A stretch of 64,000 nt of DNA from Chloroflexota bacterium. GTDB taxonomy: Bacteria > Chloroflexota > Dehalococcoidia > Bin125. Numbering within the stretch: the stretch's first letter is position 1; each line of letters starts with the position of its first letter. Location of the stretch: the NCBI GenBank assembly GCA_028874365.1, contig JAPPJZ010000044.1, positions 35,222-99,221 on the forward strand, in the 5' to 3' direction. Under the pieces are notes generated by a model. The model was not told the DNA's origin and ran no database searches. It saw nothing but the letters and a program-made list of their open reading frames with translations. Of this stretch, positions 1-64,000 are shown piece after piece. The position numbers and the translations under genes were made by a program.

Positions 1-1021
1 GGTCGGCGATGACGTCCTCGTAGTCGAAGACGCGCTGGTACATGATGTGCTCGCGGCGCTCGTCGAAGAACTGCTCCCACTCGTCGGTGGTCCGGTTCTT
101 CATGGCGCGGGCCATGTGCGGGCGTAGGAGTTTGGACTGCTCGAGCCAGCGGAAGTCGCTGAGGGGCGAACGTTTCTGGCTGGCGTCCCAGCGCGGATCA
201 GTGGCAATTTCGGGGATGCCGCCGAACTCGCAGAAGTCCTGCCAGGCTTCGTCGCCCTGGACGTCGACGTGGAAGGCTCCGCCGTCGGCGGTGAGGTAGG
301 TGCCGGCGCTGCCCGGGACGTTGGGGTGATGCGGTCCTTCGCGTGAGAGCAGGGTGCCGGAGATCGAGGAGTGGTTGAGCTCCCAGGCCTGCATCCAGAC
401 CATGACTCCGTAGGCTGAGGTGCGCACCTTTTGTCCGATGCCGTGGAGCTCCCGGGCGGCGAGGGCGGTCATGATGGCGAGGGTGAGGCCCATCGCGCCG
501 GAGGTGTCGCCGATCACGCTGCCTGCGATCATCGGTTGGGTTTCGGGGTCGCCGACCATGTTGGCGATGCCGCTGCGGACCTGGGCGTATTGGTCGGTCA
601 TGCGCTTGTTGCGGTCGGGACCCTCGTGGCCGAAACCGTTGGCGATCCCTTAGACCAGCCGCTCGTTGCGCTTCGCCAGCTCGTCGTAGCCGAGGCCCAT
701 GCGCTCGAGCGAGTCCTCGCGGAAGTTGCTGACGAATACGTCGGCGCGGTCGACGAGGCGCATCAGGACTTCGCGGCCGATGTCGGTGTGGACGTCGAGC
801 GCGATCGAGCGTTTGCCGTGTGAGACGGAGAGGAACTGCGCGCCGGGTGTCTCGGGCGGCGCGGTCCAGTTGACGCCGGTGTGCCAGCGATTAGGGTCGC
901 CGCCGGGCGGTTCGACCTTGACGACGTCGGCGCCCATGTCGGCGAGGAATCCGCCGACCAACGGTCCCTGGATGGCGATCGCGAATTCGACGACGCGCAG
1001 GCCCTGGAGCGGTTCGGGCAT
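1..1021 (-). pseudogene. Family III CoA-transferase (CaiB/BaiF type), in-frame stop, runs off the window
   Basis: The reading frame starts at an ATG at 1021, preceded by GAGGTGA, and begins with the family N-terminus (GLRVVEFA, then ADMGADVVKVEPPGGD). After residue 123 it meets a TAA at 650-652, exactly where relatives have Tyr in the motif RLVYxxxxGFG. The same frame then stays open to base 1 and still encodes family sequence (GFGHEGPDR, TDQYAQVRSG, GDTSGAMGLTLAIMTAL), including a plausible catalytic Asp in TDQ. Family members move CoA between carboxylic acids. The C-terminus is outside the window. The single stop in an otherwise intact frame means a recent nonsense mutation or a base error; I cannot tell which. 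Two intact relatives lie at 26985 and 29646. Confidence 0.85.
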
Positions 1022-1171
1022 CGTTCACCTCGGCTTTCCGTGGCGATCATAGGCAGGCGCAGGTCGTGGCGTCGGACGCGTTGTCCCCCTCTCGCTCGAA
1101 GAGAAGGGACTTGAGGTTGGGGCTCTTATCCTGTCTGGGTGCAGCCGGCTGGCGTTTGAGGATTACGGACC

Positions 1172-4100
1172 ATGACCTTTTCCTGGGAGCTGTGGCAGTT
1201 CACGCAGGGCGTGCGCTGGCGGATTGCGTTGTCGGTATCGGTTGGGCTGCTGGCGGTGGCGGCGGGGGTGGCCCGGCTGGCGTTGCTGGGTTGGATGGGG
1301 GCGCGGATTTTCGAGGGGGACAGCTTCGGTGATCTGGTTCCGTTGATCATTGCGACGGCAGCGTCGATCGCGGCGCGGTCCGTCTTCCTCTACGCGAAGG
1401 AAGAGGTCGCGAACGGGACGGCGCTGCAGGTGCAGTTCTCGCTGCGGCAACGGCTATTCGACCAGGTCGTGCGGCTGGGGCCGTCGCACTTTGATCGCAA
1501 GCGGACTGGCGATGTGACGGTGGGGGTGATCGAGGGGGTTGAACAACTGGAGACGTTTTTCGGGCAGTACCTGCCGCAGTTGATCGTGGCGGCGCTGGCG
1601 CCGATCGGGATTTTCATCTTCATGGGCTGGCTCGACCTGCCGGTGGCGGCGATCTACTTCGGCTTTGCGCTGGTCACACTCGTGCTGCCGCAGTTGCTGA
1701 AGCAGAAGAACGCGGAGGCGTCGCTGCGGCGGCGGGACGCATACGGCTCGTTCGCGGCGGACTTCCTCGACTCGGTGCAGGGTCTGGCGACGCTGAAGGC
1801 GTTTGGTCAGAGTGGTCGGCGCGGGGCGGAGTTGGCGGAGCGGGCGCAGGTGGTGTTCCGGACGACGATGGGCGTGCTGTTCCACAATGCGATCGCGCAG
1901 GGTCTGACGATCCTGGCGATCACGGTGGGAGCGGCGGTGGCGCTGTACGTTGGGGCGCTGCGGGTCGAGTCGGGGGCGATGGAGCTGGCGGAGCTGCTGG
2001 TGGTGCTGATGTTGGGGGTCGAGGTGTTCCGTCCGCTGCGAGAGTTGAGCCAGCTCTTCCACCAGGGGCTGCTGGGCATGGCGGCGACGGAGAGCGTGCT
2101 GGACATCGAGCAGGCCCAGCCGCTGACGCCGGACGCCGAGGCGGCGCCGACCGAGGTGGTTGAGCCGCGGATCGAGTTTGAGCACGTGACGTTCAGCTAC
2201 CCGACCGGGCGTCGGCCGGCGTTGGAGGATGTCAGCTTTAGCGTTGAGCCGGGCAAGCGGATCGGCGTGGTTGGACGCTCCGGATCGGGCAAGTCGACGC
2301 TGGTCTGGCTGCTGCAGCGTCTGTACACGCCGCAGGAGGGGACGATTCGGCTGGGCGGGCGCGATGTCAACGAGTTGCGCTTCGCCGACATTCGCTCGCA
2401 GATGGCGGTGGTGTTGCAGGACACGTATCTCTTCCACGGGTCGGTGTTGGCCAACCTGCGGTTCGCGAAGCCCGATGCGACGGAGGACGAGATCCGCGCG
2501 GCGGCGGAGGCGGCGAACGCGCACGGGTTCATCAACTCGTTGCCCGAGGGCTACGGGACGGTGATCGGCGAGCGCGGGCACCGGCTGTCGGGCGGGGAGC
2601 GGCAGCGGATCGCGATTGCGCGAGCGTTGCTGCGCGATGCGCCGATGCTGATCCTGGACGAGGCGCTGTCGAGCGTCGATGCGGAGAACGAGGCGACGAT
2701 CCAGGCGGCGCTGGATCGGCTGATGCAGGGCCGGACGACGCTGATCATGGCTCACCGGCTGTCGAGCGTGCGCGACTGCGATGAGATCCTGGTGTTGGAT
2801 GAGGGACGGCTGGTCGAGCGCGGCGACCACGAGACGCTGCTGCGTGAAGGCGGGGTCTACGACTGGTTGATGCAGGGGCAGATGACCGATCCGAGTCTCG
2901 ATGGGTTCGTCGATGATGCTCCGCCGGCGGAGCGGGCGGCGGCGGTCGGCGCGAGTGGTTCGCTGGCGATGCGCGACTACGGCGGTGGGGCGACCGAGGC
3001 GATCATTCGCGCGGAGGGCATGGGCTGGCGAGAAACGTCGGCGCGGTTGCTGGCGATGGCTGCGCCGTACTGGTTCAAGACCAGCCTGTCGTTCGGGACA
3101 GGGGTGGCGCACTTCTTTGGCGCGATTGCGGTTGGCGTGATCGGCGCGTTCATGGTCGCCAATGTGCGGGACGGGGAGTCGATCACGCTGCTGGCGGCGC
3201 TGTTGATCGTGGTGGCGGTGCTGACCGGTCTGTTCCGCTTCCTGGAGAACTGGGTCTCGCATGACATGGCGTTCCGGTTGCTGGCGGATATGCGGATCGC
3301 GTTGTTCCGCAAGCTGGATCAGATCGCGCCGGCGTACCTGTTGCGGCGCCGATCGGGCGACCTCGTGTCGATGGCGACTCAGGATGTGGAGACGGTCGAA
3401 TACTTTTTCGCGCACACGATTGCCAATGCGTTTGTCAGCGTGGTGATTCCGGGCGCGGCGCTGATCACGCTGTTCGTTGTCGACTGGCGGCTGGGCATCG
3501 GGCTCGCGCCGCTGCTGATCCTGGCGGGGCTAAGCCCGCTGTTTACGCGGCGGATTGTCGACCGGCTGGGGTCTCGCTCGCGCGACCACCTTGGCGCGCT
3601 TAATGCGCACATGGTCGACACGCTGCAGGGTCTGCGCGAGGTGACGGCGTTCCAGCGCGAGCCGGAGCGCAAGACCGAGTTTGAGGGTCTGATGCGGGAG
3701 TACATGCCGATCCGGGGCGGATTCAACCGGCAGATCTCGGCGCAACGCACGTTGTTGGAGGGCCTGACCGGCTACGGCGGTCTCGCGGTGCTGACGATTG
3801 GCGGTGTGCTGGCCGTGCGTGGTGATATCGACTCGGCGCTGGCGCCGCTGCTGACGCTGCTGGCGATGGGCGCCTTCATGCCTGTGGCGGAGCTCGCGCA
3901 GGTCGGGCGTCGGCTGGGCGACACGCTGGGCGCGACGAGGCGCCTGACGGCCGTGCATAGCGAGCCGGTTGCGGTGCTGGACGGCCCCGGGGCGTCGGCG
4001 AACGGCGGCGACCGGGATGGGGCGGGCGTGTCCGAGGGCGCGTTTGCATCGGTCGGGTTCACGTACGAGGACACGCCTCGGGCGGCGCTGGATGAGGTCT

Positions 4101-4768
4101 CGTTCGACCTCAAGCCGGGCGGCACGGTGGCGCTGGTCGGTCCGTCGGGCGCGGGCAAGACGACGGCTGCTCATTTGCTGCTCCGCTTCTGGGATCCTCA
4201 GGACGGCAAGATCACGCTGGAGGACTCGGACCTGCGCACGTATCGGCTCGATGAGCTACGTGGGCAGGTGGCGCTGGTCGCGCAGGACACGTACCTGTTC
4301 AACGCGTCGATTCGGGCCAACCTCCAGGTGGCGAAGCCGGATGCGACTGAGGACGAACTGCTGCTGGCGATCGAGCGGGCCGGGTTGTCGGATTTCGTTG
4401 AGTCCCTACCGGAAGGGCTCGACACACCGGTCGGTGAGCGCGGCGCGCAGCTCTCGGGCGGGCAGCGTCAGCGCGTCGCGATTGGGCGGGCGCTGCTCAA
4501 GGATGCGCCGGTGCTGATCCTCGACGAGGCCACGTCTCATCTCGACGGCCTGAATGAGCGGCTGGTCCGGGATGCGCTGGACGAGCTGATGTCGGATCGG
4601 ACGACGCTGGTGATCGCGCACCGGCTCTCGACGGTCAGGGACGCGGATCAGATCGTGGTGCTGGACGAGGGTCGGGTGGTCGAGATTGGGAAGCATGAGG
4701 ATCTGGCGTCGGAGGATGGGCTGTATTCGCGGCTGGTGCGTCGGCAGTTGTCGGCGGCTCGACGGTGA
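1172..4768 (+). CDS. Fused double half-transporter ABC exporter (TMD-NBD-TMD-NBD)
   Basis: 1198 residues holding two complete ABC exporter halves in one chain. TMD1 spans about 15-310 and NBD1 about 330-575, with Walker A GRSGSGKST near 367-375, signature LSGGE near 472 and a Walker B ending ILDEA. TMD2 spans about 630-900 and NBD2 about 950-1190, with Walker A GPSGAGKTT near 989, signature LSGGQ near 1094 and ILDEATSHLD. Bacterial exporters of this class are usually two separate half-transporters (CydDC, MsbA-like or multidrug heterodimers), so the fusion gives an obligate pair. The first half looks CydD-like in layout, but the substrate cannot be read from sequence. NBD1 has LILDEALSSVD and NBD2 LILDEATSHLD, so both sites look potentially active. 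The stop lies one base before the next start, which suggests co-transcription with the restriction enzyme. Confidence 0.9.
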   Translation: MTFSWELWQFTQGVRWRIALSVSVGLLAVAAGVARLALLGWMGARIFEGDSFGDLVPLIIATAASIAARSVFLYAKEEVANGTALQVQFSLRQRLFDQVVRLGPSHFDRKRTGDVTVGVIEGVEQLETFFGQYLPQLIVAALAPIGIFIFMGWLDLPVAAIYFGFALVTLVLPQLLKQKNAEASLRRRDAYGSFAADFLDSVQGLATLKAFGQSGRRGAELAERAQVVFRTTMGVLFHNAIAQGLTILAITVGAAVALYVGALRVESGAMELAELLVVLMLGVEVFRPLRELSQLFHQGLLGMAATESVLDIEQAQPLTPDAEAAPTEVVEPRIEFEHVTFSYPTGRRPALEDVSFSVEPGKRIGVVGRSGSGKSTLVWLLQRLYTPQEGTIRLGGRDVNELRFADIRSQMAVVLQDTYLFHGSVLANLRFAKPDATEDEIRAAAEAANAHGFINSLPEGYGTVIGERGHRLSGGERQRIAIARALLRDAPMLILDEALSSVDAENEATIQAALDRLMQGRTTLIMAHRLSSVRDCDEILVLDEGRLVERGDHETLLREGGVYDWLMQGQMTDPSLDGFVDDAPPAERAAAVGASGSLAMRDYGGGATEAIIRAEGMGWRETSARLLAMAAPYWFKTSLSFGTGVAHFFGAIAVGVIGAFMVANVRDGESITLLAALLIVVAVLTGLFRFLENWVSHDMAFRLLADMRIALFRKLDQIAPAYLLRRRSGDLVSMATQDVETVEYFFAHTIANAFVSVVIPGAALITLFVVDWRLGIGLAPLLILAGLSPLFTRRIVDRLGSRSRDHLGALNAHMVDTLQGLREVTAFQREPERKTEFEGLMREYMPIRGGFNRQISAQRTLLEGLTGYGGLAVLTIGGVLAVRGDIDSALAPLLTLLAMGAFMPVAELAQVGRRLGDTLGATRRLTAVHSEPVAVLDGPGASANGGDRDGAGVSEGAFASVGFTYEDTPRAALDEVSFDLKPGGTVALVGPSGAGKTTAAHLLLRFWDPQDGKITLEDSDLRTYRLDELRGQVALVAQDTYLFNASIRANLQVAKPDATEDELLLAIERAGLSDFVESLPEGLDTPVGERGAQLSGGQRQRVAIGRALLKDAPVLILDEATSHLDGLNERLVRDALDELMSDRTTLVIAHRLSTVRDADQIVVLDEGRVVEIGKHEDLASEDGLYSRLVRRQLSAARR

Positions 4769-4769
4769 G

Positions 4770-7679
4770 ATGAGCGGTTCGCTGTCCGCTGCCGAGTTCG
4801 CCGCCAAATGGCGGGAGAACGCCAGGCGTGAGAGCGCCTCTTCGCAGGAACATTTCATCGACCTCTGCCGGCTGCTCAACGTGCCGACGCCTGCTGAAGC
4901 CGACCCTTCGGGCGAGTCCTACACCTTCGAGGCCGGGGTCGAGAAGCTGGGTGGCGGTCAAGGCTGGGCCGACGTGTGGAAGCGCGGGCACTTCGGCTGG
5001 GAGTACAAGGGCAACCGCGCCGACCTGGCCGCCGCCTACCGCCAGTTGCTCGACTACCGCGAGGACCTCGAGAATCCGCCCGCGCTGGTGGTCAGCGACA
5101 TGGATCGGATCGAGGTCCACACCAACTTCACCAACACCCGACCACGGGTGTACGAGATCACACTCGATGGACTCGCGGGCGGCGGGGATACGACTGCGGA
5201 GGCGCTGCGCATCCTGCGCGGCGTGATGGTCGAGCCGGAGGAGCTGCGGCCGCGCCAGACGCCGGACGAAGTCACGCAGGCCGCCGCCTCGCGCTTCGCC
5301 GACCTCGCCCGCTCGATGCAGGAGCGCGGACACGAGCCCGAGACGGTCGCGCACTTCCTCAATCGCGTGCTGTTCTGCCTGTTCGCCGAGGATGTCGGCC
5401 TGCTGCCGCGACGCCTGATGACCGACCTGATCGAATCGCGCACGGACGACCCCGAGGCCTTCACCAGCGGGCTCGCCGATCTCTTCCGGCTGATGTCGGA
5501 CCGCGAGTCGGGGCGATTCTTCGGCACCCAGCGGATCGAGTGGTTCAACGGCGGACTGTTCGACGACGATTCCGTGCTGCCCTTCAACAGCGACGAATTG
5601 CGCACCGTCGCCGACGCCTCCAATCTCGACTGGTCGCAGGTCGAGCCCGCCATCCTCGGCACCCTCTTCGAGCGCGGGCTCGACCCGGACAAGCGCGGAC
5701 AGCTTGGCGCGCACTACACCGACCGCGAGAAGATCCTGATGGTCGTGGAGCCGGTCGTGATGACACCGCTGCGCCGGGAGTTCGCCGCGATGCAGGCATG
5801 CGTCGCTGAACTGATGAAGGATCGCCAGCCCAGCCCGCTCACGCGCGACGGATTGCGTCGCGCCAACCTGCCCAAATGGGAGCGGGACGCAGAGGCCGAG
5901 TGGCGCGGATTCCTCAAGCGCCTGCGCGACGTGCGCGTGCTCGACCCCGCCTGCGGCTCCGGTAACTTCCTGTACGTCACCCTGCGCCTGCTCAAGGACC
6001 TCGAACAGCAGGCCATCCGCTGGGGCGCCGAGCGGCTGCGCATCAGCGGCGAGTTCCCGCGCGTCGACCCGCACAACGTGCTCGGCATCGAGATCAACCC
6101 CTACGCCAAAGAACTGGCCGGCGTCGCCATCTGGATCGGCCATATCCAGTGGATGCTCGACCACGGCTACGGCTTCCCTCGAGACCCCGTCCTGCAACCG
6201 CTCGACAACATCGAACTCCGGGACGCCATCCTCGCCTACGACGAAGAAGGCAAACCCATCCCCGCCACCTGGCCGAATGCCGAGTTCATCGTCGGTAATC
6301 CGCCGTTCTTGGGGACCAAACTGATGAGGTTGTCCTTGGGAGACCATTACGTCGAAGCTCTGTTTGGAGCCTGGCGCGAGGCGGTGGCACAGGAGTCGGA
6401 TCTGGCTTGCTACTGGCACGAAAAGGCACGCGTGCAGATTGCAGCGGGCACGTCAAGACGTGCCGGGCTGCTAGCTACCAACTCAATACGAGGCGGAGCG
6501 AATCGCAGAGTTTTGGACGCTGTAAAGGAGAGCGGAGACATCTTTGTCGCGTGGTCTGATCAGCCGTGGGTCGTGGACGGCGCGGCAGTTCGAGTATCGA
6601 TTGTGGCTCAGGACAATGGAAGTGAAGAGATTCACCTGCTGGACGGCGAGATTGTAGGGGCAATCCACGCGGACTTAAGTGGTGGACTTGACCTCACCAA
6701 TGCCAGGGGTCTTCCCGAGAACGTGGGCATCTCGTACATGGGTGACACAAAGGCAGGGGCCTTCGAGATATCGGGCAAACTCGGCCGCGAAATGCTAAAG
6801 CTCCCTTCTAACATCAATGGTCGGACGAATGCTGACGTTGTCGTTCCTTGGATCAACGGCATGGACATCACGCGGCGACCTCGCGATATGTTCATTGTCG
6901 ACTTCGGCACCAACATGTCGGAGGCGGAAGCTGCCAGTTATGAAGTGCCATTCGAACATGTCAGGGAGCATGTATACCCAGTGCGATCCAACAACAGGCG
7001 AAAGGCCTATAGGGAGCGCTGGTGGATTCACGCCGAGGCTCGGCCCGCTATGCGCGAAGCACTGGCGCCTTTGAAGCGATACATCGGAACCTCAATGGTT
7101 GCGAAGCACAGGGCATTTGTTTGGCTTCACGTGGCAACCAACCCGCACAATGTCGTGATCGTCATCGCCCGAGAAGACGACTACGCCTTCGGCGTACTCC
7201 ACTCTCAAGCTCACGAACTCTGGTCGCTGCGAATGGGCACCTGGCTCGGAGTAGGCAACGACCCCCGCTACACGCCGACCACCACCTTCGAGACATTCCC
7301 TTTCCCCTGGCCACTCAACACGCACGACGACGCCCTGACGCCGGAACAGCACAAGCACCGCGACGCCATCGGCGCGGCAGCCAAGGAGCTGGATGAGAAG
7401 CGGCGGCTCTGGCTCAACCCGCCGGAGTGGGTCCGCGAGGTTGCCGACGTGATCCCTTCGCTGCCGCCGCGTCTGCTGCCGGTCGATGAGGAGGCCGCGG
7501 AGCAACTGAAGCGGCGCACGCTGACCAATCTCTACAACCAGCGGCCGACGTGGCTCGACAACCTGCACCGCACGCTCGATGCTGCGGTCTTTGCGGCCTA
7601 CGGCTGGCCGGCTGATATCGGCGACGAGGAGATGCTGGAGCGGTTGCTCAGTCTCAACCTGGAGCGGGCGTCGGGGTAG
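4770..7679 (+). CDS. MmeI-like type IIL restriction-modification enzyme (nuclease and methyltransferase in one chain)
   Basis: 969 residues from the ATG one base after the ABC stop. The N-terminal nuclease domain has the PD-(D/E)xK arrangement of MmeI: Asp68 in GWADVW, then Glu78 and Lys80 in WEYKG, almost the same numbering as in MmeI. A helical linker leads to an N6-adenine methyltransferase domain with SAM motif DPACGSGN (392-399) and catalytic motif NPPF (510-513). The following ~300 residues should be the target-recognition domain, then a C-terminal helical region. Such enzymes bind one asymmetric site, methylate one strand and cut about 20 bases away; no separate methylase or specificity gene is needed. 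The stretch around 6300-7200, covering the recognition domain, is visibly more AT-rich than its flanks, suggesting domain exchange. Recognition site unknown. Confidence 0.9.
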   Translation: MSGSLSAAEFAAKWRENARRESASSQEHFIDLCRLLNVPTPAEADPSGESYTFEAGVEKLGGGQGWADVWKRGHFGWEYKGNRADLAAAYRQLLDYREDLENPPALVVSDMDRIEVHTNFTNTRPRVYEITLDGLAGGGDTTAEALRILRGVMVEPEELRPRQTPDEVTQAAASRFADLARSMQERGHEPETVAHFLNRVLFCLFAEDVGLLPRRLMTDLIESRTDDPEAFTSGLADLFRLMSDRESGRFFGTQRIEWFNGGLFDDDSVLPFNSDELRTVADASNLDWSQVEPAILGTLFERGLDPDKRGQLGAHYTDREKILMVVEPVVMTPLRREFAAMQACVAELMKDRQPSPLTRDGLRRANLPKWERDAEAEWRGFLKRLRDVRVLDPACGSGNFLYVTLRLLKDLEQQAIRWGAERLRISGEFPRVDPHNVLGIEINPYAKELAGVAIWIGHIQWMLDHGYGFPRDPVLQPLDNIELRDAILAYDEEGKPIPATWPNAEFIVGNPPFLGTKLMRLSLGDHYVEALFGAWREAVAQESDLACYWHEKARVQIAAGTSRRAGLLATNSIRGGANRRVLDAVKESGDIFVAWSDQPWVVDGAAVRVSIVAQDNGSEEIHLLDGEIVGAIHADLSGGLDLTNARGLPENVGISYMGDTKAGAFEISGKLGREMLKLPSNINGRTNADVVVPWINGMDITRRPRDMFIVDFGTNMSEAEAASYEVPFEHVREHVYPVRSNNRRKAYRERWWIHAEARPAMREALAPLKRYIGTSMVAKHRAFVWLHVATNPHNVVIVIAREDDYAFGVLHSQAHELWSLRMGTWLGVGNDPRYTPTTTFETFPFPWPLNTHDDALTPEQHKHRDAIGAAAKELDEKRRLWLNPPEWVREVADVIPSLPPRLLPVDEEAAEQLKRRTLTNLYNQRPTWLDNLHRTLDAAVFAAYGWPADIGDEEMLERLLSLNLERASG

Positions 7680-7709
7680 CGACGGATCGAGTTGTAGCTC
7701 CAAGTGGGA

Positions 7710-7845
7710 CAGATTGAAAGTGCCACATTCAATCTGCATGCCTGTTTTCGCCGTTCTCGGCCGCAACACGCCCGAATTCGCCCGTTTTGACAGACTCGAG
7801 TCCGGAAAGTCGTGCAGATTGAAGACGGCACTTTCAATCAGCACG
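7710..7845. repeat. Pair of inverted ATTGAA-N9-TTCAAT stem-loops
   Basis: Two stem-loops lie about 75 bases apart. Copy 1 has arms CAGATTGAA (7710-7718) and TTCAATCTG (7728-7736) with a 9-base loop. Copy 2 has 13-base arms with one mismatch (7811-7823 and 7833-7845), again with a 9-base loop. The copies are inverted relative to each other: 7712-7738 matches the reverse complement of 7813-7839 at 24 of 27 positions, the three differences being in the loop. No convincing gene covers this stretch, which lies between the restriction enzyme and the gene at 8131. Confidence 0.75.
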
Positions 7846-7911
7846 TTGGGGCTCCGGCCTGCGTGGGCCGCCGCCTGCGCGGGGGCGACATTGTTGGGGG
7901 ACGCGGAAGGG

Positions 7912-8041
7912 CCCTCACCCCCCGCCTTCGCGGGGGCAGGCTCTAACCCTCTCCCTCAGGGAGAGGGGATCAGAAGGGAACCTCGGTGTAGGGGCCGTCA
8001 CCCCCCTTCGCGGGGTACGCTCTCACCCTCGGGGAGAGGGG
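7912..8041. repeat. REP-like palindromic elements (CCCTCACC...CCCTCTCCC type)
   Basis: The stretch contains a hairpin CCCCCGC-CTTC-GCGGGGG (7919-7936), a perfect palindrome with arms CCCTCTCCCT (7947-7956) and AGGGAGAGGG (7958-7967), and a second, weaker set with CCCC-TTCG-CGGGG and CTCTC/GAGAG arms (about 7998-8041). Together with the stem-loop pair before it, this accounts for the 451-base gap between genes. Similar CCCTCTCC/GGAGAGGG arms recur at 41841-41910, so this looks like a dispersed intergenic family. It may also end transcription of the upstream gene. Confidence 0.65.
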
Positions 8042-8130
8042 CCGGACGGGGAGTTGGCGGACCCGGTTTCGGTTCGAACCGGGGCGCAGCGTCGATGTGA
8101 CGACGTGGACCGGGGTACCTTCGGTGGTGC

Positions 8131-10005
8131 GTGAATAGAGCCTCGGCGTCTGGGTTTGGCCTGGTGTGGTTGCTGGTTTCGGCGCTGGCGGTTGTTGGTG
8201 GGTTGCAGCTTCTGCGGAGCCTGGTGTCGGGGCTTTCGGTGCACCTGGGGCAGGTTCGGGATGTCCCGCCGGCGGAACTGGCGATCCTGATCTTCGCGAT
8301 TTTCGCGTCGGCGTTTGCTGCTCCGCTGGCGCGGCGGGTGCTGGGGACTCGTTGGGCGTACGCGGGTCTTACCGGGGCGCTGGCGCTCTTGCGGCTGGCG
8401 GAGCAGTTTACGTCGGACGTCGATGCTCGACTGGCGATTGCGATCGCCGGGGTAGTGGTCTGGCTGTGGTTCATGCCGCTGTTGTTCGCGCGCGGTTTCG
8501 AGGATGAGTCGCGGGTGGGGCCTACGGGCGTGTTCGCGCTGCTGGTGGGGCTCACCGTGGATACGGCGATTAAGGGTGCGTTTGGCACGCTCGACCTGGG
8601 CTCGGCGCCTGGACTTGCGCCTCAGCTCACGACGGTTGCTCTGACGGTTGCTTTGCTCGCATTGGTGGTCTGGTTGGCTCGCTCTTCGGACGACGTGCCC
8701 GATCGCGGCTCGGAGCCGAGGTTGGCGTTCGTGATTGGGCCGGCGATCGCGTTGCATCTGTTGATCTTCCAGAATCTGGGCCACCATGCAGCGCTGATCG
8801 GCTGGTCGTTGCCGGCGGTGTTCGCCTGGACGACGCTGGCGAACCTGGCGGCGCTGTGGGTCGTGGTTGGATGTGGACGGTCCGGTATCGGACGGTTCCG
8901 CTGGATGCGCTTCGCTGCGGCGGCAGTGCTGATCGTGGCGGTTGCTCCGACACCTCCGGCCTGGCTGGCGGCGCTGGGCGCGCTGCTTGGGCCGACCGCG
9001 ATCTCCGTCCTGTGGATGGCTTCTCTTGGCGGACCTGACGGTCGTCGTGCGGGTGGGTTGATTCTGCCGCTTGGCCTGATGGCGATTCCGATTGTGCTGT
9101 TCGGTTGGTATGCGCACTACGAGATCGAGATAGCGATTCCTCAGTGGGTGATACCGGTTGCGGCGGCGGTCGTCATCGCTGTGCCCGCGCTGGCGCCGGC
9201 GCGTGAGATTCCGACATCTCGTTGGTCCGGCGCAAGATCCGTCGCCGTTGCATCACTCGTGCTGCTCTTGCTTCCGTTGCATCAGTTTCTGAACTGGAAC
9301 GAGCCAGATGACCCACCCAACAGCGATGGGTTGCGGGTCGCGACGTACAACATTCACCAAGGATTCGACCTGTACGGCCGGCACGATCTGGAGGGAATCG
9401 CGCTCGCGATCGAGGAGGCGCAGGTTGAGGTTGTTGCGCTGCAAGAAGTGCCGCGCGGCTGGGTGGTGAACGGGTCTGTCGATGCGCTCGGCTGGTTGGC
9501 TCAACGTCTGCGGATGCATTGGGCGTGGGGACCCGCGGCGGACCCAAACTGGGGCAACGCGATTCTGAGCCGGCATCCGATTCTCGATGTTGTCAATCGA
9601 CCGATGCCCAACAACGAGGATCTGCTGTTCGACCGCGCGTACATGGTGGCCACGATTGATCTGGGTGATCGACGGGTGCAGGTTGTGGCGACTCACCTGC
9701 ACCACATTGAGCGTGAGTCGCGCCATCGGCTGCCCCAGGTGCGGGCGTTGCTTGATAGCGTCGACTGGAGTCAGCCGACGATCCTGCTTGGCGATCTCAA
9801 CGCCCAGCCGCATCATGAGGAGCTTCGGCTGCTGCGGTCGGCCGGGCTGTCGACGGTTCAGCCGCCGGTGGCCACCTACCCGGCGGACCGACCTAGGCGT
9901 CAGATCGACTACGTGTTGACGACCGATCATTTCGCGTTCGTCGATGTGTATGCGCCTGAGACGACGGCGAGCGATCACCTGCCGCTCGTTGCGACGCTTG
10001 AGTAG
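8131..10005 (+). CDS. Polytopic membrane protein with C-terminal endonuclease/exonuclease/phosphatase domain
   Basis: 624 residues from a GTG start; the start is uncertain because no strong ribosome site is seen. Residues about 5-385 are a series of hydrophobic segments (ten or more likely membrane helices). From about 398 on the protein is a complete EEP-fold domain: ATYNIHQG at the start, ALQEV (the metal-binding Glu), ATHLHH, GDLNAQP near 554 (Asp and Asn) and SDHLPLVA near 613 (the His of the general Asp-His pair). The family cleaves phosphodiester or phosphomonoester bonds in nucleic acids, inositol phosphates or sphingolipids; tethering to a membrane domain favours a lipid or envelope substrate over DNA, but that is inference. 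It stands alone, downstream of the REP-like repeats. Confidence 0.8.
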   Translation: MNRASASGFGLVWLLVSALAVVGGLQLLRSLVSGLSVHLGQVRDVPPAELAILIFAIFASAFAAPLARRVLGTRWAYAGLTGALALLRLAEQFTSDVDARLAIAIAGVVVWLWFMPLLFARGFEDESRVGPTGVFALLVGLTVDTAIKGAFGTLDLGSAPGLAPQLTTVALTVALLALVVWLARSSDDVPDRGSEPRLAFVIGPAIALHLLIFQNLGHHAALIGWSLPAVFAWTTLANLAALWVVVGCGRSGIGRFRWMRFAAAAVLIVAVAPTPPAWLAALGALLGPTAISVLWMASLGGPDGRRAGGLILPLGLMAIPIVLFGWYAHYEIEIAIPQWVIPVAAAVVIAVPALAPAREIPTSRWSGARSVAVASLVLLLLPLHQFLNWNEPDDPPNSDGLRVATYNIHQGFDLYGRHDLEGIALAIEEAQVEVVALQEVPRGWVVNGSVDALGWLAQRLRMHWAWGPAADPNWGNAILSRHPILDVVNRPMPNNEDLLFDRAYMVATIDLGDRRVQVVATHLHHIERESRHRLPQVRALLDSVDWSQPTILLGDLNAQPHHEELRLLRSAGLSTVQPPVATYPADRPRRQIDYVLTTDHFAFVDVYAPETTASDHLPLVATLE

Positions 10006-10092
10006 CCCGTGTTCGATTGCAATTGCCCATACTGATCGGCAGAATCGACGTCGTTTCAGAGTCGGAGCGACGGACGGGACGGGAGGGCAGTG

Positions 10093-11004
10093 ATGGTGTT
10101 CGGCAGCGGACGGCGAGCGACGATTGCGGCCTTGAACGCTGCGTCCGAGGTGGTCGAGACGGCGCGTGGACCGGTCGAGTTCGCTCGTCACGGCGAGGCG
10201 CCGTATGTGCTGATCATGCACGGCACGCCGCAGGGCCACAACGCGAGTTTCATCGGAGCACCGTTGGAGGCAGCGGGTTTCGGCACGATCACGCCGTCGC
10301 GGCCGGGATATCTGCGGACTCCGCTGGCCAGCGGCCGGACGTTTGCCGAACAGGCGGACGCGGCGGCGGCGCTGCTGGATGAGCTGGGCATCGACGAGGT
10401 CGCCGTCTACGGGATCTCGGGCGGGGGACCGAGCAGCATTGAGTTTGCGGCGCGGCATCCTGAGCGAACCAGGGCACTGATGCTCGAGGTCGCGATTTCG
10501 CAGCGATACACGCCGGAGGTCTCTGATCTAACCGTTGCGCTGACGATGAACTCGTTCGTGTTCTGGCTGCAGGGTCTGCTGTTGCGGTTCGCGCCACGAT
10601 TCACGGTGCGTCAGTTCCTCAAGATTGAGAGCACGCTCGACTCGGCGGATCAGTCGCGCATCGCGGACGATGTGGTCGGCAGCCCCGCCAAGATGGAGCT
10701 TCTGCGGGAGTTGTCTGCGAATGCGCCCTTCGATCTGTTGCGCGCCGGATTTGAGAACGATATGGAGCAGTTCGCCGCGATCGATCGACTGCCGCTCGAC
10801 GAGGTGCGTTGTCCCACGCTGATTGTGCACGGCACGCACGACGGCGACGTGCCGTATCGGCACGCTGAAGACGCCGCTCGCGAGATTCCGGGGGCGGAGT
10901 TGTTCACGGTGGAGAAGGGCTGGCATCTGCTTGCGCTGAGCGACGGCGACGGCGCCTATCGGCGTGCTGAGATTGACTTCCTGAAAGAGCATTTCGTCGC
11001 GTAG
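10093..11004 (+). CDS. Alpha/beta-hydrolase
   Basis: 303 residues. The ATG at 10093 follows GGGACGGGAGGG; a GTG one codon earlier is an alternative. Visible features are the oxyanion motif HGTPQGHN, the nucleophile elbow GISGGGP with Ser near residue 109, a cap region of about residues 140-220, the acid-bearing HGTHDGDVP and a late GWH with the likely catalytic His. Length and order fit a typical soluble alpha/beta-hydrolase (esterase, lactonase or haloalkane-like). No signal peptide, so cytoplasmic. The substrate cannot be assigned. The 87-base upstream gap contains a perfect GCAATTGC palindrome. Confidence 0.85.
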   Translation: MVFGSGRRATIAALNAASEVVETARGPVEFARHGEAPYVLIMHGTPQGHNASFIGAPLEAAGFGTITPSRPGYLRTPLASGRTFAEQADAAAALLDELGIDEVAVYGISGGGPSSIEFAARHPERTRALMLEVAISQRYTPEVSDLTVALTMNSFVFWLQGLLLRFAPRFTVRQFLKIESTLDSADQSRIADDVVGSPAKMELLRELSANAPFDLLRAGFENDMEQFAAIDRLPLDEVRCPTLIVHGTHDGDVPYRHAEDAAREIPGAELFTVEKGWHLLALSDGDGAYRRAEIDFLKEHFVA

Positions 11005-11073
11005 GCAACTCGCTGCGGTGATATCGTGGGCGATGGTCCTGGCCCTGCCGGGGCCGTTTCGTTGGATTCCCTG

Positions 11074-12777
11074 ATGAGCCACGCCGATCCTTACGCTCCA
11101 ACTGCCGCGACGGTTGGATTTGCGCTGCCGCATCGCACCAAGATGCTGATCCTCGGCAGCGCGGTCGTGGCGATGTTCCTGTCGGCCGTGCAGCACTCGA
11201 TCGTCGCGACAGCGACGCCGGTGCTCGCTGCCGACCTGGGCCGCTTCGACTTGATTGCGTTCATGGAGTCGGCCTTCATGGCGACGTCGATGCCGGCAGT
11301 GGCGATCGCGGGTCGGCTGTCGGATGTGTACGGGCGCAAGCCGTTCCTGTTGGCGGGACTGGTGATCTTCGCCGTGGCGACCGCGCTGGCCGGTTTTGCC
11401 ACGTCGATGGAGATGCTGATCGGTTTCCGCGCGCTGCAGGGCATCGGTGGTGGGATCCTGATGGGTAACTCGTTCTCCATCTCCGGGGACCTGTTTCCGC
11501 CGGTGGAGCGGGCGAAGTACATGGGCATCTTCGCCGCGGTCTTCGGAGTCGGAGGTCTGGTCGGTCCGCTGCTGGGCGGGCTGATCGTCGATGCGTTGAA
11601 CTGGCGCTGGGTGTTCTGGTCGATCCTGCCGCTCGCGGCGCTGGCGTTCGCGTCGATCGCGTTCATCATGCCGTGGCTGCGGCCGCCGCCGCGCAGGGTG
11701 GCGATCGACTGGTTGGGCATCGGCGCGATGCTCTTGATGCTGATGCCGGCGATGCTGGCGCTGGCGCTGGTCTCGACGGGGACGGCGTGGCTCGACACCA
11801 AGACGCTGGTGCTGTTCGGGGTCTCGATCGTCGGAGTGCTGGCCTTCATCGCCGCGGAGCGTGCCGCCAAGGAACCGATCCTGCCGGGAGAGTTGTTCCG
11901 CGATCACACGTTCCGGGTGGCGGCGATCGTGATGATGGCGACTGGTGGTGGCCTGTTTGGGGTGTCGTTCTTCCTGGCGTACTTCATGCAGGGTGTGCTG
12001 GGTTACACGCCAACGGCCTCGGGCCTGCTGCTCAGCACCGAGATCGTGTCGATGGTGGTCATGGCCTCGCTCGCCGGCCAGGTCATGTCGCGTACCGGTC
12101 GGTACAAGATGCTCGCGATCATCGCGAGCGTGGTGATTGCCGTCGGGGCCTGGCTGATGACGCAGCTCAGCGCCGACTCGGGCGCCGTTGACGTGGTCTG
12201 GCGGCTGGTGCTGTTTGGCAGCGGGCTGGGATTGCTCTTCCCCTCAATCATGACCGCGGCACAGAACGCGCTGCCGCAGAGGATGCTGGGCACGATCTCG
12301 GGGGCGACCCAGTTCTTCCAGGAGATCGGCGGGATCATCGGCGTCACGCTGATCGGCGCGCTGGTCACCGGGCGTCTGACGAGCGAGTTGGCGGCGCGAC
12401 TACCGGCCGACCTGGCCGCACGCGCCGACCCGACGCAGCTCTTGAATGAGGAAGCGAGGGCCGGTCTGCTGGCGGAGATTGGCGAAGCTGGTCTGATCCA
12501 GATCCTGACCACGCTGCCCGAGGCGCTGGCGGTAGCGATCACCAACAACTTCTGGATCTCGGTTGGGGTCGGGGTGATCGCACTCTTCGCCGTCCTGACC
12601 TTGCGGGAGAAACGGCTGCGTACCGGGGAGCACGACTTGCCCGAAGTGCCGGAGGGTGCGCTGGGACCAGCACCGGCAGCAACGGCGAGCGCCAATGGGG
12701 CGAACGCGAACGGTGCACTTCGCGCCGGTTGGACGGACGACCCGACGCCGGTCGCTCGGATCCGGCCACAGCGCTGA
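11074..12777 (+). CDS. MFS drug/proton antiporter, 14-TM DHA2 type
   Basis: 567 residues from the ATG at 11074; an in-frame GTG at 11026 would add 16 residues without a hydrophobic start and looks less likely. The protein has the DHA2 layout with about 14 membrane segments. The MFS signature GRLSDVYGRKP follows the second segment, and the antiporter-type motif GGLVGPLLGG is in the fifth. A long periplasmic-type loop lies before the last segment (about residues 435-485), and the C-terminal tail is Ala/Asn/Gly-rich and hydrophilic. Family members export drugs, dyes or metabolites in exchange for protons. The substrate is unknown. It follows the alpha/beta-hydrolase by 69 bases, so a shared transcript is possible. 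Confidence 0.9.
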   Translation: MSHADPYAPTAATVGFALPHRTKMLILGSAVVAMFLSAVQHSIVATATPVLAADLGRFDLIAFMESAFMATSMPAVAIAGRLSDVYGRKPFLLAGLVIFAVATALAGFATSMEMLIGFRALQGIGGGILMGNSFSISGDLFPPVERAKYMGIFAAVFGVGGLVGPLLGGLIVDALNWRWVFWSILPLAALAFASIAFIMPWLRPPPRRVAIDWLGIGAMLLMLMPAMLALALVSTGTAWLDTKTLVLFGVSIVGVLAFIAAERAAKEPILPGELFRDHTFRVAAIVMMATGGGLFGVSFFLAYFMQGVLGYTPTASGLLLSTEIVSMVVMASLAGQVMSRTGRYKMLAIIASVVIAVGAWLMTQLSADSGAVDVVWRLVLFGSGLGLLFPSIMTAAQNALPQRMLGTISGATQFFQEIGGIIGVTLIGALVTGRLTSELAARLPADLAARADPTQLLNEEARAGLLAEIGEAGLIQILTTLPEALAVAITNNFWISVGVGVIALFAVLTLREKRLRTGEHDLPEVPEGALGPAPAATASANGANANGALRAGWTDDPTPVARIRPQR

Positions 12778-12813
12778 CGACCGGAGACGGGCATTCGGTA
12801 CATTGTGGTTGCT

Positions 12814-12857
12814 GGGCGATTACTGGGCGGTTACTGGGCGGTCATCCGGCGGTCATG
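12814..12857. repeat. Four 11-bp tandem repeats upstream of the dioxygenase gene
   Basis: Four consecutive 11-base units, GGGCGATTACT, GGGCGGTTACT, GGGCGGTCATC and CGGCGGTCATG, lie in the 113-base gap before 12891. The 11-base period is about one helical turn, so a protein bound to each unit would sit on one face of the DNA. This looks like a direct-repeat operator, though a chance slippage repeat cannot be excluded. The array ends 33 bases before the start codon. Confidence 0.6.
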
Positions 12858-12890
12858 GGGTCGCCGACCTGGGAGTGAGGGCTTTGACCG

Positions 12891-13775
12891 ATGACGCAAC
12901 GCAGCAACGCTTACCCCGAACTTGAACGCGACCTGCGTTTCTTTCCCCTGGGCGTCGACGAGCCGACCCACCTGACGTCCGCGCAGATTGAGCAGTACAA
13001 CGACAAGGGCTACGTCTTTCCGGTTGACATCTTCTCGCAGTCGGAGATCGAGTCGATCCGCGGCTACTTCGATGAGCTGCTGCCTAAAGCGCTTGAGGCG
13101 GGCTGGAACAGCTATGAGCTGACCAACTGGCACAAGCACTGCCAGGGTGTGTGGGACATCGTCACCGACAGCCGGATCCTCGACATCATGGAGGACATGC
13201 TGGGCGAGACGGTGATCCTGCGACACAGCCACTTCTTCGCCAAGCTGCCCGGCGACGGAATGCGGGTGAGTTGGCACCAGGACGCGTCCTATTGGCCGAT
13301 CACGCCCAGCAAGGTCGTCTCCGCCTGGCTGGCGATCGACGACTCGGATGTCGGCAATGGGGCGATGCAGGTGATTCCCGGCTCGCACCTCAAGGCGCAG
13401 GTCGAATTCCGCGACAGCGATGCCGACGAGCACAACGTGTTGAACCAAACCGTTGAAGATCCGGAGCAGCACGGCGATCCACCGGTGGCACTGGAGTTGA
13501 AGGCCGGGCAGATCTCATTACACAGCGACTGGGTCCTGCACGGCTCGGACCCGAACGAGTCGAACCGTCGGCGCTGCGGTCTGGCAATGCGTTACCTGTC
13601 GAAGGATGTGCGCGCCTACAACGGATGGAACGAGAATTCGATCGTCTGTCGGGGCAGCGAACCGACGGGCCACTGGGCCAATCATCCGCGTCCGGACGGC
13701 GAGTTGATTCCGATCAAGGAAGGCGTCGAGGATCCGACCTCGGTGAGCATGGAACAGCGAAACGGCGACGACTAG
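12891..13775 (+). CDS. Phytanoyl-CoA dioxygenase (PhyH) family oxygenase
   Basis: 294 residues, ATG preceded by GGAGTGAGGG. The non-heme iron ligands are visible as HxD in WHQDASYW and a distal His in WVLHGSDPN; the following Arg-rich stretch (SNRRRCGLAMRY) fits the 2-oxoglutarate-binding Arg. Family enzymes hydroxylate small molecules with Fe(II), 2-oxoglutarate and oxygen. The family is wide (phytanoyl-CoA, ectoine, halogenation, phosphonates), so the substrate is open. It is cytoplasmic. Its stop codon shares CTAG (13772-13775) with the convergent dehydrogenase gene. The four 11-bp repeats just upstream suggest dedicated control. Confidence 0.87.
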   Translation: MTQRSNAYPELERDLRFFPLGVDEPTHLTSAQIEQYNDKGYVFPVDIFSQSEIESIRGYFDELLPKALEAGWNSYELTNWHKHCQGVWDIVTDSRILDIMEDMLGETVILRHSHFFAKLPGDGMRVSWHQDASYWPITPSKVVSAWLAIDDSDVGNGAMQVIPGSHLKAQVEFRDSDADEHNVLNQTVEDPEQHGDPPVALELKAGQISLHSDWVLHGSDPNESNRRRCGLAMRYLSKDVRAYNGWNENSIVCRGSEPTGHWANHPRPDGELIPIKEGVEDPTSVSMEQRNGDD

Positions 13776-14827
13776 GCGAGTCGAACGGCCCGTCCGGTTC
13801 TGTTGGACTCCCGCATCGCCTCGATCGCGATCTGCGATTGCAATCCGTCCACGAAGTTCGGCGACGGTGAGTGGCCACTGTCGATGCCCTGGGCGAACGC
13901 CTCGATCAGCCGAGCGGATGCGGTGATCGCTCCCCCTGCGCCGACCTCGGCCTGATCGGTCGGCGGCTCGACCCTGGTCAGGCGGTCTTCGCCCGCTCGG
14001 GCCAACGATACTTCTCCCTCCGAGAGCATGCTGCCGGGTGAGGTCGCCAGGATGGTCCCTTCAGAGCCGGCGATGACGATGCGCATTCCCAGGGGCGGGT
14101 CGGTGACCCAGGACATCGAGAGGGTCGCGACGCCGCCGTTGACGAAATCGAAGGTGGCGCTGATGTGGTCTTCGCTGGTGAACTGGGGATCCAATTCCTC
14201 CTCAGGAAATGAGGCCATCCGCGCCGATACGGCGGCCAGGTCTCCGAACCACTGTCTGAGCCGATCGATGGCGTGCGAGCCGAGTTCGTTGAGCAGTCCT
14301 CCGCCGTGCGCGGGATCGAGCCGCCAGGGTCGCTCGAACTCCAGCATCGGGTTGGTCGTCTGCAGGTCGAGGCTGACGTGTCGGACGTCGCCGATTTCGC
14401 CATCGGCGATCAGGCGCTCGACCTGTTGGCGCAGCGGTGCGAAACGGAACTCGTAGTTGACCATTGCCGTGAGTGCGGACGCGTCGGCTGCCTGGAGCAT
14501 CGCTTCCGCGTCGGGGATGTTGGTGGCGAACGGTTTGTCGCAGAGCACGTGCTTGCCGGCGGCGAAGGCGGCACGGCAGAGGTCGAGGTGCATGTGCGGT
14601 GGTGTGTGGATCGCGACGGCGTCGATTTCGGGTCGGTCGATCAGCGCCTGGGCATCGCCGGTCGAGTAGGGAATCTCGAGTCGCTCGGCAAAGTGGGTCG
14701 CGCGATCGGGGCGGCGGCTCCAGAGCCCGGCCACCTCCCAGCCGGCTTCGCGGAAGGCGGGCACAGAGACGCGCGTGCCCCAGCCTGTCCCGAACATGCC
14801 GACTCGCTTGATTCGCTCGGTTGTCAT
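13772..14827 (-). CDS. Gfo/Idh/MocA-family NAD(P)-dependent oxidoreductase
   Basis: 351 residues. An N-terminal Rossmann fold carries GMFGTGWGTR (about 10-19), followed by the family motif CDKPFATN, whose Lys lies in the EKP-like position. The C-terminal beta-sheet domain follows, with a His pair region ELGSHAIDRL as in sugar and inositol dehydrogenases. Family members oxidise or reduce sugars, inositols and related alcohols with NAD(P). The specific substrate is unknown. It overlaps the dioxygenase stop by four bases and diverges from the amidohydrolase at 14943, so the 115-base gap between them probably holds promoters for both. Confidence 0.88.
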   Translation of the reverse strand: MTTERIKRVGMFGTGWGTRVSVPAFREAGWEVAGLWSRRPDRATHFAERLEIPYSTGDAQALIDRPEIDAVAIHTPPHMHLDLCRAAFAAGKHVLCDKPFATNIPDAEAMLQAADASALTAMVNYEFRFAPLRQQVERLIADGEIGDVRHVSLDLQTTNPMLEFERPWRLDPAHGGGLLNELGSHAIDRLRQWFGDLAAVSARMASFPEEELDPQFTSEDHISATFDFVNGGVATLSMSWVTDPPLGMRIVIAGSEGTILATSPGSMLSEGEVSLARAGEDRLTRVEPPTDQAEVGAGGAITASARLIEAFAQGIDSGHSPSPNFVDGLQSQIAIEAMRESNRTGRAVRLA

Positions 14828-14898
14828 TGGATTCCAGGGCCGCCAATCGGCGCGAGTATAGGGCTGCCGCCGCCCTCGGATCTCCGGCCTGCTGAGAG

Positions 14899-14942
14899 CG
14901 TTAGCCTCGGATGGCGCGAAGAGCGTCTAGGAGGAGCCGAAC
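14899..14942 (+). promoter_or_regulatory. Leader of amidohydrolase A: CGTTAGCCTC box and AGGAGG site
   Basis: CGTTAGCCTC at 14899-14908 recurs exactly before amidohydrolase B (22202-22211), 44 and 46 bases before the respective ATG. The TAGCCT inside it is a plausible -10 hexamer. AGGAGG at 14929-14934 is a strong ribosome site and fixes the start at 14943. No clear -35 hexamer is seen. Confidence 0.5.
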
Positions 14943-16559
14943 ATGGAATTGCTATTCACCGGTGGACGAGTGTTGACGATCGATGCCATGGATCGGATCG
15001 CCTCCGGTGTCGCGGTGCGCGACGGGAGGATCGTGGCGGTCGGCGACAGCGCCGACGTTCACAATGCAGTCGGCCCCGATGCCACTCACGTCGATCTGCG
15101 CGGTCGCGCACTTGTACCGGGGTTCTGCGACCCGCACAATCACTTCTCGATGACTACGTTTGAGCCGCGCTCGGTCGACTGCCGCAGGCCGCCACTGGCG
15201 AGCAAGTCGGCGGTGCTCGACGCAATCGCGGCGGCCGCGTCCGGCAGCCCCGCCGGACAGTGGATCTGGGGGCTGGGCTTCTCGCAGAGCGAACCGGGCA
15301 TCGTGACCGACGACATGCTGTTTCGCGATGAGCTGGACGAGGTCGCTCCGAACAACCCGGTGTGTGTGATGGATTCGTCGTATCACGCCTGCTACGCCAA
15401 CTCGGCTGCGCTGGCGATGGTGGGGATCGACCGCGACACGCCCGATCCGCGGGGTGGGAACATCCTGCACGACGACAGCGGGGAGCCGAACGGCGTGCTC
15501 TGGGAGCGGGCGATGGACCCGGTTCATCACGCGACGATGCGTTCGTACATCGACACGTTCGGTCCCGACGTGGTGGCCGGACTGGTGGAACAGAACGCCC
15601 TGCGCCATCTTTCGCACGGGATCACGAGCGTCGGCGACGCCCTGGTGATGCCCGAGAGCGCGGAGATCTACCGGCTGACCGACGAGCGCGGACGGTTGCC
15701 GATCGCGATTCACCAGATGCGCGGCGGCCCCGGATTCTTCGCGGCGCCCGAGGACGCTGCTGCCGGCGCCTACATGGACGATGACGTCTCCGACCGCCTG
15801 CGCGGCGGGATTGTCAAGATCTTCATGGATCCGGTCTGGCCCTCTCCAGCAATGGAGCTCTGCCATCCCGACGGCACGACCGAGCCGGTCGGCGAGCCGT
15901 ACTACGGGCAGGAGGAAGTCGACCACCTGGTGCTCGATGCGGCGTCGCACGGACTGCAGGTGGCGATTCACTGCATCGGCAACCGGGCGGTGGAACAGGG
16001 GTTGAACGAATTCGAGCGCGCGCTGCGCGAGACCCCCGGCGACGATCGCCGCTTCCGGATTGAACACTTCATGTTCGCCACGAGTGAGCAGATCGAGCGT
16101 GCGCAGTCGCTCGGGGTGATGATCTCGCACCAGCCGCCGTTCCTGCATTTGCTTGGCGACTATTTTGAGCAGGCCACCGCTCAGCCGGGGATTGACGCGG
16201 TTCCGATGCCGTATCGCTCGATGTTGGATGCTGGCGTCCACGTGGCATCAGGGTCCGATTTCCCCTGTGCGCCGGTGCCTCCTCTACTTGGCCTGTATGG
16301 ACTGACCACGCGAACGTCGCGCGATGGCACGGTGATTGCCGCCGACGAGGCGATCCATCCGCTGGAGGCGCTGCGCACGTACACGCTCAACTCGGCCGCG
16401 GCGATGTTCCGCGACCACGAGGTGGGCTCAGTCGAGGTCGGGAAGCGCGCCGATCTTGCGGTGCTGAGCCACGATCCGACGCTCGTTGACTCGACCTACA
16501 TCCGCGAGATCGTAGTGCAGCAGACGTACGTGGACGGGGAGTTGCTGTACTCGGTCTAG
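14943..16559 (+). CDS. Amidohydrolase family 3 (YtcJ type), copy A
   Basis: 538 residues, a normal length for YtcJ-like metal-dependent hydrolases. It has an N-terminal beta-sandwich start (FTGGRVLTID), the metal motif DPHNHF with His65 and His67, further ligand regions IHQMRGG and AIHCIGNRA with a conserved His, EHFMFA, and a late SGSDFPCAP with the metal-binding Asp. The C-terminus closes the sandwich (VEVGKRADLAVLSHDP). Enzymes of this group hydrolyse amide or related C-N bonds in cyclic or acyl amides. No signal peptide. It is closely similar along its length to copy B at 22248, and a third decayed 3' end lies at 19785. Its stop shares CTAG with the convergent methyltransferase. The substrate may be whatever the neighbouring permeases import (inference). 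Confidence 0.88.
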   Translation: MELLFTGGRVLTIDAMDRIASGVAVRDGRIVAVGDSADVHNAVGPDATHVDLRGRALVPGFCDPHNHFSMTTFEPRSVDCRRPPLASKSAVLDAIAAAASGSPAGQWIWGLGFSQSEPGIVTDDMLFRDELDEVAPNNPVCVMDSSYHACYANSAALAMVGIDRDTPDPRGGNILHDDSGEPNGVLWERAMDPVHHATMRSYIDTFGPDVVAGLVEQNALRHLSHGITSVGDALVMPESAEIYRLTDERGRLPIAIHQMRGGPGFFAAPEDAAAGAYMDDDVSDRLRGGIVKIFMDPVWPSPAMELCHPDGTTEPVGEPYYGQEEVDHLVLDAASHGLQVAIHCIGNRAVEQGLNEFERALRETPGDDRRFRIEHFMFATSEQIERAQSLGVMISHQPPFLHLLGDYFEQATAQPGIDAVPMPYRSMLDAGVHVASGSDFPCAPVPPLLGLYGLTTRTSRDGTVIAADEAIHPLEALRTYTLNSAAAMFRDHEVGSVEVGKRADLAVLSHDPTLVDSTYIREIVVQQTYVDGELLYSV

Positions 16560-17572
16560 GGGGTTGGTTTGCGGGCGTGGACGAGGAAGCTGGGGGTGAA
16601 GATTTCCAGTTCGCCGGCTTCGACCAGGGCATCGGCGGCGATGTTGAGGAACGTGGCGGTCTCGCCGGTGCCCGCCGGGACGATGCGCAGCAGCTCGAGG
16701 AACTTCGTCACTGTCTCCGTGAAGCGCCGTCCAGTCGGAGTTCGGGCCCATGAAGACAGCGAGAAATCGCGTCCCTGGAGCGCCATGTACCACGGGGTTA
16801 GCGGGTTGCCGTTCTCGGCCTGCTGATCGATCGCCTGGATGATCTCGAAGCCGGCCTGTTGAACGGTCTCTACCTGTTGCCCCGTGGTGAGCAGGTCCGG
16901 CGTCGCGTTATTGGTCTCGATGCGTCTGCGAAGGTCCTGATGACGGGCGTCGTTGGCGTCGAACTTGTCGGTGAAGCACCAATCGACGATGGCGATCTCG
17001 CCGCCGGGCTTGACCAGGCGGTACAGCTCCTGGAAGAGGAGCAGGTTGTTGGGGGCGTGACAGACCGCCTCGAAGGAATAGATGGCGTCGAATGTCTCAT
17101 CTTCCAGCGGTACGTCCATGAAGTTGGCATAGAGGAACTGGCAGGTGTCGTTGAGGCCCGCCTTGGCTACGAATCGCTCGCCTCGGGCGATCTGCAAGGG
17201 GCTGAAGTTGATCCCAGTGATGCTGGCGCCGGTGGCTTGCGCAATGGTGATCATTGGCCCGGCGACGCCGCAACCGATGTCTGCGACTTTCATGCCCGGT
17301 TTGAGACGCAGGATCTCGCCGATCTCGCGGTCGTGCCGTCGTTGAGACTCGGCGAGGTTCTCCCCGGGACGACGCGGCGAGAAGTGGAAGGTGGTGCCCC
17401 AGCCGAACTCGTAGAACCGCGTGACGGCGTCGTAGAAGCGGCTGACGAGTTTCGGCTGCTGCTCGATCCGGGCGGCGTCCTCCTGCGATTCGCTCAGTTG
17501 CTGAATCTGGTGGTAGTCGCGCAGTGCCTGGCGAGGATTGCCGCTGCGTTGTTCGTCTACGTCAGTTGGCAC
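16556..17572 (-). CDS. Sterol C-24 methyltransferase (Erg6/SMT)-like SAM methyltransferase
   Basis: 338 residues with the full layout of sterol C-24 methyltransferases. The SMT-specific aromatic motif YEFGWG lies at 54-59 and is followed by TFHFS. The SAM motif ADIGCGVAGP is at 97-106, the region-III motif EAVCHAP at 168-174 and the region-IV motif DWCFTDKFD at 197-205. The C-terminal part carries PWYMALQG and ends with the SMT-like LFTP-type stretch (IFTPSFLVHARKP). These four regions distinguish SMTs from ordinary class I methyltransferases. SMTs transfer methyl from SAM to C-24 of a sterol side chain. No other sterol gene is in this window, so the true substrate could be another isoprenoid. 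It is convergent with amidohydrolase A and lies inside the duplicated permease module, absent from the second copy. Confidence 0.85.
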   Translation of the reverse strand: MPTDVDEQRSGNPRQALRDYHQIQQLSESQEDAARIEQQPKLVSRFYDAVTRFYEFGWGTTFHFSPRRPGENLAESQRRHDREIGEILRLKPGMKVADIGCGVAGPMITIAQATGASITGINFSPLQIARGERFVAKAGLNDTCQFLYANFMDVPLEDETFDAIYSFEAVCHAPNNLLLFQELYRLVKPGGEIAIVDWCFTDKFDANDARHQDLRRRIETNNATPDLLTTGQQVETVQQAGFEIIQAIDQQAENGNPLTPWYMALQGRDFSLSSWARTPTGRRFTETVTKFLELLRIVPAGTGETATFLNIAADALVEAGELEIFTPSFLVHARKPTP

Positions 17573-17618
17573 GGCGTCACCTGGCCTCTCAGAAGGCGCC
17601 CGGAATCTGCGGTCTGTA

Positions 17619-17912
17619 TCAGCCGTCGTAGCCGTCGACGACGACGAGTTGTGACGTCAACGCTCGGTGGCGAAGCTCGTCGAGAGATCGAAAGTCGTCG
17701 GACTCGATGAATGCGACGGCAGCGTCACGGCTGTCGAACTCCATGATCACGAGTCGCTCGGGCGACCAATCACCTTCGAGCACCGCGACGTTGCCGCCCC
17801 GCACGAGGAAGCGGCCGCCGTGTGCGGCGAGGGCCTCGCCAACCGGTCCGACGAATTCCGAGAATGCCTCCTGGTCGATCACTTCGTTGTCGATGACGAC
17901 GTAGCCCTTCAT
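17619..17912 (-). CDS. DUF1330 family protein, copy 1
   Basis: 97 residues, the usual size of this dimeric alpha/beta-barrel (ferredoxin-like) family. Starts MKGYVVIDNEV; family core FLVRGGNVAVLEGDWSPERLVIMEF with the conserved Arg and Glu. The ribosome site AGAGGAAAGG precedes the ATG. It lies 75 bases downstream of the NCS2-type permease at 17988 on the same strand, so the two probably share a transcript. The family has no firm biochemical role; in catabolic clusters it is often a small accessory or isomerase-like protein. A paralogue of the same length lies at 19945. Confidence 0.85.
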   Translation of the reverse strand: MKGYVVIDNEVIDQEAFSEFVGPVGEALAAHGGRFLVRGGNVAVLEGDWSPERLVIMEFDSRDAAVAFIESDDFRSLDELRHRALTSQLVVVDGYDG

Positions 17913-17987
17913 GGCAGCCTTTCCTCTCGTGTGAACCCGCGCGGCCGTTGCGTAGGGTAACTGGCGGGGATGTTGCGGCGGGCGGAG

Positions 17988-19724
17988 TCATTTGCGCGTT
18001 CCCTCAACTTCGACCGTCACGATGTCGATGCCGTAGTACTTGCGATGCCGGACGGCGCTGGCATAGAGGCCGAGCAGGCGGAACGAGAGATCGTTCACCT
18101 CGGGCGTCTCGGTCTGCTCACTGATGTACGCGATTCGATCCTCAATGTTCTCCTCGGAGAAGAGGGCGAGGAACTCCAGCTCCACCGAACCGGAGCCCGG
18201 ACGCGCGTTGAGCACGACGCGCGGGGGCTGCTCGGCCTCGTGGTCCTCGCGCAACTGCATCATCGCCGAGAGGGTCTCCTCGCCGGCGGCGTGCAGACGG
18301 TCGATTGATGCCTGGTTCCATCGCAGACCGGAGCCGAGTTTGCGCAGGAAGGCCTCGATGTCGGGCAGGGCCGACAGGTCGAGGACCGTCTCCAGCCGCC
18401 GACGCCGCGCGCCGGTCAGTTCCAGCACGAGGGTCAGCAGGACCGCGAGCAACACGCCGACGAGTACGCCGTTGCTCAGCACACCGACCCAGGCGCCGCC
18501 GATGGAGTCCAGCAAGCCGGTCTGACTCTGCAGGCCGAAGCAGGCCGCGAGCGGCAGACCGGCGATGAACGCGCGCTGCCGGTTGAGCCCCTCGCGTGTC
18601 ACGCTGCGCATGCCCTCGGCGAAGAGCAACCCCATGATCACCATGAGCAACGCTCCGCTGACCGGACGGGGGATGGTGAGCAGCATGGCCACCGCCTTGG
18701 GCAGCAGCGCCAGTACGACCAGGATGACGCCCATGACGATGCCGACTCGCCGCGAGGCCACCCCGGTGAAGCTGAACAGGGGGAGCGTCGAGGCCGTGTA
18801 GGGGATCGCGGGCGGGGTACCCGCCAGTCCGGAGCACAGCACGGCCACACCGCAGACGTTGAGCGTGCGCTGCACGCCGCGGAAGTCGACGGTCCGAGGT
18901 ATGCGCACGGAGGCCTGCTGAATCGTGGCGCTCTCGCCGCTGGCTCGGACGGAGAGCACGAGATTGATAATGAGGAAGACGAGCAGCAAGGCCCAGAAGT
19001 CCTCGCTCAAGACCGAGGCGAAGCCGGGCCAGCCGCCGACCTCGGGCAGATCCATCCAGGCAGCGTCCCGAACTCGTTGCACGTCGTAGACACCGAGCGC
19101 TACCGCCACGATGCAGCCGCCGACGGTGGCGATCGGCAGCGCCCAGAGGCTCCAGAGGCCGGTCCCGCGCAAGATCAGCAACGCCGTCAGAGCCAGGGTC
19201 GCCAGGCCCACTGCAGGTCCGGCGATGTCGGAAGCGCCTTCAGGTACGTCGTTCAGCCGCTCGAGCGCGATCGGCATCGCCGTGAGCGCGATCATCATCA
19301 ACGCGGCGCCGGAGACGACCGGCGTTATCAGGCGCCTCAGGCGCGCCAGCCAGGCGGCGACGGCGAACTGGATCAGCGATGAGACCACGACCAGGCTCGA
19401 CATCAACGCCAGGCCGCCCGCTTCGACGGCGAGCACGCAGACGGCAAGAAAGGTGACGCCCGGACCCAGCATCAGGAGGTGGCCCGGCCCGACTCGACCC
19501 AGCCGCGACGCGTGTAGCGCCGTGGCGAGCCCGGCGACGATCAGCGAGCCAACGATCGCCCAGGCGGCGTAGCTGCCATCGTCGTTGAAGGCCGCAGAGA
19601 AAATCACCACGAACGTGACCGTGGTCGTGACGGCGAGGACTGCGCCCTGAAAGGCCACGTTGAGCGTCAAGAGCCGCGGCGCCGGCTCGTCCGGTTCGTA
19701 GCGGATGTGCTCGTTCGCCGCCAT
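17988..19724 (-). CDS. NCS2-type (xanthine/uracil family) permease with C-terminal cytosolic domain, copy 1
   Basis: 578 residues. Residues about 20-430 contain some 12-14 hydrophobic segments in the NCS2/nucleobase-ascorbate transporter pattern, including GPGHLLMLGPGV, the loop LCSGLAGTPPAIPYTAST in the substrate-site position, and RRVGIVMG. Residues about 440-575 form a soluble tail (DIEAFLRKLG, RLHAAGEETLSAM, VVLNARPG, RHRKYYGIDIVTVEV). Its order of elements recalls RsbW/HATPase-like regulatory domains but with no intact N-box or glycine-rich ATP lid. Ordinary NCS2 carriers are about 430-460 residues and lack such a tail. Transport by proton or sodium symport of a purine, pyrimidine or similar heterocycle is expected; the substrate is not certain. 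It lies upstream of the DUF1330 gene. Confidence 0.78.
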   Translation of the reverse strand: MAANEHIRYEPDEPAPRLLTLNVAFQGAVLAVTTTVTFVVIFSAAFNDDGSYAAWAIVGSLIVAGLATALHASRLGRVGPGHLLMLGPGVTFLAVCVLAVEAGGLALMSSLVVVSSLIQFAVAAWLARLRRLITPVVSGAALMMIALTAMPIALERLNDVPEGASDIAGPAVGLATLALTALLILRGTGLWSLWALPIATVGGCIVAVALGVYDVQRVRDAAWMDLPEVGGWPGFASVLSEDFWALLLVFLIINLVLSVRASGESATIQQASVRIPRTVDFRGVQRTLNVCGVAVLCSGLAGTPPAIPYTASTLPLFSFTGVASRRVGIVMGVILVVLALLPKAVAMLLTIPRPVSGALLMVIMGLLFAEGMRSVTREGLNRQRAFIAGLPLAACFGLQSQTGLLDSIGGAWVGVLSNGVLVGVLLAVLLTLVLELTGARRRRLETVLDLSALPDIEAFLRKLGSGLRWNQASIDRLHAAGEETLSAMMQLREDHEAEQPPRVVLNARPGSGSVELEFLALFSEENIEDRIAYISEQTETPEVNDLSFRLLGLYASAVRHRKYYGIDIVTVEVEGTRK

Positions 19725-19784
19725 CTCGTTCGACCCGTGATTTGTCAGCTGTCGCCGTCAGCCGGTGGCTGCGTTCCAGTGCAG

Positions 19785-19886
19785 GTGCTGCCGGCCTCTG
19801 ATCCGAGGCTGGTCGGCATGATCTGGACTCGCGAGATCGTAGTGCAACGGACCTTCGCGGGTGGGGAGCTGCTGTACTCGGTGTGA
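19785..19886 (+). pseudogene. Decayed 3' end of a third YtcJ-type amidohydrolase
   Basis: About 34 codons in one frame encode the C-terminus of the neighbouring amidohydrolases: SDPRLV, then REIVVQ and GELLYSV followed by TGA at 19884-19886. Copy A has HDPTLV, REIVVQ and GELLYSV. Seventeen bases (CGCGAGATCGTAGTGCA) are identical to copy A. No amidohydrolase sequence remains upstream; the permease start lies only 60 bases away. It occupies the place, relative to permease copy 1, that intact copy B occupies relative to permease copy 2. The simplest reading is a tandem duplication followed by loss of nearly all of the middle amidohydrolase. Confidence 0.82.
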
Positions 19887-19944
19887 TTGCCCGTTCGTTG
19901 CGGGAGGACAGCTCAGGGTGTCGTAGCAGGAACGCGCAGGTGCT

Positions 19945-20238
19945 CTAGCCTTTGAAGCCGGCGGCCACCACGACGCTTGATCGCACCGCCCGCAGGCGAA
20001 GCTGATCGAGCGCTGTGTACTGGGTTGAGCGGACAAATTCGGCGGCGCCGTCGTCGCTGTCGAAGCTCATGATCACGAGGCGCTGCGGCGTCCAGTCGCC
20101 CTCAATGACATCCAGGTCGCTGCCTCGCACCAGGAACGTGCCGCCCCGAGCGATGACGGCATCGTAGATCTTCACTGCGAACTCTGAGAACGCGTCCTCG
20201 TCGATCACTTCGGTGTCGATGACCAGGTAGCTACTCAT
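19945..20238 (-). CDS. DUF1330 family protein, copy 2
   Basis: 97 residues from the ATG at 20238, which has AGAGAGG ten bases upstream; an in-frame ATG at 20262 would add eight residues and lacks such a site. Length and core (FLVRGSDLDVIEGDWTPQRLVIMSF) match copy 1 at 17619. It lies 77 bases downstream of permease copy 2, the same spacing as in copy 1 (75 bases). This conserved pairing suggests that the small protein works with the permease or with the compound it imports. Confidence 0.85.
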   Translation of the reverse strand: MSSYLVIDTEVIDEDAFSEFAVKIYDAVIARGGTFLVRGSDLDVIEGDWTPQRLVIMSFDSDDGAAEFVRSTQYTALDQLRLRAVRSSVVVAAGFKG

Positions 20239-20315
20239 CTCGGCGAGTCCTCTCTGCTGCATCAGGGCTCGTTGCCCGGTGTTGAACTGATGAGATCACA
20301 AACGGGTCGCATTCA

Positions 20316-22052
20316 CTATCGCGAACCCTCGACCTCGACCGTCACGATATCAACACCGTAGTACTTGCGATGCCGCACCGACGACGCATAGAAGCGCAAC
20401 AAGCGGAACGAGATGTCGCCTACGTCTGGCTCCTCGGCCTGCTCGCTCAGGTATGCGACGCGGTCCTCAAGGTTCTCTTCGGAGAACAGCGCAAGAAACT
20501 CCAGCTCGACCGATTCACCGCCGGGTCGTGCGATCAGCACGAGCCGGGGCGGCTCGTCTGACTCGTAGTCGTCGCGCAGGTTCAGCATGGCTGAAAGTGT
20601 TTCCTCGCCGGCCGCGTGCAGACGGTCGATCGATTGCTGGTTCCAACGCAAATCGGCGCCGAGCTTGCGCAGGAACGCCTCGATCTCGGGCAAGGCCGAT
20701 ACGTCGAGTTCAGTTTCCAGACGCCGTGGCCGAGGACGGGAACCGGCGAGCTCGAGCACCACGGTCATCAGCACGGCGGCGGACACCCCGAAGACAACGC
20801 CATTGCCGAGCGTCGCTCCCCAGGTGCCGCCGATCACGTCGGCCAGGATGTTCTGGCTCTGAAGGCCGACTGCGATCGAGAGCGAGGTCCCGACAATCGC
20901 CGCTCGCTGGCGGTTGAGTCCGTCTCGCAAGACGGTGCGCATGCCTTCGACGAACAGCAGCCCCATGATCACCAACAACAACGCGCCGCTGACGGGTCGT
21001 GGAATCGTGAGCAGCATCGCGACGATCTTGGGCAGCAAGGCGGCCACGACCAGCATCACGCCGATCGTGATCCCGACGCGCCGGGCCGCGACGCCGGTGA
21101 ACTGGAACAGCGAAATGGTCGACGGGAGGTAGGCGATCGTCGGCGGCGTTCCGGCGATCCCGGAGAGTAGGATGGCGATCCCGCCCACATTCAGGGTCCG
21201 CTGCACCCCGCGAAAGTCGATGCTGCGGGGCTCGCGCCGGGAGGCTTGTTGGATCGCTGCTCCCTCGCTGCTGGAGCGGACCGCGACGACCGCGCTGACG
21301 ACGAGGAAGACCAGCAACAGGGCCCAGAAATCCTCGTCGAGCACCGAGCCGAATCCGGGCCAGCCGGCGACCTGGGGCAGGTCGAACCAGGGCGCGTCGA
21401 TCGCTCGTTGGATGTCGTACACGCCCAGCGGCACCGCGATCGCACAGCCTCCGATCAGTGCGATCGGCAGGGCCCAGAGGCGCCAGAGTCCGGTCCCGAG
21501 CAGCATCAGCAGCGCGGTGATGGCCAAGGTCGCCACTCCCACGCCAGGACCGGCCGCGTCGCTGACGCCCGCGGGGACGTCGTTGAGCCGTGCGAGCGCA
21601 ATCGGCATGGCGGAGAGGGCAATCATCATGAAGGCGACGCCGGAGACGACCGGCGTGATCAATCGGCGTAGCTGGGCGAGGCGAGCGGCCACGACGAACT
21701 GGATCAACGAGGACGCGATCACGAGGCTCGACATCAACGCCAGTCCGCCCTGTTCCACCGCTAGCACGCAGGCCGCCAGAAAGGGGACGCCGGAACCCAT
21801 CAGGAGGACGTGTCCCGGTCCCAGGCGGCCAATCTTCGAGGCGTGCAGCGCCGTGGAGACGCCGGCCACGATCAGCGCGCCGACGATGGCCCAGGCCATG
21901 TAACTACCGTCGTCGTTGAACGCCGCCGAGAAGATGACCACGAACGTGACCACGTTGGAGACGATCAGGACCATGCCCTGAACGGCAACGTTGAGCGTCA
22001 GCAGCGGCGGAACAGGCTCGTCCGGTTCGCAGCGGATGTGGTCGTTGGCCAC
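20316..22052 (-). CDS. NCS2-type permease with C-terminal cytosolic domain, copy 2
   Basis: 578 residues, exactly the length of copy 1 and alignable from end to end with it (HIRCEPDEPVPPLLTLNV against HIRYEPDEPAPRLLTLNV). The same membrane pattern, substrate-loop region GIAGTPPTIAYLPST and soluble tail are present (about 440-578; RLHAAGEETLSAM, RHRKYYGVDIVTVEV). The tail is well conserved between the copies, so it is probably under selection. The gene diverges from amidohydrolase B across a 195-base gap, and is followed by DUF1330 copy 2. Probably imports the same class of compound as copy 1, perhaps with different specificity. Confidence 0.78.
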   Translation of the reverse strand: MANDHIRCEPDEPVPPLLTLNVAVQGMVLIVSNVVTFVVIFSAAFNDDGSYMAWAIVGALIVAGVSTALHASKIGRLGPGHVLLMGSGVPFLAACVLAVEQGGLALMSSLVIASSLIQFVVAARLAQLRRLITPVVSGVAFMMIALSAMPIALARLNDVPAGVSDAAGPGVGVATLAITALLMLLGTGLWRLWALPIALIGGCAIAVPLGVYDIQRAIDAPWFDLPQVAGWPGFGSVLDEDFWALLLVFLVVSAVVAVRSSSEGAAIQQASRREPRSIDFRGVQRTLNVGGIAILLSGIAGTPPTIAYLPSTISLFQFTGVAARRVGITIGVMLVVAALLPKIVAMLLTIPRPVSGALLLVIMGLLFVEGMRTVLRDGLNRQRAAIVGTSLSIAVGLQSQNILADVIGGTWGATLGNGVVFGVSAAVLMTVVLELAGSRPRPRRLETELDVSALPEIEAFLRKLGADLRWNQQSIDRLHAAGEETLSAMLNLRDDYESDEPPRLVLIARPGGESVELEFLALFSEENLEDRVAYLSEQAEEPDVGDISFRLLRFYASSVRHRKYYGVDIVTVEVEGSR

Positions 22053-22123
22053 TGCCGTCGCCTGTCCAGTACCTCTCCGGCAGCGGCAATCAATCCGAGA
22101 GTTTGCATCCGCCGGGAACGAGC

Positions 22124-22247
22124 GCGGTTCGCTTCTCGGAACCGAACCGCCGCATCAGGCTACGGCCTTGGACCGGGAGTCACGGCGTCGCGGAGCAGGT
22201 TCGTTAGCCTCTGACGGATCCAGAGTCCGTTCTACGAGGAGGCCGAG
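22124..22247 (+). promoter_or_regulatory. Divergent control region and leader of amidohydrolase B
   Basis: Contains the inverted repeat GCGGTTCG (22124-22131) / CGAACCGC (22143-22150), the CGTTAGCCTC box shared with copy A (22202-22211), a short inverted repeat ACGGA/TCCGT (22214-22230) just after it, and GAGGAGG (22236-22242) before the ATG. The repeats are plausible operator or leader structures for the divergent permease and amidohydrolase genes. Confidence 0.45.
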
Positions 22248-23855
22248 ATGGAACAGTTGTTCACCGGTGGTCGGGTACTGACGATGGACGGACTCGATCG
22301 AATCGCGTCAGGAGTCGCCGTGCGCGACGGCAAGATCATCGCGGTCGGCGACAGCGATGAGGTACGGAGGCAAGTCGGCCCCGAGGCGACTCACGTTGAC
22401 CTGCGCGGCCGCGCATTGATTCCCGGCTTCTGCGATCCGCACAACCACTTCTCGATGACGACGTTCGAGCCGCGCTCGGTCGATTGCCGGATCCCGCCTC
22501 TGGCCGGCAAACCGGCAGTGCTCGACGCCATCGCCGCCGCGGCGGAAGCCGCTCCCATTGGCCAGTGGGTCTGGGGGCTCGGTTACAGCGCCCGACACGC
22601 CAACGGCGGCTGGCTGACGCGGGACGAACTGGACGACGTGGCGCCCGACAATCCGATCTGTGTGATGGACTACTCCTACCACGCCAGTTACGCCAACTCG
22701 GCCGCGATGTCGATCGCCGGGATCAACTTCGAAACGCCCGATCCGCGCGGCGGCCAGATCTTGCGCGACGAGAGTGGCGAGGCGACAGGGATGCTCTATG
22801 AGCGGGCTTCGGATCTCGTGCATCAGGCGTCGATGCGCGCGCACATCGACACGCTCGGTCCGGAGATCGTGGCCGACTTGGTAGAGCAGAACGCGCTGCG
22901 TCACCTCTCGCACGGTGTGACCAGCGTCGGCGACGCGGTCGTGATGCCGGAGAGCGCCGAGATGTACCGCTACGCGGACGACCGCGGCAAGCTGCCGATC
23001 GTGATCCACCAGATGCGCGGCGGCAACGGCTTCTTCGCGGCGCCCGAGGCCGCCGCCAATGGCGCATTCCTGCAGGACGACGTCTCCGATCGGCTGCGTG
23101 GGGGGATCGTGAAGCTGTTCATGGACCCGGTGTATCCATCGAACGCGCTGCGCAAGTGCCACGCCGACGGCACGTTCGAGGATGTCGGCGAGCCCTACTA
23201 CAACCAGGACGAGGTCGATCAGCTCGTGCTCAACGCGGCCTCGCACGGGCTGCAGACGGCGATTCACTGTCTTGGCAACCGCGCGATCGAGCAGGCGCTC
23301 AATACCTACGAGCGCGTCCAGCGCGAGATCCCTCGCAGCGACGCCCGCTACCGGATCGAGCACTTCTTCTTCGCCGACCCGGGCCAGATGGAGCGCGCCG
23401 CCTCGCTGGGCGTGATCATCTCGCACCAGCCTGCCTTCCTCTACTCAGTCGGGCAGGGCTTCGTCGACTTCATCGCCGAGGCCGGCCTGACGATCCCGCC
23501 GCTGCCCTACCGCTCGTTCCTCGACGCGGGCGTCACGGTGGCCTCCGGTTCCGACTTCCCCTGCGCGCCGGTCGAGCCGCTGATTGGGCTGTACGGCCTC
23601 ACCGCTCGCCGCTCTCGGGAGGGTGACGTCATCGCGGAGGAAGAGACGCTCTCAGCACTCGAAGCGTTGCGCACGCAGACGATCAACTCGGCGGTCGCGA
23701 TGTTCCGCGACGATGAGGTTGGTTCGATTGAGGTCGGCAAGCGGGCTGATTTGGTCGTGCTGAGTCATGATCCAACGCTCGTCGATCCGGAGTCGATTCG
23801 CGACATCGTGGTGCAGCAGACGTATGTGGATGGGAAGTTGTTGTATTCGGTCTAG
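22248..23855 (+). CDS. Amidohydrolase family 3 (YtcJ type), copy B
   Basis: 535 residues, a close paralogue of copy A at 14943: same start (FTGGRVLTMD), metal motif DPHNHF, AIHCLGNRA, EHFFFA, SGSDFPCAP and C-terminus (VEVGKRADLVVLSHDP, ending LLYSV). The full metal set appears intact. It hydrolyses an unknown amide-type bond; the divergent permease at 20316 may deliver the substrate. GAGGAGG precedes the ATG. The stop shares CTAG (23852-23855) with the convergent VOC gene, the same arrangement as copy A with its neighbour. Differences from copy A cluster around residues 95-110 and 395-415, near loops that could set specificity. Confidence 0.88.
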   Translation: MEQLFTGGRVLTMDGLDRIASGVAVRDGKIIAVGDSDEVRRQVGPEATHVDLRGRALIPGFCDPHNHFSMTTFEPRSVDCRIPPLAGKPAVLDAIAAAAEAAPIGQWVWGLGYSARHANGGWLTRDELDDVAPDNPICVMDYSYHASYANSAAMSIAGINFETPDPRGGQILRDESGEATGMLYERASDLVHQASMRAHIDTLGPEIVADLVEQNALRHLSHGVTSVGDAVVMPESAEMYRYADDRGKLPIVIHQMRGGNGFFAAPEAAANGAFLQDDVSDRLRGGIVKLFMDPVYPSNALRKCHADGTFEDVGEPYYNQDEVDQLVLNAASHGLQTAIHCLGNRAIEQALNTYERVQREIPRSDARYRIEHFFFADPGQMERAASLGVIISHQPAFLYSVGQGFVDFIAEAGLTIPPLPYRSFLDAGVTVASGSDFPCAPVEPLIGLYGLTARRSREGDVIAEEETLSALEALRTQTINSAVAMFRDDEVGSIEVGKRADLVVLSHDPTLVDPESIRDIVVQQTYVDGKLLYSV

Positions 23856-24319
23856 CGGGCCGCATCGCTGGCCGCTCGACGCAGCGGCTCGATCTCGATC
23901 TTCTCCATCCGTAGCAGCGCGTCCATCACGGGGACCGGCGCCGCTTCCATCAGCTCTGACAGTTGGGTCGGCACGATTTGCCAGGACAGACCGTAGGGGT
24001 CCTTGAGCCAGCCGCATTGTTGCTGCTCTCCGCCCTCGGAAAGACCGTTCCAGTAGTGGTCGATCTCATCCTGGGTCTGGCACGAGACGACGAACGAGAC
24101 CGCTTCAGTGAACCTGAACGTCGGCCCACCGTCGAACGCGGTCATGCGTTGACCGTCCAACCCGAAGTTCACGATGGCGCCGTCCTCGCCGGGACCGGAG
24201 GGAATCAGTTCGGTGCTGATGACCCTGGAGTTGGGAAACAGCGAGACATACAGGTCGACTGCTGCCTGGGCGTCGTGGTCGTACCAGAGGTGTGGCGTGA
24301 TCTTCTGCAACTCGGTCAT
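23852..24319 (-). CDS. VOC-superfamily protein (PhnB / 3-demethylubiquinone methyltransferase-like fold)
   Basis: 155 residues from the ATG at 24319; upstream in-frame sequence up to 24415 is not family-like. It starts TPHLWYDHDAQAAVDLYVSLFPNS and ends in a family-like core WLKDPYGLSWQIVP. These PhnB-type proteins are single-domain VOC folds of about 150 residues with loosely known roles. Metal ligands are poorly conserved, so catalysis is uncertain. It is cytoplasmic and convergent with amidohydrolase B, overlapping by four bases. Confidence 0.82.
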   Translation of the reverse strand: MTELQKITPHLWYDHDAQAAVDLYVSLFPNSRVISTELIPSGPGEDGAIVNFGLDGQRMTAFDGGPTFRFTEAVSFVVSCQTQDEIDHYWNGLSEGGEQQQCGWLKDPYGLSWQIVPTQLSELMEAAPVPVMDALLRMEKIEIEPLRRAASDAAR

Positions 24320-24478
24320 GGCTGAGGCCGTTTCGAAATCTGGTTGGGGTTCGTCTCGCGATTGTCGCTGATCGTAAAACGTCCTGGCGCCGCATCGGGA
24401 ACGGATCCGAAACATCGGCAGCGGCGTACATTGAGTTGGTTGGCGCGGGAGGGTCTGGCGGTCGCGGAGCAGTCAGTC

Positions 24479-25072
24479 GTGGGTTTGCGCATCCTGTTGC
24501 TCGTGTCGATGATTGGGCTCTGGTTCGTTGTGACGCCGGCGAGCACCTACGCCTGCTCGTGCGCGCCTCCGGGGACGCCGGCGGAAGCGCTGGCGGAGTC
24601 GGAACTGGTCTTTCGAGGCACAGTGACGTCGATCGGGCCGTCCGATGCAGTAGGCTTGCTCAAGGTCGACTTCGATGTCGAGACGATATGGAAGGGTCCG
24701 GAGGCGGAGACGATCTCGTTGACCACGCAGCAGGACACGGCGGCCTGCGGTTACCCGTTCGAGGAGCGCGTCGAGTACGTGGTCTACTCCTGGAACGGTG
24801 TTGATGTCGCCCGCTGCGGACGGACCGCGCCGGTCGAGTTTGCCGGCGAGGACCTGGCCGCGTTCGCAGCCGGCGCGCAGACCGGAGGCGGCATCGGCTT
24901 GCCGAATACGGGCAGTGGTGGTCTCGTCGAGGCTGAGTCGCCCGAGGACCGGCTGGCGGCAATTGCGGTGGTTGTCGTCGTTGGCGCGATGCTGGTTGGG
25001 TTGCTCGGAGCGCGGCTGTACGTTCGTCGACAGGACGCAAGGCGGCGGCGGGTTAGGGTGGATCGCACCTGA
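24479..25072 (+). CDS. Secreted CxC (TIMP/NTR-like) protein with LPNTG anchor and C-terminal membrane tail
   Basis: 197 residues from a GTG at 24479 that has GGAG nine bases upstream and gives a clean signal peptide (about 1-25). Cleavage before CSCAPP would leave a CxC N-terminus, as in tissue-inhibitor/netrin-like modules, followed by FRGTVTSIG and a second Cys pair (AACGYPF, ARCGRT). At 141-145 is LPNTG, followed by an acidic spacer, a hydrophobic segment (about 159-180) and an Arg-rich tail, which is the classic order of a sortase substrate. The protein would be displayed outside the cell, anchored to wall or membrane. No sortase gene is in the window. The start is less certain than the rest. 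Confidence 0.7.
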   Translation: MGLRILLLVSMIGLWFVVTPASTYACSCAPPGTPAEALAESELVFRGTVTSIGPSDAVGLLKVDFDVETIWKGPEAETISLTTQQDTAACGYPFEERVEYVVYSWNGVDVARCGRTAPVEFAGEDLAAFAAGAQTGGGIGLPNTGSGGLVEAESPEDRLAAIAVVVVVGAMLVGLLGARLYVRRQDARRRRVRVDRT

Positions 25073-25092
25073 GTCGTCAGTTCGGAGGCGAT

Positions 25093-25524
25093 GTGGCGGC
25101 GACCAACGACCGTGGGTTACGGAATGCGGAGTCGACCCAGCGGCTGCGGTCGCTCGTCGCACGCCTTGGAGACGCGGATCTGGAGCGCTCGCTCGGCGGC
25201 GGCTGGACGGTCGCGTTTGCGCTGGCGCACCTGGCGTTCTGGGACGCCCGGCAGGTCGCGGCCTTGCAGCGATTCGGGCGTGGCGAAGCGTTCCCCGCTG
25301 AGGATCTCGCAACGAACGCCGCGCTGGAAGCGATCGCCGACGCGTTCGATCCGGACACCATCGGGCAAGCGGCGGTCAGCGCGGCGCAGCAGCTCGACGC
25401 CGTCTTCGAGACGCTGACGGCCGAGCAAGTCGACGCACTCACAGGTTCCGGCAAGACCTACGCCATCGAGCGTGCGCCTCATCGCAACGAGCACATGCGG
25501 CAGATCGAGGACGTGGTCGGCTGA
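25093..25524 (+). CDS. DinB-like (mycothiol/maleylpyruvate isomerase-type) four-helix protein
   Basis: 143 residues from a GTG start with GGAGG four bases upstream. The sequence is largely helical. GGGWTVAFALAHLAFWDARQVAAL resembles the first metal-binding His segment of the DinB superfamily, and HRNEH near residues 131-135 gives two candidate C-terminal ligands. Members bind a divalent metal through three His and act as thiol-dependent transferases or isomerases. The function here cannot be narrowed. It follows the LPNTG protein by 20 bases and ends just before the broken DUF7002-like gene on the other strand. Confidence 0.65.
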   Translation: MAATNDRGLRNAESTQRLRSLVARLGDADLERSLGGGWTVAFALAHLAFWDARQVAALQRFGRGEAFPAEDLATNAALEAIADAFDPDTIGQAAVSAAQQLDAVFETLTAEQVDALTGSGKTYAIERAPHRNEHMRQIEDVVG

Positions 25525-25537
25525 GCGTTCGAGGCAC

Positions 25538-26200
25538 TCACGGTCGCCAGATCGTGCGCAGACACTGCTTGCCGCGCCATGACTCGACGGATGTGACGAA
25601 ACGCCAGGCGTCCGGCGCGGCGTAGTCCACGGTGAGTTCGGCGAGGCCGCTCAGGCCTTCAGTGCTGGCGCGTCGCTCGATGGTCTAGAAGGTCTCGAAT
25701 GAGCGGCTGGTCACCTTGCCGAACATGGGCATGGCGAACCCCGAGTTGATCGGGCAGACCTTAATCCGCTCCAGATACTCGCCGATGAAGGCCCGCGTAT
25801 CCAGCGTCAGAACGTCGTGCGCCGCGTTGCGGTATGGGGCGGCGTTGAGCATGCGCTTCAGGCGCTGCTCAGAGAGCCAGAGGAACGTCCGTCGGTTGAG
25901 AAACTTGTACCACTGCTGCGGAGAAACGCCGTCCAATCCCTTGGCCAGGTGTTCGGGTGGCATCGGCCACTGATCGCGGATCATCGCCGTCCCATGGGTC
26001 GGATGGCTGATTGGCACGCCCTCCGGACGCCACTGTGACTCGATCTCGCGCCGCTTCGGACCATCAATCTCGAACAGGTCCAGGAGCGCAGACGTGCTCA
26101 GTAGCCCGTGCTCACGGACACTTGCCCAGCTGCCCGACTCGGCCATGTGATAGAGGCACGGGTAGAGCTTCGTGAATCGATCCAGCAGGTCGGGTGTCAA
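25538..26200 (-). pseudogene. DUF7002-like gene interrupted by an amber codon
   Basis: The frame begins MTPDLLDRFTKLYPCLYHMAE at 26200, continues with REHGLLSTSALLDLFE, HPTHGTAMIRDQ and KFLNRRTFLW, and stops at TAG 25685-25687 after 171 residues. The same frame remains open for 48 more codons to a TGA at 25538 and encodes a sensible C-terminus (LAELTVDYAAPDAWRF, ending RTIWRP), which is where the family normally ends. So one nonsense change, probably CAG to TAG, has cut off the last fifth. Either the gene is newly inactivated or there is a base error. The family appears to be a nucleotide-binding or ADP-ribosyl-related fold of unknown role. Confidence 0.72.
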
Positions 26201-26234
26201 TGCTGTGGCTTCGACCGCACAAGCGTTCGTTTCA

Positions 26235-26636
26235 TCAAAGGCCTCGTTGCCAAGCGGGATCGATGTCGGTCAACGCAAAGTCATCGCCCTTGAAGAACAG
26301 CGGTTCGCCAATCGTCGCAGCGAGACCATAGACGACGCAGTCGCCGAAGTTGAGGTTCGCTTCGTGGTTCTTCTTTCCGAAGCGGCGCCACGCTTGGCGA
26401 GCGACCTGGATCTGATCGAGTGTGACAGGCACGAACTCCACGTCCAGCTCGGCGAGCAAAGGCTCGAGTAGTTCTTCGGCATCTGGGCCGCCCCGATTGT
26501 TGAGCGCGATTGTTGTCTCCAGCAGCGACATCACCGACATGCGACAATCCGACGTTGTCATCAAGACTCTTGAGAATTCGTCCGCTTCTGGCTCTCCCAG
26601 CAGAATCGCAACGATTACGGATGTATCGACAATCAA
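26235..26636 (-). CDS. vapC: VapC-type PIN-domain toxin, module 1
   Basis: 133 residues, standard PIN length. The first acidic residue is in MIVDTSVI (Asp4); the second is in MSLLETTIAL. The family's central motif NLNFGDCVVYGLA carries the third acid, and GDDF near residues 116-119 the fourth. PIN toxins are Mg-dependent ribonucleases that usually cleave tRNA or rRNA and are held inactive by the partner antitoxin. The ATG overlaps the antitoxin stop by four bases (26633-26636), so translation is coupled. Confidence 0.9.
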   Translation of the reverse strand: MIVDTSVIVAILLGEPEADEFSRVLMTTSDCRMSVMSLLETTIALNNRGGPDAEELLEPLLAELDVEFVPVTLDQIQVARQAWRRFGKKNHEANLNFGDCVVYGLAATIGEPLFFKGDDFALTDIDPAWQRGL

Positions 26637-26893
26637 TGTGGCAATCCCTCGTCGTCGTAGAGGAAGTCATTCATCTCTTCAGATGTCATCAGCTGGGTAT
26701 CCCTTGCCTCCGCGAGAGCCCGAGCCTTCGAGGCAAGGGCCCTGACTCGTCCAATCTTCGCCTGGATCTCGCGCTCGCGTTCAACCGCGAGGTTCACCGC
26801 CGTGGCCAGCGCCTCCTCAGGAGAGGCGCTGGTGAGTTCACCAAGCTCAATCAGCAGTCGGCAGGTCTCTTCGTTTTCGATGGTGAGAGGCAT
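26633..26893 (-). CDS. vapB: VapB-type antitoxin (PSK/ribbon-helix-helix type), module 1
   Basis: 86 residues from the ATG at 26893, which has AGAGGAGAG upstream; the longer open frame extending to 27109 is antisense to the next gene. The N-terminus MPLTIENEETCRLLIELGEL followed by SPEEALATAVNLAVERE is the PSK-type pattern of VapB antitoxins, a DNA-binding ribbon-helix-helix. The C-terminal part (LMTSEEMNDFLYDDEGLPH) is acidic and would wrap the toxin. It likely represses its own promoter in the 91-base gap shared with the divergent CoA-transferase gene at 26985. Confidence 0.85.
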   Translation of the reverse strand: MPLTIENEETCRLLIELGELTSASPEEALATAVNLAVEREREIQAKIGRVRALASKARALAEARDTQLMTSEEMNDFLYDDEGLPH

Positions 26894-26984
26894 GCACCGC
26901 TCGCTCTCCTCTTGTAGGGGCATTTTGAGGTTATCGCGCTCCACTAGCCTATGTGCGCTGTTCGCTATTGGTGGAGGGGTGTAC

Positions 26985-28202
26985 GTGTCTACCAAATCGC
27001 CAACCGATAGACCGCTGCTCAAGGGGCTCAAGGTCGTCGAGATGGCGACCTGGCTGTTCGGGCCGATGAGCGCCTGCATCCTCAGCGAGATGGGCGCCGA
27101 GGTGGTCAAGGTCGAGCCTCACGAGGGCGATCCGATGCGGGGGTTGATTCACCGGTTGCATGACGGCGTCGACTGGGTCTTCGAGATTCCCAACCGCAAC
27201 AAGCGCAGCGTCGCCCTCAACGTGCGAACACCGGAGGGCATCGACGCGTTGAAGCGACTATTGGCCGACGCCGACGTGTTCATCGTCAACCTGCGCCGCG
27301 GCGCGCTCGAACGGTTGGGCATCGACTATGCATCGATCAAGGCGGAGCATCCGCGTCTGATCTACGCGCACGCGACCGGTTACGGCACCGAGGGTCCCGA
27401 CATCGATCGGCCGGCGTTCGACGAGCTGGCGTACTGGGCGCGCGGCGGCTTCATGGAGACCCTGGGTCCGCCGGACAGCGAACCGATCCGCCTGGTCGGC
27501 GCGATGGGCGACCTGCCCAGCGCGATGAACCTCTCGACGGCGATCTTCGCGGCGCTCTATCAGCGCGAACTGACCGGCGAAGGCCAGTTCGTCACCTGTT
27601 CGCTCTACGGCGGCGGGATCTGGGCGAACGGCTTCGCGATCCAGGGCGCGCTGGCGACCGGTGAGAACTTCCCGCGCGGTGACCGCTACAGCGCGTTCAA
27701 TCCGCTCTACAACTCGTACCGCTCGTCGGACGGCAAGTGGATGCAACTGGCGATGATCCAGGAGGAGCGTTTCTGGGGACCGTTCGCCGAGGCGATTGAT
27801 CAGCCGATCCTGACCGAGGATCCGCGCTTTGCCGAAGCGTCAGTGCGTCGTAAGCACATTCGAGAAGCGGTTGAGGTGATTGAGCAGCGAATAGGAGAGG
27901 AACCCAGGGACCACTGGGCTGCGATCTTCGACGCCCGGGATTTCCCGTGGGCGCCGGCTGCGGACTCGGTCGAGATCGCCAATGACCCGCAGGCGGCCGC
28001 CAACGGCTACGTGCGGACGATGCAGCATCGGACGGCTGGCGATTTCAAGATCTTCGGTCTGCCGTTTGAACTCGAACGTGCGCCGCTCGAGACGCGCAGC
28101 AGCGCTCCGGAGCTAGGTGAACATACCGAGGTGGTTCTGGAGGAGCTGGGCTACGACTGGGATGAAATCGCCGGAATGAAGCAATCGGGTGTGATTCCCT
28201 AG
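26985..28202 (+). CDS. Family III CoA-transferase (CaiB/BaiF type)
   Basis: 405 residues from the GTG at 26985, seven bases after GGAGG; a GTG two codons earlier is possible. Starts with GLKVVEMATWLFGPM and SEMGAEVVKVEPHEGD, then NKRSVALNVRTPEG. The catalytic Asp of the family is present in RPAFDELAYWARGG. The C-terminal domain is complete. It transfers CoA between an acyl-CoA donor and a carboxylic acid to activate it for degradation. Seventeen bases separate it from the amidohydrolase at 28219, so the two probably act on the same compound. TAGCCT at 26945-26950 may be its -10 box. Confidence 0.9.
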   Translation: MSTKSPTDRPLLKGLKVVEMATWLFGPMSACILSEMGAEVVKVEPHEGDPMRGLIHRLHDGVDWVFEIPNRNKRSVALNVRTPEGIDALKRLLADADVFIVNLRRGALERLGIDYASIKAEHPRLIYAHATGYGTEGPDIDRPAFDELAYWARGGFMETLGPPDSEPIRLVGAMGDLPSAMNLSTAIFAALYQRELTGEGQFVTCSLYGGGIWANGFAIQGALATGENFPRGDRYSAFNPLYNSYRSSDGKWMQLAMIQEERFWGPFAEAIDQPILTEDPRFAEASVRRKHIREAVEVIEQRIGEEPRDHWAAIFDARDFPWAPAADSVEIANDPQAAANGYVRTMQHRTAGDFKIFGLPFELERAPLETRSSAPELGEHTEVVLEELGYDWDEIAGMKQSGVIP

Positions 28203-28218
28203 CAGCAATGGAGATCGA

Positions 28219-29106
28219 ATGCCAGAGATCATCGACTTCCGGATCACCCTGCCGCCGCGCGAGTACGCCGACCCATCAGGCGACGGCGACGAGCGCTTCA
28301 GCGACAGCGACTACCTGGCCAACTACAACCGAATCTATACGCGAGAGCGCGGCGGCGGTCCTGACGCCGTCGCGATGGTCGCCGCGATGTCGGAAGCGGG
28401 CATCGACCGCGCCGTGCTCCAGGCGGAGTGGGCGGCCGGCGACTACCGCGCCATGAACGACGCCGTGTATCGAATCGTCGCCGGACATTCCGACGTGCTG
28501 ACCGGCTACGTCACGGTCAATCCAGCGGCCGGCGACAACATGGCGGCGGTCGTCGAGCAGGAAGTGCGCGAACGGGGCGCGCAGGGCGTCAACCTGCAGC
28601 CGTTCTCGTACCGGGTGATGGCCAACGACAAGCGCTTCTACCCGGTCTACTCCAAGTGCCAGGAGCTCGGCGTCCCGGTCACGATTCACTCGTCGATCAA
28701 CTTCTCCAACGACCGCTCGATCGCCTACGGCCGTCCGCTCGTGCTTGACGAGATCGCGTGCGACTTTCCCGACCTGACGATCGTCGCCAATCATGGCGGC
28801 TGGCCTTGGGTCAACGAGTTGGTCGCGGTCGCCTGGAAGCACCGCAACGTCTACATCGAGATCGGGGCCGTCGCGCCGAAGTACATCGGCACGCCGGGAA
28901 CGGGCTGGGAGACGCTGATGCACTACGGCAACACGTCGCTGCTCAGCGATCGGGTGCTGTTCGCGACCGACAATATGATCCCCTACCAGCGGGCGGTGTC
29001 AGAGCTACAGGAACTGCCGCTGAAGGACCATGTCAAGGAAGGCTGGCTGGGCGAGAACGCCGCGCGGCTGCTGTCGGAGGTGGAGCAGCGGCTGGCCACG
29101 CTCTGA
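28219..29106 (+). CDS. Amidohydrolase family 2 (TIM-barrel, decarboxylase-like)
   Basis: 295 residues, ATG 17 bases after the CoA-transferase. Shows the family-2 pattern: IDFRITLPP at the start (in place of the usual HxH), VTIHSSIN and IVANHGGWPWVNE with conserved His, and FATDNMIPY with the Asp near the end. Family-2 enzymes include ACMS decarboxylase, resorcylate decarboxylases and lactone or amide hydrolases. The N-terminal metal motif HxH is not evident (DFRI), which is common in divergent members but makes metal use uncertain. The operon position suggests a step next to CoA activation of an acid. Confidence 0.83.
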   Translation: MPEIIDFRITLPPREYADPSGDGDERFSDSDYLANYNRIYTRERGGGPDAVAMVAAMSEAGIDRAVLQAEWAAGDYRAMNDAVYRIVAGHSDVLTGYVTVNPAAGDNMAAVVEQEVRERGAQGVNLQPFSYRVMANDKRFYPVYSKCQELGVPVTIHSSINFSNDRSIAYGRPLVLDEIACDFPDLTIVANHGGWPWVNELVAVAWKHRNVYIEIGAVAPKYIGTPGTGWETLMHYGNTSLLSDRVLFATDNMIPYQRAVSELQELPLKDHVKEGWLGENAARLLSEVEQRLATL

Positions 29107-29161
29107 CGTGGCGATGCCGGCTTGCCATGTTGGCTACCGTTATCGCCAAGGGGCAATTGCG

Positions 29162-29638
29162 ATGCTTGTCGGTCAGCCGGGGATCATGCGTATGGTGGCC
29201 CTCGTCGCGCTGTTGAGTTGCATCCCGGTATTGGTGGCGTGCGGCGGCGATGATGATGGAGAGTACGAGTCCTCGCAGACGCACGAGACTCACGACTCGG
29301 CGCCGTCCTCGGTAACCGAGGGCGAGCACTCGGAGGCCGGGCTCGCGGGGCAGAAGCTGTTCACCGCCAACTGCTCGATGTGTCATGGAACGAACGCGTC
29401 GGGCACGTCGCAGGGGCCGCCGCTGGTTCACGAGATCTACGAGCCAGGACATCACGGCAACGCCAGCTTCGTGATCGCGGTTGCGCGAGGCGTGCGAGCG
29501 CATCACTGGGACTTCGGCAACATGCCGGCGGTCGAAGGCCTGTCAATCGACGAGATTCACCAGGTCATCTGCTACGTCCGCGAACTGCAGCTGGCCAACG
29601 ACATCATCGACGAAGTGCCGACATCGACACCTTGTTGA
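29162..29638 (+). CDS. Monoheme cytochrome c lipoprotein
   Basis: 158 residues from the ATG at 29162, chosen because AAGGGG lies eight bases upstream; a later ATG at 29186 is possible. The signal peptide ends in lipobox LVAC (Cys27), then a Gly/Asp/Glu-rich tether. The heme motif CSMCH is at 71-75 and a distal Met in FGNMPAVEG is the likely axial ligand. This is a class I cytochrome c of about 90 residues anchored to the outer face of the cytoplasmic membrane by lipid. It would carry electrons between a membrane complex and a dehydrogenase or oxidase. No partner oxidoreductase is adjacent. Confidence 0.88.
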   Translation: MLVGQPGIMRMVALVALLSCIPVLVACGGDDDGEYESSQTHETHDSAPSSVTEGEHSEAGLAGQKLFTANCSMCHGTNASGTSQGPPLVHEIYEPGHHGNASFVIAVARGVRAHHWDFGNMPAVEGLSIDEIHQVICYVRELQLANDIIDEVPTSTPC

Positions 29639-29645
29639 CTGGCGA

Positions 29646-30845
29646 TCAGCCGACGACTCCAGCATCGCGTAGCCGGGCAATCGCTTCCGGCGCGCAACCA
29701 ATCTCCTGGAGCAGCGCGTCGGTGTCCTGGCCGAGTTCCGGCCCGAGGCTCTTGACCCGGCCCTGGACGCCGTTGGCGCGGATGGGGGAGCCGACCGTGG
29801 TCAGCGTGCCGAAGCGGGCGTCCTCGTACTCGACGATGTACTCGTTGGCGGCGGCCTGAACGTCCTCGGCGACCATCGGGTAGTCCTGGATCAGGGTGCT
29901 GGGCACTTCTTCCTCGTCGAAGCGAGGCGGCCATTCGGCGGCCGGTCGGGCGGCGATGGTCGTGGCCACTTCACTCCTGAGTTCTTCCAGGTTGGCGTTG
30001 CGATCGGCGAGCGTGCTGAAGCGTGAGTCGGTGACCAAGTCTTCGCGCTCGAGCGCTCGGCACATGGGGATCCAGCGGTCGGTGATGTAGCCGACATACA
30101 GCCAGTCGCCGTCCGATCCCTGGGCCTGCAGCGTGAACATGTTGGAGATCGGCATGTTCCTGGCCGTCGGAACGATGCTGCCGTTGGCGATGGCGTTGAT
30201 CGCGGGCGCGCGACCCCAGATCTGGCTGCCGTAAAGCGAGGTCTGGACCAGTTGACCCTCGCCGGTGCGCTCGCGGGCGACCAGCGCGCTGGCGATCGCG
30301 AAGGCGAAGATCATCCCGCCTGTTTGATCGGGATCGGGCGCAGCCACGTTCGCATAGGGCCTCGTGCCGTTGTCGCCGCGCATGCCGTTGGGCCACATGC
30401 CGCCGCCTGCGGCCCCGGCGATCGCGGCCCAGGAGGTCGCAATGGCTCGGGGGCCCTTTGGTCCGAAGCCGCTCGCGCTGGCGTAGACGATCTTCGGATT
30501 CTGTTGTTTGAGGTCGTCCCAGCCGAGGCCGAGTCGATTCATCACGCCGGGCTTGAAATTCTCGGTGACGACGTCAACGCGCTTAACGACTTCGTAGACG
30601 ATGTCTCTGCCTTCGTCCGAGCGCAAATCGACTGCGATACTGCGCTTGCCTCGGTGATGGGTGTGGAAGTACTGCGAGAACCCATCCTCCCGCCGGCCGA
30701 CGTGACGCGACGGGTCGCCGACCTTGAGCCGTTCCACCTTGATGACCTCGGCGCCGAGATCGGACAGCAGGACGGTCGCCGATGGGCCCTGCTGAAACTG
30801 GGTGAAGTCGAGCACGCGAATGCCGTCGAGCAGTGGGCGGGTCAT
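29646..30845 (-). CDS. Family III CoA-transferase-like protein without the usual catalytic Asp
   Basis: 399 residues, ATG at 30845. The fold-defining parts are present: GIRVLDFTQFQQGPS, SDLGAEVIKVERLKVGDPSR, GKRSIAVDLRSDEG, VVTENFKPGVMNRLGLG and the C-terminal domain. Where active members have an Asp in the stretch after GFGxxGP (for example PAFDE in the protein at 26985), this protein reads GPRAIATSWAAIAGAAGGG with no Asp. Either the acid has shifted or the protein uses another mechanism or is non-catalytic. It is convergent with the cytochrome gene (7 bases apart) and divergent from the racemase-family gene at 30926. Confidence 0.82.
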   Translation of the reverse strand: MTRPLLDGIRVLDFTQFQQGPSATVLLSDLGAEVIKVERLKVGDPSRHVGRREDGFSQYFHTHHRGKRSIAVDLRSDEGRDIVYEVVKRVDVVTENFKPGVMNRLGLGWDDLKQQNPKIVYASASGFGPKGPRAIATSWAAIAGAAGGGMWPNGMRGDNGTRPYANVAAPDPDQTGGMIFAFAIASALVARERTGEGQLVQTSLYGSQIWGRAPAINAIANGSIVPTARNMPISNMFTLQAQGSDGDWLYVGYITDRWIPMCRALEREDLVTDSRFSTLADRNANLEELRSEVATTIAARPAAEWPPRFDEEEVPSTLIQDYPMVAEDVQAAANEYIVEYEDARFGTLTTVGSPIRANGVQGRVKSLGPELGQDTDALLQEIGCAPEAIARLRDAGVVG

Positions 30846-30925
30846 GGTTCTTGCCTCCGGAACACGGATCAGATAGTGCGAATATACGCGCCGCTAGTCT
30901 CTCTTGACGTGGAGAGGTCAACGCC

Positions 30926-32032
30926 ATGCAAATCACCGACATCACCTGTACGCCGCTGACGATCGGCAAGAGCCTGTTGCGGATTGTGACGAACGCCGGT
31001 GTCGAAGGTTGGGCCGAGGCTCCTGGCGGGAACTACAACCTGAGCTCGAAGGCGGCGGTGTTCCAGGCCTACCTCGAGACGGATGTCAAGGGAGCCTTGC
31101 TGGGCGAAGACCCATTGTTGATCGATCGGCACTGGGAGACGCTGGCGCTGGGCCGCGGCGAGCGGATGTACAAACTGCCCGGCTGGGTCGTGGGTGTCGT
31201 CGATGTCGCACTGTGGGATCTGATGGGCAAGGAGACGGGCCTGCCGGTGCACACGCTGATGGGCGGGGCTCGGCGGACCGAGATTCCGCTGTACTGGAGC
31301 ACCGGATCGGGTTGGCGGATGCAGCCCGAGGAGATGCTGGCATTGGTCCGCGAGGGCAAAGAGAAGGGCTACGAATCGTTCAAGATCCGCATGGACTGGC
31401 GCGGCTGGCGGCAGGACATCGACCCCGAGAAGGACTTCCAGATCTTCAAGCTGGTTCGCGAATACCTTGACGAAGGTCAGTACCTGGGCTTCGACGCAAA
31501 CAACGGCTACTCGGTCTCAACCGCGATCCAGCAAGGCCGCCGGTTTGAAGAGCTTGGCATTGACCACTTCGAGGAGCCAATCCCGCACTATGATCTGCCG
31601 GGTCTGAAGCAGATTGCCGATGCACTGGACGTGGCGGTCTCGGCTGGTGAGCAGGATGCCTTTCGCTGGTGGTTCGAGCACCTGGTGCTGCTGGGCGACG
31701 TCGACATCCTGCAGCCCGACATCCTCAACGCGGGTGGCCCGAGCGAGGTCAAGCGCATTTTCGAGATGGCGGCGGTGCTGAACAAACCGGTCATGCCGCA
31801 CAGCCCGCAGGCGGGGATCAACTCGATGGCGTCCTTGCACGTCTATGCGACGGTGCAGAACGCGACGCGGCCGCACGAGTACTCGGAGGAGTTTTCCGGA
31901 CCGATCGATGATGTGGCCGAGCTCTACGGGGAGTCGGTGATTCCAAAGGACGGGCGCATCGTGTTGAGCGACAAGCCGGGGTACGGGATCGAGTTGAATG
32001 AGGCGGCAGTGGAGCGAATGACGGTGCGTTAG
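30926..32032 (+). CDS. Mandelate racemase/muconate lactonizing (enolase superfamily) enzyme
   Basis: 368 residues, ATG preceded by GGAGAGG. The barrel motifs are visible: SFKIRMDW at the end of the second strand (a KxR-type acid/base site), GFDANNGYS with metal-binding Asp, FEEPIP with metal-binding Glu, SAGEQ with the third Glu, QPDILNAGGPSEVKRI and the late base MPHSPQAG with His. This arrangement fits acid-sugar dehydratases or racemases that abstract a proton alpha to a carboxylate through a Mg-bound enolate. Exact substrate unknown. TAGTCT (30895-30900) may be the -10 box. The stop overlaps the convergent toxin gene by four bases. Confidence 0.9.
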   Translation: MQITDITCTPLTIGKSLLRIVTNAGVEGWAEAPGGNYNLSSKAAVFQAYLETDVKGALLGEDPLLIDRHWETLALGRGERMYKLPGWVVGVVDVALWDLMGKETGLPVHTLMGGARRTEIPLYWSTGSGWRMQPEEMLALVREGKEKGYESFKIRMDWRGWRQDIDPEKDFQIFKLVREYLDEGQYLGFDANNGYSVSTAIQQGRRFEELGIDHFEEPIPHYDLPGLKQIADALDVAVSAGEQDAFRWWFEHLVLLGDVDILQPDILNAGGPSEVKRIFEMAAVLNKPVMPHSPQAGINSMASLHVYATVQNATRPHEYSEEFSGPIDDVAELYGESVIPKDGRIVLSDKPGYGIELNEAAVERMTVR

Positions 32033-32454
32033 CTCGTCTCGTACTCCCAGGGATTGATGATCTCGATGTCCAACCCCGCAAAGTCGCGGACATTGCGTGT
32101 CACGAGTGCGAGATTATGAGCCATTGCGGTTCCGGCGATCAAGGCGTCTGCCAGGTCGATGGATCGTCCTTGTCGCTCGAGCTGCACGCGGAACTGAGCA
32201 GCCCATTCGGCGGCCGGTCGCTCCAACGGGATAATGCGGTCACTGTACGTCTCAAGCAGGCGAATGTGCGCGGCGTAGATTCGTTCACGTCGACGCCCCA
32301 TAGGGAGTACCTGCACGCCGTATTCCATCTCGTGAACGACGACGGAGGATAGCCAGTGCTCGTCCAGATCGTCCAGGTACGCAATGACTTGTGGAGCGGA
32401 ATTCTCGCTTGTCAGTTCCGAGACGACGTTGGTATCGAGGAGATGCCCGTTCAC
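32029..32454 (-). CDS. vapC: VapC/FitB-type PIN-domain toxin, module 2
   Basis: 141 residues from the GTG at 32454, which overlaps the antitoxin stop as GTGA (32451-32454). Starts VNGHLLDTNVVSEL with the first Asp; HEMEYGV has the second acid; DLADALIAGTAMAHNLALVTRNVRDFAGLDIEIINPW carries the remaining two. This ending (TRNVRDFAGL) is typical of the FitB/VapC branch. It is expected to be a Mg-dependent ribonuclease. The C-terminus overlaps the convergent racemase-family gene by four bases. Confidence 0.9.
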   Translation of the reverse strand: MNGHLLDTNVVSELTSENSAPQVIAYLDDLDEHWLSSVVVHEMEYGVQVLPMGRRRERIYAAHIRLLETYSDRIIPLERPAAEWAAQFRVQLERQGRSIDLADALIAGTAMAHNLALVTRNVRDFAGLDIEIINPWEYETS

Positions 32455-32789
32455 GGTTCGCCCGGATCGCTGGCGTCGAACTCCGCCCATCGTTCCTCGG
32501 TCCAGTCGGCATACGGAATCGGCCGATTGCTATCTCTTTCGCGCGGAATGTGGTCATAGGCTCCGCGCGGCATCTCTTCCAAGAGATATCGCCCCAATGG
32601 CATGCGCTCCTGCTGAGCCTGACGTTCATTCAAGTCGCGTTCCGAAATGATCACAAACGACTTGCGGACACCGATCCGTTGTGGCCCTTCGCTTTCGGCC
32701 AGACGCAGGATCTCTGAGAGCCGGGCCTTTGCCTCGGCGATGGTCCAGACCTTGTGTTGCTCCGATTCCTCCCTCCGCCGAGTGGCCAT
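32451..32789 (-). CDS. Phd/YefM-type antitoxin, module 2
   Basis: 112 residues, ATG preceded by AAAGGAGAGAG. The N-terminal part VWTIAEAKARLSEILRLAE followed by QRIGVRKSFVIISERD is the Phd/YefM DNA-binding fold; the C-terminal ~40 residues (RPIPYADWTEERWAEFD) are acidic and aromatic, suited to binding the PIN toxin. The 16-bp palindrome 18 bases upstream of the ATG is the probable self-repression operator. Confidence 0.85.
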   Translation of the reverse strand: MATRRREESEQHKVWTIAEAKARLSEILRLAESEGPQRIGVRKSFVIISERDLNERQAQQERMPLGRYLLEEMPRGAYDHIPRERDSNRPIPYADWTEERWAEFDASDPGEP

Positions 32790-32806
32790 CGCTCTCTCCT
32801 TTCTGG

Positions 32807-32822
32807 ACTAGTCTAGACTAGT
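32807..32822. promoter_or_regulatory. Perfect 16-bp palindrome, probable operator of toxin-antitoxin module 2
   Basis: ACTAGTCTAGACTAGT reads the same on both strands. It lies 18-33 bases upstream of the antitoxin ATG. On the minus strand it contains TAGTCT and TAGACT, either of which could be the -10 hexamer, so protein bound here would block the promoter. Phd-type antitoxins bind such palindromes. Confidence 0.65.
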
Positions 32823-32855
32823 TTATGTTGTACCGATTTCACACGGACGATACGA

Positions 32856-32883
32856 CGAGCCCCGGCCGTCAGGCCGGGGCTCG
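32856..32883 (-). terminator. 12-bp GC-rich hairpin after the monooxygenase gene
   Basis: Arms CGAGCCCCGGCC and GGCCGGGGCTCG with a four-base loop. It lies 26 bases past the stop of the minus-strand monooxygenase and about 35 bases before the palindromic operator. No T-run follows, so termination would not be of the classic intrinsic kind. Confidence 0.5.
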
Positions 32884-32908
32884 GAATCGTTCGGGCCTGC
32901 AGGGTTGC

Positions 32909-34543
32909 CTAGTCGGCCAGGACGGGCTCTTTGGATTCGCTTTGAATGTAGCCGGGGTAGTCGGTGGCGGCGATTTCCTCGCAACGCTCGCGGTAGACTC
33001 CGACGCCTCCGGCGTAGGGCATGAAGACCCTGGGCTTGCCGGGGATGTTGGCGCCGAGGTACCAGGAGTCGGCGAGCATGTACATTGTCTGCTCGGCGAC
33101 GTCGTTGACGTGCTGGACCCAGTCGTCCTCGGCGGCGGGATCGACGTCAACGGTGTCGACGCCGCGCTCGCGCAGATACTCGATGAAGTCGGCGACGAAT
33201 TCCACGTGCTGCTCGATCGAGACCGGCATGTTGCTCAGCACCGAGGGCGAACCGGGGCCGGTGATCATGAACATGTTGGGGAAGTCGGTCGTGGAGAGGC
33301 CGAGGTAGGTCTTCGGTCCCTCGCTCCACTTCTCCCTGAGCGCGACGCCATTGCGGCCGGTGAAGTCGATGTTGAAGAAGGTGCCGGTCATTGCGTCGTA
33401 GCCGGTGGCGAAGACGATGACGTCAAACTCGTACTCTTCCCCGTCCGCGGTGCGCAGGCCGGTCGGCGTGATCTCTTCGATAGGGAAGTGACGGATGTCA
33501 ACCAGGTCGACGTTGTCTCGGTTGTAGGTGTCGAAGTAGTTGGTGTCGATCAGCGCGCGCTTGGAGCCGAAGGGGTGGTCGCGGGGCAGCAACTTTTCGG
33601 CGGTTGCCGGGTCGTTGACGATCTCGCGGATCTTGCTTCGGATGAATTCCGAGGCGGTGTCGTTGGCGCGTCGGTCGACGGCGATGTCGCCGTAGGACTG
33701 GAAGAGGAAGCGGAAGCCTCCGAGCTCCCAGAGCTCCTCGAACTTGGCTCGACGTTCCTCATCGCTGACCTCGAGCGCTGACTCCTCGGAGAATTCAACG
33801 GGGAAGCCGGCGAAGGAGACCTTCGACTGTTGCATGATCTCGGTGTAGTTGGCCTTGACTTCCTTGAGGAACGCCTGGTCAACATTCTCGTGCCGAGCAG
33901 GGATGGTGTACTGCGGCGTGCGCTGGAAGACGGTCAGGTGCTTCGACTCACGGGCGATCACCGGGATCGACTGGACACCGCTGGAGCCGGTGCCGATCAC
34001 GGCGACGCGCTTGCCCTCGAAGTCGACGCCGTCGTGGGGCCAGGCGCCGGTGTGGTGCCAGTCACCCTGGAACGAGTCGAGGCCCGGGATCTGGGGAATC
34101 TGGCCGGTGGAGATGCAACCGATTGCGGTGACGACATAGTTCGCGGTGACGCGGTCGCCCTGATCGGTCTCGATCTCCCAGAGCTGGGTGTCGTCGTTGA
34201 AATGGGCAGCGGTGACGCTGGTGTTGAACTGTATGCCGCTGCGAAGGTCGAACCGATCGGCGACGTGGTTCAGGTACTCGAGGATCTCGGGCTGCTCCGG
34301 GTACTTGCCGCTCCAGTTCCATTCCTGCAGCAGGTCGTCGTCGAAGGAGAAGCAGTAGATGTAGCTCTCGGAGTCGCAGCGTGCGCCGGGGTAGCGGTTC
34401 CAGAACCAGGTGCCGCCGACGCCGCTGCCGCGCTCGTAGACCTGGATGTTCATGCCCAGGTCATCGCGCAGCTTCTTGAGCATGTACATCCCGGCAAAGC
34501 CGGCTCCGATGACGACGGCGTCGTAGTGAGTGGTGTCAGGCAT
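32909..34543 (-). CDS. Baeyer-Villiger-type flavin monooxygenase
   Basis: 544 residues, typical of cyclohexanone-monooxygenase-like enzymes. FAD-binding motif GAGFAGM at 13-19, then GGTWFWNRYPGARCD. The Baeyer-Villiger fingerprint FxGxxxHxxxW lies at 158-168 (FQGDWHHTGAWP), and the NADPH-binding motif GTGSSG is at 184-189. A second characteristic stretch ATGYDAMTG lies near residue 385. These enzymes insert oxygen next to a ketone to give an ester or lactone. The next gene upstream on the same strand, at 34622, encodes an esterase that could open the product. Cytoplasmic. Substrates could be cyclic or long-chain ketones, or steroid ketones. Confidence 0.92.
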   Translation of the reverse strand: MPDTTHYDAVVIGAGFAGMYMLKKLRDDLGMNIQVYERGSGVGGTWFWNRYPGARCDSESYIYCFSFDDDLLQEWNWSGKYPEQPEILEYLNHVADRFDLRSGIQFNTSVTAAHFNDDTQLWEIETDQGDRVTANYVVTAIGCISTGQIPQIPGLDSFQGDWHHTGAWPHDGVDFEGKRVAVIGTGSSGVQSIPVIARESKHLTVFQRTPQYTIPARHENVDQAFLKEVKANYTEIMQQSKVSFAGFPVEFSEESALEVSDEERRAKFEELWELGGFRFLFQSYGDIAVDRRANDTASEFIRSKIREIVNDPATAEKLLPRDHPFGSKRALIDTNYFDTYNRDNVDLVDIRHFPIEEITPTGLRTADGEEYEFDVIVFATGYDAMTGTFFNIDFTGRNGVALREKWSEGPKTYLGLSTTDFPNMFMITGPGSPSVLSNMPVSIEQHVEFVADFIEYLRERGVDTVDVDPAAEDDWVQHVNDVAEQTMYMLADSWYLGANIPGKPRVFMPYAGGVGVYRERCEEIAATDYPGYIQSESKEPVLAD

Positions 34544-34621
34544 CTTCGTTCTTCTCTCCGGTCCGTTCCGGCTGTTGGAACGGCCTTCTCTGGCAATGGG
34601 CGCGACCCGATTACCGCGAGT

Positions 34622-35575
34622 CTACCGGTTGGCGTGCGCATAGCGCACGACGTGCCGGCGTATGGCCTTGACGACCTGCTGGAAGCCGCGCTCGCTGCCG
34701 GGCAGCATTAGCAGCGCGAAGAAGGCGTGCATCTGGCCCTTGTGCCGTTGCAGGTCGACATCGACGCCGGCGTCAATGAGCCGCTGGGCGTACTCCTCGC
34801 CCTCGTCGCGGAGCGGATCGTGCTCGGCGGTCAGCACGACCGCCGGTGGTAGTCCGCTGAGGTCCTCGGCGTAGAGCGGTGAGGCCTCCGGCTCGGTGCG
34901 CCGCGCGACATCCGGGATGTAGTGATCGAAGAACCAGATCATCGAATCCCGGGTGAGCAGCAACTGATTCTCAGGGTCCAGATACGATGGTCGGTCGAAG
35001 TTGGCGTCGGTGACGGGATAGACGAGCACTTGCATCGCAATCGCAGGGCCGTTGCGGTCACGCGCGCGCAGGGCCATCACCGCCGACAGATTGCCGCCGG
35101 CGCTGTCGCCGGCGACGATCAACGGGACGTCGCGTCCGGCGATGTCGGTCATGTGCTCGGCGGCCCACTCCAGCGCCGCGTAGGAGTCATCGACTGCGAC
35201 GGGGTAGCGGTGCTCCGGAGCGAGGCGGTAGTCGACGAGCACAACGGCGCACGATGTCCGCTCGGCCAGCTTGCGGCCCAGCGTGTCGGACTCGTCGATC
35301 GAGCCGACGACCCAGCCGCCGCCGTGGTAGTAGACAATCACGCCAGCCGGCTGACGGTTTGGCACCAGGACCCGGACATCGAAGCTGCCGTCAGGTTGCT
35401 CGATCGTGTGATCCTCGGCGCGAGCCATTGGCGGCGCCGGGCCATTGAGCGCGGCCAGCTCGGCGCGGTACGCTCGCGCCTCTTCGGGGGTGCGCTCGTG
35501 CATCGCCCTGGCGTCGGGATCGGAGCCCTTGATCATCTCCTCGTAGAAGGTTGCCGTTGCAACATCGAGTGCCAT
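34622..35575 (-). CDS. HSL-family alpha/beta-hydrolase (esterase)
   Basis: 317 residues, ATG preceded by GGGAG. Oxyanion motif HGGGW at 84-88, nucleophile motif GDSAGG at 156-161 (Ser158), acid in AEHDPLRDEG and His in GQMHAF. This is the hormone-sensitive-lipase branch (fold 3) of esterases. It lies 78 bases upstream of the Baeyer-Villiger monooxygenase on the same strand, a pairing seen in ketone degradation, where the ester formed by the monooxygenase is hydrolysed to acid and alcohol. No signal peptide. Confidence 0.9.
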   Translation of the reverse strand: MALDVATATFYEEMIKGSDPDARAMHERTPEEARAYRAELAALNGPAPPMARAEDHTIEQPDGSFDVRVLVPNRQPAGVIVYYHGGGWVVGSIDESDTLGRKLAERTSCAVVLVDYRLAPEHRYPVAVDDSYAALEWAAEHMTDIAGRDVPLIVAGDSAGGNLSAVMALRARDRNGPAIAMQVLVYPVTDANFDRPSYLDPENQLLLTRDSMIWFFDHYIPDVARRTEPEASPLYAEDLSGLPPAVVLTAEHDPLRDEGEEYAQRLIDAGVDVDLQRHKGQMHAFFALLMLPGSERGFQQVVKAIRRHVVRYAHANR

Positions 35576-35669
35576 GCGCTGCTCCCGTCATCCTCAGTGC
35601 GAGGCTCGTTCGTCCGGCGAGGCGTTAGGCGATGAACGTGAGCAAACGCCCAACCCTGCAAGGGTACAT

Positions 35670-36077
35670 TCAAGGGGTTTCGGCTCCGGTGGCGAGCTCA
35701 GGAAAGTACGTGCCGTAGAAGCCCCGATCTCTTGTCAGGAACGCATCGGCCGATGCGAGGGCGTGGGCGCCGATGAGGAAGTCGGCCAAGATGCGGGTTC
35801 TCGGCCCGCCCGCGCGTCGATACTGCGCCCACTTCAGCCCCGCCATCCACGCGATGTTCGAGTCGATAGGTGACAGCCGAGCGTGAATGTCGTGCAATGC
35901 GGCGTCGAGCATCGATCGGTCGCTAAATCGCGGCGCAAGTTCCGCGTAGACGATGTCGGACACGATGATTGCGCCGGCATTGTATGCGGCGCGCAGGGCG
36001 TCGAGAGACCTGGCATGCTGCGGTGCACGCGTGATGAACACGTCGAACAGGACGCTGGTGTCCACGGCCGTGATCAT
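35670..36077 (-). CDS. vapC: VapC-type PIN-domain toxin, module 3
   Basis: 135 residues. First acid in AVDTSVLFDVF, second in IVYAELAPRF, third in RILADFLIGAHAL and fourth in TRDRGFY: a complete PIN active-site set. The ATG overlaps the antitoxin stop as ATGA (36074-36077). Probable toxic ribonuclease held by its neighbour. Confidence 0.9.
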   Translation of the reverse strand: MITAVDTSVLFDVFITRAPQHARSLDALRAAYNAGAIIVSDIVYAELAPRFSDRSMLDAALHDIHARLSPIDSNIAWMAGLKWAQYRRAGGPRTRILADFLIGAHALASADAFLTRDRGFYGTYFPELATGAETP

Positions 36078-36310
36078 CGGCCGCGAATCTCTTCGATGTA
36101 CGCATCCACGTCCTCAAGTGGGATACCGAGGTCATCACCGTCATTCAAGATTCCGGCGACCCGGTCAACTGGATGCTCAGCGCTGGTTCGCTTCCTGATC
36201 AACAAACCACCCTCGGCTGGTGTGATTTCCACCTCGACATCACAGTCCAGGCCGAACTGGTCGCGCAGACGCTTGGGGATGGTGATCTGGCCGCGTTCCG
36301 AGATGCGCAC
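36074..36310 (-). CDS. AbrB/MazE-type antitoxin, module 3
   Basis: 78 residues from a GTG at 36310 with GGGAGAG upstream. The N-terminal swapped-hairpin DNA-binding fold is shown by MRISERGQITIPKRLRDQFGL and VEVEITPAEGGLLIRK. The C-terminal tail (GIPLEDVDAYIEEIRGR) would contact the toxin. Its promoter region at 36321-36349 has inverted repeats over a strong -10 box. Confidence 0.87.
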   Translation of the reverse strand: MRISERGQITIPKRLRDQFGLDCDVEVEITPAEGGLLIRKRTSAEHPVDRVAGILNDGDDLGIPLEDVDAYIEEIRGR

Positions 36311-36320
36311 GTGCTCTCCC

Positions 36321-36349
36321 GTATGAATCTTCGAGCATGTAAATCATAC
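36321..36349 (-). promoter_or_regulatory. Extended -10 promoter with inverted repeat for toxin-antitoxin module 3
   Basis: On the minus strand TGGTATGAT gives an extended -10 box (hexamer at 36343-36348), about 33 bases before the antitoxin start. GTATGA (36321-36326) and TCATAC (36344-36349) form a perfect inverted repeat, one arm of which covers the -10 box. A second small inverted repeat, TACC/GGTA, lies just upstream. AbrB-type antitoxins bind such repeats to repress their own operon. Confidence 0.6.
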
Positions 36350-36424
36350 CAGTTCGGTACGAGGATCCGCAGCGCGTCGAACCGGTCCTGGCGCGAAGCA
36401 AGCGACCCCAATTCTCGCGACGCG

Positions 36425-38137
36425 CTAGGCGTGGAGCGCCTCGCCGCGATGGAGGCGCGCCGCTGTCTCGTAGGTCTGGCCCATTGACCGCACCGTCGGT
36501 GCGTGGGCGGTGAGGAATCGGCTGGCTCCGATGAGGACGTCATCGGCCTCGGGGCGGTCTTCGAAGCGCTCGACCAGGCGGAGGGCGGCGTCGTAGATCT
36601 GGAATGAGTGGAAGCCGGCGTCCTCTCGGAGGAGTGCGGTGCCGAGCGTGCGTACGACCTCGTCGCGCTGACCTCCGGCGAGCAGGTCGGCGACGGACTG
36701 GCCCGTCTCGTCGACCTGTTGCTGGCGATCGAAGTGCTCCAGCAGGTCGTCGGAGCAGGTCGAGCCGCCGTTTGGCTCCGGTCGCGGCTGCTTGGGCATA
36801 TTGAGGAAGCGTTCGAGGTAGACGGAGGCTGCGCCGTCGAGGATTCCTCGGGCCAACTCGCGCGACGGTGCGCGTTGCATCGCGCGGTCGACGGCGTTGC
36901 AGTAGGTGAAGGTGTGGTGGACCGTGTTCCAGTCGCCGAACTCGTTCGAGATGTGGAAATGCAGCGGCCGTCGAGCCGCGGCGTAGGCGACGGTCAGGCT
37001 GAGTTCGTTGAGCGGTGCGCCTGCTCGGGCTGCGTCGACGATGCGACGCAGGGAGCGGTCGGGCGGATCGTCGAGGATTGACTCGGCGACGGGACGGTGC
37101 TCGTCCCAGGATTCGTTGCGCTCATCGCCGACGGCCAGCGCCTCATCCAGCGCTTCGCCGGCTTCGTCCAGCAGTCGGGGCAGGTCGACGGGATGCTGCC
37201 AGGCGGAGGTCTCTTCCATCCGCTGGGCGCCGGTGATCGTGGGGATGACCGAGCTGAGTACTTCCGGCGCGGTGTCCCAGCCGACCGAGTCGAGCAATTC
37301 GCAGGCTTTGTTGGCGAAGTCGAGCGTGTGACCGACGTCCATGAAGGTGTGGTCGGTAGAGGCGGAGAAGAGCAAATCGGCGAGCTGTGCCTCGTCGAGG
37401 CCGGCCACGGCCGCGGTGCGCAGGCAGCGCTCGGCGGCGTCGCGCGAACGCACTTCGGCGAAGCGTCGGAACCAGGTGCGGAACTGCTCCGGCCGATCCT
37501 CGTCGGTGTCGAGCGCGGCGATGTCGAAGTCGGGCGGCTGACCCTGCACGCTGCGTGCGACATGGACGACGCCCTGGTAGAGCGCTCGGGGTCGATCCTC
37601 GGGATCGAGGTGGGGCAGGACATTGGCCATCGCAGTGAGGATCGAGAGTCCGCTGGACCAGCCGGCGGCGCGGTTCTTGACACCGAAGCGGGCGGCTTCG
37701 GCCAGGATCAGGTCCTCGCGCCCGGCCTCGCAGAGACCGATCACCGACTTCGCTACCACGAGCCGCAGGTTCTGTTCGAGACCCTCTGAGAGCTTGCGAG
37801 TGCAATGTGCGACGGCTTCTTCTTCGACCGGCTCGGGATCGAGCCAGACTTCGCCGTCGCGAATCTCAGCGCGGAAGGCGGCGACATCGTCGGCGAAGAG
37901 GTCGAATGCGCAGCCGCCGGAGAGGTCGAATTTGGCGTGATGCCAGTGACAGGTCAGGATGCCGTCGGCGACGGTGCCCTGACTGAGCGGGAAGCCCATG
38001 TGCGGGCAGCGATTGTCGACGGCGAAGACCTGATCGCGATGCCAGAAGACGGCGGCGGTGCGCTGACCGGTCGAGACGACACGCACGCCGTCGTTCTGCA
38101 ATTCCTCAAGCGAGCAGACTCGCACGGTGGCGTTCAT
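36425..38137 (-). CDS. Rieske [2Fe-2S] domain fused to a large helical domain
   Basis: 570 residues. The N-terminal ~110 residues are a Rieske ferredoxin domain, with cluster ligands CPH (Cys44, His46) and CHWH (Cys63, His66), each followed by the expected glycine-rich turn. The remaining ~450 residues are mostly helical and not a ring-hydroxylating catalytic domain, as no 2-His-1-Asp motif in the usual spacing is seen. A His-rich stretch (PLHFHISN, then GDWNTVHHTFTYCNAV) near residue 405 could bind metal or cofactor; it faintly recalls questin-oxidase-like proteins, but that is not secure. No signal peptide. The Rieske domain probably feeds electrons to an oxygenase activity in the helical part. 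The ATG follows GGAGG. Confidence 0.75.
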   Translation of the reverse strand: MNATVRVCSLEELQNDGVRVVSTGQRTAAVFWHRDQVFAVDNRCPHMGFPLSQGTVADGILTCHWHHAKFDLSGGCAFDLFADDVAAFRAEIRDGEVWLDPEPVEEEAVAHCTRKLSEGLEQNLRLVVAKSVIGLCEAGREDLILAEAARFGVKNRAAGWSSGLSILTAMANVLPHLDPEDRPRALYQGVVHVARSVQGQPPDFDIAALDTDEDRPEQFRTWFRRFAEVRSRDAAERCLRTAAVAGLDEAQLADLLFSASTDHTFMDVGHTLDFANKACELLDSVGWDTAPEVLSSVIPTITGAQRMEETSAWQHPVDLPRLLDEAGEALDEALAVGDERNESWDEHRPVAESILDDPPDRSLRRIVDAARAGAPLNELSLTVAYAAARRPLHFHISNEFGDWNTVHHTFTYCNAVDRAMQRAPSRELARGILDGAASVYLERFLNMPKQPRPEPNGGSTCSDDLLEHFDRQQQVDETGQSVADLLAGGQRDEVVRTLGTALLREDAGFHSFQIYDAALRLVERFEDRPEADDVLIGASRFLTAHAPTVRSMGQTYETAARLHRGEALHA

Positions 38138-38242
38138 GGCGGTCCTCCAGTCCTGACTTGAAGGCTATCGATGACAGCGTGATGATGTACGGGCGGAGAA
38201 GGCTGAACCGTCCTGGAATTGGGAGAGTCAAGGAGTCTCGAT

Positions 38243-39274
38243 ATGGCTGATGCAGTGGCGAATCGTCCGCGAGGCGTGCACCTGGTTGGGAGCGTGCCGC
38301 TGGCCGACAGCGAGGCAGTCTTCCGCGAAGTTTCCGCGAGAGTCGGAGACCGGCTACGGCGTCTGCCGGACGGCGAGACCGGAATCCGGACCAACTGGAT
38401 CCAATGGCAATTCCCACTCTTGCTGGAGGTTCCCGAGTTCGAGTCGGCCGATGAACGGCCAGGCCCGTTCGGAGCGCGGTTGCAACTCCGAGAAGACGTG
38501 ACCGCCGAGCAAATCAGGTTTCCCGAACTTGGTTATCGGGCGGCGGCCATCGAATCGTATGACGTGTTCTCGCGCCTGAAGCGCGAAGGCGTAATCGGAG
38601 CAGCTGTACGTTTCCAGGTCTGCCTGCCGACGCCGCTCGCTGTCATCCATATCCGCTTCATCCCGCGCGACCAGGAAGAAGTTGAACAGGCCTACGAACA
38701 GCAGTTGCTCGAAGAGTTGGACGGCATGCTCGATGTCATCCCGCACGACGAGTTGGCGGTTCAGTGGGATACGGCGGTTGAGTTTGCGATCCTCGAAGGA
38801 TTGCTGCATTCGTTCCTGTCTGACCCGGTAGCCGACATCATCGAGCGGCTGGTGCGGCTCGGGAATCGCGTGCCGGTCGGTGTCGAAACGGGATATCACC
38901 TTTGCTACGGCGATGTGGAACATCAACACTTCGTCGAGCCAGCCGACACGACGAAGGTCGTGGCGGTCGCCAATGGCGTGTGTGCGGGCGTCGAGCGGTC
39001 AGTCAATTGGATGCATATGCCCGTCCCGCGAGGCCGTAACGACGACGGGTACTTCGCCCCGCTCAGCGATCTGCAACTACAGGCTGAGACCGAGCTCTAC
39101 CTCGGACTTGTGCATCTGACCGATGGCGTCGATGGCACTGAGGAGCGCATCGCCGCCGCAAGACGGGCGGTTCCGGAGTTTGGCGTCGCGACGGAGTGCG
39201 GCTTCGGACGGCGACCGGCGGAGACGATTCCCGCTTTGCTGGATGTCCACGCGGGCGTGGCGGATCCGCTCTGA
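38243..39274 (+). CDS. MetE/UROD-superfamily protein (cobalamin-independent methionine synthase-like)
   Basis: 343 residues from the ATG at 38243, seven bases after AAGGAG. It begins GVHLVGSVPLADSE and RLPDGETGIRTNWI. The zinc-site motifs of MetE can be matched: H219-x-C221 in GYHLCYGD (MetE has HMCY) and Cys319 in TECGFGRR. The Glu ligand is not obvious. MetE itself is over 700 residues with two barrels; this is a single barrel, so it may transfer a methyl group from a different donor or to a different thiol. It diverges from the Rieske gene. Confidence 0.7.
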   Translation: MADAVANRPRGVHLVGSVPLADSEAVFREVSARVGDRLRRLPDGETGIRTNWIQWQFPLLLEVPEFESADERPGPFGARLQLREDVTAEQIRFPELGYRAAAIESYDVFSRLKREGVIGAAVRFQVCLPTPLAVIHIRFIPRDQEEVEQAYEQQLLEELDGMLDVIPHDELAVQWDTAVEFAILEGLLHSFLSDPVADIIERLVRLGNRVPVGVETGYHLCYGDVEHQHFVEPADTTKVVAVANGVCAGVERSVNWMHMPVPRGRNDDGYFAPLSDLQLQAETELYLGLVHLTDGVDGTEERIAAARRAVPEFGVATECGFGRRPAETIPALLDVHAGVADPL

Positions 39275-39293
39275 AGCAGCGAGGAATGGTTCC

Positions 39294-39557
39294 GTGGCTG
39301 AACGAAGGTCTCGGCTTTCCCGCCCGATCGAGCCGATGCCGTCAGTGGTGGAAGACGCATTGATCGACAGCGGGTTGATGGACGCGTATCGCGGTCGGCC
39401 TGACTACCAGCGAAACGATTACCTGGGCTGGATCAATCGGGCCAAGCGTCCGGAGACGAAGGAGCGCCGCCTACAGCAGATGCTGTCCGAGTTAGAGCGC
39501 GGCGATGTCTACATGAAGATGGATTGGAGCCCGGGCCGAGTCTCACGCTCCGAATAG
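39294..39557 (+). CDS. Small YdeI-like C-terminal domain protein
   Basis: 87 residues from a GTG with GAGGAA upstream, 19 bases after the MetE-like gene. The stretch RNDYLGWINRAKRPETKERRLQQMLSEL matches the Arg/Lys-rich C-terminal helical module of YdeI/OmdA-type proteins (YLxWIxxAKRPETRxxR), without the usual N-terminal domain. It may be a stand-alone domain or the leftover of a longer gene. Function unknown. Confidence 0.6.
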   Translation: MAERRSRLSRPIEPMPSVVEDALIDSGLMDAYRGRPDYQRNDYLGWINRAKRPETKERRLQQMLSELERGDVYMKMDWSPGRVSRSE

Positions 39558-39628
39558 GGGGTGGGTGCCCGTTGCGAAATCGATAGATTTGAACGCAGCA
39601 GGAGTTTCGCGCTGTTGGAGGGGACGCC

Positions 39629-40006
39629 ATGCCGTTGCAGCTCGATCACACCATCGTGCCGGCCTACGACAAGGAGCGGTCGGCGAGGTTCATTGCCCGG
39701 ATGTTTGGTCTGTCGTACGAAGGGACCTGGGGTCACTTCGCCCCGGTCAAGATCAACGACACGCTGACGCTGGACTTCGACCACTCGGACAACCCCGGCT
39801 CGAACCACTACGCCTTCCTGGCGTCGGACGAGGAGTTCGACGAGATCCTGCAGCGGGTCAAGGAAGAGGGCATCGCCTTCGGCAGCGGTCCAGGCTCACG
39901 GACGGATGGCGAGATCAACCATCGACACCAGGGTCGTGGCTTCTACTTCGACTGCGAGAACGGCCACGTGTGGGAAGTGATCACCCACACGTACATCACG
40001 GACTAG
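39629..40006 (+). CDS. VOC-superfamily (glyoxalase-like) protein
   Basis: 125 residues, ATG preceded by GGAGGGG. Single VOC module: LDHTIVPAYD (first metal His), FARM-like FIARMFGLSYEG, NHYAFLASDEEFDEIL (second His), GRGFYFDCENGHVWEVITH (Glu near the end). With a full ligand set it could be a metal-dependent isomerase, dioxygenase or a resistance-type binding protein. Cytoplasmic. Context gives no substrate. Confidence 0.83.
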   Translation: MPLQLDHTIVPAYDKERSARFIARMFGLSYEGTWGHFAPVKINDTLTLDFDHSDNPGSNHYAFLASDEEFDEILQRVKEEGIAFGSGPGSRTDGEINHRHQGRGFYFDCENGHVWEVITHTYITD

Positions 40007-40013
40007 CCCGCGG

Positions 40014-40877
40014 TTAATCGGCTGTTTCCTCGTAGCCCCGATCGCGTTCGCGCTTGAACGCGGCCCAGCCCTGCTCTTCGCGGACTCGCTGGCGGCCTAT
40101 TCCCACCGCGTCCTCTGCCTGCGACAACTCGCGCAACGCTTCGTTGTCGCGGTAGCGGACCGCGTCGATCAGGCCCATCTGTTCGTAGACCATGTTGACC
40201 AGGCGTTTGTTGAGCCCCACGACCGAGGGCGGGAGGGCGGCGAGCTTGCGCGCCATCTCGTTGGCGGCGTCTTCGAGTTGGTCGTCGGGTACGACTCGGT
40301 TGACCAGGCCCATGCGGTGCGCATCGTCGGCGGTGATGACTTCGCCGAGCATCACCACTTCCTTGGCCAGCTTCTGGTTGGTGAGGAAGGGCGTGATCAA
40401 CACGGGAATGCCGAAGCCGTGTCGGATCTGGATCTCGCCGAAGCGGGCGTTGTCCGAGGCGATCGTCAGGTCGCAGACGCCCGCGAGTTCGCAGCCCTGG
40501 CCGACGGCGTGGCCGCGCACGGCGGCGATGACCGGCTTGGGGAACGACCAGATCCGCATCTGCACATCGATTGAGTCGGGTGCCGGGTCGTTGTCCGGGT
40601 AGAGCGAGGCCCAGAGGTCGCCGCCGGCCGAGAAGGCGCGGCCCGCGCCGGTCAGGATGACGGCGCGCACATCGTCGTCGGCTTCGGCTTTGTCGAGGGC
40701 GGCGTCGAGCAGACGAGTCACGTTTCGGTTGATCGCGTTGAGTACGAGCGGCCGATTCAACGTGATCCGGGCGATGCCATCCACAGCCTCGTAGAGCACG
40801 TCGTAGGGCGAGGGTGGTGGAATCGGGATGCCGTCGGGCGTCTGCTTCCAGGTCGAGGTGTCCGGTTCGGTCGTCAT
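40014..40877 (-). CDS. Enoyl-CoA hydratase/isomerase (crotonase) family
   Basis: 287 residues from the ATG at 40877, which has GGAGG upstream; in-frame sequence further up to 41237 is Arg-rich antisense noise. Crotonase features are ITLNRPLVLNAIN, the oxyanion-hole stretches AGRAFSAGGDL and GHAVGQGCELAGVCDLTIAS, and FGEIQIRHGFG. One catalytic Glu of the hydratase type is not clearly in place, so isomerase, hydrolase or decarboxylase activity is possible. Acts on acyl-CoA in the cytoplasm; fits with the CoA-transferases in the window. Confidence 0.88.
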   Translation of the reverse strand: MTTEPDTSTWKQTPDGIPIPPPSPYDVLYEAVDGIARITLNRPLVLNAINRNVTRLLDAALDKAEADDDVRAVILTGAGRAFSAGGDLWASLYPDNDPAPDSIDVQMRIWSFPKPVIAAVRGHAVGQGCELAGVCDLTIASDNARFGEIQIRHGFGIPVLITPFLTNQKLAKEVVMLGEVITADDAHRMGLVNRVVPDDQLEDAANEMARKLAALPPSVVGLNKRLVNMVYEQMGLIDAVRYRDNEALRELSQAEDAVGIGRQRVREEQGWAAFKRERDRGYEETAD

Positions 40878-40990
40878 TCTGCGGCCTCCATCGTCGGGCG
40901 GAACGGTATCACGGCGGCAGTCTTTGCAGGCGCGCGTGCTCTCGTAGACTCCGATTCGACAATCAGCCATGAAGAACAGGCAGGACACCC

Positions 40991-41836
40991 ATGCCGACGG
41001 ACACGCCAACGATCGACTGCCAAGTACACGCGTATGACCGAAACGACGAAGGGAACTACCGCTCCGTGCTGGCCGGTCCGGCGACGGTGACCGGCGACGA
41101 GATGGTCGCGGCGATGGACTCCGTCGGGGTCGACGGCGCGCTGTTGATCTCGCCGTACACGATCTACGGCTACGACTCCAGCTATTGCGAGGGCGTCCGT
41201 GATCAGTATCCCGGTCGTTTCGGGCTGATAGCACCATTTGATCCCAACGCGCCGAACCTTGGCGCAGCGGTCGATGCCTGGGCGGAACGTCCTGGCGTCG
41301 TCGGGGCGCGGATCGTGCTCAGCTTCGAGGGTGTGTCAGCCGACCATCCCGGTCTCGATCAGGTGCTTGAAGCAGGGGCGCGCGCCGGCATACCGGTCAA
41401 TGTGCTCTGCTGGGGCCAGATGTCGGTGTTGGCCGAGCTCGCGCGGCGGCATCCTCAGACGCAGCTCGTGATCGACCATCTCGGTCTGCAGCAGCCGTTC
41501 GCCCCGCCTCCACCGGACGAACCGTGGGCCGACCTCGACAGTGTGTTGTCCCTGGCGCAGTTCGAGCACGTGGCGATCAAGATTTCCGGCGCCTGCACGC
41601 TGTCGCACGAGCCGTTTCCGTACCCGGACATCTGGGTGCCGCTGAGCCGGATCTTCGAGACCTACGGTCTCGACCGTTGCATGTGGGGCACCGACTGGAC
41701 GCGCGCAACGAACTTGCTCACCTTCGAGCAGGGCGTTGAGGCGTTCCGTCAGACCGACACATTGACCGACGAGGAGCGGGCGACGCTGATGGGCGGTTCG
41801 CTGCAGCAGATCTACGGCTGGACCCCCGGCGCCTGA
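40991..41836 (+). CDS. Amidohydrolase family 2
   Basis: 281 residues, ATG after CAGGACACCC (a weak ribosome site). Starts TIDCQVHAYDRN, where the metal HxH is changed to QVH; then VIDHLGLQQPF and the late Asp in MWGTDWTRA, as in family-2 hydrolases of lactones (2-pyrone-4,6-dicarboxylate lactonase type). TAGACT at 40945-40950 with TTGCAG 15 bases before it is a plausible promoter. Divergent from the enoyl-CoA hydratase gene. Confidence 0.85.
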   Translation: MPTDTPTIDCQVHAYDRNDEGNYRSVLAGPATVTGDEMVAAMDSVGVDGALLISPYTIYGYDSSYCEGVRDQYPGRFGLIAPFDPNAPNLGAAVDAWAERPGVVGARIVLSFEGVSADHPGLDQVLEAGARAGIPVNVLCWGQMSVLAELARRHPQTQLVIDHLGLQQPFAPPPPDEPWADLDSVLSLAQFEHVAIKISGACTLSHEPFPYPDIWVPLSRIFETYGLDRCMWGTDWTRATNLLTFEQGVEAFRQTDTLTDEERATLMGGSLQQIYGWTPGA

Positions 41837-41840
41837 TCCC

Positions 41841-41910
41841 GTCACCCTCTCCGCATGGGGGAGCGAATTTACGCGCAGGTCTCCTCTGGGAGAGGGCTGT
41901 GGTGAGGGTC
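41841..41910. repeat. REP-like palindromic element
   Basis: Between two convergent genes. Arms CCCTCTCC (41845-41852) and GGAGAGGG (41889-41896) are perfectly complementary. The minus strand reads CCCTCACC...GCCCTCTCCC, like the elements at 7912-8041. Position and structure fit a bidirectional transcription stop or a dispersed REP unit. Confidence 0.6.
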
Positions 41911-41922
41911 CCACTGCGCCTG

Positions 41923-42738
41923 TTACGGACGGTCGTCGTCGTGCCACTCGTTGAACATGGAGGTACGGCCGCCGTCGACGACGAGGTCGTGGGAGTTGAC
42001 GAAGCGCCCGGCATCGCTGGCCAGGTAGAGCGCCGCTTCGGCGATGTCCTCCGAGAGGCCGGCGCGGGTCATCGGGGTGGCGCGGGACAGGTTGTAGGTG
42101 AGCTTGGCCATCTTGCGGGCGTTCTCCTCGTCGGAGAGCGTGTTGGCGCGAGCGGAGCCGCCGTAGAAGATCGGCGTGGCGATCGCGCCCGGGGAGATGA
42201 CGTTGACGCGGATCCCGTAGCGTCCCAGTTCGACCCCGGCCAGCTTGGAGTAGTGCGTCATCGCCGCCTTGAGGGCTGAGTACAAGGGGTCGCCCTGGCG
42301 ATAGCGGATCGCGGCGATGCTCGAGTTGTTGATGATCGAGCCGCCGCCGGCGGCCTTCATCGGTTCGATCGCGTAGCGGATGCCCAGCATCGCGCTTCTG
42401 AGCAGGAGGTGGACGCCGTAGTCGATGTCCTCGCTGGTGATCGAGTCGAACGGCCCGCGGGTTGGTCCGCCGGCGTTGTTGAAGAGGATGTCGAGCGAAC
42501 CGAATCGTTCGACGGCCAGGTCGATCGACGCGTTGATGTCTGCCTCGTTCATGACGTCGGATTCGTGGTAGATCGCGTTTGGGCCGAGTTGGTCGGCGAG
42601 CGCTGATCCTTTTTCCCGTGAGCGGCCGGTCAGGACGACTTTGGCGCCTTCGGCGACGAACAGCTCCGCCGTCGCGGCACCGATGCCGCTCGTCCCTCCG
42701 GTGATGACTGCGACCTTGTCCTGCAAGCGTTGACCCAT
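41923..42738 (-). CDS. Short-chain dehydrogenase/reductase (SDR)
   Basis: 271 residues, classical SDR length. NAD(P) motif TGGTSGIG (14-21), NNAGG, active Ser in NNSSIAAI and Tyr-Lys pair in YSALKAA. A loop with GRSREKGS after the second strand suggests NADP use through the Arg. It oxidises or reduces an alcohol or ketone. It lies downstream of the LLM oxidoreductase gene on the same strand, 66 bases apart, so the two may be co-expressed. Confidence 0.92.
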   Translation of the reverse strand: MGQRLQDKVAVITGGTSGIGAATAELFVAEGAKVVLTGRSREKGSALADQLGPNAIYHESDVMNEADINASIDLAVERFGSLDILFNNAGGPTRGPFDSITSEDIDYGVHLLLRSAMLGIRYAIEPMKAAGGGSIINNSSIAAIRYRQGDPLYSALKAAMTHYSKLAGVELGRYGIRVNVISPGAIATPIFYGGSARANTLSDEENARKMAKLTYNLSRATPMTRAGLSEDIAEAALYLASDAGRFVNSHDLVVDGGRTSMFNEWHDDDRP

Positions 42739-42804
42739 GACATGCTCCCTCAGCCGCAGAGTAGCCGGGGATGTCGCGAATGCACTTGACTGCGGGACAG
42801 CCGA

Positions 42805-44109
42805 TCAGTCGGCGGCCGCGATTCGTTCATTGGTGGTCGGATCGATTTCGAACGCGCCTTCGAGCGCCAGCTCGGCACCCATCTCGCGGACCGCCGGCAG
42901 CACTTCTTCGCCCATCAGGCGGAGACTGCGCATTGCGTCTTCGTGGTCCATTGAGCCGTCGGCGTCCCAGAAGAAGATCGCGCCCGGGCGGATCTGTTCC
43001 AGAATATTGCGAATCTTGGGCAGGACGGTGGTCGGCGTGCCGTGGATGATGGCCTGTTTGTCGACCTGCTCCTTGAACGGGTCTTTCTTCTCAGGCTGCT
43101 CCTCTGGTTCGCCTTGCTCCTGCTTGCGCCGCTCGAGCGCCTTTTGCAGTTCGACCCGCCCCCGAGAAGCGGCGAGCGCGGGAATCTGGGAGGTCGGCAG
43201 CACGTCGGTGCGGGAGGTGAGGCCGGGAAGCGACTGCAGGAACGGTCGGACCTTGCCCTGGTTGCCCTCAAGGAAGGGGTTGCTCGGGCCCTGGAGGAAC
43301 TTGCGCGCGGTGGCTTCGGCCAGCTCCTCGGTTTCGTCGACGTGGATCTTGAACACGTAACCGGTGTGCTGCGTGCCGGCCTCGTAGCCGGCCTCGAGCG
43401 CGCATTCGCGGTAGTACTCGAACGACTGCTTCGTCGGCTCCATCTCGGTCGCGAGCATGATGTAGGGGTAGCGGCGCTCGGCCGCCCACTTGACCGTGTT
43501 GCGGCTCATCACGCCGGGGATCCAGATCGGCGGATGCGGATCTGAGTACGGTCGCGCCCAGGGATTGACGTAGCGGTACTGGAAGTGCTCGCCCTCCCAG
43601 CGGAACGGTCCCGGCGTGGTCCACGCCTTGACGATGAAGTCGTGGGCTTCCTGATAGCGCTCCCAGTTGAACGGCGAGGCACTGTTGTGCGCTACGCTCT
43701 CGCGACCGGTGCCGCGCACCCAACCGCTGACCAGACGGCCGCGCGAGATCATGTCGATCTCGGCCAGTTCCTCGGCCAGCCAGAGCGGGTCGTCCCAAAT
43801 CGGCAGGACGTTGCCGAGCAGGACGATTTTGGCGCGCTTCGTGATCCGAGCGAGGATCGCGGCTTCGACGTTCATCACGCTGCCCATGCAGAATGGCGTC
43901 GAATGATGCTCGTTGAGCATCAGACCGTCGAAGCCCATCTCCTCGGCGTAAAGCTTCTCGTCCAGGTAGCGGTTGTAGAGCTCAGCGCCAATCCGCGGAT
44001 CGTAGCTGTCGTTGCTCATACCGAGGTCCTGGATGTCGCGGCCGGTCGCGCCGAAGTAGCCGGAGTTCGGGTCCTGATAGGGCCGTTCGGTGAAGTAGCC
44101 GATGAACAT
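42805..44109 (-). CDS. LLM-class (luciferase-like) flavin-dependent monooxygenase
   Basis: 434 residues. A luciferase-like TIM barrel: GYFTERPYQ at the start, MGFDGLMLNEHHS, ILARITKRAKIVLLGNVLPIW, DMISRGRLVSGWVRGTGRES and PPIWIPGVMS. A charged, Glu/Lys/Gln-rich insertion at about 325-355 is unusual. Enzymes of this class use reduced FMN or F420 to oxidise organic substrates such as alkanesulfonates, nitrilotriacetate or long-chain alkanes. It needs a flavin reductase, none of which is seen nearby. Cytoplasmic. Confidence 0.9.
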   Translation of the reverse strand: MFIGYFTERPYQDPNSGYFGATGRDIQDLGMSNDSYDPRIGAELYNRYLDEKLYAEEMGFDGLMLNEHHSTPFCMGSVMNVEAAILARITKRAKIVLLGNVLPIWDDPLWLAEELAEIDMISRGRLVSGWVRGTGRESVAHNSASPFNWERYQEAHDFIVKAWTTPGPFRWEGEHFQYRYVNPWARPYSDPHPPIWIPGVMSRNTVKWAAERRYPYIMLATEMEPTKQSFEYYRECALEAGYEAGTQHTGYVFKIHVDETEELAEATARKFLQGPSNPFLEGNQGKVRPFLQSLPGLTSRTDVLPTSQIPALAASRGRVELQKALERRKQEQGEPEEQPEKKDPFKEQVDKQAIIHGTPTTVLPKIRNILEQIRPGAIFFWDADGSMDHEDAMRSLRLMGEEVLPAVREMGAELALEGAFEIDPTTNERIAAAD

Positions 44110-44192
44110 CTCAGCCCTCCGTAGGGATATCGCAGACTGCGCCCAGTGTGGCGTGGGCGCAGTCTAGGAGGGTGAGAGCTGCGGCGTCGGAG

Positions 44193-47100
44193 CTACTCGT
44201 CCTCGGGATAGAGCGCCACGCGGACCCAGCGATTCGTGGGCAGGATGCGTCCGGCCGCGGCAACCACCTGGTCGAGCGTCAGCGCATCGACCCGTTCTTC
44301 GTAGCTGGTGATCAGCTCGAACGGTTCGCCGCGGATTAGTACGGTCTCAATCTGGTTGACCCAGAACGAGTTTTCCCGCAGGTTCTCGTCGTAGGCGACG
44401 CGCAGTTGCTCTTTCACGGTGTCGAGATAACTCTGCTCACCGCCGTCGCGGATCCAGTCCAACTCGATTTCGATCTCGCCCAGCAACTCCTCGACGCGGT
44501 CGGGGTCGCTGCCGAAGATGATCCCAACCTGGTACTCGGAATCCGGAATCGAACTGAGACGTCCCCATACCGAGATGCTGTACGTACCTCCCAGCGCCTC
44601 GCGAATCCGCTCGCGCAGGCGGGTTCCCAGCATTTCCCCCGCAACCTCCACCGCCAGTGCCTCTTCACGGCTCCAGACGCCTTCGCCCTCAAACACCCAC
44701 ACCGTGTTGCTGCGCTGCTCGATTCCGCTGCGGACGGACTCATCAATCACACCCGGCGGCGGGTCGACGTTGTGGTTCACCCACTCTTCTACCCGACCTG
44801 TGGTCGGCAGGCTGGCAAGATACGTCTCTGTGAACGATCGCAATTCATCCCAGTCGAAGGCGCCGACGAAGACAAACCGCGCGTCGCCGATGTCCGCAAA
44901 GCGGTCGGCGTAGACCGCCTCCGCCCGCTCCATGCTCAACTCCTCGACTACTTCGAGGCTGAACGGCCGACCCCGCAAATGACCCTGACTGAGCAGCGAG
45001 TTGACGCGGTCGAACAGGACCGCATCCGGCTGCGTGGGACGCAACTCTGCGGAGCTGCGCAGTCGTTCTTCAAAGGTCGCGTAAAAGTCAGGATCCAGTC
45101 GTGGCGCGGTCACGTAGAGGTGAATCAGTTGGAACATCACCTCAAGATCTTTAGGCGACGCGTTGCCGCGTAATCCTTCATGCAAGGAGTCGATGTAGGG
45201 AACCACGGAGACCCGCGTGCCGGTCAGCAGCTTGTCCAGCGCCACGCTGTCATGGACGCCTACGCCGCTGCCATCGATGAGATCGTCCGCGTACAGCGCC
45301 GAGACGTAGTCCTCGTCCGAGACCAATGACGTGCCGCCTGGACTGAACGCGGTGAACTCCACCTCGTCGTCCTTGAAGTCGGTCTGCTTGGCGACCACGA
45401 CGATGCCGTTGGACAGTGTCCAACGAACCGCATCAATGACCTCAATGGTCTCTTCTTCGATGATGCTGCCAGGCGTTGGAATCGAGGCGATCAGGGGTTC
45501 GTCGCTCGATTCGTCCGCGTATGGCTCGACCACCATCGCGTTTGCGGTGGTGAGTTGCGCCGCCAGCACTGCTTCCAGTTCTTCACCGCCGCTTGGATCG
45601 ATTCCCTCGGGTCCCAGTACCAAGAGCACGCTGTTACGAGACGCGGTCCAGGTTCCGGAGACAGCGTTGACATCGGCCAGCGTGATCTGCGGCAACAGCG
45701 CCTGGTACAGCTCCCATTGCGCCTCGATGCCCGTCACAGGAGCGCCGCTCAGGAAGTGAGATCGATACCATCCCGCGATCTCCGATGAGTCAATCTGATC
45801 GCGGTTCGTGTACTGCCGCTCGGCTCCGCTGAGCAGATTGATCTTCTCGCGCTCCAATTCCGACTCGGTGAAGCCGTGCTGTCCGGCACGCTGGATCTCC
45901 TCCAGCATGGCGGTGACGCCGCGCTCGACCCCTTCCTGAGTGGTAGCCACGGCAAACTGCTCAATGTCGAGCGTGAGCACGAATGGCCTGGCGCCGGCGA
46001 ATGAACCCAGGTAGGGCGGATCCGCCTCCTGGCCGCGCTCGAACAAACGCGCGTTGAGCATCGCGAATGCCAGCCGGCTGGTCAGTCCGCGCTGCAGGGC
46101 GGCGACATCTCGACCAGTCTCCGGCGACAGCTTGCGTACGAGCACAACCTGCGTGTAGGGCGCCTCAGGGTCGGTGAACACGTCCACCTGCGGCTCCTCA
46201 TTGCCGGGAACCTCGAATAAGGGCCGCTCCACGGCCTCCGCGACTGCGGCTCGATCCTGAGTCGCCTGTCCTTCCGGCGGCGGCGCGAAGTGCTGGGCGA
46301 TCTTCGATTCCATCTCTGCGACGTCGAAATCGCCAACGGCGACCACTGCCATCAGACTCGGTCGGTACCAGCGCTCGTAGAAGGCGCGAAGCTCTTCGAC
46401 CGGCGCCGTCTCGAGCACTTCAAGCAGTCCGATCGGATCGCGCTCGGCGTATTGCGAGGAGCCGAACAGCAGCGGATACAGATTGCTGTAGAAGCGCGAG
46501 TTGAAACCCTGGAACAGACGGCGCTCTTCGATTACGACGCCGCGCTCCAGCTCGACTTCCTCCGGATCGAATGCGATGCCGTAGGCCCAGTCGCTGAGAA
46601 TCTGGAACGTGGTCTCCATGATCTCGGCATCGTCCGTGGGCACTTCGAGGAAGTAGACCGTCTCATCGAGACTCGTGTAGGCGTTCAGGTGAGCGCCAAA
46701 GTCGCTGCCGATCGATTCCAGGTACTCAATGATCTCCTGCTTCTCGAAACGCTCGGTGCCGTTGAATGCCATGTGCTCAACGAAGTGCGCCAGCCCGCGC
46801 TGCTGCTCTTCCTCCAGCACCGAACCTGCGCGCACGACCAGGGAGAGGTGCGCCCGACCCTGTGGCTCCGAGTTCTGGCGGATGTAGTAGGTCAGGCCGT
46901 TGCTCAACGTGCCGATCGTTACGTCGGGATCGAAGGGCAGCGGGTCATCGGCGTTCCAGATGGGCGCGGGTGCTGCCTCTGCTTCGGCGTGTTCTTCATC
47001 CTCGTCCTCGACGACCTCGACTGATTCGTCAGTTTCCTCTTCAGTCGCGCCTGCCTCGTCCTGCTCCTCTGACTCAGGCGCAGCAGCGGCAGATTGGTCC

Positions 47101-47294
47101 CGGGCCTGGTCATCGGTCTCGCTTGTCTCGGGTCTGCTCTCCGTTTCAGTCGACCCCCTGGCAGGCCCGTCCGTCGCCTGCTGTGTGGCAGGCTGTGCCG
47201 ACTGCGACGGGATGTCGTCGGTGCATCCTGCCAGGACCATCAGGGTCAGCAGCGCCAGGGCCGCTCCGAGCCCAAGCTTGAGGAGTCGCTTCAT
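44193..47294 (-). CDS. M16-family zinc protease lipoprotein
   Basis: 1033 residues from the ATG at 47294. The signal peptide ends in lipobox LAGC (Cys24). Residues about 26-110 are a Ser/Thr then Glu/Asp-rich low-complexity tether. The first M16 domain carries the inverted zinc motif HFVEH (170-174) and a downstream Glu in LERGVVIEE. Two inactive M16C-type domains follow, and the C-terminal half repeats the M16 layout without HxxEH, giving the four-domain clam-shell of pitrilysin-type enzymes in one chain. It would degrade peptides or proteins outside the cytoplasmic membrane. It stands alone, diverging from the gcv operon across a 263-base gap in which I see no riboswitch. Confidence 0.9.
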   Translation of the reverse strand: MKRLLKLGLGAALALLTLMVLAGCTDDIPSQSAQPATQQATDGPARGSTETESRPETSETDDQARDQSAAAAPESEEQDEAGATEEETDESVEVVEDEDEEHAEAEAAPAPIWNADDPLPFDPDVTIGTLSNGLTYYIRQNSEPQGRAHLSLVVRAGSVLEEEQQRGLAHFVEHMAFNGTERFEKQEIIEYLESIGSDFGAHLNAYTSLDETVYFLEVPTDDAEIMETTFQILSDWAYGIAFDPEEVELERGVVIEERRLFQGFNSRFYSNLYPLLFGSSQYAERDPIGLLEVLETAPVEELRAFYERWYRPSLMAVVAVGDFDVAEMESKIAQHFAPPPEGQATQDRAAVAEAVERPLFEVPGNEEPQVDVFTDPEAPYTQVVLVRKLSPETGRDVAALQRGLTSRLAFAMLNARLFERGQEADPPYLGSFAGARPFVLTLDIEQFAVATTQEGVERGVTAMLEEIQRAGQHGFTESELEREKINLLSGAERQYTNRDQIDSSEIAGWYRSHFLSGAPVTGIEAQWELYQALLPQITLADVNAVSGTWTASRNSVLLVLGPEGIDPSGGEELEAVLAAQLTTANAMVVEPYADESSDEPLIASIPTPGSIIEEETIEVIDAVRWTLSNGIVVVAKQTDFKDDEVEFTAFSPGGTSLVSDEDYVSALYADDLIDGSGVGVHDSVALDKLLTGTRVSVVPYIDSLHEGLRGNASPKDLEVMFQLIHLYVTAPRLDPDFYATFEERLRSSAELRPTQPDAVLFDRVNSLLSQGHLRGRPFSLEVVEELSMERAEAVYADRFADIGDARFVFVGAFDWDELRSFTETYLASLPTTGRVEEWVNHNVDPPPGVIDESVRSGIEQRSNTVWVFEGEGVWSREEALAVEVAGEMLGTRLRERIREALGGTYSISVWGRLSSIPDSEYQVGIIFGSDPDRVEELLGEIEIELDWIRDGGEQSYLDTVKEQLRVAYDENLRENSFWVNQIETVLIRGEPFELITSYEERVDALTLDQVVAAAGRILPTNRWVRVALYPEDE

Positions 47295-47557
47295 CACCCC
47301 GTCCCCCTTGCCTCTCATTGCATTCGCACGCAGCAGGTGGTGTTCTCTTTCGGGAACGCGCGATGGGCATTCTCCCGAACGGCGTGCTTACGCGCAGTCA
47401 CATCCGCACGGTCGCCGCAGGTTGGCCACCGATGTCGAATGAGGCCGTCTGTCAGGGAGCATCGGCCTGGGGAAGGGCGCGCGGCCACGGAACCAGGACA
47501 CATTTCTTCGATCCGGGCGTTCGCCGACCGTACGCGTCAGTGAGTACAGTGTGAGCG

Positions 47558-48667
47558 ATGAGCGTCCAATCGAGTCCCGACATGCTCACATCGCTGGCAC
47601 TACGAGAGCGTCACCTGGCGCTCGGCGCACGGTTTGCACCCTTTGCGGGCTGGGAGATGCCGCTGCAGTATCAGGGGATCGTGGCCGAGCACCTCGCGGT
47701 GCGCGAACGAGTCGGAGTCTTCGATGTCTCGCACCTCGCCAGGGCCTGGGTTGAGAGTCCGCGGGCGGCCGAGCAACTGCGCTCGGTGACGACCTTCGAC
47801 ATCCTGAGCCTGCCGGAAGGCAAGGCGCACTACTCGCTCTACTGCAACGATGAGGGCGGGATCGAGGATGACATCTTCATCTATCACCTGCCCGAAGATC
47901 GATGGTTGGTGATTCACAACGCCGCGCATGCCGAGGCCGACTTCGAGCGCCTGCGAATGGTCGCGGGCGATGCCGCTTCCGAGGTCACGCAGGAGACCGT
48001 GATGCTGGCCGTCCAGGGTCCTGAGGCGATGGTCCTGCTGGGCAGGCTGTTCGGGCCAGCGATTGCGGCTCTTGAACCACGGGATTGCGTGGAGTTGGAC
48101 TGGCGGGAAACGTCGGTTCTTTTCGCGCGCACCGGCTACACCGGCGAGGATGGCGGCGAGTGCATCGTGGAGGCCGGGTCAGCCGGCGAACTCTGGGACG
48201 CCTTCGTGTCGGGAGGCGCGACACCGTGCGGGCTTGGCGCGCGGGACACGCTGCGTCTGGAGGCTGCGCTGCCGCTGCACGGGAACGACATCGATCCGAC
48301 GACGCATCCGTATGAAGCGGGCCTCGGATTCGCCGTCAGTCTCGATGACGGTGCGTCCTTCATCGGCCGCGATGCCCTGGTCGAGGCCAAGGCACGTCCG
48401 CGGACTCGCCGACTTGCCCATCTCGCCGCTCGAGGGCGCGGCGTCATCCGGGCGGGTTATGACGTGCGGGAGGCGGGGGGCGGTGAGGTAGTGGCGCAAC
48501 TCACGAGCGGGGGACACAGCCCGAGCCTGCGGCTTGGGATCGGTTTGGCATACCTGCCGGTTGAACTGGCCAAGCGAGGCACCATGCTTGAGGTCGACGT
48601 GCGCGGACGGGCGCTGCCGGTCGAGGTGGTGCGACGACCGTTCTATCGAACGCCGAAGGATTCATGA
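47558..48667 (+). CDS. gcvT: Aminomethyltransferase, glycine cleavage T-protein
   Basis: 369 residues, normal length. Begins LTSLALRERHLALGARFAPFAGWEMPLQY, then FDVSHLARAWV, the folate-binding region GGIEDDIFIY with the catalytic Asp, and GLGARDTLRLEAALPLHGNDID. It moves the methylene group from the aminomethyl-lipoyl H-protein to tetrahydrofolate, releasing ammonia. First gene of a tight four-gene operon; the stop overlaps the gcvH start (ATGA). TACAGT about 20 bases upstream may be the -10 box. Confidence 0.95.
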   Translation: MSVQSSPDMLTSLALRERHLALGARFAPFAGWEMPLQYQGIVAEHLAVRERVGVFDVSHLARAWVESPRAAEQLRSVTTFDILSLPEGKAHYSLYCNDEGGIEDDIFIYHLPEDRWLVIHNAAHAEADFERLRMVAGDAASEVTQETVMLAVQGPEAMVLLGRLFGPAIAALEPRDCVELDWRETSVLFARTGYTGEDGGECIVEAGSAGELWDAFVSGGATPCGLGARDTLRLEAALPLHGNDIDPTTHPYEAGLGFAVSLDDGASFIGRDALVEAKARPRTRRLAHLAARGRGVIRAGYDVREAGGGEVVAQLTSGGHSPSLRLGIGLAYLPVELAKRGTMLEVDVRGRALPVEVVRRPFYRTPKDS

Positions 48668-49068
48668 TCATGGAGTACCAGACACCCGAGAACCTGCTCT
48701 ACACGGCCGACCACGAATGGCTTCGCCGCGAGGGTGACGACTCGGACGAAGTGACGGTCGGGATCACTGAGTTCGCCCAGGAGCAGCTGGGCGACGTGGT
48801 CTACCTGGAGCTCCCGGCGGATGGCACGGCCTTGAGCGCAGGGGAACCGTTCGGCGAGATCGAATCGGCCAAGACGGTGGCGGAATTGTTCGCGCCGGTA
48901 AGCGGGGAACTGATCGGGTCGAACGGTGAACTTGAGGATCGTCCGGAACTGGTCAATGAATCTCCGTACGACGAGGGGTGGATCGTCCGAGTGCGCTTGT
49001 CTGACGCATCAGAGCTGGATGGACTCCTGGACGCCGACGCGTATCGAGAACTGATCCCGGAGGACTAG
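48664..49068 (+). CDS. gcvH: Glycine cleavage H-protein
   Basis: 134 residues. The lipoyl domain has the attachment site ESAKTVAEL with Lys70, and the preceding VTVGITEFAQEQLGDVVYLELP is highly typical. It carries the aminomethyl group from the P-protein to the T-protein. The ATG overlaps the gcvT stop by four bases; an ATG two codons later is an alternative. Lipoylation enzymes are not in the window. Confidence 0.95.
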   Translation: MIMEYQTPENLLYTADHEWLRREGDDSDEVTVGITEFAQEQLGDVVYLELPADGTALSAGEPFGEIESAKTVAELFAPVSGELIGSNGELEDRPELVNESPYDEGWIVRVRLSDASELDGLLDADAYRELIPED

Positions 49069-49070
49069 CG

Positions 49071-50441
49071 GTGCCCTCGTCGACAACCGTCGGGTCGCCC
49101 CATCCTTACATTCCAGCCACCGATGCCGACCGCAAGCGGATGCTGGCGCGAGTCGGTGTTGACGAGTTGGATGCGCTCTTCGCTGACCTACCTGCTGCGT
49201 TCCGCGATCCGAACATCGATCTGCCGCCTGCACTGACGGAACCCGAGCTGATCGCCTTGCTCGGCGCGCGGGCCGCGGAGAACGCCGCTTCCTCTCGCCT
49301 CAGTTTTCTGGGCGCGGGCGCCTACCGACGCTCGGTGCCCTCGATCGTGTCTCACCTGACGAGCCGCTCCGAGTTCGTGACTGCGTACACGCCGTACCAG
49401 CCGGAGATCAGTCAGGGGACCTTGCAATCGGGCTTCGAGTTTCAGTCGGTCGTCTGCGAACTGACGGGGATGGATATCTCGAACACCGGGCTGTACGACG
49501 TCGCGAGCGCCACCGCGGAGGGTTGTTTGTTGGCTGCGCGGGTGACCAAGCGTTCCGCCGTCGCTCTGCTCGAACCGATCCATCCGGGGACGGCCGAGGT
49601 CGTCGGTACGTATGCGGGCGGTGCAGGACTGAATGTGGACCGATTGTCGTCGGCGGACGAACTGACCGACGAGCATGCGTGTCTCGTGGTGCAACAGCCG
49701 GACTTCCTCGGCACAATCGTCGATCTCGAACCGCTCGGGCTGCGGGTCCACGAGCGCGGCGGACTGCTGGTGACGGTCGCCGACCCGTTCGCGCTGGGTC
49801 TGTTGCAAGCGCCGGGCGACGCCGGCGCCGACATCGTGACCGGCGAGGGTCGTGACCTGGCCGGCGCACCCGCGTTCGGCGGTCCGTCGCTGGGACTGTT
49901 CGCCGCGGGCCTGCCGTACATGCGGCAGATGCCGGGCCGGATCGTCGGACGAACTCGCGAGCTGCGCAATGCGGAGAACTCAGGGGAGGAACCTCGCACC
50001 GGCTACGTCCTCACCTTGCAGGCGCGGGAGCAGTTCATTCGACGCGAGCGGGCGACCTCCAACGTCTCGACCGCGCAGGCGCTCATCGCACTCGCCTTCA
50101 CCATCGCAGTGCAGGCGCTGGGACCGCGCGGCCTGCGAGAGTCGGCGGAGCTGTGTTACCAGCGAGCTCACGACGCTGCGAGGCGCGTAGCTGCATTGCC
50201 AGGCTACGAAGTTCCGGAGCGCGGACCGTGGTTCCAGGAGTTCCTCGTGCGCGGCCCGGTCCCGGCCGGGGAGTTGGCCGCTCGACTTTCGAGGCGGGGC
50301 ATCACGGCCGGACTCGACGTATCGAACCGTGCGGAACCGGAAGCGCGCGACTCGCTCCTCTTTGCTGTCACGGAAGCCACCCCGGACGGACACGTTGATG
50401 CACTTGTGGACGCGCTGGCTTCGATCGGAGATGAGGTGTGA
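49071..50441 (+). CDS. gcvPA: Glycine decarboxylase P-protein subunit 1
   Basis: 456 residues from a GTG two bases after gcvH. Family features: HPYIPATDADRKRML, SFLGAGAYRRSVPSIV, YTPYQPEISQGTLQ and NTGLYDVASATAEG. This is the N-terminal half of the split PLP-dependent glycine decarboxylase found in Firmicutes, Thermus and Chloroflexota-like groups. Alone it is inactive; it pairs with the subunit encoded next. Its stop overlaps the next start as GTGA. Confidence 0.95.
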   Translation: MPSSTTVGSPHPYIPATDADRKRMLARVGVDELDALFADLPAAFRDPNIDLPPALTEPELIALLGARAAENAASSRLSFLGAGAYRRSVPSIVSHLTSRSEFVTAYTPYQPEISQGTLQSGFEFQSVVCELTGMDISNTGLYDVASATAEGCLLAARVTKRSAVALLEPIHPGTAEVVGTYAGGAGLNVDRLSSADELTDEHACLVVQQPDFLGTIVDLEPLGLRVHERGGLLVTVADPFALGLLQAPGDAGADIVTGEGRDLAGAPAFGGPSLGLFAAGLPYMRQMPGRIVGRTRELRNAENSGEEPRTGYVLTLQAREQFIRRERATSNVSTAQALIALAFTIAVQALGPRGLRESAELCYQRAHDAARRVAALPGYEVPERGPWFQEFLVRGPVPAGELAARLSRRGITAGLDVSNRAEPEARDSLLFAVTEATPDGHVDALVDALASIGDEV

Positions 50442-51928
50442 CGGCGCCCGGGTCTCGGGACGAGGACTTCGGCGCTCGATTGAGTTTTGATCGCGGCGCG
50501 CGCGGGCGGCGAGCTGTCGATGTGCCCGCATGGTCCGGTGTACAGACGCCGCTTCCCGATTCGCACTTGCTGCGCGACTCGGTTCGCTTGCCTGAGATGA
50601 GCCAGGGGGAGCTGGTTCGCTACTACACAGCGCTTTCGGCGCGCAATTACGGGATCGACTCCGGCACGTATCCGCTCGGCTCTTGCACGATGAAGTTCAA
50701 TCCGAAGGTCAACGATCTGATCGCCTTCCTGCCGGGATTTGCGGACGCTCACCCACTGGCTGCGGAAGAGGAAGCGCAAGGCACGCTGCGGACGCTGTGG
50801 GAGCTTCGGCGCGGCCTGGCCGAGATCACCGGTCTGCCGGCGGTCAGCCTGGCTCCCGCGGCAGGAGCGCAAGGCGAATTCGCCGGTGTGCTGATGATCA
50901 AGGCTGCGCTGGAGGATCGCGGCGAGCTTGGACGACGCCGGCGCATCCTGGTTCCCGACTCGGCCCACGGAACGAATCCGGCGACCGCGGCGATGGCGGG
51001 CTTTGCTGTGACGCACATCCCGACAGCCGATGACGGATCGTTGGACCGCGCGACGATTGAGCGTGAGCTGGATGAGACGGTGGCGGGGGTGATGGTGACG
51101 GTGCCGAACACGCTGGGACTGTGGGAGTGGGGGATCGAAGAGGTCGCCGATCTGATTCATGACGCAGGGGCGTATCTCTACGCCGACGGCGCCAACCTGA
51201 ACGCGATCATGGGCCGCGTGCGCTACGGCGACCTGGGGTTTGATGTCGCCCACCTGAACCTGCACAAGAGCTTCAGCACACCGCACGGCGGCGGCGGACC
51301 CGGCGCCGGTCCGGTCTGCTGCAACGACGAGCTGGCTCCGTATCTGCCGACACCGATCGTCGTCGAGGACGACGGCGGGGTTGTTCGGCTCGCCGCTCCG
51401 GAGCGGAGCATCGGGCAACTGCAACAGTTCCACGGGAATGCGGGAGTGCTGCTACGCGCATATGCCTACATGCGCGCGCTGGGCCTCGACGGACTGCGGG
51501 CGGTCTCAGGACAAGCAGTGCTCAACGCCAACTACCTGCGTGTGCTGCTGCACGGGCACTACGACCTGCCGTACGACCTGCCGGTGCTGCACGAGGTCGT
51601 GTTCTCCGGTTCGCGTCAGCGCCGTCAGAACGGCGTGCGTACGTATGACATCGCGAAGCGGTTGATCGACCACGGATTCCACCCTCCGACGGTGTATTTC
51701 CCATTGATCGTCGAGGAAGCGTTGATGATTGAGCCAACGGAGACCGAACCGCCCGAGGCGATCGAAGCGTTGGCCGAGGCGCTGATTGCGATCGCCGAGG
51801 AAGCCGAGCGTGATCCAGACGCGCTCCACGATGCGCCCGTGACCGCGCCGATCGGTCGACTTGACGAGACGACTGCGGCTCGGCGTCCGTTCTTGCGGTG
51901 GCAGGATCCAGGGGCGGTTAAGAGCTAG
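50438..51928 (+). CDS. gcvPB: Glycine decarboxylase P-protein subunit 2
   Basis: 496 residues from a GTG overlapping gcvPA. PLP-binding Lys277 in LNLHKSFSTPHGGGG; also LGSCTMKFNPKVND and PDSAHGTNPATAAMAG. It decarboxylates glycine and loads the aminomethyl group on the H-protein. With the three genes before it, this completes the P, H and T proteins; the L-protein (dihydrolipoyl dehydrogenase) must be elsewhere. The stop shares CTAG (51925-51928) with the convergent DinB-like gene. Confidence 0.95.
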   Translation: MTAPGSRDEDFGARLSFDRGARGRRAVDVPAWSGVQTPLPDSHLLRDSVRLPEMSQGELVRYYTALSARNYGIDSGTYPLGSCTMKFNPKVNDLIAFLPGFADAHPLAAEEEAQGTLRTLWELRRGLAEITGLPAVSLAPAAGAQGEFAGVLMIKAALEDRGELGRRRRILVPDSAHGTNPATAAMAGFAVTHIPTADDGSLDRATIERELDETVAGVMVTVPNTLGLWEWGIEEVADLIHDAGAYLYADGANLNAIMGRVRYGDLGFDVAHLNLHKSFSTPHGGGGPGAGPVCCNDELAPYLPTPIVVEDDGGVVRLAAPERSIGQLQQFHGNAGVLLRAYAYMRALGLDGLRAVSGQAVLNANYLRVLLHGHYDLPYDLPVLHEVVFSGSRQRRQNGVRTYDIAKRLIDHGFHPPTVYFPLIVEEALMIEPTETEPPEAIEALAEALIAIAEEAERDPDALHDAPVTAPIGRLDETTAARRPFLRWQDPGAVKS

Positions 51929-52449
51929 TGGGTTCCCTGGGCGGCCATGACGGTGGGCATGCCCTGCATGCCTCGGAGGGTGTTGATCTCGCCGCGGTGG
52001 CCGTTGAAGTGGCCCATCATGTGCAGCGAGATCGCTTCTCCTACGCTCTCCGTTCCGACGCGGGCCGGAATTTCCCGTTCCAGATCTTCGTCGCTGGCGT
52101 TGGCGAGATACTCGGCCGTGCGCTCGAAGACGGCATCCTGGTACCCAGCCAGTGCGCCGAGGTCGGTGATCTGAATCCGCTGGGCCTCGTCATCGGACAT
52201 GTTCGTCCCGATGCCGTCGAATGGAAGCCCCGTGCGCGAAGCCCATTCCTCGCTCCAGACCGGTGCCTCCCCGGTGACCCGGCTCATGATCAGGTCCTCT
52301 ACTCGGGACGTGTGCCAGAGGCACCAGGCGATCGAGTGGCTTCCGTGGTCAGGCACGAAATGCAATTGCTCGTCGGTGCCGTTGCGGGCGTCGACCAGTG
52401 CGGCGTGCGTGAACTCGAGGCTGCGTTGGATGAATCCGACCGTGCTCAT
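51925..52449 (-). CDS. DinB-superfamily protein
   Basis: 174 residues from the ATG at 52449. A helical protein with candidate metal His in HSIAWCLWHTSRVEDLI and, near the end, HMMGHFNGHRGEINTLRG, the typical C-terminal pair HxxxHRGxI of DinB proteins. These act as metal- and thiol-dependent transferases or are uncharacterised stress proteins. It lies downstream of the Crp/Fnr-type gene on the same strand (88 bases apart), so the two could be co-transcribed. Confidence 0.83.
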   Translation of the reverse strand: MSTVGFIQRSLEFTHAALVDARNGTDEQLHFVPDHGSHSIAWCLWHTSRVEDLIMSRVTGEAPVWSEEWASRTGLPFDGIGTNMSDDEAQRIQITDLGALAGYQDAVFERTAEYLANASDEDLEREIPARVGTESVGEAISLHMMGHFNGHRGEINTLRGMQGMPTVMAAQGTH

Positions 52450-52537
52450 GTTCAATCCCCTCTGTTCCGGCCACGATTGTAGGACCGTTGCGGCGGTGAG
52501 CGCTTTGCCTGCGTTGAGCCGGCTGGGCGCCGGCCTT

Positions 52538-53299
52538 CTATTGCCGCACAGCGTGCCGCTCCCACTCGACGGTTGCGGGGCCGGAGGTTGTCCAGCAGCT
52601 GCAGGCATACTCGGCGACCCGTTTGGGGTCGATCAGGCGGATCGCACCGCGCCGAATCGAATGGACCAGGCCTTCCTGAGTCAACAGCGACAGCGCGGCG
52701 CTGACGGCGGGTCGGGTGGCTCCGACGACCTCGGCGAGTTCCTCGTGTGTGATCGGGATGATGTCGTCTTCGGTCTGTAGGTGGATGAGGGAGAGCCAGG
52801 CGCAACAGCGAATGCTGAGCGCGTGGAACCGGGCACAGACTGCGTGCTGAGCGGCAAGTCGGTAGCTGCGGTCCGTGGCTCGGGCCATCGAGAGGCGCAA
52901 CGCCGGCGCCTCGGAGGCGATCCGTCTCAAGACCGTCGCAGGCACGACCAGCGCCTCTCCCGGGAGCCGGACTTTGAAGCTGAGGAAGAAGGGCATGCCG
53001 TGGAGCGCGCGCATGCCGCCGATCACTCCTTCGGAGCCCACGAAGACCGGCTGAATGCACTCGCCGTCCTCCGTCTCCAATACCCCTCCGAACACGCCGC
53101 TGAGCGGGAAGATCACGCTGCCTCGACTAAACAGACGATCGAGTCGGTCTCCGCGGCGCAGGAACACCAACGCGGCGTTGTCCAGCAACTCGGCGAGCAC
53201 GTCAGGCGGAATCTGCGAGAGAATCTGGTTCGCGCGAGAGCGACCGAACCAATCCGCTCGCTGCTCGGTTGACGTGCCGTTTCGTAGCGCCTGTGCCAT
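52538..53299 (-). CDS. Crp/Fnr-family transcription regulator
   Basis: 253 residues from the ATG at 53299, with a GTG at 53320 as alternative. An N-terminal cyclic-nucleotide-binding-type beta-barrel (GDRLDRLFSRGSVIFPLSGVFG, VFVGSEGVIGG) lacks the phosphate-binding Arg-Ser pattern of CRP, so cAMP binding is doubtful. The C-terminal winged helix is clear: ITHEELAEVVGATRPAVSAALSLLTQEGLV. There are no N-terminal Cys for an FNR-type Fe-S cluster. It diverges from livG across about 200 bases containing the inverted repeat CAATCG...CGATTG, so control of the transport genes is likely. Confidence 0.85.
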   Translation of the reverse strand: MAQALRNGTSTEQRADWFGRSRANQILSQIPPDVLAELLDNAALVFLRRGDRLDRLFSRGSVIFPLSGVFGGVLETEDGECIQPVFVGSEGVIGGMRALHGMPFFLSFKVRLPGEALVVPATVLRRIASEAPALRLSMARATDRSYRLAAQHAVCARFHALSIRCCAWLSLIHLQTEDDIIPITHEELAEVVGATRPAVSAALSLLTQEGLVHSIRRGAIRLIDPKRVAEYACSCWTTSGPATVEWERHAVRQ

Positions 53300-53505
53300 C
53301 GTCGGGTCCCTGCTAGTCACCGCTCAATGTTTGCGCGGCTCTCTTGAATCGGTTGCCGTTGAATGGGTCCTGAACGTCCGAACGTGATCCAACCGAGGCA
53401 ATCGATCGTGTTGGGGAATTATCGCGATTGAGAATTGGGTTCGCAACACCTACTCTGTCCCCGACTTGGATGGCATCAACCAGATGCCAGCGGAAGGTTG
53501 TCCTT

Positions 53506-54264
53506 ATGGAAGAGCGGGAGGCGATTCTCGAGGTTCGCGGATTGCGCAAGTGGTTCGGAGGCGTGCACGCGCTGGACGGGGTTGACCTGGAAATCTACGA
53601 CGGCGAGATTCTCGGCATTATCGGCCCGAACGGTTCCGGCAAGACGACGCTGTTCAACGTCGTCGCCGGTGTACATAAGCCGACAGGCGGCAGCGTGACC
53701 TGGATGGGTGAGGACATCACCGGCAAGTCAGCTGAGTCGATGGCCGGTCGCGGGATCATCCGCACGTTCCAGCAGGCAATGGCATTTGAGGATCTCACGG
53801 TCCGCGACAACGTCGGCATCGCCTGTCAGCATCGTCCTCGATCTGTCCTCGCCGATCAGGAGTACGAAGGGCTGGCCAACCCGGAAGAGATCATCGAATT
53901 CGTCGGATTGAGCGAGTTCGCTGATGAGAAGGCGACCAATCTTGGCTTCGGCAACCTGCGGCGGCTTGGCGTGGGCATCGCCATCGGAGGTCACCCTCAG
54001 TTGCTGATGGCGGATGAGCCGGCGGCTGGTCTCAACGACAACGAGACCGCCGATCTGAGTCGATTGATTGAGTCAATCCGCGAACGCGGGGTCACAGTCG
54101 CGGTCATTGACCACGACATGAACATGATGATGAACATCTGTGACCGGCTGGTCGTCCTTGACTTCGGTCAGAAGATCGCCGAGGGCGACCCCTCGGAGGT
54201 TCGCAACGATCCCAAAGTGCTCGAAGTGTATCTGGGGGAAGATCTTGCCGCTGCTGCAGATTAA
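53506..54264 (+). CDS. livG: Branched-chain-type ABC transporter ATPase LivG
   Basis: 252 residues from the ATG at 53506, nine bases after GGAAGG. Walker A GPNGSGKTT near 40-48, Q-loop TFQQAMAF, Walker B LLMADEPAAGLN. The signature is unusual: LGFGNLRR where relatives have LSYGxQRR. LivG hydrolyses ATP with LivF to drive import through LivH/LivM. The next gene starts inside its last 20 bases. No second LivG is in the window although two permease sets are. Confidence 0.9.
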   Translation: MEEREAILEVRGLRKWFGGVHALDGVDLEIYDGEILGIIGPNGSGKTTLFNVVAGVHKPTGGSVTWMGEDITGKSAESMAGRGIIRTFQQAMAFEDLTVRDNVGIACQHRPRSVLADQEYEGLANPEEIIEFVGLSEFADEKATNLGFGNLRRLGVGIAIGGHPQLLMADEPAAGLNDNETADLSRLIESIRERGVTVAVIDHDMNMMMNICDRLVVLDFGQKIAEGDPSEVRNDPKVLEVYLGEDLAAAAD

Positions 54265-54976
54265 CGACCTTCACACCGCATACGGCCGCACGCGCGTCCA
54301 TCGAGGCATCGAACTGCATGTCGATGCCGGTGAGATCGTGGCGATTCTGGGACCGAACGGGGCCGGCAAGTCGACCCTGCTCAGTGCAATCGCTGGGCTG
54401 ATCCGTCCAACCGGCGGGAGGATCGAGTATCAGGACCAAGACTTGGCCGGTTGGACGGCAGATCGGGCCGCCAAGGCGGGCATCAGTCTGGTGCCAGAGG
54501 GCCGCCGCATCTTCCAGGGGATGACCGTGCGCGACAACCTGGAGTTGGGCGCATACGTCCAGAGTGACCGCAAGTCGGTGGACGAGGATCTCGAGCGCGT
54601 ACTCGAGTATTTCCCGATCCTGCGCGAGCGCCTCGATTCGCAGGGCAGCGATCTGAGCGGCGGTCAGCAGCAGATGCTGGCAATCGCCCGAGGTCTGATG
54701 GCGCGACCCACGCTGATGCTGCTAGACGAGCCTTCGCTGGGTCTCTCGCCGGTGCTGGTCAAGGACCTCGAGGCGATCATCCTGGGTTTGCGTGAGCAGT
54801 TTGGCGCGTCCGTGCTGCTCGTCGAGCAGAACGCCAGTCTGGCGCTCGCCGTGGCACAACGCGGATATCTGATGCAGACCGGTTCGATCGCGGCCGAAGG
54901 CCTGTTGGACGAGATGCGCGAGACCGGTCTGATGCGCGAGCTGTACCTGGGCGCCGAGGCGGCCGGCGGCGACTGA
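54245..54976 (+). CDS. livF: Branched-chain-type ABC transporter ATPase LivF
   Basis: 243 residues from a TTG at 54245, chosen because GGGGGA lies six bases upstream and the family N-terminus LLQINDLHTAYG begins there; no ATG or GTG is available near this point. It overlaps livG by 20 bases. Walker A GPNGAGKST, signature LSGGQQQ, Walker B LMLLDEPSLGLSP. Partner of LivG. Confidence 0.9.
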   Translation: MPLLQINDLHTAYGRTRVHRGIELHVDAGEIVAILGPNGAGKSTLLSAIAGLIRPTGGRIEYQDQDLAGWTADRAAKAGISLVPEGRRIFQGMTVRDNLELGAYVQSDRKSVDEDLERVLEYFPILRERLDSQGSDLSGGQQQMLAIARGLMARPTLMLLDEPSLGLSPVLVKDLEAIILGLREQFGASVLLVEQNASLALAVAQRGYLMQTGSIAAEGLLDEMRETGLMRELYLGAEAAGGD

Positions 54977-54991
54977 GGGCTCAGTTTCGAT

Positions 54992-55408
54992 TCAGCCGAT
55001 CGCCGCCGCTCCGGCCTGGGCCACTTCCGTGTCTTGCTGATAGCTGCCTCCGCTGACCCCGACCGCGCCGATGATCCCCTCCTCGCCTGCCAGCGGTACG
55101 CCGCCGCCGATCATCATGAAGTTTGGGATCGCAGTGATCCCATGCAGCAAAGGCGGGTCGCTCTCGATCACTGAGTACCACTGGTCGGTCGCCAGGCCGA
55201 ACCCGACCGCAGTGTTCGCCTTCGCCTGAGAGATGTCGACGCTGGCCAGCAACGAGCCGTCCATGCGCAAGAAGGCCTTGAGGCGAGCGGACTCGTCGAC
55301 GACGGCGATCACCATCGGCACGCCGATTTCGTTGGCCTTGGCAACGGCTGCGGCGATCACCTGCTCCGCGCCGTCGGCGCTGATCGATTCTCTGGAGGTC
55401 GTTGTCAT
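54992..55408 (-). CDS. GlcG/HbpS-like (DUF336) protein
   Basis: 138 residues. Family core: GVPMVIAVVDESARLKAFLRMDGS, then SQAKANTAVGFG and IPNFMMIGGGVPL and IGAVGVSGG. This fold binds heme or small ligands in secreted HbpS; cytoplasmic relatives sit beside catabolic genes with unclear roles. No signal peptide. It lies between livF and livH1 on the opposite strand to livF, 56 bases past the livH1 stop. Confidence 0.87.
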   Translation of the reverse strand: MTTTSRESISADGAEQVIAAAVAKANEIGVPMVIAVVDESARLKAFLRMDGSLLASVDISQAKANTAVGFGLATDQWYSVIESDPPLLHGITAIPNFMMIGGGVPLAGEEGIIGAVGVSGGSYQQDTEVAQAGAAAIG

Positions 55409-55464
55409 TCCATGCTCCTCATCCGTCGTTCCGGGTGAAACCCGTCATTGAGCGAAGCCAGTGA

Positions 55465-56340
55465 TTACGCCGCCGAGCCGCGCAGCAGACCCTGGGGTCT
55501 GACGAGCAAAATCAGGATCATGAGTCCGAAGGCATAGGCGTTGGTCCAGGCCGGGGCAAAATAACCCTGGCTCATGGCTTCCAAGAGGCCGAGGAAGAGG
55601 GCGGCCAGGACGGCGCCGGTGACGTTGCCCAGTCCGCCGATGATGGCCACGGCGAACCCCTTGATTACGAAATTGGCGCCGACGAACGGCGAGACCGGGA
55701 AGAACGAGATCAGCAGGGCGCCACCGAGTCCGGCGATCGCACTGCCGACGATGAAAATGCCCATCACATAACGACGGACGGGAATTCCCATCAACGACGC
55801 GGTGTCGCGATCGGTGGCGATCGCCCGCAGCGCTCGGCCCCAGCGGGTGCGCTGAATCCCGTAGAACGTGGCGCCGAACAGCGCCAGCGTCGTGCCGATC
55901 ACGAAGACACGGGTGGCGAGCACTCGGACATCGCCGACGTCCCAGACCACGTTGAGCGGGCGGGGAATGTCGACGGCGTCAGCGTTCCAGATGCCGGCGA
56001 CGACGTGCTGGAGGATGAAGATCAGGCCAATAGAGACGATGAAGCCATTTATCGGTTCTTCCAGGGTGAAGCGGAACAACCCCCGTTCCAGCCCGAGACC
56101 GAGCAGTCCCACGACGGCGATCGCCAGCATCAGGCCAAGGAAATACCAACCGAATCCCGCGCCCAGACCGATCTCCACAATGAGCGCCCAGACCGCGTAA
56201 CCACCGATCATCAGCATCTCGCCCTGAGCGAAGTTGACGATCCCTGTGAGTCCGAAGATCAGCGTGATTCCAATCGCGATGAGCGCGATCACGCTGGCAA
56301 TCGACAGCCCGAGTACCACTTGCTGGAGGAAGGTATCCAT
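55465..56340 (-). CDS. livH: Branched-chain-type ABC permease LivH, set 1
   Basis: 291 residues with about eight membrane segments. Typical LivH start (LQQVVLGLSIASVIALIAIGITLIFGLTGIVNFAQGEMLMIGGY), the coupling loop RALRAIATDRDTASLMGI and the ending LIRPQG-type LLVRPQGLLRG. It diverges from its solute-binding gene at 56560. The 219-base gap between them holds a perfect CGTCATGACG palindrome (56434-56443). Confidence 0.92.
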   Translation of the reverse strand: MDTFLQQVVLGLSIASVIALIAIGITLIFGLTGIVNFAQGEMLMIGGYAVWALIVEIGLGAGFGWYFLGLMLAIAVVGLLGLGLERGLFRFTLEEPINGFIVSIGLIFILQHVVAGIWNADAVDIPRPLNVVWDVGDVRVLATRVFVIGTTLALFGATFYGIQRTRWGRALRAIATDRDTASLMGIPVRRYVMGIFIVGSAIAGLGGALLISFFPVSPFVGANFVIKGFAVAIIGGLGNVTGAVLAALFLGLLEAMSQGYFAPAWTNAYAFGLMILILLVRPQGLLRGSAA

Positions 56341-56559
56341 CTGGTCGCCGTCCTCTCGCTGTCGTGCCGATCGACTAGCCGGACGCTCGCCGGTGAAGTG
56401 CGGGTCAAGCTAACGGAGCCGCAAGACGCGTTTCGTCATGACGCTTACTGACATCCCACGCAGGAATTTTCATCTTGCCCCAGAGCTGCCGACGTCAGGC
56501 TGCTGATCGTCGCAACGGCGCAACTGGACGCGCCCCGGCGAACGGAAGGAGCGACATCC

Positions 56560-57936
56560 ATGACGAACACGAGATGGACGGACTTACCTGGGAAGCGAGT
56601 GCTGCTGCTTCTCCTGAGTTCCGTCGTCATGGTTGCGATGATCTTCGCTGCCTGTGGCGACGACGAGGAGCAGGAGCAGCAGGCAGCCGCCGAGGCGCCG
56701 GCCGAACAGCAGGAACAACAACAGCAGGCGATGCAACAGGAGGAGGAAGAAGAAGTCATCTGGATTGACATCGGCGTTGTTGCGCCGAGCTCGGGCAGCT
56801 ACGAGGTGTTCGGACACACCTACGAGGCGTCGGGCAAGCTGGTTGAACACGAGATCAATACCGGCGCCCAGTACTGCATCGATCAGGGCGTCTGCGAAGA
56901 GGGCGGCGGATTCCTGATTGATGGCAAGCTGCACAAGCTGCGCATCCACTTCCGCGACGACCGCAGTGACATCAACGCGCATGTCGCTGCCGTGCGTGAA
57001 CTGGTCCGTGACGTCGGCATCGTCGCCTGCATGTGCGGCACGCCGCATGACTTCGCGATTGCCAGCGCCAAAGTGACGCAGCCGGCCAAGGTGTTGCACT
57101 TCTCCGGTTCGAGCACGCTGGAAGAGATCCTGACGGAAGAGGCGACCGCCCCTGGCGGCGAGAACCGCTACCTCTTCCAGACCGAGACGCGCGAGTGGCA
57201 GCGCAGTGGCAGCGTCATGAAGGGCGCCGTCGACCTGATCGACCCGGATTCCGAGGTCTCGGTCATCTTGATGTTGAACGACGCGACCGGTCAGTTCCTG
57301 GGCCCGTACTTCAAGCGGGCGCTGGAAGCCAATGGTCAGACCGTCCCCGACATCATCTACTGGGACCCGGAGACGACCGACTTCTCGCCGCTGTTCTCGC
57401 GAGCGAAGGGCCACGACCCCGACATCGTGCTCTTCCTCTACGACCCCGATCGAGCCATCCAGGCGATTCCTCAAGCGCTTGAGATCGGCGCGGCCAAGAG
57501 CGGCTACTTCATGTTCGGAATCGACCCCGGCGAGTACAAGAAGCGCGAGCTGCAATCCGACCTGCCGGTCGGCATGGCATGTGTGCCCATCTGTTGGGGC
57601 GCGACGGACCGCGAGCAGGCGGCCGCGTACTGGGTCCGCTACGAGGAGTTCGGCAACGAGCTGCGTTCGTTCTCGTCGGTCAGCCTGCTGACCTACGACG
57701 ACTACTACATGCTGATCAAGGCCTACCAGGCCGCCGGCACGTTCACGGACGCGGACGCCGTGGTCGACGCGCTGCTGGAGGTTCGACACGACGGCGTAAT
57801 CGCCGACGGGTTCTACTTCGACAGTCGCCACATCGTGGCGCACGGGACAGAGGTTTGCGTGTCGCGGCAGCTCGAGTTCGAGTGCCAGTTCACGCCGCCA
57901 CCCGACGAGCCGCCGCCCGGAACTCCGGGATTCTGA
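56560..57936 (+). CDS. Solute-binding lipoprotein of the branched-chain-type importer, set 1
   Basis: 458 residues, ATG preceded by GGAAGGAG. Signal peptide with lipobox FAAC, then a Gln/Glu-rich tether (about 35-68). The body is a type I periplasmic binding fold: IDIGVVAPSSGSYEVFGHTYEASGKL, GIVACMCGTPHD, DPDIVLFLYDP. Extra Cys residues (YCID, VACMCG, CVPICW, EVCVSRQLEFECQF) could form disulfides. Ligand class (amino acid, amide, urea or aromatic acid) cannot be fixed. It probably delivers to LivH/LivM of set 1. Confidence 0.88.
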   Translation: MTNTRWTDLPGKRVLLLLLSSVVMVAMIFAACGDDEEQEQQAAAEAPAEQQEQQQQAMQQEEEEEVIWIDIGVVAPSSGSYEVFGHTYEASGKLVEHEINTGAQYCIDQGVCEEGGGFLIDGKLHKLRIHFRDDRSDINAHVAAVRELVRDVGIVACMCGTPHDFAIASAKVTQPAKVLHFSGSSTLEEILTEEATAPGGENRYLFQTETREWQRSGSVMKGAVDLIDPDSEVSVILMLNDATGQFLGPYFKRALEANGQTVPDIIYWDPETTDFSPLFSRAKGHDPDIVLFLYDPDRAIQAIPQALEIGAAKSGYFMFGIDPGEYKKRELQSDLPVGMACVPICWGATDREQAAAYWVRYEEFGNELRSFSSVSLLTYDDYYMLIKAYQAAGTFTDADAVVDALLEVRHDGVIADGFYFDSRHIVAHGTEVCVSRQLEFECQFTPPPDEPPPGTPGF

Positions 57937-57961
57937 TCGGCAGCAGCCGAAGGACGACACC

Positions 57962-58038
57962 CAGCCGCCCGGTACCTCCGGCGGCTGAGTGCCAACACCA
58001 CGCTGCTGGTCGCCTCTCTATGGGGCGACCAGCAGCGT
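57962..58038 (+). terminator. Two tandem hairpins between the binding protein and livM, set 1
   Basis: Hairpin one: CAGCCGCC (57962-57969) / GGCGGCTG (57980-57987). Hairpin two: a perfect 15-bp stem (58000-58014 and 58024-58038) with a nine-base loop. There is no T-run. They lie 25-100 bases past the binding-protein stop and could lower read-through into livM or protect the upstream mRNA end, giving more binding protein than permease. Confidence 0.6.
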
Positions 58039-58150
58039 CGCAGACTCGGGGCTGGATGCACACCGAGCCTCGCCCAATCGCATGAAAAGTGGCTGAATAG
58101 ACCGTGTGACGCGGCGCGCTTCGCGATCGAGGAAGGTGTAGGCCAACGCT

Positions 58151-59344
58151 GTGATTGCTGACATTTGGGATACACACGGCCGTTCCGCCACCAGGCGCAT
58201 CGTCCGGCTGGCACGGCAGGAACTGACGCCGGCGCAGACCATCATTTGGACTGCAGTGGTCGTGGTGATCGTGCTGTTCCCGGTGCTGGTCAGCAGCTCC
58301 CGCTTTCTCGATGTCGCCATCACGTACGGCATCTTCGCGATTTGTCTTTATGGCCTGGGGTTTCTCTACGGCCAGACAAACTATCTCTCGATCGCGCACT
58401 CAGCGCTGTTGGGCGTAGGCGCGTACACCGCAGCGATCCTCTTCATCCAGGCGGGCTTGGGCTTCTGGGCGGTGCTGCCGTTGGCCGCGCTGTTGGCGAT
58501 GGCCGCGGCATTGCTGCTGGGCTACCCCGCGCTCAGGGTCAGTGGCTACCACTTCGTCATCGTCACGTTTGCAGCGTGCGAGCTGTTCGTGCTCGCGACG
58601 AGGAATCTCGGCGGGGCAGAGGCGCGCAAGGGACTGACCGGCGGGGCGCAGGGTCTCGATGTCACCGAGCCCGTCGGGCAGATTTTCGGACAGAGCTTTG
58701 ATATCAACCTCGAGCTCGCGCCCTTCTACTACCTCGTGATCGCATTTCTGTTCGTCACCCTGATCGTGACCCAGATCCTGGTCTTGTCGCCGTTGGGCAG
58801 AACATTCAGGGCGATCCGCGAAAACGAACCGCTGGCTCGTTCGGTCGGCATCCGGGCCAACTGGTACAAGATCCTCGCCTTTGGGATCAGCGGTCTCTTC
58901 GCCGGCGTTGCCGGCGCGCTGTTCTCCTACAAGCTGGGCCACATCGCCCCGGACCTGTTCAATTCGTTCGAGGGGGTCGAGCTGGCATTGATGGTATTGC
59001 TGGGCGGATCGCGACGACTGATGGGTCCGCTGGTCGGAGCGATCATCGTCGGCTTCTTGCCCGAGATTCTGGATGTGATCGGTATCGGTCTGACGCCGTT
59101 CCAGCGACAGATCGTCTTCGGCGCCATGCTGATCGCAGTGATCATCCTGTTGCCCCACGGCCTGGTGCAGGGCGTCGCCGATCTATACGGACTCGCCAAG
59201 CGCTCGCTGGCCGCGTATCTGCGTCCGCCGCCGGGACCCGGCGATGGCGAGGGGTCAGAGGTCGATCCCCCTGAACCCGCAGACGATGAGGCGGCTGAGG
59301 CCGATGAGGCTGAACAGGAAGCCGAACGCGTCGGCGGTTCCTGA
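58151..59344 (+). CDS. livM: Branched-chain-type ABC permease LivM, set 1
   Basis: 397 residues from a GTG. About nine to ten membrane segments, with ICLYGLGFLYGQTNYLSIAHSALLGVGAY, the coupling loop FRAIRENEPLARSVGI and LLGGSRRLMGPLVGAIIVG. The C-terminal ~45 residues are an acidic, Glu/Ala/Asp-rich tail absent from most LivM. Downstream of its binding protein across two hairpins, and convergent with the second LivM (17 bases apart). Confidence 0.9.
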   Translation: MIADIWDTHGRSATRRIVRLARQELTPAQTIIWTAVVVVIVLFPVLVSSSRFLDVAITYGIFAICLYGLGFLYGQTNYLSIAHSALLGVGAYTAAILFIQAGLGFWAVLPLAALLAMAAALLLGYPALRVSGYHFVIVTFAACELFVLATRNLGGAEARKGLTGGAQGLDVTEPVGQIFGQSFDINLELAPFYYLVIAFLFVTLIVTQILVLSPLGRTFRAIRENEPLARSVGIRANWYKILAFGISGLFAGVAGALFSYKLGHIAPDLFNSFEGVELALMVLLGGSRRLMGPLVGAIIVGFLPEILDVIGIGLTPFQRQIVFGAMLIAVIILLPHGLVQGVADLYGLAKRSLAAYLRPPPGPGDGEGSEVDPPEPADDEAAEADEAEQEAERVGGS

Positions 59345-59361
59345 CCCACCCCTCAGACAGC

Positions 59362-60447
59362 TCACGGATGCTCGGAGCGGGGCGCCTGCGGTGGTGGCTC
59401 GCGAACCGACGCGAACAGACGGATCAGGATGTCGCGCGCTTCAACGTAGAGCGCCTTCAGCCCACTAACGAGGCCGCGCGGCAGCAACAGGATCAGCAGG
59501 ATCAACGCGAGCCCATACGCGATCTGCACGAAGTTGGGATTCTCGGCGAAGGGCAGCTCGGGCACGAAGAGCACCACTGACGCACCCAACAGCGGGCCGA
59601 GCAACGGGACCGCGCCGCCCAGCAGCACCATCAGGGCCAGCTCGATGCCGTCCTGCGCGCCGAACAGACTCGGTTCGATGTGCTTGAGCAGGAAGGCGTA
59701 GTGCACGCCGGCCGCGCCCGTAAACGCCCCGCTCATCGTGAAAGCGAGAATCTTGGTGCGCGCGATACGGATGCCGATCGATTCGGACAGATCCTCGTTT
59801 TCGCGGACGGCCCGCATGGTCGCGCCGAAGCCGGACCGGCGAATCAGGTAGACGGCGAAGATCGCGATGACCAGGTAAGCCACGGTGACGTAGTAGATCG
59901 AGTTCGCCGACTGCAGGCCGATGCCGAAGAAGTCGGGCATTCCGCCCTGGACGATCAGACCCAGGCGACGTCCACTCTCGAAGCCGCCGCCGTTCTCGAG
60001 CACGATCCGCACCAGCTCGCCGAAGCCGAAGGTCGCAATCAGGAAGAAGTGGCCGCGAATGCGCAGGGCGGGATAGGCCAGCAGCGCCGCGGCGATCGAG
60101 GCAAAGATGATCCCCAGCGGCAACACCGCCCAGTAGGACCAGCCGAACTCGCGGAAAAAGATCGCCCCGGTGTACGCACCGATCGCCCACAGTCCGGCGT
60201 GAGCGAGCGAGAGAATTCCGGCCTGGCCGAAGATCACGGCGAGGCCATAGACGGCGATCGCCGTGGTGCCGGTGACCGTTGCCAGGAAGAGGTGGCGAGA
60301 CGTGGTGAACTCGGGGATGAGCAGAATGAACACGCCGACGCCGACGATGACGACGATCCGCTCAGCCGTTGTCCAGCGCCTCGGGCCACTGAAAGCCCCG
60401 GCGACCTGATTCCTGGCGAACGTCTTCACTTGCATCCGATTGCGCAT
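59362..60447 (-). CDS. livM: Branched-chain-type ABC permease LivM, set 2
   Basis: 361 residues. IAVYGLAVIFGQAGILSLAHAGLWAIGAY, coupling loop MRAVRENEDLSESIGIRI, LLGGAVPLLGPLLGA and LPRGL near the end. Part of a minus-strand operon binding protein - livH - livM; it starts 13 bases after livH2. Confidence 0.92.
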   Translation of the reverse strand: MRNRMQVKTFARNQVAGAFSGPRRWTTAERIVVIVGVGVFILLIPEFTTSRHLFLATVTGTTAIAVYGLAVIFGQAGILSLAHAGLWAIGAYTGAIFFREFGWSYWAVLPLGIIFASIAAALLAYPALRIRGHFFLIATFGFGELVRIVLENGGGFESGRRLGLIVQGGMPDFFGIGLQSANSIYYVTVAYLVIAIFAVYLIRRSGFGATMRAVRENEDLSESIGIRIARTKILAFTMSGAFTGAAGVHYAFLLKHIEPSLFGAQDGIELALMVLLGGAVPLLGPLLGASVVLFVPELPFAENPNFVQIAYGLALILLILLLPRGLVSGLKALYVEARDILIRLFASVREPPPQAPRSEHP

Positions 60448-60460
60448 TCGTGCGACCGTC

Positions 60461-61339
60461 CTAGCGAGCCGCTGGACCCTGGAGTCCGGTCAACAGACCT
60501 CGCGGCCTGACCAACAGGATGATGATCATGACAATGAAGGCGTAGGACTCAGACCATTCGGGCTGGAAGTACTGCGTACCCATCGCCTCGGCGAGTCCGA
60601 GACCGAATGCCGCGAGGATCGCCCCGAGCGGATTGCCAAGGCCACCCGCCAACGCGACGGCAAACGCCTTGATCACGAATCGTCCGCCGATGAACGGGTC
60701 GATCGGGAAGAGGCCGATCATGAGCGCGCCGCCCAGCCCGGCGAGCAGCGAGCCGACCAGGAACACCACCATGATGTAGCGGCGCACCGGGATGCCCATC
60801 AGTGCCGCCGTGTCGCGATCGATGGCGCTGGCTCGCAACGCGCGGCCGTGGCCGCTGCGATAGATCACCCAGAGCATGACAGCGACGACGACCAGCGTCG
60901 CACCGACCACGAGCACTCGCGTGCCCGGAATCCGCGCGCCGCCCAGGTCGAAGACCTTCGTGATCGGCGCCGGCAAGTCGACGATGCTGGCCCCAACTGG
61001 AGACAGCTCGACTAACAAGTGTTGTAAGACGATGATCAGGCCAAGCGAGACGATGAACCCGTTGATCGGCGAGTCGAAAGTGAACCGGAAGACTCCACGC
61101 TCCAAGGCCAGGCCGATCAGTCCGACGGCGACGATAGCGAAGAGCAGGCCCAGCCAGAAGCTGCTGCTGAGCTGGATCGTCACGAACCAAGCGAGGAAGC
61201 CGCCGATCACCAAGAGCTCGCCGTGGGCGAACATCACCAGACCGGTGAGGCCGAAGATGAGCGTGACCCCGAGCGCCATCAAAGCGATCACGGCGCCAAT
61301 CGACAGGCCATTGATCACCTGCTGCAGGAAGATCTCCAT
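60461..61339 (-). CDS. livH: Branched-chain-type ABC permease LivH, set 2
   Basis: 292 residues, close in layout to LivH1 at 55465 (VINGLSIGAVIALMALGVTLIFGLTGLVMFAHGE, loop RALRASAIDRDTAALMGI, ending LLVRPRGLLTG). About eight membrane segments. Middle gene of the set-2 operon, preceded by two hairpins after the binding-protein gene. Confidence 0.92.
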   Translation of the reverse strand: MEIFLQQVINGLSIGAVIALMALGVTLIFGLTGLVMFAHGELLVIGGFLAWFVTIQLSSSFWLGLLFAIVAVGLIGLALERGVFRFTFDSPINGFIVSLGLIIVLQHLLVELSPVGASIVDLPAPITKVFDLGGARIPGTRVLVVGATLVVVAVMLWVIYRSGHGRALRASAIDRDTAALMGIPVRRYIMVVFLVGSLLAGLGGALMIGLFPIDPFIGGRFVIKAFAVALAGGLGNPLGAILAAFGLGLAEAMGTQYFQPEWSESYAFIVMIIILLVRPRGLLTGLQGPAAR

Positions 61340-61413
61340 CGCCGTCTCAGCCTCCCCGACTTGCGGTCACGGCCGTGGTGTCAACGGCCGACGCGATCCC
61401 TGGCCTGCGACAA

Positions 61414-61501
61414 TGAGCCCTCGCGGCGCCCAACAAGCTGCGAGGCGGCATGCGAGGGCTCAGGATGCCCGCTGCTGCGCGCCTTCCGGCGCCGCAGCAG
61501 C
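61414..61501 (-). terminator. Two hairpins between the binding protein and livH, set 2
   Basis: Hairpin one: an 11-bp stem TGAGCCCTCGC (61414-61424) / GCGAGGGCTCA (61452-61462). Hairpin two: GCTGCTGCGCGCC, TTCC loop, GGCGCCGCAGCAGC (61471-61501), with one bulge. They begin 13 bases past the binding-protein stop on the minus strand, mirroring the arrangement at 57962-58038. Confidence 0.6.
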
Positions 61502-61513
61502 CTGAAGGTGGAC

Positions 61514-62977
61514 TTACTGCTCGCTCCCTTCCTGGTTGGCCAGTACGAACTCTTCGGTCACGCCGAGCGCTTCGGGTCCGTACTCCTCGAGCGAGAAGTT
61601 GGTGCAGCTGATCTCTCCGAGTTGGACGCGGCAGGTGTCGTAGCCATGCGCGACGCGGTGCCACTCGGGGTCCATCGTCAGCGTGGAACTGAGCACTCCG
61701 TCGATGGTGATGCCCTCCAACGCGTTGGCGATCGCCGTGGTGTCATCCACGGTGCCGGCCTTCTTCATCGCCTCGACCAGCATGAACACGTAGTCGTACT
61801 GCCACAGCGTGATGTCGGTCAGCGGAGCCGGTGAGCAACCGTCGGGGTTGCCGCACTCGAATTCGTTGACTGCTTCGTAGTGCGCCTTCGAGCGCTCGCT
61901 GCTGTGGATTGCGCGGCAGAGGTTAATGCAGGCCAGCACAATTGGGGCTTCATTGTCGATCCCACCGGGGAAGTTCTCTTCCCACCAGCCCGGGTCGACG
62001 CCGAAAACCATGTAGCCGCGTGCAACTTCGAGCTCAAGCGCCTGTTCGGCAATCAACACCGAGTCGGCCGCGATGTACCAGTTGTGCATCCAGTCGGGCT
62101 CGAGCCCCTTGAGCCGCGTCAGGAACGGAGTGAAGTCGGTGGTGCCGGGCGGGTAGAAAACGACCGGGTGCGTCTTCTGACCCAACGCGGTCAGGACGCC
62201 GTTGTAGAAGCGTCCGAGGAACTGTCCGGAAGGATCGTCGGTGGCGATGATCACCGAGGTGTCGCCCTCTTCCGCGCCGAGCAGTTCCAGCACGCCGGCG
62301 GCGGTAATGGTGCTTCGGGTGAGCTCCGAGGGCTCAATCTGGAACAGCCACTTGTGCGTGGTCTGCGAGGTCTCAGGATTGAGCACGCCGCCCTCGGATG
62401 TCAGGATGCTGAGGGACATCAGGTGCAGCACCTTCTCCGGTTGCGTCAGTTCGGACGCGGCCAAGCCGATTCCGTGCGGGATCGGTCCAAAAATGATCTT
62501 GATGCCCTCGTCGCGAATCAGCTCCTGCACGGCGGCGATGCCGATCGCGTCATCGGAGCGAGTGTCACGCGCCACAACCTCGATCGTGTACGTCGTGTCA
62601 CCGACCACGAAGCCGCCTGCTTCGTTGATCTGCTGTACAGCGAGGAGCAAACCGACTTCCTCAGATTTGCCGTAGAAGGCGAGGCCGCCGCCGGAGAGCG
62701 GCTGGACCGAGCCGATGCGGACGACGCCAGTCGCGGGTGCTTCCTCTTGCTGGGCCTGCGGCTGCGGCTGCGGTTGCGGTTGTGCCTGTTGTTCCTGCGC
62801 CTGTGGTTGTGCTTGCTGCTCTTGCTGCGGTTGGGCCTGGGCGGCGGCCGGTTGCTCGTCCTCGTCATCGCCGCACGCGGCAAGAGCGAAACCGAGCACC
62901 AGTACAGCCAGGGCGGCACCGACCACTCCCATCCAGCGCCAACGGGTGTGGCGACTGTCAGTGTCCAGGTGAGTCAT
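61514..62977 (-). CDS. Solute-binding lipoprotein of the branched-chain-type importer, set 2
   Basis: 487 residues. Signal peptide with lipobox LAAC (about residue 35), then a tether of about 40 residues made almost only of Gln, Pro and Ala. Body: type I binding fold (VVRIGSVQPLSGGGLAFYGKS, EGIKIIFGPIPHGIG, SVIIATDDPSGQFLGRFY). Distantly similar in plan to set 1, including paired Cys (ACINLCRA, FECGNPDGC). Ligand unknown. First gene of the set-2 operon. Confidence 0.88.
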   Translation of the reverse strand: MTHLDTDSRHTRWRWMGVVGAALAVLVLGFALAACGDDEDEQPAAAQAQPQQEQQAQPQAQEQQAQPQPQPQPQAQQEEAPATGVVRIGSVQPLSGGGLAFYGKSEEVGLLLAVQQINEAGGFVVGDTTYTIEVVARDTRSDDAIGIAAVQELIRDEGIKIIFGPIPHGIGLAASELTQPEKVLHLMSLSILTSEGGVLNPETSQTTHKWLFQIEPSELTRSTITAAGVLELLGAEEGDTSVIIATDDPSGQFLGRFYNGVLTALGQKTHPVVFYPPGTTDFTPFLTRLKGLEPDWMHNWYIAADSVLIAEQALELEVARGYMVFGVDPGWWEENFPGGIDNEAPIVLACINLCRAIHSSERSKAHYEAVNEFECGNPDGCSPAPLTDITLWQYDYVFMLVEAMKKAGTVDDTTAIANALEGITIDGVLSSTLTMDPEWHRVAHGYDTCRVQLGEISCTNFSLEEYGPEALGVTEEFVLANQEGSEQ

Positions 62978-63028
62978 CTCGGTGCCTCCAGGCTGCTGCG
63001 CTGCACCGATCGTGTTGGTCAGCGCACA

Positions 63029-63865
63029 TTACTCGTACGTATGGCCGGGCATGAATTCGACCGGTTTGATCGCCAATTCTCCTTGCGAGTACTGCATGCC
63101 TGATTCGTCGTGTCCGGGGAAGATGAATGCGTCCAGTTCAGACGCGATCTGCTCGACCTTCCCGCAAGAGTTGAGGAAGTCTTCGTTGCTCGTGTTGACG
63201 AAGTTGGGGATCGGCGGCGGACCGAAGGCGTCATGCGTACTGACCGCGTCGCCGGCCAGGAGCGCCCAACCGGTGGTCTCGAGCCGCACCAGCACGCCCA
63301 TCGAACCTGGCGTGTGACCAGGCAGGCTGATCGTCCAGAGATCCTCGAAGATCTCCTGGTCGCCGTACATCAGCGTGGGGTTGCGACGCGAGATAAAGTT
63401 CCAGTCTTTGCGCACGAAGAAGTTGTCTGCCGACCAGATGTTGGTCGCGTAGCGGTGCTCATCCTCGTGCAGGACGATCTGAGCGCCGGCCTCCTCGAAG
63501 ATGCGTAGCCCGCCGGCGTGGTCGGCGTGGCAGTGACTGAGGATCACGTAGTCGAAGTCGTCCGGGCCCAGGCCGATCTGCTTGAGCGAGTTCTCGAGCA
63601 ACACGTCTTCGTTGAGTTCGCTCAGGTCGATCGTGGCCTTCCACTCGGGCAGCCATTCCTCGGCGAAGTTGGTCGAGATCCCGGTGTCGTAGAGGATGCG
63701 TCCGGCCGGGTGGTTGATGATGTAGGCCAGCGAGGGACAGCGGTACCAAGTGCGCGGCATGCTGGTCCGACCAGGCAAGAGCATGTCGTTCGGGTTCGGA
63801 TAGCCGAGCACGCCGTAGTCCATCCCCATGGTGCCCAGCTTGAGGCCTTGCAGTGTGGTTCCCAT
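63029..63865 (-). CDS. Metallo-beta-lactamase-fold hydrolase (AHL-lactonase-like group)
   Basis: 278 residues from the ATG at 63865 with GAGAGGGG upstream; the frame beyond it runs into the corrupted contig end and is not real. Metal motif HCHADH at 111-116, then PGHTPGS, GDAVSTHD and FPGHDES: a complete dinuclear zinc set. The length and the N-terminus (LKLGTMGMDYGVLGYPNPND) resemble the N-acyl-homoserine-lactonase-like branch, but that branch has many other lactonases and hydrolases. It lies 51 bases before the binding-protein gene of set 2 (its stop follows that gene's start), on the same strand. Confidence 0.88.
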   Translation of the reverse strand: MGTTLQGLKLGTMGMDYGVLGYPNPNDMLLPGRTSMPRTWYRCPSLAYIINHPAGRILYDTGISTNFAEEWLPEWKATIDLSELNEDVLLENSLKQIGLGPDDFDYVILSHCHADHAGGLRIFEEAGAQIVLHEDEHRYATNIWSADNFFVRKDWNFISRRNPTLMYGDQEIFEDLWTISLPGHTPGSMGVLVRLETTGWALLAGDAVSTHDAFGPPPIPNFVNTSNEDFLNSCGKVEQIASELDAFIFPGHDESGMQYSQGELAIKPVEFMPGHTYE

Positions 63866-63899
63866 GATCTCTGCGCCCCTCTCTAGCTGGGGCCAACGT

Positions 63900-64000
63900 G
63901 CGGCGCGGGGGCATAGCCCCCCCCCCCGCCCCGTTGGTTGTTTGCACCCCCGGGGGGTTTTGGCCCGTGGGCGGGGGGAGGGCCCGGGCACCCGAGGGGG
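63900..64000. other. Low-complexity G/C homopolymer stretch at the window end
   Basis: The last ~100 bases consist of long C and G runs (for example 13 C in a row near 63918-63930, CCCCCGGGGGG, GGGGGGAGGG) with no coding pattern. The change is abrupt after a normal ribosome site. It looks like low-quality sequence at a contig end rather than biology. Confidence 0.7.

Follow-up and report, generated by a model that had tools for sequence, protein, structure and literature searches.

A sterol C-24 methyltransferase-family gene outside the sterol cluster of a Chloroflexota genome, and its Rieske oxygenase partner in related genomes

Fossil steranes that carry 24-alkyl or 26-methyl side chains are taken as traces of eukaryotes and sponges. 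The locus described here, a bacterial gene of the sterol C-24 methyltransferase (SMT) family, raises the question of which substrate its product methylates and where that substrate comes from. The gene lies in a stretch of 64,000 nucleotides (the window), which is C14:35222-99221 of an 82-contig genome that is 96.1% complete and 2.31% contaminated. The gene, its motifs and its convergent neighbour are placed as follows, in window coordinates:

14943..16559, plus strand: Amidohydro_3 protein, the convergent neighbour, which is context and not part of the sterol function
16556..16559, no strand: junction at which the SMT stop overlaps the convergent amidohydrolase stop; the Rieske position in relatives
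16556..17572, minus strand: SMT-family methyltransferase gene, one open frame of 338 aa with a GTG start
17396..17413, minus strand: Region I, YEFGWG, residues 54-59
17255..17284, minus strand: SAM-binding motif ADIGCGVAGP, residues 97-106
17051..17071, minus strand: Region III, EAVCHAP, residues 168-174, with a nearly invariant Glu168
16958..16984, minus strand: Region IV, DWCFTDKFD, residues 197-205
16565..16756, minus strand: Sterol_MT_C domain, residues 273-336 (Pfam, 75 bits against a cut-off of 21.7)

The four SMT regions in order and the SMT-type C-terminus described in the first-pass annotation are all present, the C-terminal FTPSFLVHARKP occurring together with the four regions and the protein ending in FTPSFLVHARKPTP. 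General methyltransferase models of Pfam also match the protein, and no NCBIfam model reaches its own cut-off among the best 25 of the 31 that matched. The Sterol_MT_C match is not a chance one, given its score and the fact that this profile has matches in 0 of 14 control genomes. YEFGWG, put forward earlier as an SMT signature, is indeed carried by the window protein but is not fixed in its own clade: among 11 full-length genes of the window type in the genus, four read YVFGWG and one FEFGWG. Pairwise dN/dS between the window gene and six orthologues is 0.09-0.16, which suggests purifying selection. Of 3933 candidate proteins searched with the window protein as query, 379 match at E <= 1e-3. 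Among the best 120 of these 379, all are at least 60% identical to the query, two (P0046 and P0049) are without a precomputed Sterol_MT_C domain, and those named by organism are Chloroflexi/Chloroflexota or Gammaproteobacteria. The five close ones (L008-L012) of 21 loci in named genomes are Chloroflexota MAGs with sample codes that we take to denote Ircinia and Rhopaloeides sponges; the window bacterium is likely a sponge-dwelling symbiont.

The absence of a squalene monooxygenase or cyclase, reported earlier for the window, holds there, and none of 11 sterol queries matches at 1e-10 in the flanks of the window (C14:15222-35221 and 99222-115000; L204, L205). It does not extend to the genome. 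The genome-wide search proposed at that stage finds squalene monooxygenase, oxidosqualene cyclase and CYP51, all on contig C58, the first two as a fusion (SMO-OSC) and the whole accompanied by ERG24, a Rieske gene and a second SMT:

C58:34550-35722, opposite strand, facing the sterol genes: second SMT
C58:35750-39244: squalene monooxygenase/oxidosqualene cyclase fusion, one 1164-aa frame that encodes a squalene epoxidase domain and both cyclase domains
C58: about 39103-40491, same strand as the fusion: CYP51, best PDB matches CYP51 chains, 358 bits
C58:40527-41567, same strand as CYP51 and the fusion: ERG24, 243 bits
C58:41614-42723, same strand as ERG24, CYP51 and the fusion: SdmA-like Rieske gene, 394 bits to SdmA (cut-off 600)

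The cyclase half of the fusion scores 765 bits as an oxidosqualene cyclase (cut-off 851) versus 282 as a hopene cyclase (cut-off 431), and its MTGARS and HGWPVSDCTAE presumably fit neither the lanosterol nor the cycloartenol landmark pattern fully. The Pfam models for squalene epoxidase and for the cyclase each match in 2 of the 14 control genomes, and SQS_PSY in 7 of 14; such matches alone thus prove little, and it is the fusion with its neighbours that carries the argument. Farther along C58 are genes for a KshA-type Rieske protein, for a GPP34-P450 fusion and for an amine-oxidase-type flavoprotein, as well as for an MMPL transporter that has a sterol-sensing domain. Genome-wide matches for squalene epoxidase, cyclase, ERG24 and squalene synthase fall on C58, C59 and C9: C59 carries a separate hopene-cyclase-type cyclase, which at 647 aa has the size of a hopene cyclase, along with two genes of squalene-synthase type, while C9 carries a second ERG4/24-family gene, beside which no sterol neighbour was recognised by eye. 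Sterol_MT_C itself matches at four places, namely the window on C14, C58, C73 and C17, which give their names to the window-type, cluster-type (C58) and C17/C73-type SMTs. It is the C58 paralogue that adjoins ERG24, CYP51 and the oxidosqualene cyclase, not the window gene. That the window gene is unlinked to the sterol cluster, which has an SMT of its own, is counted against the explanation preferred below.

We consider it likely that the window gene belongs to the bacterial sterol C-24 methyltransferase family and that its product, with SAM as methyl donor, methylates a sterol at the side-chain double bond, the sterol being predicted to come from the cell's own synthesis. We infer both the substrate and the product of the enzyme, and a self-made sterol is the likeliest substrate because the genome holds the SdmA-like Rieske gene, ERG24, CYP51 and the SMO-OSC fusion. 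Where the first-pass annotation had allowed for a sterol either made or scavenged, the fusion, CYP51 and ERG24 on C58 favour the former, and scavenging as first choice is weakened by the discovery of the fusion. In the proposed pathway, squalene would be epoxidised and cyclised by the C58 enzymes, and the product would lose its methyl groups at C-14 and C-4; the window enzyme would then receive either a delta-24 sterol or a 24-alkylidene sterol delivered by another SMT. Methyl transfer, formation of a carbocation and proton loss are the usual chemistry of SMTs, and the window enzyme would accordingly transfer the methyl group of SAM, pass through a side-chain carbocation and lose a proton. In relatives, a partner Rieske protein would follow with oxidation or desaturation of the sterol nucleus; the window genome has kept the SMT but lacks this partner. 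On this prediction the bacterium would produce the type of alkylated sterol that serves as a fossil marker of eukaryotes and sponges, and its sterol-core genes with four SMTs from different clades in one bacterial genome amount to a defined enzyme set.

The distribution of these genes bears on whether the sterol could instead come from a sponge or another eukaryotic host. Sterol_MT_C is found in 13 of the 15 genomes of the genus, window genome included (none in G007 and G012), and in 25 of 400 genomes drawn from the phylum, three of which are in this genus; the view that bacterial SMT homologues are rare is dated. The SMO-OSC fusion is matched in 12 of the 15 genus genomes, partially in G003 and G007, and not in G002, G006 and G012. 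Six of these 12 have a window-type SMT only, three a cluster-type SMT only, two both and one neither; a complementarity of the two types was rejected as not significant (one-sided Fisher p of about 0.15, by hand). Internal TGA codons in the fusions of five relatives were likewise dismissed as lesions: in these five, every such codon lies upstream of the FAD motif, no farther in than aligned residue 17, and leaves the enzyme unbroken. In G010, an assembly of about 10 contigs, the 494,844-base contig C4 carries both the window-type SMT with its Rieske partner (C4:222710-223992) and the sterol cluster with the SMO-OSC fusion (C4:451451-454942), so the link is not a binning error there.

Alkylation of host sterols by the window SMT is an unlikely alternative to self-made ones, yet part of the phylum would fit it. 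The fusion is absent from all of 27 genomes outside the genus that have an SMT; in 22 of them a match is limited to the cyclase half (29-36% identical), and five have no cyclase match at 1e-10; SMTs therefore occur without the core cluster in the phylum, and in these fusion-less genomes they would act on acquired sterols. The transporter gene with a sterol-sensing domain on C58 points the same way. Against a host origin, window-type SMTs appear confined to this genus, none being found among the 26 classed of 35 non-genus Chloroflexota hits, and they go with the fusion: nine of the 15 genus genomes have a window-type SMT and eight of these nine have the fusion, while the ninth, G002, in which the fusion is not matched, keeps SdmA, ERG24 and 123 residues of CYP51.

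A self-made sterol being the preferred substrate, it may still be asked whether an enzyme of SMT descent now methylates a non-sterol isoprenoid or a hopanoid-type lipid, which we hold to be quite improbable. Two trees address its descent, one of 75 rows with remote outgroups and one of 39 rows rooted on RebM, MitM, TleD and a sarcosine/dimethylglycine methyltransferase; the eukaryotic SMT rows in both are hand-entered sequences. The 75-row tree, in which the outgroup branches are 5-7 long and one lies inside the SMTs, was replaced by the 39-row tree. There, 35 SMT rows stand on one side and the four outgroup rows, which are partial, on the other, on a branch whose support of 87/94 is short of the tool's star. 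In its best tree, the phylogeny suggested earlier as a check groups the window protein with eukaryotic and other bacterial SMTs and apart from RebM/MitM-type enzymes, at that unstarred support and with hand-entered eukaryotic rows. Both trees separate the C58 cluster-linked clade, the window-type clade, the C17/C73 clade, a pair from G005 and G008, and the eukaryotic rows. The bacterial clades stand apart from yeast Erg6 and plant SMT1/SMT2, with which the window protein has Regions I-IV and the C-terminal domain in common. Identity between the C17 and C73 genes is 58.5%, against 32-35% between these two and the window protein, and rows of their type have Met at the Region I tyrosine position wherever the motif pattern matched, three rows giving no match to it.

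The window-type stem is 1.19 long in the 75-row tree, with 0.38 for the C17/C73 clade, and 0.37 in the 39-row tree, with 1.2 for the C17/C73 clade. A stem that is long in one tree and short in the other makes a shifted substrate possible, in trees that are not stable; since the long stem moves from the window-type to the C17/C73 clade between them, no weight should be placed on stem lengths. The position of the window gene, distant from the sterol cluster, and the hopene-cyclase-type gene on C59 would also suit a non-sterol substrate. So would the fold, which resembles terpenyl-diphosphate C-methyltransferases too. The nearest rows shown in the fold comparison are MitM, SpnF, AtmM, TleD, RebM, cyclopropane synthases and terpenyl C-methyltransferases, with no SMT structure among them; an Erg6 sequence, likewise entered by hand, finds no PDB chain at 1e-20, and PDB 6f5z, the chain of which is named 24-sterol C-methyltransferase, gives one weak match (2e-6). 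As this fold is common to many small-molecule methyltransferases and no SMT structure is shown, it does not decide the substrate. A sterol substrate is favoured over a non-sterol one by the retention of all four motifs and the Sterol_MT_C domain, by the co-occurrence of window-type SMTs with the fusion and by the nature of the partner in relatives, a KshA-type Rieske protein with steroid hydroxylases as its nearest solved relatives.

This partner was found on examining 12 window-type loci from nine genus genomes, one of which is an 89-aa fragment. In seven loci (G002, G003, G009, G010, G011:C4, G011:C16 and G014), a KshA-type Rieske gene lies directly downstream on the same strand, overlapping the SMT by 4 nt in four, standing 6 nt away in two and, in G010, with a match that starts at the last base of the SMT. 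Two more loci hold damaged pairs: G011:C25 retains 41 Rieske residues, and G004:C22 has an SMT fragment with a Rieske gene in two frames. The remaining three (the window, G004:C20 and G013:C16) have no Rieske gene, and the best match to the partner elsewhere in the window genome, on C58, is 29% identical. The partner is therefore a feature of relatives that is absent from the window, where the low dN/dS suggests that the SMT gene is in use all the same. The KshA_C domain comes from a scan of four Rieske proteins: two of these partners, a further one, and a paralogue from the neighbourhood. Among solved structures the partner is closest to KshA 3-ketosteroid 9alpha-hydroxylases (PDB 4qdc, 2zyl), and its Rieske Cys/His pattern and H192/H197 pair are invariant in the seven proteins aligned. 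A similar arrangement occurs in G137, which belongs to another family (f88): a KshA-type Rieske gene (42% identical) shares its strand with an SMT 52% identical to the C58 SMT and with a gene of the ERG4/ERG24 family (421 bits).

SMT-Rieske pairs stand in at least three different surroundings, which counts in favour of the preferred explanation. The first-pass annotation placed the gene in a catabolic cluster, which describes its neighbours; two relatives' loci have the SMT elsewhere with only the Rieske oxygenase gene beside it. That the window SMT belongs to this island and modifies a growth substrate is hardly credible. In its favour, the island (PhyH, amidohydrolases, purine-type permeases, CoA transferases) is kept around the SMT in G002, G009, G011 and G014, and in G005 and G008 (L199, L200) KshA-type Rieske genes stand next to PhyH/amidohydrolase genes with no SMT present, so that the Rieske protein may belong to catabolism. 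Against it, the pair occurs without amidohydrolase, permease or PhyH genes in G010 and G011:C16, and a Pfam scan of 14 window neighbours gave no gene recognised as one of steroid-ring degradation. Sterol methylation remains the preferred role for the window-type SMT, and the SMT-Rieske pair is a concrete candidate for a sterol tailoring step, none having been found described in bacteria in the literature searched.

Parts of this picture are already known: SMTs have been described in bacteria, also as two in the same genome, and so has a sterol cluster in sponge Dehalococcoidia (PMC10070321, PMC9531527, PMC7074536). SMTs from sponge metagenomes and other MAGs, some in sterol clusters, are active in vitro; 24-isopropyl sterols are products of three of them, of which one comes from a Chlamydiae MAG and two from metagenomes of Aplysina aerophoba, and a Sandaracinus MAG cluster has two functional SMTs (PMC10070321). 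The same source mentions fused SMO/OSC in its methods and leaves the 26-methyltransferase open (PMC10070321). The window-type clade has its bacterial origin and SMT domains in common with those enzymes but is unlinked to a cluster and Rieske-paired in relatives. Ircinia MAGs, Dehalococcoidia among them, carry ERG24-CYP51-LSS clusters with the SMT often on the opposite strand (PMC9531527), a layout like that of C58, whereas the window SMT sits outside such a cluster; that part of the account describes no extra SMT copies paired with a Rieske gene. The msb locus of a gammaproteobacterial symbiont of Melophlus, with a Rieske gene, an ERG24-type reductase, a CYP51-type demethylase, an SMO-cyclase fusion, an SMT and also an NAD(P) oxidoreductase, resembles C58 in gene content, but has one SMT and, in the portion considered, no SMT-KshA pair is described (PMC7074536). 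In the literature searched by titles and abstract openings, outside which most subscription papers lie, we recognised no description of a pairing between SMT and KshA-type Rieske genes, nor of four SMTs in one bacterium; relative to it, the Rieske pairing of the window-type clade and the SMT copy number were not found described and would be new.

A bolder extension, which we regard as very improbable, is that the four SMTs act in series on the bacterium's own sterols to build side chains credited to sponges, 26-methyl ones included. The 26-methyltransferase would then be held by the window-type SMT with its KshA-type Rieske partner and by the C17/C73 clade, with its Met for the Region I tyrosine. 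The seven C17/C73-type loci of the genus (L114-L120) have no P450 match nearby. Outside the genus, a P450 match stands beside the SMT in 12 of the 16 loci of this type that were examined, the others being L123, L124, L125 and L183, and six of the 16 (L121, L122, L188, L194, L195 and L197) have a KshA-type Rieske gene near them together with an MMPL protein bearing a sterol-sensing domain, the P450 being a GPP34-P450 fusion in the five of these six that were scanned.

The sterol cluster on contig C58 encodes squalene monooxygenase and oxidosqualene cyclase as a single-frame fusion. Translation of the fusion probably begins after roughly the first 17 residues, a stretch in which five relatives have TGA. 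Close to the sterol genes, stretch L030 of the same contig encodes an MMPL protein in which a sterol-sensing domain scores 50 bits. Also in L030, next to the cluster, is the gene for a 244-aa protein, hydrophobic as judged by eye, that matched no family in a Pfam scan at 1e-3. The three genes lie at:

L029:15750-19244 (C58:35750-39244), squalene monooxygenase-oxidosqualene cyclase fusion
L030:4035-4769 (C58:44035-44769), 244-aa protein
L030:11912-14395 (C58:51912-54395), MMPL protein

C17-type sterol C-24 methyltransferases (SMTs) are likewise found near MMPL/sterol-sensing-domain proteins (loci L121, L122, L188, L194, L195 and L197), and in five loci from other genera and families a C17-type SMT is faced by a gene whose product is a fusion of a cytochrome P450 and a GPP34 (Golgi phosphoprotein 3) domain. 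Such fusions are encoded at:

L030:9815-11893
L031:4366-6375
L121:9064-11091
L188:6433-8502
L194:1805-3901
L195:9169-11193
L197:8888-10921

In two SMTs, the Region I tyrosine is replaced by Met (LMQFGWN, FMVFGWS):

L031:7092-8132
L032:5222-6259

One of these two, the C73 SMT, has a GPP34-P450 fusion gene nearby. In a different Chloroflexota family, KshA-type Rieske, SMT and ERG4/ERG24-family genes share one strand:

L187:7553-11185

The window SMT sits between the copies of a duplicated pair (14943-23855; two Amidohydro_3 and two Xan_ur_permease genes), and an MmeI-like restriction-modification protein is encoded at 4686-7679.
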